In this document: one piece after another, positions 1 through 22,112 of the stretch
How the letters are laid out: the number at the start of each line of letters is the position of its first letter
Numbering within the stretch: position 1 is the first letter of the stretch
DNA from: a virus
Virus record (IMG/VR): IMGVR_UViG_3300017967_000249
Coordinates: 1 to 22,112 of that record
Reading direction: 5' to 3' (one strand)
DNA length: 22,112 nt
Program-made: the position numbers and the translations under genes
The notes under the pieces: generated by a model
What the model was told of the DNA's origin: nothing
The model's database searches: none
What the model saw: the letters and a program-made list of their open reading frames with translations, nothing else

Positions 1-142
1 CAGTAACTACTTGGTCACCGTCTTTTCTGATTGAGTATTCGTGCTCTTGCACTTTTACTTGATAATTAAACTCAACTAAAGATTTAGCTAAGCCTAATAG
101 ATCGCTTCTTATTTCATAAGCGTTTTTTGCTGTTGTTGCCAT
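1..142 (-). CDS. Small conserved phage protein, 3' end outside window
   Basis: Only the N-terminal 47 residues are visible, beginning MATTAKNAYEIRSDLLGLAK and continuing off the left edge. The start is an ATG at 142 preceded at good distance by a strong Shine-Dalgarno sequence, AAAGGAGGT. A late promoter (183-190) lies just upstream, so this is probably a late gene. The visible part is a soluble helical sequence (alanine and leucine rich, then charged) with no signal peptide or membrane segment. Similar short proteins near the Hsp20 gene occur in marine T4-like phages, but I know of no function. Confidence 0.75.
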   Translation of the reverse strand, partial: MATTAKNAYEIRSDLLGLAKSLVEFNYQVKVQEHEYSIRKDGDQVVT

Positions 143-182
143 AATATACCTCCTTTGTGTGTTTGTGTGTATATAGCATTGT

Positions 183-190
183 TATTTATA
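183..190 (-). promoter_or_regulatory. T4-type late promoter TATAAATA
   Basis: The minus strand carries the exact octamer TATAAATA, the consensus read by gp55-programmed RNA polymerase in T4-like phages. With the T4 register (-13 to -6) the start would be near 177, giving a leader of about 35 nt that includes a strong ribosome binding site before the ATG at 142. Confidence 0.7.
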
Positions 191-215
191 AAGTGGCGAC
201 TATTAAAGCCGCCAC
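190..215 (-). terminator. Possible terminator hairpin after hsp20
   Basis: A 6-bp GC-rich stem (GTGGCG at 193-198 pairing with CGCCAC at 210-215, 11-nt loop) lies 15 nt past the hsp20 stop. On the minus strand it is followed only by TTTATAA, so the T-tract is short. It directly abuts the late promoter at 183-190, which would separate hsp20 transcription from that of the next gene. Confidence 0.45.
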
Positions 216-229
216 TCTCTAGTATCTAA

Positions 230-679
230 TTACTTAATCTCAATTGATTTAAGTTTTTTAGACTCAGGTATAATTTTCTCCATTGATATTCTCAATAGAC
301 CGTCTTTCAATTCAGCGCCTTTGACTTCAACATCATCAGCAATAGTAAATGATCTTTTGAAATATCTTTTAGAGATACCTTTATGTATTACTTCACCATC
401 TTCATCTTTAGTATTAGATTTTTCTTCTACTTTAGACTCGATAGTTAGTAAACCGTTTTCTACGTTAACATTAATATCTTTTTTGTTAAAGCCTGCAAGC
501 GCAACCTCAATGTCGTACTTGTTCTTACCAGCCTTTACGATATTATATGGTGGGTAGTTGACCGTTGGTGCTCTGAAAAATTCATCATCAAACATTGACT
601 CAAAGTGGTCAAAGATTGAATCAAAACCTACAGACACAGGTCTTAATTGATTAAAAATAGAAAGTGCTTTATTTGTCAT
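230..679 (-). CDS. Hsp20/alpha-crystallin family small heat shock protein
   Basis: A 149-aa IbpA-like small heat shock protein, expected to be an ATP-independent holdase that binds unfolding proteins in the infected cell. Residues about 43-140 form the alpha-crystallin domain: NIVKAGKNKYDIEVALAGF opens it, and the conserved G-x-L-x-I type strand is seen as GLLRISMEK near 127-135. The C-terminal KSIEIK resembles the I-x-I tail used for oligomer assembly. The family is common in marine T4-like phages, where a role in capsid or tail folding has been proposed. The ATG at 679 has a strong AAAGGAGG ribosome binding site. A sigma70-like promoter and a leader hairpin lie upstream, so it is likely transcribed alone. 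Confidence 0.93.
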   Translation of the reverse strand: MTNKALSIFNQLRPVSVGFDSIFDHFESMFDDEFFRAPTVNYPPYNIVKAGKNKYDIEVALAGFNKKDINVNVENGLLTIESKVEEKSNTKDEDGEVIHKGISKRYFKRSFTIADDVEVKGAELKDGLLRISMEKIIPESKKLKSIEIK

Positions 680-710
680 ATATTTCCTCCTTTTAAAGCA
701 AGTTAATATT

Positions 711-732
711 AAGAGCCCATTATGGCGCTCTT
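711..732 (-). other. Hairpin in the hsp20 5' leader
   Basis: AAGAGC and GCTCTT pair around a CCA/TGG inner stem with one bulged G and a 3-nt loop. It lies between the predicted hsp20 promoter and its ribosome binding site, so it would be in the leader RNA. There is no T-tract, so it is not a normal terminator. An RNA thermometer or stability element is possible but unproven. Confidence 0.45.
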
Positions 733-736
733 GTTT

Positions 737-766
737 AATATATAAGTACGTTTTTTAAAATTGCAA
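737..766 (-). promoter_or_regulatory. Probable sigma70-type promoter for hsp20
   Basis: On the minus strand TTGCAA (761-766) is followed by TATATA (739-744, 16-bp spacer) or TATATT (737-742, 18-bp spacer). The predicted leader is about 55 nt. It is weaker than the TTGACW promoters elsewhere in the window. Confidence 0.45.
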
Positions 767-779
767 GTAGCACATTTTG

Positions 780-930
780 ACGCACCTATAAAATGGTAGT
801 TTCATTTTGTCACGGAGTTAAACTACCAAACATCACCGTATTTTAAGTGGGTAGTTTTTGATTAAATAAATCAAGGCACTACCCTAACCTATCTACGCCT
901 CTACAAGTCTTACGAATTGCTTGTAGTAAT
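780..930 (-). other. Non-coding stretch with three consecutive stem-loops
   Basis: This is most of the 285-bp gap between the bS21 stop (965) and the hsp20 start (679), and I find no gene in it. It contains three inverted repeats: a 9-bp stem TGGTAGTTT/AAACTACCA (794-802 with 820-828), a two-part stem at 849-884 (GGGTAGT/ACTACCC outside, TTGATT/AATCAA inside), and CTACAAG/CTTGTAG (901-907 with 920-926). The first two share the GGTAGT/ACTACC core, so alternative pairings are possible. None has a terminator-like T-tract. A tRNA fold was looked for and not found. Confidence 0.5.
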
Positions 931-964
931 AATATATATATCAGACACAAACGGCATAGAAACT

Positions 965-1207
965 TTAAATTTTTTTAACTTTTTTTCCTTTTACAATTAC
1001 AATACCATTCATAGCGTCACGCTCTCTTTGTATTTTTGCAATCATTTTTTTAGCCGTTTTTATTTTTTCACGTCTTTTAAAAGATGGCTTTTGATAGTAT
1101 TGTTTATCTCTTAATGTTGTAATTATTTTTTCTTTCATAACTTTACGTTTTAATACACGCATAGCCTTTTCAACATTACCATTTCTTACATCAACAGTTA
1201 TAGTCAA
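965..1207 (-). CDS. rpsU: Ribosomal protein bS21 homologue
   Basis: An 80-aa protein of the bS21 family, a small-subunit protein that sits near the anti-Shine-Dalgarno end of 16S rRNA. The sequence shows the family pattern: VRNGNVEKAMRVLKRKVMKE, a central LRDKQYYQKPSFKRREK matching the cellular (R)RREFYEKP-x-x-R motif, and a basic helical tail KKMIAKIQRER. It has about ten more C-terminal residues than a typical cellular bS21. The start is TTG at 1207: the in-frame codon two upstream is a stop, AAGGAGG lies about 9 nt before it, and it overlaps the TGA of the preceding gene (TTGA). Phage-borne bS21 is known in some marine phages. It could enter host ribosomes and bias initiation toward phage mRNA, which is an inference. 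Confidence 0.88.
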   Translation of the reverse strand: MTITVDVRNGNVEKAMRVLKRKVMKEKIITTLRDKQYYQKPSFKRREKIKTAKKMIAKIQRERDAMNGIVIVKGKKVKKI

Positions 1208-1479
1208 GTGTCATTACCTCCTTCATTTTTTTTACTTGCAATACCTGGCAAGTCATTACCGCCTACATCAAAATCGTGGTATGTATTTGGTTTATAAACT
1301 TTTAATTCATCAGGTTTATATTCGCCATATTTTGCGTCTTTACCTGTTTCAATTTCGTGTTTAGTCCATCTAGGTTGTTTACTACCATCTAATGAACCTA
1401 CGTTTTGAGCCATACCTGGTTTTAACTTTGTTATGGTACCGCCTCGTTTTAAAAATTCTTCTAATGTTTCTTTTTTCAT
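1204..1479 (-). CDS. Hypothetical protein, 91 aa, translationally coupled to bS21
   Basis: I do not recognise a named family. The protein is hydrophilic, with an N-terminal helix-like MKKETLEEFLKRGGTITKLK and a Gly/Lys/Asp-rich, probably extended remainder (DVGGNDLPGIASKK). It has no membrane segment and no cysteine. The EEFLKRGG-x-ITKL type opening is seen in many short phage and bacterial hypothetical proteins. Its 3' end carries the ribosome binding site of bS21 and its stop overlaps the bS21 start, so the two are coupled. The ATG at 1479 has no clear Shine-Dalgarno sequence. No convincing promoter lies between it and the AAA+ gene, so read-through from upstream is likely. Confidence 0.75.
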   Translation of the reverse strand: MKKETLEEFLKRGGTITKLKPGMAQNVGSLDGSKQPRWTKHEIETGKDAKYGEYKPDELKVYKPNTYHDFDVGGNDLPGIASKKNEGGNDT

Positions 1480-1498
1480 TTTGTTTCTATATATAAGC

Positions 1499-1520
1499 GA
1501 CCAGGCCTTTCGGCCTGGTC
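1499..1520 (-). terminator. Strong hairpin downstream of the AAA+ gene, possible terminator
   Basis: A perfect 9-bp stem, GACCAGGCC paired with GGCCTGGTC, closes a tetraloop that reads GAAA on the minus-strand RNA. It lies 44 nt past the stop of the AAA+ gene and before the 91-aa gene. On the minus strand it is followed by CGCTTATAT and not by a T-run, so it may be a 3'-end stabiliser or processing site. Read on the plus strand it is followed by TTT. Confidence 0.55.
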
Positions 1521-1563
1521 TTTGGACTTACACTATGAGATAGATTTTAGGTTACTCAATAGA

Positions 1564-2763
1564 TTAGACATTTATGTCCTCCTCTTCGCCATCCTCACTA
1601 TCATTGGAATCTTGTCCAATAGAGTTTTCTAACTCTTGTTTTTTTCTGTCTTCTAATATTTGATCAACACTAGCACCAGAGTCAACTTTAGTATATAACT
1701 CGGTAAAAGAGTTTTTAGTATCGTCATCAAATCTATTAGTACAAACTTGTATAGCCTTCATTTTGTTTTTGAAGATACCATATGCTTCTGCAATATGTAC
1801 AAGTCTTCTGGTACTAATAATCTCATCAATACCGCCATCTTTATAAGTTTTTCTGATTACATCAGCCCAAGTAACTAGGTTAGTAGCAAACTTAGCGTCT
1901 GATTTACCAGCAGACTTTAAAGTATTGGCAACAATTTGTTCTTCTACTTTAGCAGAAGGATACTCTTGTTCAAACGTTACTGGAAATCTTTCTAGGAACG
2001 CCTCGTTCAATACGTTAGTACCTATAAACTTACCATCATCACTACCTTGACCTTTTGTATTCGCAGTAGCGATCACGTTAAATCCAAGTTTTGGTTTAAC
2101 AAATCTGTTTATCTTTTTAATATAAACACCAGAACCTTCAAGGATTGGTTGTAAGCACATTACTTTATTTGAAGCAAGGTCAATCTCATCTAACAATAAG
2201 ATAGCGCCTCTTTTCATTGCCTCTACAACTGGTCCATCTTGCCAGATAGTTTGACCATCTTTTAATCTGTAACCACCTAATAAGTCATCCTCATCGGTTT
2301 CAATTGTTACGTTAACTCTAATCATTTCCCTTTTAGACTCAGCACACGCCTGCGTAACAGCAAGTGTTTTACCATTGCCTGAAAGACCTGTAATAAACAC
2401 AGGATAGAATTTTTTAGATTTAACGATATTTTTAATATCGGAATAGTTACCAAAGTTAACAAAGTTAGGTATCAAAGATGGTACTACGTTGTCAGTTAAC
2501 GAACTAACTACATAAGCCGCCTTTGTATCATCAACTTTAGGTGTCTCAACTGTCTCAACAGTTTTAACATCTGGTGTTTTATTATCTAAAGGTAATTGAT
2601 AAACACCTCTATCAACTTTGTAAGTATCAGATTTTAACCACGATGGATTAGAAATCTTTTTTTTCTTTACTAGAGCATTGATTTGTGCCCTTGTAACAGT
2701 TTCAGTTTTGTAAGTATCATATAATACCTTAACTGTCTGTATTTGCTTCACATTAAGTTCCAT
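1564..2763 (-). CDS. cobS: MoxR/CobS-like AAA+ ATPase
   Basis: A 399-aa AAA+ ATPase of the MoxR/CobS group. Walker A is GLSGNGKT (126-133), Walker B LLLDEID (189-195), sensor 1 IATAN (231-235), and NEAFLERF (253-260) carries the likely arginine finger. Residues 1-60 (TRAQINALVKKKKISNPSWL) look like a small helix-turn-helix or winged domain, residues 61-85 are a Thr/Val/Asp-rich linker, and the C-terminus is very acidic. Marine myoviruses commonly carry this gene annotated as cobS, the ATPase of aerobic cobaltochelatase. MoxR-type ATPases also pair with VWA proteins as chaperone machines, and its upstream neighbour is a VWA protein. No other cobalamin gene is visible, so a role in B12 synthesis is not shown. 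ATG at 2763 with AAGGAG; it has its own promoter (2805-2833). Confidence 0.85.
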   Translation of the reverse strand: MELNVKQIQTVKVLYDTYKTETVTRAQINALVKKKKISNPSWLKSDTYKVDRGVYQLPLDNKTPDVKTVETVETPKVDDTKAAYVVSSLTDNVVPSLIPNFVNFGNYSDIKNIVKSKKFYPVFITGLSGNGKTLAVTQACAESKREMIRVNVTIETDEDDLLGGYRLKDGQTIWQDGPVVEAMKRGAILLLDEIDLASNKVMCLQPILEGSGVYIKKINRFVKPKLGFNVIATANTKGQGSDDGKFIGTNVLNEAFLERFPVTFEQEYPSAKVEEQIVANTLKSAGKSDAKFATNLVTWADVIRKTYKDGGIDEIISTRRLVHIAEAYGIFKNKMKAIQVCTNRFDDDTKNSFTELYTKVDSGASVDQILEDRKKQELENSIGQDSNDSEDGEEEDINV

Positions 2764-2794
2764 AATATAAGTCTCCTTTTGTTTTTCATAATGT

Positions 2795-2857
2795 ATATAC
2801 TGCTATGCTATCATCATTTATTATTAAAGTCAAGCATAAAAAAGCATTGATTTTATT
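2795..2857 (-). repeat. 63-bp promoter repeat, copy 1
   Basis: Minus-strand blocks AATAAAATCAATG, ATGCTTGACTTT and AGCAGTATAT appear in the same order and spacing as in 4982-5044. The 17-bp spacer between -35 and -10 is the only divergent part apart from a few single changes. This argues for a duplicated promoter or a shared regulator site upstream of the -35. Confidence 0.8.
2805..2833 (-). promoter_or_regulatory. Sigma70-type promoter of the AAA+ gene (family A)
   Basis: On the minus strand TTGACT (2828-2833), a 17-bp spacer and TAGCAT (2805-2810). The predicted start is near 2798, giving a leader of about 35 nt with AAGGAG before the ATG at 2763. It is embedded in a 63-bp element (2795-2857) nearly repeated in front of the VWA gene. 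Confidence 0.75.
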
Positions 2858-2871
2858 GACTAGTAAGGTCA

Positions 2872-4983
2872 TTATGCGACCTCCTTGATGAATTTCTGTA
2901 ATAATACTCTGGAAATGAGTCTTCCTTTCATTGATTTAGCAAACATTCTTTTGATTTCAGATTTTTTAGAATCAACTGTAAGTTTATCTAAATCACTTGA
3001 CTCAACTTTTAAATCACTTTTAACATAATAATAAACATCATAACCTGATTCTCTATCAGCAAAAACTTTTTCTTTATTAAAGATAGATTTAATTTTATCT
3101 ATTTGATTAACAGGTCTGTGCCATATTCTATGTTGAAGTCTTTTAAAATTATTTACAAGATAAAAACCTACAGTTTTAATATTGTGTTTTTTCTTTAAGT
3201 AAGTAAGCAATTCTTTTGTTATAGCCCATCTATTACATTCAACATAATTTTTACCAAGTTTAATGTGTATCTCTTTGCCTAAAGAACCAACTACACCATT
3301 TAAACTATTAGCACCACCATCAGTTAAGCATACTAAAACAGTTTTATCAACTTTGTTTTGATCTTTAAACATAGCAATAATTTTATCCATTGCAATTAAA
3401 GACTCATCTAAAGGTGTTGATGATAATTGATAATCGCCGTGTGGACTTGGCACTTCTATATTATTAGGACTGTTAAATATATCGTATCTTGTATAGTTAT
3501 CTGCATAATAAGCTGCCATAGTATAAAGTGTTTTAGCAGACATTAACATTTGAGTTTTAGTAAGTTTGTGAGTAAATAATTGTATTAATTTAGTAGTTTG
3601 ATCTACCATTAATTCACCATTGTTTGATGAAAACGGTTTAATTTCTGGATTAATATCACTAGTGTTGTTTACAAAAGCATATACTGAAAAAGGTATATTT
3701 ACTTTTTTAACAAACCATACTAGGTTAAGTAATTGTTCAACTGTTGGCATTAAATGATTTGACATAGAACCAGACCAATCTAATAAGAAAATCATTCCGT
3801 GATTTTTTTCATTTGGAACAACAGTAATTCTTTTAAAAATATCTTCAGCAAATTTGTAACTGTGCAATTTAAGAGGATCAATTACTCCTGTTTTATCATT
3901 AGAAGCTCTTGCGTGTAATCTAGCATTCTTCCTCATTTCAAATTCTTTTACAAGATAGTTTACAACTGGTATAGATTTGTTTTTAAATTGAGTAAATTTC
4001 TTTTCACATTCTTGTAATCCTAATTTATAAGTAGGAAATTTTTTACAAGTTTCTAAATATTTTTTTTGATTATCACTAATAAATTTAGCAGTAGGTATAA
4101 TTAAGTTTTTTAAATAAACTTGATTTAATTTAGCATAGGCTCTTGACGATTTTTTTAAATCAAAAAGTTTAGGATCAGTAAATACTTCGTTAGTAACAGC
4201 AGTAAGTTTAGTAGTGCCATTAGCACCATTACCTGTTTGACCTGTTTTAGTTAACTTATCTTTTTCAGGTTTATCTTTAACTTCTGTATTTTTATTTACC
4301 CAAGCGTCAAGTTTATCATTTACATCTTTAGACTCAGATTGTTCTGTATTTAAATCTGTTTTTTCGCCTTCTTCAGCAACAGGTGTATAAATTTCAACTG
4401 TTTCTTGTTTAGCGTTTTTTAATTCTTCTTTACAATAACCTAAAATGTCTTCAGCAAGTTTTAAGACATCTTTAAATGTTTTAAGTTTTTCAATTGCGTT
4501 AATAAAAACTTTTTCTTTAGGTTTAAATGTAATAGGGAGAGTTTTTGATGATTTGTACCAAAGATTAATTCTATCAATTAAAGAGTAATCATTTAAGTTT
4601 CTATCTTTAGTACCAAAAAAGTTTTCTTTTAAAAGACTATCAAAACCTTTTAAATAGTTTTGTACAACACCTGGATATTTTTTTTGTATAAGTTTATCAA
4701 TTCTAGTATCTTCTAAAACGTTTACAAACGACCTAAACTCATCTGATCGGTCTTTCATATCTACCCAACTTTTAGATGGTGTATGTAAAGCGTGTGAAAC
4801 TTCGTGTGCAATCAACATATCAATAACGTTATTGTCATTATGTTGAAAAAACGGAATAGTTAATACTCGGTCTTTAACATCAAACGAAGCCGTCTTAACT
4901 TGATTTTGTAAAACTTGTATATTTTCTGTTGCAAGTAATTTTGCAAGATTAGATTTTTGACTTTGCATAGTGTTTTGTGTCAT
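2872..4983 (-). CDS. VWA-domain protein with N-terminal HExxH metallopeptidase motif (CobT-like)
   Basis: A 703-aa protein with three parts. Residues about 1-190 contain H60-E-V-S-H64 and, 27 residues on, NVLEDTRID (88-96) with Glu91, the layout of a gluzincin zinc peptidase. Residues about 195-270 are a Lys/Glu/Thr-rich low-complexity linker. Residues about 390-700 are a von Willebrand A domain: the MIDAS motif DWSGSMS is near residue 401 and LTDGGAN near 552. CobT of cobaltochelatase and related VWA partners of MoxR ATPases have this kind of architecture, and a MoxR/CobS-like ATPase follows immediately, so the two probably act as one machine. Whether the target is cobalt insertion or remodelling/proteolysis of a protein is open. 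ATG 4983 is used; a second in-frame ATG lies at 4968. Neither has a Shine-Dalgarno sequence, and the promoter predicts an almost leaderless mRNA. Confidence 0.82.
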   Translation of the reverse strand: MTQNTMQSQKSNLAKLLATENIQVLQNQVKTASFDVKDRVLTIPFFQHNDNNVIDMLIAHEVSHALHTPSKSWVDMKDRSDEFRSFVNVLEDTRIDKLIQKKYPGVVQNYLKGFDSLLKENFFGTKDRNLNDYSLIDRINLWYKSSKTLPITFKPKEKVFINAIEKLKTFKDVLKLAEDILGYCKEELKNAKQETVEIYTPVAEEGEKTDLNTEQSESKDVNDKLDAWVNKNTEVKDKPEKDKLTKTGQTGNGANGTTKLTAVTNEVFTDPKLFDLKKSSRAYAKLNQVYLKNLIIPTAKFISDNQKKYLETCKKFPTYKLGLQECEKKFTQFKNKSIPVVNYLVKEFEMRKNARLHARASNDKTGVIDPLKLHSYKFAEDIFKRITVVPNEKNHGMIFLLDWSGSMSNHLMPTVEQLLNLVWFVKKVNIPFSVYAFVNNTSDINPEIKPFSSNNGELMVDQTTKLIQLFTHKLTKTQMLMSAKTLYTMAAYYADNYTRYDIFNSPNNIEVPSPHGDYQLSSTPLDESLIAMDKIIAMFKDQNKVDKTVLVCLTDGGANSLNGVVGSLGKEIHIKLGKNYVECNRWAITKELLTYLKKKHNIKTVGFYLVNNFKRLQHRIWHRPVNQIDKIKSIFNKEKVFADRESGYDVYYYVKSDLKVESSDLDKLTVDSKKSEIKRMFAKSMKGRLISRVLLQKFIKEVA

Positions 4984-5044
4984 ATACTGCTACGCTACAC
5001 TAAAACACTTTAAAAGTCAAGCATTAAAAAACATTGATTTTATT
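4982..5044 (-). repeat. 63-bp promoter repeat, copy 2
   Basis: Same block order as copy 1 at 2795-2857: AATAAAATCAATG, ATGCTTGACTTT and AGCAGTATAT on the minus strand, with identical total length. In this copy the conserved AGCAGTATAT runs directly into the ATG of the VWA gene. Confidence 0.8.
4992..5020 (-). promoter_or_regulatory. Sigma70-type promoter of the VWA gene (family A)
   Basis: Minus strand TTGACT (5015-5020), 17-bp spacer, TAGCGT (4992-4997). The predicted start is near 4985, only about 2 nt before the ATG at 4983. Confidence 0.72.
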
Positions 5045-5081
5045 AAATTTTAATGAGAACAAAACAAGAACATTTGTTTTT

Positions 5082-6161
5082 TTACTTGATTCCAATGAAT
5101 ATTGGTTCATATTTTCTACCTGGAATATCAGGTCTTGCGAATCGGCCTATGTAATTATTCTTTTGTTTAACTTCTGTTTCATTACCATCTAGTGTTGATT
5201 GTGCTTGTGTACCTTGTTGAGTAGATAAAGATAACCACCAAATATCTATGTCTTTAAAACCTGCTTCTTTCATACAATCATAAGTGTCTTCTTCAAACGT
5301 TTTATATGATTTAACATTTGCAACGTTAAAGGCTGCATACTTACCTTTTTTTAAACCTTTGTATGCGTTTTTAATTGTCTGTAATAAAAAACCGTTTCGC
5401 CATAAATCTTGTACAGGAAACTTTCTAAAAGATTGTTCTTCTTCATCACCATACATTTCGTGGCCTAGATAAGGTGGACTTGTAAATACAAAGTCTAAAC
5501 TTTCATCTTCTGGTATAAATGTCTCACTACCTTGTCTTAATAATTTATATGATTTATGAGTATGGCCATATTCGTCTCGTATCTTTTCTAAACCTGAATA
5601 AGTAGGAACACAAGGATCTGTACCTATGTAATTAACGCCAGCTGCAATTGCACCTAATAAACGACCACCATAACCCATACTTGGATCCCATACTGTACCT
5701 GCTTCTGTTCCTTCTAAAGGACTATCTTTTTCTACAAATAAATCATATAAGGTTGCAGCTGCTGTAGGTCTAAAATTAGATACCATTTGAGTGCCACTAT
5801 ATCGTCTTAACATAGCTCTCATATCTGAGTCTGTAATTTCGTGTGCTGGTTTTTGTTTAAAAAAAGTACCTGTTAAAATCTTATTAATACCTTTTTCTAA
5901 ATGTTCTTCATCTTCCCATATCTCCATAGGTGTTTTCATCTTACCACATTTAATACCCCAAGCGTGTGGCATATAAGACCACGCAAGTGATAATCCGTGT
6001 GTTGATTGTCCTATGATTTTATTAGGTCTATCTAAAATACCGTCTCTTTGAAAAGACACAAGATTTTGAAACTCTTTATCTTTCCACTTTTTGTCTGTAG
6101 GGTAGTAAGGAAAACCTTTACTATCTTTCCAATCTCTAACTACTTCTTTTGCGTTTGACAT
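5082..6161 (-). CDS. DNA methyltransferase (TSPPY type)
   Basis: A 359-aa amino-methyltransferase that would transfer a methyl group from S-adenosylmethionine to adenine N6 or cytosine N4 in DNA. The SAM-binding motif DPSMGYGGR is at 159-167, followed by YIGTDP (178-183) as the acidic ribose-binding strand. The catalytic motif TSPPYL is at 227-232. The order, SAM motif before TSPPY, excludes the beta class. Residues 1-150 are a long N-terminal region with no motif I recognise and may hold target recognition. No restriction enzyme lies beside it, so it is probably an orphan methylase for self-protection or regulation. It overlaps the GNAT gene by 26 nt, ends the gp55 operon, and has only a weak AGG before the ATG at 6161. 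Which base it modifies cannot be read from sequence alone. Confidence 0.85.
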   Translation of the reverse strand: MSNAKEVVRDWKDSKGFPYYPTDKKWKDKEFQNLVSFQRDGILDRPNKIIGQSTHGLSLAWSYMPHAWGIKCGKMKTPMEIWEDEEHLEKGINKILTGTFFKQKPAHEITDSDMRAMLRRYSGTQMVSNFRPTAAATLYDLFVEKDSPLEGTEAGTVWDPSMGYGGRLLGAIAAGVNYIGTDPCVPTYSGLEKIRDEYGHTHKSYKLLRQGSETFIPEDESLDFVFTSPPYLGHEMYGDEEEQSFRKFPVQDLWRNGFLLQTIKNAYKGLKKGKYAAFNVANVKSYKTFEEDTYDCMKEAGFKDIDIWWLSLSTQQGTQAQSTLDGNETEVKQKNNYIGRFARPDIPGRKYEPIFIGIK

Positions 6162-6570
6162 AAACTAAACCTGGGATTGAGCCTTTTGCCCAACTTGTTT
6201 TTCCCTCAACTTTCATACCTATGCTATCATAAAATTTACAGGCTGTCAAGTTATCAGCTCTTACTGATAAAAAAACATCTTGTGGACACCATTCAAAAAA
6301 TCTATTAATAATTGATTTACCATTTCCATCACCTTGAAATTCACTTGCAATTTGATGTAAAACAGTATCACCTTTTTCTAACTGTACATCACCTATCTTT
6401 TGTTTTCGTTTAGCGTGATGAAAGGTAATAATAACCGAATCTTCATATATCAATCTTTCTTTGTTGATCATACGTTTCATATAATCGGTTCTTACGTGAG
6501 GAAACCATTTTTTATGTTTATAAAATATTTCTTTTATTTTTTCAAAATCTTTTGGTTTAGCTAATAACAT
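6136..6570 (-). CDS. GNAT-family N-acetyltransferase
   Basis: A 144-aa single-domain GNAT fold protein. The acyl-CoA pyrophosphate-binding loop is QGDGNGK (79-85, pattern Q-x-x-G-x-G) in LHQIASEFQGDGNGKSIINR. The family C-terminal half follows, with SVRADNLTACKFYDSIGMK (102-120), the typical N-x-x-A-x-x-F-Y helix. The substrate is unknown. The gene overlaps both neighbours, by 14 nt with the oxygenase upstream and 26 nt with the DNA methyltransferase downstream. That suggests coordinated expression and possibly a joint role in base modification; Mu Mom, a DNA-base modifier, is also GNAT-like. Protein or small-molecule acetylation is equally possible. Confidence 0.8.
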   Translation of the reverse strand: MLLAKPKDFEKIKEIFYKHKKWFPHVRTDYMKRMINKERLIYEDSVIITFHHAKRKQKIGDVQLEKGDTVLHQIASEFQGDGNGKSIINRFFEWCPQDVFLSVRADNLTACKFYDSIGMKVEGKTSWAKGSIPGLVYVKRKRSS

Positions 6571-7177
6571 CTTGTTTTAATAAGTTTTCTAATTTAGGAT
6601 TGTTGAAACAATCTATGACTAAATGTAGTCTATCAAAATCTGCTGAGTTGTCAACAGCGTGTGGTTTAGATACATCGGTATAGTAATACTTGCCTGTTTC
6701 TAAATTATAAGATTTGGCTTCTTTACCTTCCCATAAAGTCATAGTAACTTTTTCATTTGTTTTTAAAGGTACGTGTAATCTAATTATGTCTCCATTTTTA
6801 ATGGCCTTATCTACTTTGTCTGTGTGTTTTGAAATTTTAGTTCCTGCTTTTAATCTCATTACTCTTACTCTTTCAAATTCAGCAGGTATGTGTACAAGTA
6901 TTTCTTTAATTGGTAATAATTCTGCCTGTTCATATAAACTTGTCCATCTTAAAGGTTGTTCTTCTACATCACTTTTTAATACACCAGGTTTTAATATGTT
7001 AGTTATATCATCACTATAACCTCTTATAGATATAGCGTCCCAATTACCTTTTGCATTATACTTTGTTTTAACAGCAGAATAATTTAAGTTGTTTAAATAG
7101 TCTATTGCTTCACCTAAACTTTGTTTATATTCAGGTAGGTCTAACTGTTTAAAGATTATTTTTTCATTCGTTGCCAT
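6557..7177 (-). CDS. Aspartyl/asparaginyl beta-hydroxylase-like 2OG-Fe(II) oxygenase
   Basis: A 206-aa cupin-fold dioxygenase of the aspartyl/asparaginyl hydroxylase family. The facial triad is visible as H118-x-D120 (SKHTD) and H173 (SKPHAVDNS), and R183 in DRLHLVID is the probable 2-oxoglutarate-binding arginine. The core VRVMRLKAGTKISKHTD plus IIRLHVPL is characteristic. It would hydroxylate a side chain or small molecule using O2 and 2-oxoglutarate; the substrate is unknown. It overlaps the deformylase gene by 22 nt and the GNAT gene by 14 nt. The ATG at 7177 has AGGA about 10 nt upstream. It is one of three 2OG oxygenases in the window and belongs to a different subfamily from the other two. 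Confidence 0.85.
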   Translation of the reverse strand: MATNEKIIFKQLDLPEYKQSLGEAIDYLNNLNYSAVKTKYNAKGNWDAISIRGYSDDITNILKPGVLKSDVEEQPLRWTSLYEQAELLPIKEILVHIPAEFERVRVMRLKAGTKISKHTDKVDKAIKNGDIIRLHVPLKTNEKVTMTLWEGKEAKSYNLETGKYYYTDVSKPHAVDNSADFDRLHLVIDCFNNPKLENLLKQDVIS

Positions 7178-7707
7178 TGTTGTTGTATCCTTTTAATTTC
7201 TTTATCTCTCTTTTTTAAAGCATAGTCTAATTTAAACTTACTTACTTTTTCTGTAAAAACAATTCCTTGCATATGATCAAATTCGTGTTGAAAAATACGA
7301 CTTGTTATTCCAGTTAATTGTTCTTCTACTCTTTTCATATCATCATCATAATACTCAACCACAACATCTTGCGGTCTTTCTATGTCTAAAAATAAAAAAG
7401 GAAAAGTTAAACAACCTTCTTTATATCTGATTGTTTCTTTACTTACTTTTAAAATATTTGGATTGTAACAACTTCTTTTTTTGCCTTGTTCTATTTGAGG
7501 ATGATCACCCATTACAAACATACGATAAGGTTTACCTACTTGATTAGCTGATAATCCTATACCACCATACTTTTTCATTGATTCAAACATATTGTCTGAA
7601 AATTCTTTTAGTGTTATTTTTTCTTGTTCTTTTAAAGTTTTTTCTTCAAAAGGTGCTATACTTGATAGCACTCTTGGATCTGTTGGTGGTATTAAATCGT
7701 ATATCAT
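7156..7707 (-). CDS. def: Peptide deformylase
   Basis: A 183-aa peptide deformylase, the metalloenzyme that removes the formyl group from the N-terminal Met of new proteins. All three family motifs are present: GIGLSANQ (49-56; the usual GxGLAAxQ with Ser for Ala), EGCLT (97-101, Cys99 metal ligand) and HEFDH (141-145, two His ligands and catalytic Glu142). Length is close to bacterial enzymes, with an extra basic C-terminal helix (KRDKEIKRIQQQWQR). Phage deformylases are known in marine myoviruses and are thought to sustain protein turnover in the infected cell. The ATG at 7707 overlaps the gp46 stop (ATGA), implying translational coupling. Confidence 0.95.
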   Translation of the reverse strand: MIYDLIPPTDPRVLSSIAPFEEKTLKEQEKITLKEFSDNMFESMKKYGGIGLSANQVGKPYRMFVMGDHPQIEQGKKRSCYNPNILKVSKETIRYKEGCLTFPFLFLDIERPQDVVVEYYDDDMKRVEEQLTGITSRIFQHEFDHMQGIVFTEKVSKFKLDYALKKRDKEIKRIQQQWQRMKK

Positions 7708-9413
7708 ATTAGCCTCGTAAAGTTTTTGTATTTTTCAAATTTAATTATATTGGTAAATTTATCAAACATTATATCTCCTTTGTGTGAAATAATAAACGTA
7801 TTTTCATTTGTTAACTCTTTTAATATTTTAAAGAAATCTTCGGTACCTGTACTGTCTAAACTGCTATCAAAGATTTCATCTAATATTAATAAATTAGTAT
7901 TTGTACTATTTTTCATTTTGGCAATAGTTCGCCAAGTAAATAATAATGCAAGGTCTATTCTTAGTTTTTCACCTTCACTAAAACTATTGTAGTTAAAGGT
8001 GTCTCTATATCTACTTTTAATTGTTTCATTAAACTCCTCATCTAAATGAAAGTTTACAAAGAAGTCCATAGATTGTAAATACTTATTAATTAAATTATTC
8101 ATTATTGGTAGGTATTTTTTTATTATCTTAGATTTAACACCAGTATCATTTAATATTTCTCTAGCAATATCTATGTATTTTTTTTCTTCAACAACTTTAT
8201 CTTTTTCTACATTTACTTTTTTTAATTCTTCTTTGATATGTTCTAATTCCATAGCAATAGTGTCTGTATTTCTTTTTTCTGTTTCTAATTTTATAATCTC
8301 ATCATTAATTCTATTGGAATGTCTGTTAATTTCTGAAATAGAAGTATTTACTTTAGCCACTTGTATGTTAAGTTCAGATAGTTTTTCTGAAACTTTATTC
8401 ATTTCATTTATCTTTGTTTCAGTTTGTACTATTTCACTTAATAATTCTTTTAATCCTTTTTCTAATTTAGTAATACTTTCTTTTTCGCTTTGTGTCTTAC
8501 GGTCTTTAAAGGCACTATCAATTGGTTGTGTACAAGTAGGACAAGTATCATTTTTTGAAAAAAACTCTAAAGTCTTTTTGTGATTTAATAAATTAGTTTC
8601 TATTTTGGCTTCAAGTTTTGCTAACTGATTAACTTTTTTGTCTTCTTTTTCTTTGTCAACAAGTTCAGATTTTACTGATACAATTTTTTCATTTAACAAT
8701 TGTAACTTTTGATTGTATTGATAACTAAATTGATCATTCTCTTTTATTTGTGTTTTCTTTTCTTCTATGTCAGAATTATCTCTGCTTTGTATTTGTTCAA
8801 AATGTTTTTTTTGTAATTCATATTTTTCAGTCATTAAATCATATCTGTGTTTAACATCAATAACTGCTTTACCTAATTCACCTTGTTTGGCTCTTAGTAA
8901 TAAATCCATATGAGTAAACACTCGTATGTCTAATATTTCTTCTACTACTTCTCGTCTATATCTGGCACGTAGGTGCATAAAAGGTTCATATGACGTAGAA
9001 CCTAAAATTACAACTTGACAAAAGGCACGATAGTTACACTTTAGAATATTTTGCTCTAACATATTTTGATAATCTACATTAGAAGCATCCTGATTTAATA
9101 AAACACCGTTACAGTATATCTCAAAAACATTTGGTTTTATTCCTCTAACAATTTTATATTTTTTATTAGAAGTTTCAAACTCACATTGTATTTCGCAATC
9201 ATTATTATTAATTGTGTTTATTAACTGTTCTTTCTTAATATCTCTAAATGGTCTATTAAACAAAGCAAAACATATAGCGTCTAGCATTGTTGATTTACCT
9301 GATCCGTTTGATCCTACAATTAAAGTTGAAGGAGACTTTTGCAAATCAACTTCTATAAATTGATTGCCTGTTGATAAAAAGTTTCTCCATCTTATCTTTT
9401 TAAAATATATCAT
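7704..9413 (-). CDS. 46: gp46 recombination endonuclease subunit (Rad50/SbcC-like)
   Basis: A 569-aa SMC-type ATPase that partners gp47 to process DNA ends for recombination-dependent replication. Walker A GSNGSGKST is at 34-42. Long heptad-like coiled-coil arms flank a zinc hook CPTC at about 291-294. The ABC signature FSEGEKLRIDLAL is near 475 and Walker B NLLILDEIFD near 510. The C-terminal ISHKGD supplies the D/H-loop region. Length matches T4 gp46 (about 560 aa). Start and stop both form ATGA overlaps, with gp47 upstream and the deformylase downstream, showing a tightly coupled operon. Confidence 0.97.
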   Translation of the reverse strand: MIYFKKIRWRNFLSTGNQFIEVDLQKSPSTLIVGSNGSGKSTMLDAICFALFNRPFRDIKKEQLINTINNNDCEIQCEFETSNKKYKIVRGIKPNVFEIYCNGVLLNQDASNVDYQNMLEQNILKCNYRAFCQVVILGSTSYEPFMHLRARYRREVVEEILDIRVFTHMDLLLRAKQGELGKAVIDVKHRYDLMTEKYELQKKHFEQIQSRDNSDIEEKKTQIKENDQFSYQYNQKLQLLNEKIVSVKSELVDKEKEDKKVNQLAKLEAKIETNLLNHKKTLEFFSKNDTCPTCTQPIDSAFKDRKTQSEKESITKLEKGLKELLSEIVQTETKINEMNKVSEKLSELNIQVAKVNTSISEINRHSNRINDEIIKLETEKRNTDTIAMELEHIKEELKKVNVEKDKVVEEKKYIDIAREILNDTGVKSKIIKKYLPIMNNLINKYLQSMDFFVNFHLDEEFNETIKSRYRDTFNYNSFSEGEKLRIDLALLFTWRTIAKMKNSTNTNLLILDEIFDSSLDSTGTEDFFKILKELTNENTFIISHKGDIMFDKFTNIIKFEKYKNFTRLI

Positions 9414-10483
9414 TGATTGCCTGTGTGATCGCTTGCTTCTATGTAAATTGATTTCAAGTATTCTTTTAATTTGTTTTTATTAACATCTGTTTCTAATTGA
9501 TCAACATAATTATTTAGGAATGTAACGGTATCTTCTCCCATCTCTAGTATATCATCTCTTACACTAGCTTTAATGTCTGAAAAATCCTCTATGATATTTA
9601 AATCATAAACTGTTATTTCATTATACAATCTTTCAACAAATTTGTCAAATACTTCTTCATTGGTTTTGTTTAATACGATTAATTTTATAAAGTGTTTGTC
9701 ATAAGGTCTAATATCATAATAAGCGTAATCTCTTTTTTTATCATCATATATTATTTTTTTATGTATTGTTTTTGGATTCCATATTCTTTCTATTTCTCTA
9801 GTTTCAGTATCAAATACGTGAAACCCTTTTGGATCCTGATAATCTGACCAAGTCATTTCATATTGAGCACCTAAGTAAATAATATGACCGTCATCTGTGT
9901 GTTTATGAAAGTGGCCTGAAACAACTCTATCAAATCTTTTAAAATCAGATTTTTCTAATCCGTGTTCATTAATTACGCCGTTTTGCATTTCAATACCTTT
10001 TATTTCTAAATGACCAAAACATATATCTGCTTTTGCTGTTTGTATTGCGGTCATTGATTCTTGGTAGTTGTCTTCACATATCCAAGGCACAAACAGTATA
10101 TCTGTACCATCAAAGTTTACTACTTTAGGTCTTGTATAAATCCAAGGTTCATTTTGACCATCAAAAGAAGTATAAAGATTTTCTACAGCGTTTACTTCGT
10201 TTGTATTTTTATAATATGTGTCGTGGTTACCAATAATAATATGTGTATCAATTTTTTCTTTCCAAAGTCTTTCAAAAAAAGTTTTTCTAAAAACAGAAGC
10301 TGTTTGATGATTAATAAACTTTCTTCTATCAACAACATCACCTAAGTGAATAAGTGTTTTAATATTATGTTCTTTTATATAAGGAAAAAATATTTCATTA
10401 TAAAAGTCTAATTGATAGTCTCTAAAAGCTTCAGAGTCATTTCTCACACCAAAGTGTGTATCGTTTAGCAGAGCAATTTTCAT
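9410..10483 (-). CDS. 47: gp47 recombination endonuclease subunit (Mre11/SbcD-like)
   Basis: A 357-aa calcineurin-like phosphoesterase, the nuclease subunit of the gp46/47 complex. The metal-binding motifs appear in order: LNDTHFG (6-12), HLGDVVDRR (46-54), IIGNHDTYY (83-91), the GHLEIKG region near 157 and SGHFHKH near 190. Length is close to T4 gp47 (about 339 aa). It starts 1 nt after the gp55 stop and overlaps the gp46 start by 4 nt (ATGA). Confidence 0.97.
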   Translation of the reverse strand: MKIALLNDTHFGVRNDSEAFRDYQLDFYNEIFFPYIKEHNIKTLIHLGDVVDRRKFINHQTASVFRKTFFERLWKEKIDTHIIIGNHDTYYKNTNEVNAVENLYTSFDGQNEPWIYTRPKVVNFDGTDILFVPWICEDNYQESMTAIQTAKADICFGHLEIKGIEMQNGVINEHGLEKSDFKRFDRVVSGHFHKHTDDGHIIYLGAQYEMTWSDYQDPKGFHVFDTETREIERIWNPKTIHKKIIYDDKKRDYAYYDIRPYDKHFIKLIVLNKTNEEVFDKFVERLYNEITVYDLNIIEDFSDIKASVRDDILEMGEDTVTFLNNYVDQLETDVNKNKLKEYLKSIYIEASDHTGNQ

Positions 10484-10484
10484 A

Positions 10485-11033
10485 TTATATTAGTTCTTCT
10501 AATGGAGTTCTGTATTCTTTTCTTTTTCTTTTTTTTATCTTTATTTCATTTGTTTTTGGAGTTTCTTCTACTGATCTATTCTTTCTTAAAAACTCTATAA
10601 ATTGATTTGTGTAATCTTTGTTTTCATCACCTGGTTGAACAGCTAAATCTGCTAAATTAGCATCTTCTATTATCTTAACTTTAATGTTAACTTGTTTTTT
10701 TTCTTTTTGTATTCTTCTTATAAAAGCGTAATATATGATTTGCGTAAAATATGCAAATGGATTTTTTGATTTTTTAGGATTAAAATTACTTAAATACTGT
10801 AAACAGTTTTCTATACCATCACTTATCATTTCATCTCTAAAGGTATAATTAATAAAATTAGGCCTATAAGATAGGTGATTCGCAATCTTTAAAAAACATT
10901 CTCCAATGTAATTTGTAACAGGTGGATTTTTTCTATTTCTTTTTTTAGCTTTATTACAACGATCTTTATATTCAATCATTGCTTCTAAAAACTTTTTATT
11001 ATCTACGTAGTGCTCACTTTTTTTTCTGCTCAT
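10485..11033 (-). CDS. 55: gp55 late-transcription sigma factor
   Basis: A 182-aa homologue of T4 gp55 (185 aa), the diminutive sigma factor that directs host RNA polymerase to TATAAATA late promoters. The sigma region 2-like core is FRDEMISDGIENCLQYLSNF followed by PFAYFTQIIYYAFIRRIQKE. The tail is very basic and ends TPLEELI, a hydrophobic-acidic end that could serve as the sliding-clamp contact known for T4 gp55; that is an inference. It heads the gp55-gp47-gp46-deformylase-oxygenase-GNAT-methylase operon. Its promoter at 11058-11086 is a perfect sigma70 consensus, and GGAG precedes the ATG. At least five exact late-promoter octamers in this window are its expected targets. Confidence 0.94.
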   Translation of the reverse strand: MSRKKSEHYVDNKKFLEAMIEYKDRCNKAKKRNRKNPPVTNYIGECFLKIANHLSYRPNFINYTFRDEMISDGIENCLQYLSNFNPKKSKNPFAYFTQIIYYAFIRRIQKEKKQVNIKVKIIEDANLADLAVQPGDENKDYTNQFIEFLRKNRSVEETPKTNEIKIKKRKRKEYRTPLEELI

Positions 11034-11057
11034 TATATTTCTCCAAACTATAATAAT

Positions 11058-11086
11058 ATTATACTATAATATATGTTTTTTGTCAA
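11058..11086 (-). promoter_or_regulatory. Perfect-consensus sigma70 promoter of the gp55 operon (family B)
   Basis: Minus strand TTGACA (11081-11086), 17-bp spacer, TATAAT (11058-11063). The predicted start is near 11051, with a leader of about 18 nt and GGAG before the gp55 ATG. The -35 is preceded by CGTAAACCA, shared with the uvsY promoter. Confidence 0.88.
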
Positions 11087-11095
11087 TGGTTTACG
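11082..11095 (-). repeat. 14-bp promoter motif CGTAAACCATTGAC, copy at gp55
   Basis: Identical to 14945-14958 at the uvsY promoter, in the same position relative to the -35. It is likely a shared control element of the two recombination/late-switch operons. Confidence 0.75.
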
Positions 11096-11128
11096 GTTGT
11101 ATTTTTATGTTTTTTATTTCACAGGTCA

Positions 11129-11157
11129 TTGACAAAATTCGTTTTCTGGTGTATAAT
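11129..11157 (+). promoter_or_regulatory. Perfect-consensus promoter on the plus strand, antisense-directed
   Basis: Plus strand TTGACA (11129-11134), 17-bp spacer, TATAAT (11152-11157). It is divergent from the gp55 promoter and about 40 bp away from it. The predicted start near 11164 leads into the antisense strand of the 152-aa gene (11191-11649) and then uvsW. No sense ORF, tRNA or clear terminator follows. The -10 lies inside an inverted repeat (11143-11182). Confidence 0.75.
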
Positions 11158-11182
11158 ACCTATGTAGGTGCTTCACCAGAAA
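11143..11182. promoter_or_regulatory. Nested inverted repeat over the plus-strand -10, candidate operator
   Basis: TTTCTGGTG (11143-11151) and CACCAGAAA (11174-11182) form a perfect 9-bp inverted repeat. Inside it lies a second palindrome, ACCTATGTAGGT (11158-11169). The structure brackets the -10 and start site of the plus-strand promoter, as an operator would. In minus-strand RNA it would form a hairpin after the 152-aa gene, but no T-tract follows. Confidence 0.5.
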
Positions 11183-11190
11183 CCTAGCTA

Positions 11191-11649
11191 CTAATGTAAC
11201 TTCTTACTAGGCATTTCTGCTAAATCAACAAAGTCTTTTAGTTTCTTTTTAAGTCTATCTTTTTCTTTAATATCTTCAATCAACTTATCTAACTCCGAAT
11301 CATCTAAGTCTTTTTCTATATAATCAGGTAGTGGTTGTTGCATTAACTTAGCAGACTTAACTAATATGTGATACCTTTTATCAAAAGCATTTGAGGCGTT
11401 ACATATTGTTAAAATCTTATCTTTAGGTATAGTAACTATTTCATCATTTGTAAAACTAATCCATTTAACTAAAGCAATATAATCAGAAACACCAATTTCA
11501 GATATTTGTGGCACATACTTAATTAACATTGGACTTTGCAATCTTAATAAATTGCTTGGTTCTTTTAGTTGTTGAGCTGGAATAGTACAACATAATTCTT
11601 CACCAGAAACTAGTTTGATTATTTTTGTGATAAGAGGTTGTATTGCCAT
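11191..11649 (-). CDS. Conserved phage protein of unknown function, 152 aa
   Basis: I cannot name a family with confidence. Residues 1-85 are a beta-rich domain with the flavour of an Sm/LSm-like barrel: IIKLVSGEELCCTI, then LRLQSPMLIKYV, then ALVKWISFTNDEIVTIPKDKILTI. Residues 110-152 are a charged helical tail (YIEKDLDDSELDKLIEDIKEKDRLKKKLK). It has no signal peptide or membrane segment. The ATG overlaps the uvsW stop by one base (TAATG), so it is coupled to uvsW and ends the uvsY operon. The plus-strand promoter at 11129-11157 would produce RNA antisense to it. Confidence 0.8.
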   Translation of the reverse strand: MAIQPLITKIIKLVSGEELCCTIPAQQLKEPSNLLRLQSPMLIKYVPQISEIGVSDYIALVKWISFTNDEIVTIPKDKILTICNASNAFDKRYHILVKSAKLMQQPLPDYIEKDLDDSELDKLIEDIKEKDRLKKKLKDFVDLAEMPSKKLH

Positions 11650-13115
11650 TACTTTAAATTAACACTATGAATATCATAGTTAAACCCTTCTTCGTTGTAA
11701 ATATTTATTCTTTGTTGAAAGTGTGTAAGTGTAAAATTCTTTTTATCTTTATAAGTTAAGTCATCTGAAATATCATATAAAGTGGCTGTGTTTTTGTTAT
11801 CACCAAGTCTTAAACCTCTTCCAATACTTTGCAAATTTCTTATCCTAGATTTAGAAGGACTAGCAAAAATAAGGTTATGCAAGTTCCGAATATTAATCCC
11901 AGTTGAGAAAGTCCCATACGAGGCAACGATAATTGCATTATCTGATTTTTCAGTAATGGCCCTAACTTGCTCACGTTGTTCAGCATCCACACCACCATAG
12001 ACAAAAAATATTTCCCTATTGTTTTCAGCTTTGTTTTTAATGAGTTCATAAAGTTTCTTTCCGTGTTTTTCTACCAATTGAAACAAACACAAAGTATTAC
12101 CTTGTAAGTTTAATGCTAAGTTTCTTATGTATTTATTTCTTGCTTCAGAAGTAGCTAAATACTCTAGTTCTTCGTGGTACTTACAACCATAAAGTTTTTT
12201 TGCTTCTTCATCATTATGTTTTAAAATTAAACAAACTATTTTTAAATCAGATAATTGTTTTTTATCCATTAATGTTTTTGTATCTACAACTTTGTTAACT
12301 TGACCAAACAATCCTTGTAATACAAGTTTATGTGTTTTACTGTCATCTAAAGTACCTGTCATACCAATACGATATTTACAGTCAACAAGTTTAGTCATAA
12401 TCTTTGTTAGTGATACGGCTTTAAATAAGTGTGCCTCATCACCAATTACAGCACCAAAGTTTTCAAAAAAAGTTTTTGGTAACTTATAAAGCGATTGCCA
12501 AGTAGATATGACAACTCTTTTATTTTCATCAATGTCATAACCGTGATATTTTCTACTAACATTATTTTCTACGTCATAACCATATTGTTTAAAGTCTTTG
12601 TATAACTGTTCTACTAAAGAAGTAGTAGGTACTATAATTAAAATGTTATTATCAATTACATTTAAATAATGTCTAAGTAACATATAAGAAATTAAAGACT
12701 TACCAGAAGCAGTAGGCGATAATATTAAACCTCTATCATTTTCCAATGCAAATTTAAATGCGTCAATTTGATAATCTCTTGGTGTGATAGATAAGTCGTA
12801 AGAATTGATTAAGCCGTCTATATCGGCGGCTGAGACAGTATTAAACGTAAGGATTTCATTGATTTCGTCTATTTTTACATTTTTCTTATTACACCAGTCT
12901 TTTAGATAAGGATACAATCCTACATACATTTGACCTGTAGCATAAGAGTATAATCTTATCTTTCCATCCCAAACTCTACTACGATATTGTGGTGTAAACT
13001 TATAACCAGGTACCTCAAAAGAAAAGTATTCTGACAACTCTCGTCTTATGTCAGCTTCAGCTGTAATTCGTATGTAAACTGAATTAAGTTTTTCTACTTT
13101 TATTTCGCTTGACAT
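11649..13115 (-). CDS. uvsW: UvsW RNA-DNA and DNA-DNA helicase
   Basis: A superfamily 2 helicase, homologue of T4 UvsW, which unwinds R-loops and branched DNA and drives the switch to recombination-dependent replication. The N-terminal domain has FSFEVPGYKFTPQYRSRVWDGKIR, matching the T4 protein. Then come the Q-motif-like RDYQIDAF, Walker A SPTASGKS (133-140), DEAH (226-229), motif III MTGT (about 252) and motif VI QSIGRGLR. I use the ATG at 13115 (MSSEIKVEKL), which aligns with the T4 N-terminus and gives 488 aa. The frame is open to a TTG at 13142 and another ATG at 13127, and none of these has a good ribosome binding site. It overlaps the upstream oxygenase gene by about 30 nt. Confidence 0.95.
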   Translation of the reverse strand: MSSEIKVEKLNSVYIRITAEADIRRELSEYFSFEVPGYKFTPQYRSRVWDGKIRLYSYATGQMYVGLYPYLKDWCNKKNVKIDEINEILTFNTVSAADIDGLINSYDLSITPRDYQIDAFKFALENDRGLILSPTASGKSLISYMLLRHYLNVIDNNILIIVPTTSLVEQLYKDFKQYGYDVENNVSRKYHGYDIDENKRVVISTWQSLYKLPKTFFENFGAVIGDEAHLFKAVSLTKIMTKLVDCKYRIGMTGTLDDSKTHKLVLQGLFGQVNKVVDTKTLMDKKQLSDLKIVCLILKHNDEEAKKLYGCKYHEELEYLATSEARNKYIRNLALNLQGNTLCLFQLVEKHGKKLYELIKNKAENNREIFFVYGGVDAEQREQVRAITEKSDNAIIVASYGTFSTGINIRNLHNLIFASPSKSRIRNLQSIGRGLRLGDNKNTATLYDISDDLTYKDKKNFTLTHFQQRINIYNEEGFNYDIHSVNLK

Positions 13116-13821
13116 AATGTTGTTCATTAAGTTGTGTATCAACTTTTGCTAATAATTTCTTTTTTTCTTCAGAGCGAAATTCAACTGGAAGTCCTAAATG
13201 AGGTCTAGCATCATACTTACAATAATCTTTGTATGGACCATTTACATCATTAAAATGTAAAAAGACTTGTGCGTGATTATTACCTTCAAATTTTTCTCTC
13301 CAATGTTCAACTTCACATCCTCTATAAACTATCATATCGCCTTCATTTAAATATATAGGCGTTCCTTTATTACCAAATCCTCCAGTCTCATCAACAAACA
13401 TAGGCCAACGATAATTAGAATCATTAACATTATGACCTAACATTAAAGTTGTTGATACTTCACAACTTGGTCTATCTTTATGTCTTTTTAATACATCACC
13501 TGGTTTATATAATCTCCAATAAGAGTAAGTAGGTTCTAATTGTAAACCAGTAATCTCTCTCATAGGTATTGTTGCTTGATCTAATAAAGTTTCCATTGCA
13601 GGATCAGCGTAACAAGAATATGTCTTTGGTGCTTGTTTGTCATCATAAGTACCATCTATATCTGGTCTATAACCTTTATAATTTGATTGATAAAATGTTG
13701 CAGCTCTTTTGGCTCTCATCAAAGCATATGCGTAAAGAAAATCTGCTTTTTCTTTTGAAATAAAGTTTCGTATGACCACATACTTGTGATCTTTATAAAA
13801 TTGTTTTGTATCTATTGCCAC
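13084..13821 (-). CDS. 2OG-Fe(II) oxygenase, prolyl-4-hydroxylase-like
   Basis: A 245-aa dioxygenase if started at the GTG at 13821, which has AGGA 5 nt upstream. A GTG at 13839 would add six residues but lacks a Shine-Dalgarno sequence. In the 245-aa numbering the iron ligands are H114-x-D116 (KRHKDRPSCEVSTTL) and H173 (CEVEHWREKF). GDMIVYRG is the usual strand before the distal His. I do not see the classical Arg/Lys 2OG-binding position clearly; the expected site reads NNHAQVFLHF. Residues 194-212 (GPYKDYCKYDARPHLGLP) extend beyond the minimal fold. The substrate is unknown. It lies between another 2OG oxygenase and uvsW and overlaps both, so it belongs to the uvsY operon. Confidence 0.82.
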   Translation of the reverse strand: MAIDTKQFYKDHKYVVIRNFISKEKADFLYAYALMRAKRAATFYQSNYKGYRPDIDGTYDDKQAPKTYSCYADPAMETLLDQATIPMREITGLQLEPTYSYWRLYKPGDVLKRHKDRPSCEVSTTLMLGHNVNDSNYRWPMFVDETGGFGNKGTPIYLNEGDMIVYRGCEVEHWREKFEGNNHAQVFLHFNDVNGPYKDYCKYDARPHLGLPVEFRSEEKKKLLAKVDTQLNEQHYVKRNKSRKT

Positions 13822-14483
13822 GGTCTTCCTAATACCCACATCACTAAAGAATATCGAGTACCTCTTGTTACAGGTGTTACTTGATGATATGTAAAAGATG
13901 GAAAAACAATGATTGAACCTTTAGGTCTTATTTCTTCACACACCTTAAATCTACTTTTACCTGCGTGTGGACCAAAGTCAAACTTTAAATCACCACCATC
14001 ATATTCATCACCATCAACTAAATTAATAGTAACACTAATTTTTCTTACCTTACCATTCATTTCAGGATTAGGTTTATTTTTATATACACTTAAAAAGTCT
14101 GAATTACCATCTGCGTGCCAACCATAGAATTGATTTAATCCATACTTTGTAAATTGTATTTGTTCAATATAATCGTGTTTCCAGTTCCAACCTGCTTTTT
14201 TATTTGCATCATTAATAAAAGGAACTACTAGATCATATATCCATTTATCTGATAACCAAGCTACCTGACTATTTCTCATATAGGCTTTTTCTTTAACACC
14301 TAATTGATCTAATTCTTCTTTTGTCAAGTCATTAGCAGCTACTGTCATAGATTTGTTTTGAACATCTTTACCATCTATGGTTTCAGCTTGAATTAGTTTA
14401 CTAGTTCCTAGATCAATAATTTTTTTACACAATTCAGGCTTAATTGCACTTTTATAATACATATAAGCTTTTTGTAATTGCAC
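13812..14483 (-). CDS. 2OG-Fe(II) oxygenase, PKHD-hydroxylase-like
   Basis: A 223-aa dioxygenase. The iron-binding triad is H123-A-D125 (YGWHADG) and H200 (PSFTYHQVTPV), and R210 in GTRYSLVMWVLG is the probable 2OG ligand. EYDGGDLKF (160-168) is typical of the PKHD/PiuC-type family, often seen in T4-like marine phages. The substrate is unknown. The start is a GTG at 14483 with GGAG at 7-nt spacing, overlapping the uvsY stop (TAGTG). A later in-frame ATG at residue 8 is less likely. Confidence 0.88.
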   Translation of the reverse strand: MQLQKAYMYYKSAIKPELCKKIIDLGTSKLIQAETIDGKDVQNKSMTVAANDLTKEELDQLGVKEKAYMRNSQVAWLSDKWIYDLVVPFINDANKKAGWNWKHDYIEQIQFTKYGLNQFYGWHADGNSDFLSVYKNKPNPEMNGKVRKISVTINLVDGDEYDGGDLKFDFGPHAGKSRFKVCEEIRPKGSIIVFPSFTYHQVTPVTRGTRYSLVMWVLGRPWQ

Positions 14484-14911
14484 TAAATCACTCCACTAGT
14501 AAACTTACGCCATTCTATCGCATTTTTAATTTGAAATGTACGATTAGAAATAATACGAATCGTTTTATCCAAATAATCAACTACACTTGTTACGTAAGTT
14601 AATTTTTGTTCAATCTTAATAATGTCTTCATCAGCTTTTAAATACTTGTCAACATCTTGTTTTAAGATTTTTAGATTAAAAGGTTTTAATTGATATACAG
14701 ATGGATCAGATTTACCTGTGTAATATTCCCACTTTTCACGCAATAATCTATCTCTATCTTGTTCAGTTTTTTTCAACAAGTTATAAAAATGATTGTGAAA
14801 CTTAGAATATTTGTTGTGTAATGCTGGTGTTTTTAAAGACTCTAAATCTAATTCTGTATCATTAATTTTTAGGTCTTTTTCGGCTAGTTGTTGTAGTTCT
14901 TCAAATGTCAT
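14483..14911 (-). CDS. uvsY: UvsY recombination mediator
   Basis: A 142-aa protein close to T4 UvsY (137 aa), which loads UvsX recombinase onto gp32-coated single-stranded DNA. The match covers the whole length: MTFEELQQLAEKDLKIND at the start, a helical middle with REKWEYYTGKSD corresponding to the T4 RLDYYSGRGD motif, ADEDIIKIEQKLTYV, and the end SNRTFQIKNAIEWRKF resembling SRGFAIKHIQDMRAF. It heads the operon uvsY, two 2OG oxygenases, uvsW and the 152-aa gene. Its promoter (14921-14949) is so close that the predicted leader is about 3 nt. Confidence 0.92.
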   Translation of the reverse strand: MTFEELQQLAEKDLKINDTELDLESLKTPALHNKYSKFHNHFYNLLKKTEQDRDRLLREKWEYYTGKSDPSVYQLKPFNLKILKQDVDKYLKADEDIIKIEQKLTYVTSVVDYLDKTIRIISNRTFQIKNAIEWRKFTSGVI

Positions 14912-14920
14912 AATATCTCC

Positions 14921-14949
14921 ATTATATCAGCTTTTAATTATTTAGTCAA
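14921..14949 (-). promoter_or_regulatory. Sigma70-type promoter of the uvsY operon (family B)
   Basis: Minus strand TTGACT (14944-14949), 17-bp spacer, TATAAT (14921-14926). CGTAAACCATTGAC, overlapping the -35, is identical to that at the gp55 promoter. The predicted start is about 3 nt before the uvsY ATG, placing the GGAG upstream of +1. Confidence 0.85.
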
Positions 14950-14958
14950 TGGTTTACG
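14945..14958 (-). repeat. 14-bp promoter motif CGTAAACCATTGAC, copy at uvsY
   Basis: Identical to 11082-11095 at the gp55 promoter and overlapping the -35 hexamer in both. The last bases of the structural gene at 14954 lie within it. Confidence 0.75.
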
Positions 14959-15580
14959 AGGTCGTTTCAGTTGTATTACTTCCTTGACTTGTTGCAAATT
15001 CATATATCTTATAAGAAAAAGTTACACTAGCAGTTAGATAATCTACATCATTGGCCTGTTGATTGTAGTCTAGGCCAGATAATGATATAGGATAAATGTC
15101 TCTAAATCTAACTTCAATGTTATTTGTATTTTTACTTGTTAGTACAAACAAGGTTGCGTCTGAATAAAGACCACCATCATCTTGTACTGCCTTTTTTACT
15201 TGCCCTAATTCTTTACTTAAACCTACATTTTGAGTAGTTGGATATCTATCACTTCCTGCACCTTGTAAATCTCTAAATTGAGAGTAATCTTTTGGAAATC
15301 CTAGTCCTGTTAACCAACCGTGTATTTCTCTATAGTTTTCTAAATTTTCATCAACTAAAAAAGATATGTTTAAAGTATCATAATCTAATTTATCACCAGG
15401 TATTGGAATGTCTTTTAAAGGTGTTGGTTGATTTGCATTACCTAATGTAATACCAGGTATATTTGCAGCTGTGCAAAAGTATTCTACTTTGGGCAACTTA
15501 ATAATACCAAACTTAAATTGAGTAGGACTTGCGTAATCTAATTTTGTAGGTTGTCTATTATAACTATTTGTAACTGTCAT
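14954..15580 (-). CDS. Tail-tube-like virion structural protein (gp19-type fold)
   Basis: A 208-aa protein. The pattern ASPTQFKFGIIKLPKVEYFCTAANIPGITL followed by DYDTLNISFLVDENLENYREIHGWLTGL is that of phage tail-tube proteins: F-x-C-x-A-x-x-IPG, then a strand and a helix with a central W. A beta-rich end (YLTASVTFSYKIYEF) resembles the tube fold's final strand. T4 gp19 has 163 aa, so this one is longer. In related marine phages the slot between gp23 and uvsY is where the tail completion protein gp3 is usually annotated, so gp3 or a second tube-like protein are alternatives. It starts at an ATG fused to a near-consensus late promoter (15586-15593) and has no Shine-Dalgarno sequence. Confidence 0.6.
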   Translation of the reverse strand: MTVTNSYNRQPTKLDYASPTQFKFGIIKLPKVEYFCTAANIPGITLGNANQPTPLKDIPIPGDKLDYDTLNISFLVDENLENYREIHGWLTGLGFPKDYSQFRDLQGAGSDRYPTTQNVGLSKELGQVKKAVQDDGGLYSDATLFVLTSKNTNNIEVRFRDIYPISLSGLDYNQQANDVDYLTASVTFSYKIYEFATSQGSNTTETTS

Positions 15581-15584
15581 ACTA

Positions 15585-15806
15585 TTATTTATCTAAGGCT
15601 TTATCTACTTCTTGCCACTCTTTTTCTTCTTTTGCTTTATCACAATCGTTAGGACTAAAAATACAAGCAACGGCTAGACTTATAGAACCATCATATACAC
15701 TAGGTTTTTCATTTGTTATAATTGGTTTTTTAATACAACCAACTAATAATAAAAACACTAAAAAAATAGTAATTATCCATAAGTATTGTATCAACATTTT
15801 TTTCAT
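15585..15806 (-). CDS. Small predicted lipoprotein, 73 aa
   Basis: The N-terminus MKKMLIQYLW plus a hydrophobic run to residue 22 forms a signal sequence ending in a lipobox, L21-V-G-C24. Cys24 would be lipidated after signal peptidase II cleavage, leaving about 50 mature residues with two more cysteines (ACIFSPNDC) and a charged helical tail. The function is unknown; an outer-spanin-like lysis role is possible, but no inner-membrane spanin partner is visible beside it. The ATG lies 1 nt past the stop of the 61-aa gene, so the two are co-transcribed. The stop is inside the late promoter of the next gene. Confidence 0.7.
   Translation of the reverse strand: MKKMLIQYLWIITIFLVFLLLVGCIKKPIITNEKPSVYDGSISLAVACIFSPNDCDKAKEEKEWQEVDKALDK
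15586..15593 (-). promoter_or_regulatory. Near-consensus late promoter GATAAATA fused to a start codon
   Basis: GATAAATA on the minus strand, 5 nt before the ATG at 15580. In the T4 register (-13 to -6) the A of ATG is +1. ATAAATAATAGTATGAC here is identical to the sequence at the exact late promoter 21124-21131. It overlaps the end of the lipoprotein gene. Confidence 0.5.
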
Positions 15807-15807
15807 A

Positions 15808-15993
15808 TTATTTAACTATACACACCACTCTTATTGCAGAAAACTCAATTTGATATTTTCTGTTTTGCTCATTCATCTCTATTATACACTCTTGTTGTGA
15901 ATTATATTTTTTTATTTCCATATCAGCAAAAGGTCTAAATTCTTTTAAATAAAAATCGTACAATAAAGGTATAAGATATGTCACTTCTACCAT
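15808..15993 (-). CDS. Hypothetical protein, 61 aa
   Basis: I do not recognise it. It starts MVEVTYLIPLLYDFYLKEF, mildly hydrophobic but with charges that argue against a clean membrane segment. A polar middle and two cysteines (QQECIIEMNEQ, RVVCIVK) could form a disulfide if exported. It is the first gene after the gp23 terminator and is preceded immediately by the late promoter 15999-16006, with no Shine-Dalgarno sequence. The lipoprotein gene follows after one base. Its promoter and coupling support it as a real gene despite its size. Confidence 0.55.
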   Translation of the reverse strand: MVEVTYLIPLLYDFYLKEFRPFADMEIKKYNSQQECIIEMNEQNRKYQIEFSAIRVVCIVK

Positions 15994-15998
15994 ATGAT

Positions 15999-16006
15999 TA
16001 TTTATA
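15999..16006 (-). promoter_or_regulatory. T4-type late promoter TATAAATA fused to a start codon
   Basis: Exact octamer on the minus strand, followed by ATCAT and the ATG at 15993. In the T4 register the transcript begins at the A of the start codon. It sits just past the gp23 terminator and restarts transcription for the 61-aa gene, the lipoprotein and the tail-tube-like gene. Confidence 0.75.
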
Positions 16007-16011
16007 AAGGC

Positions 16012-16047
16012 TAAAAAAAAAGGGCGACTTTTACATCGCCCTTTTTA
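16012..16047 (-). terminator. Intrinsic terminator after gp23
   Basis: On the minus strand AGGGCGA (16036-16042) pairs with TCGCCCT (16021-16027) across an 8-nt loop. The stem is extended by A/T pairs and followed by a run of T (16013-16020). T-rich sequence on both sides means it may work in both directions. It lies about 20-50 nt after the gp23 stop. Confidence 0.92.
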
Positions 16048-16067
16048 ATTTGTTTCTCAACAAAATA

Positions 16068-17450
16068 TTACATAATGTTCGTTACTTGAACACGTCTGTA
16101 GTATCTGTTTGCGTTATTGTTACCAACTCCGTCAGCAGTAATTGCAGAACCAGAACTTGCACCAGCAAAAGGGTTCGCTACTAGACCGTATCTAGTTTTG
16201 AATCCAATTTTTGGTTGGAAGCTGTCTTGTCCTACTGCTCTAACCATTTGTAATGGTACATACGGACAATAGAATAATCCAGAGTCGTATGGAGAAGTAC
16301 CTTTGTAGCCAACAACATAGTATTGTTTAGCTGGAGACGCATTTGATGACAAGTTTGCAGAATATGGATCAATATATACTTTATATCTTCCGTTTAATAC
16401 TCCAGCAAAAGTGTTACCAGTGTCGTCAACATTAAGGTTATTGTTTAACGCAGGTGCGTAATCTAACACGCCAGCCATTTGAAGAGCAGAGGCAACGTCT
16501 GATGAACAGATTATAATGTTACCTTTTCCTCTTCTTGTTCTTTGAGCGATTGTGTTTGCGTCTCTTTCTAATTGAAACATCAAACCTTTAAATCTCTCAA
16601 CTGACCATCTACCGTTTGAGTCAGTATCTAAATCGAAGATACCAGCAGTAGTTGTGTTGATTGCAGCGTTTGAATTGTCGTTGTCTGCAGCGCCGACTTC
16701 AGCTGTTCTATAGATTGTTCTTACAACTTCTCTATTGATTTCAGCTAAAATTTCAGCAGAAAGGATATTAGACAATTCCGTTTCAGCATCCAAACCGTGG
16801 ATTGCTTTAAGGTCTTGTGCTAATTCCATTGTGTATTCTGCTTTAAGTGCTCTTGATTTTGCAGTAACAGTTGATTTCTCAATTGAGAAAGCCATTTCAG
16901 CAAAAGCGTTGCCAGAAGCATCACCTAGAGCTTCAGCAGCAGCAGTTGTCATTCCAGTTCCTACAGTATAGTTTGGACCAGCACCAGGAATTGGTGAGTC
17001 ATTTAATACTGCTGGGTTTTCTCCAGAATGAGCAGTTGATGAAAATCCATCCACAGATGAACCAGCAGCGTTTCTGCCAGAAAAATCTGTATCCGCTTCG
17101 TCAAAAAGAGCTTCAGTTCCACCTTGTGTTGAGTATCTGCTTCTCATAGCAAATATCAAACCAGTTGGTCCTGACATTGGTTGTACGCCACAAATATCGT
17201 ATGCGATAAGATTTGGCATAGCTCTTCTAACTAGGGATATAAGGATTGGATTCCAGTTTTGAATTGAAGCACCAGTAGCATTTGATGGAGCCGCTTCACT
17301 TAAAAATGCAGCGTCTTCTTTCAAAGCTTTTTCTTGGTTCTCCAATATAACAGATGTAACAGCTCTTTTGTAAGAGTCCGTGATCTTTGGAAGATCAGGA
17401 TGATCTAACACAGGCTGCCATTTGTTTTGTATTGCTTCAGATAAAAACAT
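16068..17450 (-). CDS. 23: gp23 major capsid protein
   Basis: A 460-aa HK97-fold major capsid protein, homologous to T4 gp23 (521 aa). Marker segments are QNWNPILISLVRRAMPNLIAYDICGVQPM (about 64-92), GPTGLIFAMRSRY, and near the end YFCPYVPLQMVRAVGQDSFQPKIGFKTRYG-type sequence (written here in shortened form). An LSE-A site after Glu52 (FLSEAAPS) fits the L/I-x-E cleavage rule of the prohead protease gp21, so residues 1-52 are probably removed on maturation. The gene is richer in GC than its neighbours, as expected for a very highly expressed gene. The ATG has AAGGAGAG. There is no late promoter directly upstream; the nearest is before gp22, and an 18-bp palindrome separates the two genes. Confidence 0.97.
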   Translation of the reverse strand: MFLSEAIQNKWQPVLDHPDLPKITDSYKRAVTSVILENQEKALKEDAAFLSEAAPSNATGASIQNWNPILISLVRRAMPNLIAYDICGVQPMSGPTGLIFAMRSRYSTQGGTEALFDEADTDFSGRNAAGSSVDGFSSTAHSGENPAVLNDSPIPGAGPNYTVGTGMTTAAAEALGDASGNAFAEMAFSIEKSTVTAKSRALKAEYTMELAQDLKAIHGLDAETELSNILSAEILAEINREVVRTIYRTAEVGAADNDNSNAAINTTTAGIFDLDTDSNGRWSVERFKGLMFQLERDANTIAQRTRRGKGNIIICSSDVASALQMAGVLDYAPALNNNLNVDDTGNTFAGVLNGRYKVYIDPYSANLSSNASPAKQYYVVGYKGTSPYDSGLFYCPYVPLQMVRAVGQDSFQPKIGFKTRYGLVANPFAGASSGSAITADGVGNNNANRYYRRVQVTNIM

Positions 17451-17470
17451 TTTTCTATCTCTCCTTATTA

Positions 17471-17488
17471 TTGTTAGTTAACTAACAA
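17471..17488. repeat. Perfect 18-bp palindrome between gp22 and gp23
   Basis: TTGTTAGTTAACTAACAA equals its own reverse complement. As RNA it gives a 7-bp stem with a TTAA loop, 4 nt past the gp22 stop and about 20 nt before the gp23 ATG. It could set RNA processing or partial termination between scaffold and capsid messages, or bind a dimeric protein. It is not followed by a T-run. Confidence 0.6.
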
Positions 17489-17492
17489 GAAA

Positions 17493-18821
17493 TTAATACA
17501 ACTTCTTGTTTTTTGTTTTACTAATAGCGGCGGTATATGCAGCCATAGAACCTGTCAGATTTGATACATCTGCTTCAGAACTACTTTCCGCCACATCATT
17601 AGATTCGTCACTCGCTTTTGATCTTGGGAAATAAGATTCTTTTACAGTTTCTAATTTCTTTCTGAAATCACCAGCGTCTTTATATTCAATATTTTCTGCT
17701 AAACCTTTAAACTTATCCTTTTCAGTTTCAGCAAGATCAGATCCTACATCTTGTAGTATGTCTTCTCTAGCAAACTCACCGATTTTTTGGTTAAGTTCAA
17801 CGTTTTGTTCAATTGACTCGTTAAGTTTTTTATTTAACTCATCAATTTTAGCAGCTTGATCCTCAATTACATTGTACTTCTCAGAAGGAACTTCAATGTA
17901 GTGAGACTCAAATAAGTTTTTAAGGCCATTGATAAAGTCTTCTGAAATTTCTGTTCTAAGTCCTTTTTCAATTGCCAATTCGTTGTCTTTCATCCATTGT
18001 TCGACAACATAGTTTAGATAAGCGTCAACTTTTTCTACTATTTCTGATTTAACTTCTTCAGTTTTCTCAGCAAGTTTATTTTCGTATTCGCTTTCTAATT
18101 TCTCAATTTCTTCAACGAGTTTTGCTTTAACAGCAGATTCGAAGATAGTAGCCGCTTTTACTTTAAATTCTTCTGATAAGCCTTCGCCATCAGTTAAAGC
18201 TTTAACGTCTTCTTTCATATCCATTTTTTTAACTTTGTCGTGAGCAGTTTCTTTTTTCATTTCTTTTTCATCTTCTTTTTCATCTTCTTTTTTCTCATCT
18301 GCTTCTTTAACATCTTTTTTTTCTTCTTCGTCTTCGTCTTTCTCGTCTTTCTCGTCTTCTTTTTCTTCAGCTTCTTTCACGTCTTTTTTCTTTTCATCAT
18401 CTTTACCGTATTCTTCTTTAGCGTCTTGTTTCTTTTTAAGAGCGTCTAAAGCAGCTTGAGGCATTTCACCTTCTTTCATATCTTTTTTCTTTTCATCTTC
18501 GTGTGAAACTTCTTTAACTTCTTCTTTTTCTTTTTTTTCTTCTTTTTCGTCAGCTTCGTAAGCAGCTTTGATGTCTTGTTTCTTTTCATCTTCTTTTTCT
18601 GCTTGAGCTTTTAAAGTTTGCATACTGTCAGCTGCGCCTGCACTTTTTTGTTGTGGGTCACCAGTAATGTGATTAACCCCTTGTGCGAAATCAATTTTGC
18701 CATCAGTTGGACTTGTTATTGCCTTACTGATAACGTTTTGAATAGTAGCGCCTAGAGACTTTGGAGCCTCCGCTGGAGCGGCATTCTTTTTAGGCAAATC
18801 TGCCATATTATTGTCAGCCAT
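17493..18821 (-). CDS. 22: gp22 prohead core scaffold protein with large Lys/Glu-rich insert
   Basis: A 442-aa scaffold protein at the gp22 position, between protease gp21 and capsid gp23. It should fill the prohead and be degraded by gp21 during maturation. The C-terminal half (about 215-400) is coiled coil (VEEIEKLESEYENKLAEKTEEVKSE is typical) with YLNYVVEQWMKDNE, as in marine gp22 homologues. T4 gp22 has only about 269 aa. The excess is residues about 70-205, an extreme Lys/Glu/Asp low-complexity stretch built on variants of KEDEKKDVKEA. ATG 18821 has AGGAG about 9 nt upstream. A late promoter (18886-18893) gives a leader of about 60 nt. Confidence 0.88.
   Translation of the reverse strand: MADNNMADLPKKNAAPAEAPKSLGATIQNVISKAITSPTDGKIDFAQGVNHITGDPQQKSAGAADSMQTLKAQAEKEDEKKQDIKAAYEADEKEEKKEKEEVKEVSHEDEKKKDMKEGEMPQAALDALKKKQDAKEEYGKDDEKKKDVKEAEEKEDEKDEKDEDEEEKKDVKEADEKKEDEKEDEKEMKKETAHDKVKKMDMKEDVKALTDGEGLSEEFKVKAATIFESAVKAKLVEEIEKLESEYENKLAEKTEEVKSEIVEKVDAYLNYVVEQWMKDNELAIEKGLRTEISEDFINGLKNLFESHYIEVPSEKYNVIEDQAAKIDELNKKLNESIEQNVELNQKIGEFAREDILQDVGSDLAETEKDKFKGLAENIEYKDAGDFRKKLETVKESYFPRSKASDESNDVAESSSEADVSNLTGSMAAYTAAISKTKNKKLY
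18206..18611 (-). repeat. Low-complexity Lys/Glu/Asp-coding repeat inside gp22
   Basis: The plus strand reads as TC-rich runs (ttctttttcatcttctt types) because the coding strand is a purine-rich array of GAA, AAA and GAC/GAT codons. Imperfect repeats encode EDEKEDEK and KKDVKEAD variants. It is a candidate for slipped-strand length change. Confidence 0.75.
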
Positions 18822-18885
18822 TGTTATTTTCTCCTCTACCCGTTTTTAGTTTTTAGTAATTTATTTTTATAAAAAAGTCAATTAC

Positions 18886-18893
18886 TATTTATA
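18886..18893 (-). promoter_or_regulatory. T4-type late promoter upstream of gp22
   Basis: Exact TATAAATA on the minus strand, 3 nt beyond the gp21 stop region. The leader to the gp22 ATG is about 60 nt. It is probably the main late promoter for both gp22 and gp23. Confidence 0.75.
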
Positions 18894-18896
18894 AAA

Positions 18897-19544
18897 TTAC
18901 AGCTTTTTAAGAAACGATTCAAAGACTTTTGCATTAATTTCAGCACGTCTCATTCTATCATTTCTATCTGCTTGTAATTTTAATTCATTTATCTCTTGCT
19001 CTTTCAAAATCCCATTATCCCATACCCATTCTTTGCCTTCCATTATGCCTTCTACGAAAGCGTCTGGAGCACTTGGGTCTGCAACTATGTCAGCTGCTGT
19101 AGCAAGATAGTAGTCATCGGATACAACATTAGCACCGCCAATGTTTCTTAATGTACCCATACCTCTGGAAGAAACTCCAAGTCTTGCACCTTCATCTATA
19201 AGTGATTTCACAATTTTTCCATATGGTGTATCTAAGACTCTTGCCTCTCCAATAAAATTATTTCCTTCTGGATAGAGTGCTTTTATCATATGCGAAACTC
19301 TTTCTAGGTTGACGGTGGGACCATCTGGATGACCTAGTTCGCCAAAAGCACGATTTTTGTTTATAAACTCTCTATTATATCTAGCGACTTCTTTTTGTAA
19401 TATTTCTTTAGGATAAACACGCCCATTTTTATTTTTCATATCCGATTGCATAAAGATGCCTTTAATGGAATAGTTTTTCTTTCCATTTCCTGCTTCTTCA
19501 ACAATGTATTCGGCTTGTTCTATTTCTTCAGTAATTAACTTCAT
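18897..19544 (-). CDS. 21: gp21 prohead core maturation protease
   Basis: A 215-aa serine protease of the T4 gp21 family (T4, 212 aa), which digests the core and trims gp23. The likely catalytic residues are His72 in GELGHPDGP, Ser125 or Ser126 in LGVSSRGMG, and Asp152 or Asp156 in ATAADIVADPSAP. The N-terminal YSIKGIFMQSDMKNKNGRVYP is also characteristic. It lies directly upstream of gp22 and gp23 as in T4. The ATG at 19544 has no strong Shine-Dalgarno sequence. A late promoter (19572-19579) gives a leader of about 22 nt. Confidence 0.96.
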   Translation of the reverse strand: MKLITEEIEQAEYIVEEAGNGKKNYSIKGIFMQSDMKNKNGRVYPKEILQKEVARYNREFINKNRAFGELGHPDGPTVNLERVSHMIKALYPEGNNFIGEARVLDTPYGKIVKSLIDEGARLGVSSRGMGTLRNIGGANVVSDDYYLATAADIVADPSAPDAFVEGIMEGKEWVWDNGILKEQEINELKLQADRNDRMRRAEINAKVFESFLKKL

Positions 19545-19571
19545 TTGTATCTATCTCTAAATTCTCTCTAT

Positions 19572-19579
19572 TATTTATA
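19572..19579 (-). promoter_or_regulatory. T4-type late promoter upstream of gp21
   Basis: Exact TATAAATA on the minus strand followed by ATAG. The predicted start is near 19566, giving a leader of about 22 nt to gp21. Confidence 0.75.
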
Positions 19580-19586
19580 CAAATTG

Positions 19587-19979
19587 TTATCTAAACTCCA
19601 CTAAAATTGTGTAATTATCACCATTTGCAAAATTCTTAGTTGAGAACAAAACATCACCTGTGGGAGTAGTAGAATTATTAGTTATCTCATTTCCATCTGC
19701 TCGTAAGTCCCAAAAACCTTGACCAGATAAGAAAACTGCGGTGGCATTTGTTGCACCATTCCATATGATTTCTACGCCTGATTTAGGGTTAGCAGTATTG
19801 ACAGACCAGTATATTTTTGATATTTTTCTATTACCATCTTCGGTCATAAAAGTAGTTGCTGAAGCATCAACTTTTCTAACTAAAGTTTCACCTGTACCGT
19901 CTGAGAAGTTTGTAAATTTTGCTGTGTATTTTACACCGCTTGTGTCTGCAATTGTAAGACTTGAAACTGTATCAGCCAT
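19587..19979 (-). CDS. Probable small virion protein, 130 aa (paralogue pair member 1)
   Basis: I do not know a named family. The protein is beta-rich, Thr/Asn/Gly-rich and has no signal peptide: IYWSVNTA, GVEIIWNGATNATAVFLSGQGFWDLR, then PTGDVLFST and the end NYTILVEFR. The neighbouring protein at 19972-20373 shares the same layout (F-SG-x-G-x-x-x-L, PTGD-[VI]-L, Y-x-I-x-[VI]-EFR), so the two are tandem paralogues. Their place inside the gp20-gp23 block suggests a capsid-associated or decoration role, which is an inference. The ATG at 19979 overlaps the end of the upstream paralogue by 8 nt. Confidence 0.72.
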   Translation of the reverse strand: MADTVSSLTIADTSGVKYTAKFTNFSDGTGETLVRKVDASATTFMTEDGNRKISKIYWSVNTANPKSGVEIIWNGATNATAVFLSGQGFWDLRADGNEITNNSTTPTGDVLFSTKNFANGDNYTILVEFR

Positions 19980-20373
19980 TTGTAAATCCTTTTTCTTTTC
20001 TAAACTCTATAATGATATTATAACTTATTACGTTACTGTCAGACGATAATAAAATATCACCTGTGGGGTTAACTAACGTAAGTCCTGTATCACCTTGTTT
20101 AATTTTTGGTTCATTTTTTTTTAAACCATAATTACCTCTACCACTAAAAGTAGTAGTTACTTCTTCATCAACTTCAGCATCAAAAAATAATGTTATATTT
20201 CCTGTGCCAAGTATTTCATAATATAAGTGTGCAATTGACAAGTTAGGACTTGATGTTGCACCTGATAATTCTGAAGCGTCTAATAATAATTCTTTTGTTT
20301 CACTTCCTACACCACTTGCTTTTATGATTACTTTAAAGTTATCGTCTGCTAGTTTAGTAGTAGTGATTGCCAT
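19972..20373 (-). CDS. Probable small virion protein, 133 aa (paralogue pair member 2)
   Basis: A beta-rich protein paralogous to the next gene: HLYYEILGTGNITLFFD aligns with KIYWSV...GVEIIWNG, TTFSGRGNYGL with VFLSGQGFWDL, NPTGDILLSS with TPTGDVLFST, and YNIIIEFR with YTILVEFR. I start it at the ATG at 20373 (MAITTTKLADDNFKV), 7 nt past the preceding stop. A TTG at 20400 would overlap the preceding gene and has no better ribosome binding site. The function is unknown; a virion surface or capsid-associated role fits the position. Confidence 0.72.
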   Translation of the reverse strand: MAITTTKLADDNFKVIIKASGVGSETKELLLDASELSGATSSPNLSIAHLYYEILGTGNITLFFDAEVDEEVTTTFSGRGNYGLKKNEPKIKQGDTGLTLVNPTGDILLSSDSNVISYNIIIEFRKEKGFTNG

Positions 20374-20380
20374 AACATAA

Positions 20381-20635
20381 TTAACTTCTTGGAGAACCAA
20401 CAGCAGATACTTTTGAGTTACTGCAAGTTATTTTATCCTTTGGTGCTTTTTCAATAATAACTGTATCACCGCTAGCGATATATACAGTACCTAAAGTTAC
20501 AGGAACATCTTGTCCATCTGTAACTGTTAAAGTAGTTGCTGATGTTGCGTGTACTCTAACAAAGTTAGCATTACCAATAGTGTTTGCACTTGGATTATCT
20601 ATGTTACTACCTTTTACTATAAATGTTTGTGCCAT
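20381..20635 (-). CDS. Small conserved protein of the morphogenesis block, 84 aa
   Basis: MAQTFIVKGSNIDNPSANTI opens a short beta-rich protein with alternating hydrophobic strands (FVRVHATSATTLTVTD, TVYIASGDTVIIEKAPKDKI) and the end SPRS. Similar short proteins with an IIEKAP-x-D-x-I segment occur in marine T4-like phages at this location, probably as virion components. It has no signal peptide. The ATG at 20635 is 2 nt past the stop of the preceding gene. It may share a fold with the two paralogues downstream, but I see no clear sequence match. Confidence 0.72.
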   Translation of the reverse strand: MAQTFIVKGSNIDNPSANTIGNANFVRVHATSATTLTVTDGQDVPVTLGTVYIASGDTVIIEKAPKDKITCSNSKVSAVGSPRS

Positions 20636-20637
20636 TT

Positions 20638-20892
20638 TTATTTCCTTAATATTGTTAATGTTTCATTATCAAAATATTTCATAAGATCACTAACTTTTAC
20701 ATTATATTTTTTAGCAGCTGTATTAACATTTTTTTCAAAGTTAGCAATTACATCTGCATCTTTGTCAGCAGCTTTGAAAACCATATTGACTGCTTGTTTT
20801 AATTTAGGCGTAAGTTTATTATACTGCCTAGTTCTTTTATAATCGTTTGCTTCAGTTACAGTTTCTTCTCTAAATTTACTGAGCGTCTTCAT
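20638..20892 (-). CDS. Small protein in the gp68 position, 84 aa
   Basis: A basic helical protein: MKTLSKFREETVTEANDYKR, KLTPKLKQAVNMVFKAAD, FEKNVNTAAKKYNVKVSDLMKYFDNETL. I start it at the ATG at 20892, where the MKTL-x-x-FRE opening seems natural. The frame is open to an ATG at 20937, which would overlap the gp67-like gene by about 60 nt. In T4 the gene order is 20, 67, 68, 21, and this gene follows the gp67-like gene, so a prohead core role is inferred from position only. No clear sequence match to T4 gp68 is seen. Confidence 0.7.
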   Translation of the reverse strand: MKTLSKFREETVTEANDYKRTRQYNKLTPKLKQAVNMVFKAADKDADVIANFEKNVNTAAKKYNVKVSDLMKYFDNETLTILRK

Positions 20893-21118
20893 TGCTTGAA
20901 ACATCTCCCGCTGGTATGTCATTTCCAGTAAACACATTTGCTTCTGGAGCTTTAACTCCTACTGCACTTGTAAATACTGATCTTGCCACGTCAACTTTTT
21001 GATCGTCTAAAGCACTTGTAACTTTGTCAGCAAGAGCATTTTTAATATCTGTCGTTGCCTGATCGTTATTTCCTTTTTCAAGTGAATTAACAAAATTTTT
21101 TATATTTTCTTTAGTCAT
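20876..21118 (-). CDS. 67: gp67-like prohead core protein
   Basis: An 80-aa protein, the same length as T4 gp67. The N-terminal half NFVNSLEKGNNDQATTDIKNALADKVTSALDDQKVDVARSVF (shown in full only for its pattern of short helix, gap, DKV-x-x-x-L-x-x-x-KVDVAR) parallels the T4 pattern ending in KIAIARNF. The tail is acidic but less so than in T4. gp67 is a core component needed for prohead shape. It is between gp20 and gp21 as in T4. The ATG at 21118 is fused to a late promoter with no Shine-Dalgarno sequence. Confidence 0.65.
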   Translation of the reverse strand: MTKENIKNFVNSLEKGNNDQATTDIKNALADKVTSALDDQKVDVARSVFTSAVGVKAPEANVFTGNDIPAGDVSSNEDAQ

Positions 21119-21123
21119 ACTAT

Positions 21124-21131
21124 TATTTATA
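21124..21131 (-). promoter_or_regulatory. T4-type late promoter fused to the start of the gp67-like gene
   Basis: Exact TATAAATA on the minus strand, then ATAGT and the ATG at 21118. In the T4 register +1 is the A of the start codon. It lies between gp20 and the gp67-like gene. Confidence 0.75.
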
Positions 21132-21145
21132 CCTTTTATTAATTA

Positions 21146-22112
21146 TTAAACCGTAGAGTCATTTCCTTGATCCACAGGCTCAGTTTCTTTTGTAGGTTCT
21201 GTTTCTTGTGGTTGTTCAGGTTGTTCCTCTTTGATTTGGTTATTAATTTCTTCTTGTTCTTGTTCATTTTGTTTTAATATTTTGGTTCTAATGTATTCGT
21301 TTGAGAAATACTTACCAATATATGATTCTAAATCTCTAACAAGACCAATTCTTTCTCTTAACATTTCTGTATGTTTTAATTCAGCAAAGTATCCATCTTG
21401 TAAGAAACTATAAGTTATATCACCTGCAATTGAATCCCATTCTTCAGGTGCAATAATACCTTTAAGTATTAATTGTGTTTTTAACAGATCGTGGAATAAC
21501 ATACAAAATTTCTTTCTTAAACGACCTATAAATTTTGTAAATTTAACTTCGTCTCTACTAATTTCTGCAGCTCTTCCTAGATTAAATCCTGTACCACTTT
21601 CTAATCTACTAATTGGTACGTTTAATGATCTATAAAGTTTCTTTTGAAAATACTCTATGTCAGCAATCTCACCTAAGTTTTGACCACCAGGTAAAGTAGT
21701 AATTTCAGTTCCTCTCCCACCTTCTCTACGAGGTAACCAAAAGTCTTCTAACATAGACATATAATTTCTATCGTCTCTTATTTCACCTGTACTTGCGTCA
21801 TAGACAAGTTTATTTCTATATCTTGCCATAACATCTCTTAAATATTGTTCGGCTTTGATTTTAGGTAAGTTACCTACATCAATATAAAATATTCTTCTTT
21901 CAGGTGCACGAGCAATTCTGTAAATAACCACAGCGTCTTCAATCATTCTTAATTGATTAACTGGTTTAATTGCTTTGTGTAAATAAGATAAGACCTGATT
22001 ATGAGTCTGGTCTACTAATCCTGACGGACAATAAGAAATAGCATCTGTTGCTATTCTTAATCCACCTGCGTTAGATGTAGCAGTTGGATGTATTCCTCTT
22101 TCGTTGAAAATG
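21146..22112 (-). CDS. 20: gp20 portal vertex protein, 5' end outside window
   Basis: About 321 C-terminal residues of the dodecameric portal, through which DNA is packaged and ejected. The frame stays open to the window's right edge: codons upstream of the ATG at 21946 read (I)FNERGIHPTATSNAGGLRIA and continue through VLSYLHKAIKPVNQLRMIED, so that ATG is internal. Diagnostic portal sequence includes RRIFYIDVGNLPK, YRNKLVYDASTGEIRDDR, MLEDFWLPRREGGRGTEI and NVPISRLESG. The C-terminus is Glu/Gln/Pro/Thr-rich and disordered. The gene is followed after 27 nt by the gp67-like gene. Confidence 0.95.
   Translation of the reverse strand, partial: IFNERGIHPTATSNAGGLRIATDAISYCPSGLVDQTHNQVLSYLHKAIKPVNQLRMIEDAVVIYRIARAPERRIFYIDVGNLPKIKAEQYLRDVMARYRNKLVYDASTGEIRDDRNYMSMLEDFWLPRREGGRGTEITTLPGGQNLGEIADIEYFQKKLYRSLNVPISRLESGTGFNLGRAAEISRDEVKFTKFIGRLRKKFCMLFHDLLKTQLILKGIIAPEEWDSIAGDITYSFLQDGYFAELKHTEMLRERIGLVRDLESYIGKYFSNEYIRTKILKQNEQEQEEINNQIKEEQPEQPQETEPTKETEPVDQGNDSTV

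Follow-up and report, generated by a model that had tools for sequence, protein, structure and literature searches.

Why would a phage whose genes run on one strand keep a perfect promoter on the other? The question is raised by a 22,112-nt stretch of viral DNA (IMG/VR record IMGVR_UViG_3300017967_000249, positions 1 to 22,112; hereafter the window), a fragment of a T4-like marine phage near HTVC008M, Mosig, Melnitz and the cyanophages. Kyanoviridae count among the ocean's most abundant viruses. To our knowledge, they do not have the MotA/AsiA system of T4, and their early-to-late control is poorly understood for that reason. A preliminary description of the window had pointed to a best-possible promoter, antisense to its surroundings and bracketed by an operator-like palindrome, and had proposed a regulated antisense or small RNA that could time uvsW or the late switch.

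The promoter itself is present as described. Positions 11129-11157 of the plus strand read TTGACA-17-TATAAT, a 12/12 match to the sigma-70 promoter, and every long ORF around it runs on the minus strand (Table 1). To its left lies gp55; to its right, and convergent with it, lie a block of two genes, the 152-aa gene (hereafter GC139) for a protein of RNA-binding type and uvsW for a repair helicase. The gp55 promoter from which it diverges is indeed equally perfect (11086-11058, also 12/12), with 42 bp separating the two -35 boxes. A scan of 14 kb gave three 12/12 matches, of which the two besides this one, at 11086-11058 and 9648-9620, are on the minus strand; the exact pattern occurs three times in the window vs zero times for a reversed-pattern control. 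The third perfect TTGACA-17-TATAAT (9620-9648, minus strand) is located within a 357-aa gp47-like gene and points toward a 569-aa gp46-like gene. As geometry, the antisense orientation to GC139 and uvsW is borne out too: the predicted start is a purine within the 6-9 nt past the -10 box of the sigma-70 criterion, the stop codon of GC139 (at 11191) follows 27 nt after it, and uvsW comes next. A T4-type late motif (TATAAATA/NATAAATA) is absent near 11129-11190. Overall, this AT-rich window has no excess of promoter-like sites scoring 9/12 or better (64 vs 70.8 expected), so conservation is the test for more than a chance match.

Table 1 Features at and around the antisense promoter (positions in the window)
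Feature	Positions	Strand	Remarks
-35 box TTGACA of antisense promoter	11129..11134	+	12/12 promoter match
-10 box TATAAT of antisense promoter	11152..11157	+	17-bp spacer; TATAAT or near match kept in relatives
Predicted transcription start, G of TATGT	11164	+	from sigma-70 spacing, 7 nt past -10 box
Predicted 5' leader of antisense transcript, ahead of 152-aa gene	11164..11190	+	27 nt here
Inner hairpin/dyad ACCTATGTAGGT across start site	11158..11169	+	arms covary in relatives
Outer repeat, left arm TTTCTGGTG, inside promoter spacer	11143..11151	+	window's sub-lineage only
Outer repeat, right arm CACCAGAAA, +11 to +19 of predicted RNA	11174..11182	+	window's sub-lineage only
gp55 late sigma factor	10485..11033	-	phrog_234
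gp55 promoter TTGACA-17-TATAAT, divergent	11058..11086	-	12/12 match
152-aa gene (T4-GC139, Sm-like / 'methylamine utilization'), putative antisense overlap target	11191..11649	-	phrog_471, E 3.8e-13
uvsW helicase, farther along putative antisense path	11649..13142	-	phrog_16, E 1.5e-109

For conservation, gp55 loci were fetched by protein alone in two sets, one centred on the window phage and one on S-PM2, and the resulting 160 loci were picked without reference to the antisense promoter. In a first pass, the best antisense promoter was followed by TG 7-8 nt past its -10 box in 74 sequences of the first set (window included) and in 79/80 of the S-PM2-centred set. A second, farther-reaching pass located promoter and start site in 157 of the 160 loci, with scores of 8.5-12 of 12. 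It missed L314, L337 and L338, and its assignments in L309 and L317 were weak. When these five were read by eye, L314, L317 and L337 had recognisable or degenerate forms, L338 had none, and L309 stayed doubtful. Almost every aligned relative has T(-1)G(+1) at 7-8 nt past the -10 box, the +1 being predicted, and relatives selected by gp55 match the two boxes at 9-12 of 12.

TTGACA-N16/17-TATAATACC and the palindrome ACCYATGTRGGT persist in relatives of the GC139 gene whose protein identity is as low as 49%, despite replacement of the stretch between the element and gp55; a GC139 alignment was too divergent to serve as a search query. The Pfam model Sm_like matched the window's 152-aa protein under the cutoff (21.2 bits vs 29.4) and the P-SSM4 and S-PM2 homologues above it. 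At the same site, the element is found in isolates which infect different host groups: HTVC008M (TATAATAGGCATGTGCCT), Mosig (TATAATAACGGTGTCCGTT), P-SSM4 (TACACTAAACCGTGTAGAGGTTT), S-PM2 (TACAATAACTCTGTCGGGGGTT) and, in a weaker form, Melnitz. The predicted starts lie near 84439 in S-PM2 (minus strand, AJ630128), 80260 in HTVC008M (minus strand, KC465899), 21352 in Mosig (plus strand, MT647606) and 125238 in P-SSM4 (minus strand, AY940168). In Mosig, a hypothetical CDS (QOI68994.1; L151 3451-3561) is annotated across the promoter element, probably as an annotation artefact. ORM_20, a T4-like phage outside Kyanoviridae, has another gene order beside uvsW and hence is not comparable. Conservation in related phages, the check named for the preliminary description, thus came out in its favour: the promoter is kept, and the inner dyad is kept as a covarying stem. 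Judged by its sequence and place, the antisense promoter is not a chance match. The element probably spans Kyanoviridae as a whole, as an unrecognised antisense RNA signal that would have been kept for a very long time.

The position of the element was also informative. Across the 157 loci, the predicted +1 keeps a steady distance to the GC139 stop codon (median 26 nt, IQR 21-29), whereas the distance to gp55 ranges from 70 to 838 nt. Insertions therefore fall on the gp55 side, and the element belongs to the 3' end of GC139, not to gp55. The gap itself, and not the antisense overlap, could be what selection has acted on to keep this spacing tight.

Concerning the palindromes, the preliminary description had a dyad bracketing the -10 box and the start. 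The inner repeat ACCTATGTAGGT, which begins directly after the -10 box, is confirmed, with the predicted start site at its centre. Of the 108 nonredundant sequences, 77 can pair there into a stem of 4 bp or more, vs 38 ± 4.5 in a dealt control, in which right arms are redistributed between phages (300 shuffles, maximum 53). The arms vary (ACCC/GGGT, AACGG/CCGTT, GACT/AGTC, CGACT/AGTCG, AACTC/GGGTT, CCGG/CCGG), and the loop measures 3-9 nt. Such hairpins are uncommon at other promoters: of the promoters in four complete genomes that score 10/12 or better and have a correctly spaced TG, about 8/99 carry one once copies of the cassette are removed. Since +1 is G11164 at ordinary sigma-70 spacing, the inner palindrome straddles the start and half of it lies in the transcript. 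A hairpin entirely within the plus-strand RNA is ruled out because the left arm is upstream of the predicted start (-6 to -2). We infer that the hairpin may be a structure of the non-template strand during initiation. Read on the plus strand, the non-Watson-Crick pairs are 32 G.T and 0 A.C; this excess points to a single-stranded plus-strand hairpin but is only suggestive, as the dealt control leans alike (22 to 3.7) and kinship among the phages makes them non-independent.

The outer 9-bp inverted repeat, the other part of that dyad, is limited to the sub-lineage of the window. Its arms are 9/9 complementary and 22 nt apart; the mean score is 5.46 vs 4.91 ± 0.25, with 3/200 shuffles as high, and L238 has a covarying version. 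A 13-nt direct repeat, CTTCACCAGAAAC, occurs at 11171-11183 in the leader and at 11598-11610 in the antisense of the early codons of GC139. The idea that the leader pairs through this repeat with the start region of GC139 was rejected: such pairing is private to the lineage of the window phage, shows no covariation and does not exceed the dealt controls.

Copies of the cassette were found elsewhere. S-PM2 has a second, sense-oriented copy (AJ630128 162737-162772, L460) 5' of p212 (GC49), and so does P-SSM4 (AY940168 51125-51161, L461) 5' of the small ORF 070.4. The S-PM2 copy is private, and the idea of a conserved promoter before GC49 was dropped. A search with the cyanophage-type core, AATAACTCTGTN1-3GGGTTCA, retrieved 120 viral contigs; 93 have it at the gp55/GC139 site, the other 27 in a different place. 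Most of these 27 copies are directly upstream of ORFs, e.g., those for a SegE-type GIY-YIG endonuclease, a RusA-like resolvase and a protein named from its sequence as 6-phosphogluconate-dehydrogenase-like. Because sense copies sit directly before genes, the cassette is credible as a real early-type promoter. The late motif NATAAATA follows shortly after the start in 18/27 copies elsewhere vs 0/93 antisense copies; the antisense copy thus looks to be used early only. A host origin of the cassette was rejected, given that 257 Gb of cellular genomes yielded just 9 chance-level matches to the core, none of them cyanobacterial.

The promoter most likely makes an early antisense transcript into the GC139-uvsW 3' end. 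The reading which we favour, and to which we give slightly better than an even chance, is that of a conserved early-type cassette for host sigma-70, placed antisense about 26 nt past GC139 and acting in cis on the 3' end of the operon. Host RNA polymerase would start at G11164, read into the 3' end of GC139 toward uvsW, and oppose the uvsY-uvsW-GC139 operon early in infection, while host sigma-70 is in charge. Through pairing with the mRNA tail, collision with oncoming polymerase, or both, it would limit GC139/uvsW output and read-through into gp55. The start-site hairpin, being part of the cassette, would probably tune initiation or escape. Transcription, timing, target and effect are here deduced from the DNA itself; an effect on the timing of uvsW or of the late switch, as first suggested, would be compatible with the data. 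A bolder version has a mobile, family-wide early cassette of Kyanoviridae whose non-template-strand hairpin controls initiation and whose one ancient antisense copy would gate transcription between the uvsW operon and the late sigma gene; we regard it as rather unlikely.

Several rival explanations were weighed. The polymerase could act as a roadblock: bound or slow to escape, it would stop the polymerases of uvsY-uvsW-GC139 before gp55, and the RNA would be a by-product. The fixed position right past the GC139 stop codon suits this idea, as does the hairpin at the start site, which would favour retention of the polymerase. The window's stretch from GC139 to gp55 showed no intrinsic terminator, and in the aligned relatives no conserved RNA body is seen beyond about +20. 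Nevertheless, the sense copies before genes mean that polymerase must be able to escape, and we consider the roadblock unlikely. It seems quite improbable that the element yields a trans-acting small RNA, some 45-70 nt long, ending at a terminator that the antisense of the C-terminal GC139 codons would form. The first 20 nt of the predicted RNA are partly conserved, and a hairpin with U-tract is clear in a few loci (L283, L284, L270, L307, L344). However, terminator-like structures after the start (40/107 loci vs a shuffle mean of 28, maximum 37) are modestly above shuffles, none lies at small-RNA distance in the window, Rfam gave no match at the gathering threshold and otherwise chance-level matches only, the leader has no consensus fold beyond the start hairpin, and the conserved 5' end also serves as a 5' leader before ORFs. 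Of the regulated antisense or small RNA first proposed, it is the antisense promoter, with its conservation, that stands; the discrete small RNA has neither an Rfam match, a convincing terminator nor a conserved body past about +20. In L283, L284 and L270, the end of GC139, with its last codons and its stop, gives on the antisense strand a terminator-like hairpin with U-tract at +20 to +50; GC139 often ends Lys-Lys...His-stop. In the part of the window scanned, the sole clear plus-strand intrinsic terminator 3' of the antisense promoter is the strong, symmetrical AAAAAGGGCGA...TCGCCCTTTTT at 16017-16046. A short plus-strand coding ORF was rejected as well: the longest ORF has a median of 21 aa and no start is conserved, and the window's first ATG past the palindrome (TAATGTAA) runs straight into a stop codon.

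Replication offers another possible role. T4 replication origins use promoters, and T4 UvsW dissolves origin R-loops. A promoter beside uvsW could accordingly make the primer RNA of an R-loop origin, and plus-strand structure could stabilise the displaced strand. Moreover, a single theta origin is predicted for the relative Syn9 (PMC2984593). Against this, the GC skew of S-PM2 and HTVC008M has no turning point at the element, in a skew dominated by nearly one-stranded genes, and the cassette elsewhere resembles an ordinary gene promoter; such an origin is very unlikely. We rate as highly unlikely a classical operator, i.e., a dimeric repressor binding the palindrome to switch the antisense promoter. 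The palindrome is centred on +1, a common operator position, but the arm sequences vary widely with complementarity kept and the loops range from 3 to 9 nt, a pattern more in keeping with a strand that folds into a hairpin than with a repressor site of fixed sequence. These features tell against the operator-like character given to the palindrome in the preliminary description. The surplus of G.T over A.C among the deviations also speaks against an operator, with the reservation that the shuffled expectation leans toward G.T too and that the phages are not independent. A functionless chance promoter in an AT-rich genome agrees with the lack of enrichment of promoter-like sites, but since almost all of the 160 loci, as well as isolates of different host groups, have the promoter in this position, we give the idea almost no credence.

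A non-coding control element in nearly every sampled member of Kyanoviridae provides a concrete antisense target, with a start predicted to the nucleotide, and a start-site hairpin whose arms covary would by itself be unusual for a promoter. A literature search found no description of the element, the Syn9 transcriptome study being outside that search. What would be new is a putative cis-antisense early promoter combining an unusual start-site hairpin with near family-wide conservation.

The element can be compared with known systems. Like the T4 origin promoters (oriF/uvsY) and their association with UvsW, it is a promoter near recombination and replication genes, but no skew or other origin signature was found with it. 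The early promoters of T4-like cyanophages have TTGACA/TATAAT with 16-17 bp spacing and are presumably read by unmodified host polymerase (PMC2984593). The element shares these boxes and this spacing, and adds the start-site hairpin and the conserved TG start; furthermore, the copy found across the family runs antisense to every gene. Tandem early and late promoters occur on cyanophage genes, e.g., psbA of S-PM2d (PMC5931967). The cassette copies elsewhere, often followed by the gp55 late motif, resemble this arrangement; the antisense copy, devoid of that motif, differs from it. Finally, CfrI of cyanophage S-PM2, an antisense RNA of about 225 nt at psbA that was seen experimentally, is the one antisense RNA reported for Kyanoviridae among the literature found (PMC2984593, PMC9602691). 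CfrI overlaps the 3' end of a gene in antisense, as the predicted transcript of the element would. In contrast, CfrI is tied to psbA and a homing endonuclease gene, whereas the element stands at uvsW-GC139/gp55; and CfrI was seen as RNA, whereas the element is known as a sequence present in nearly all family members sampled.
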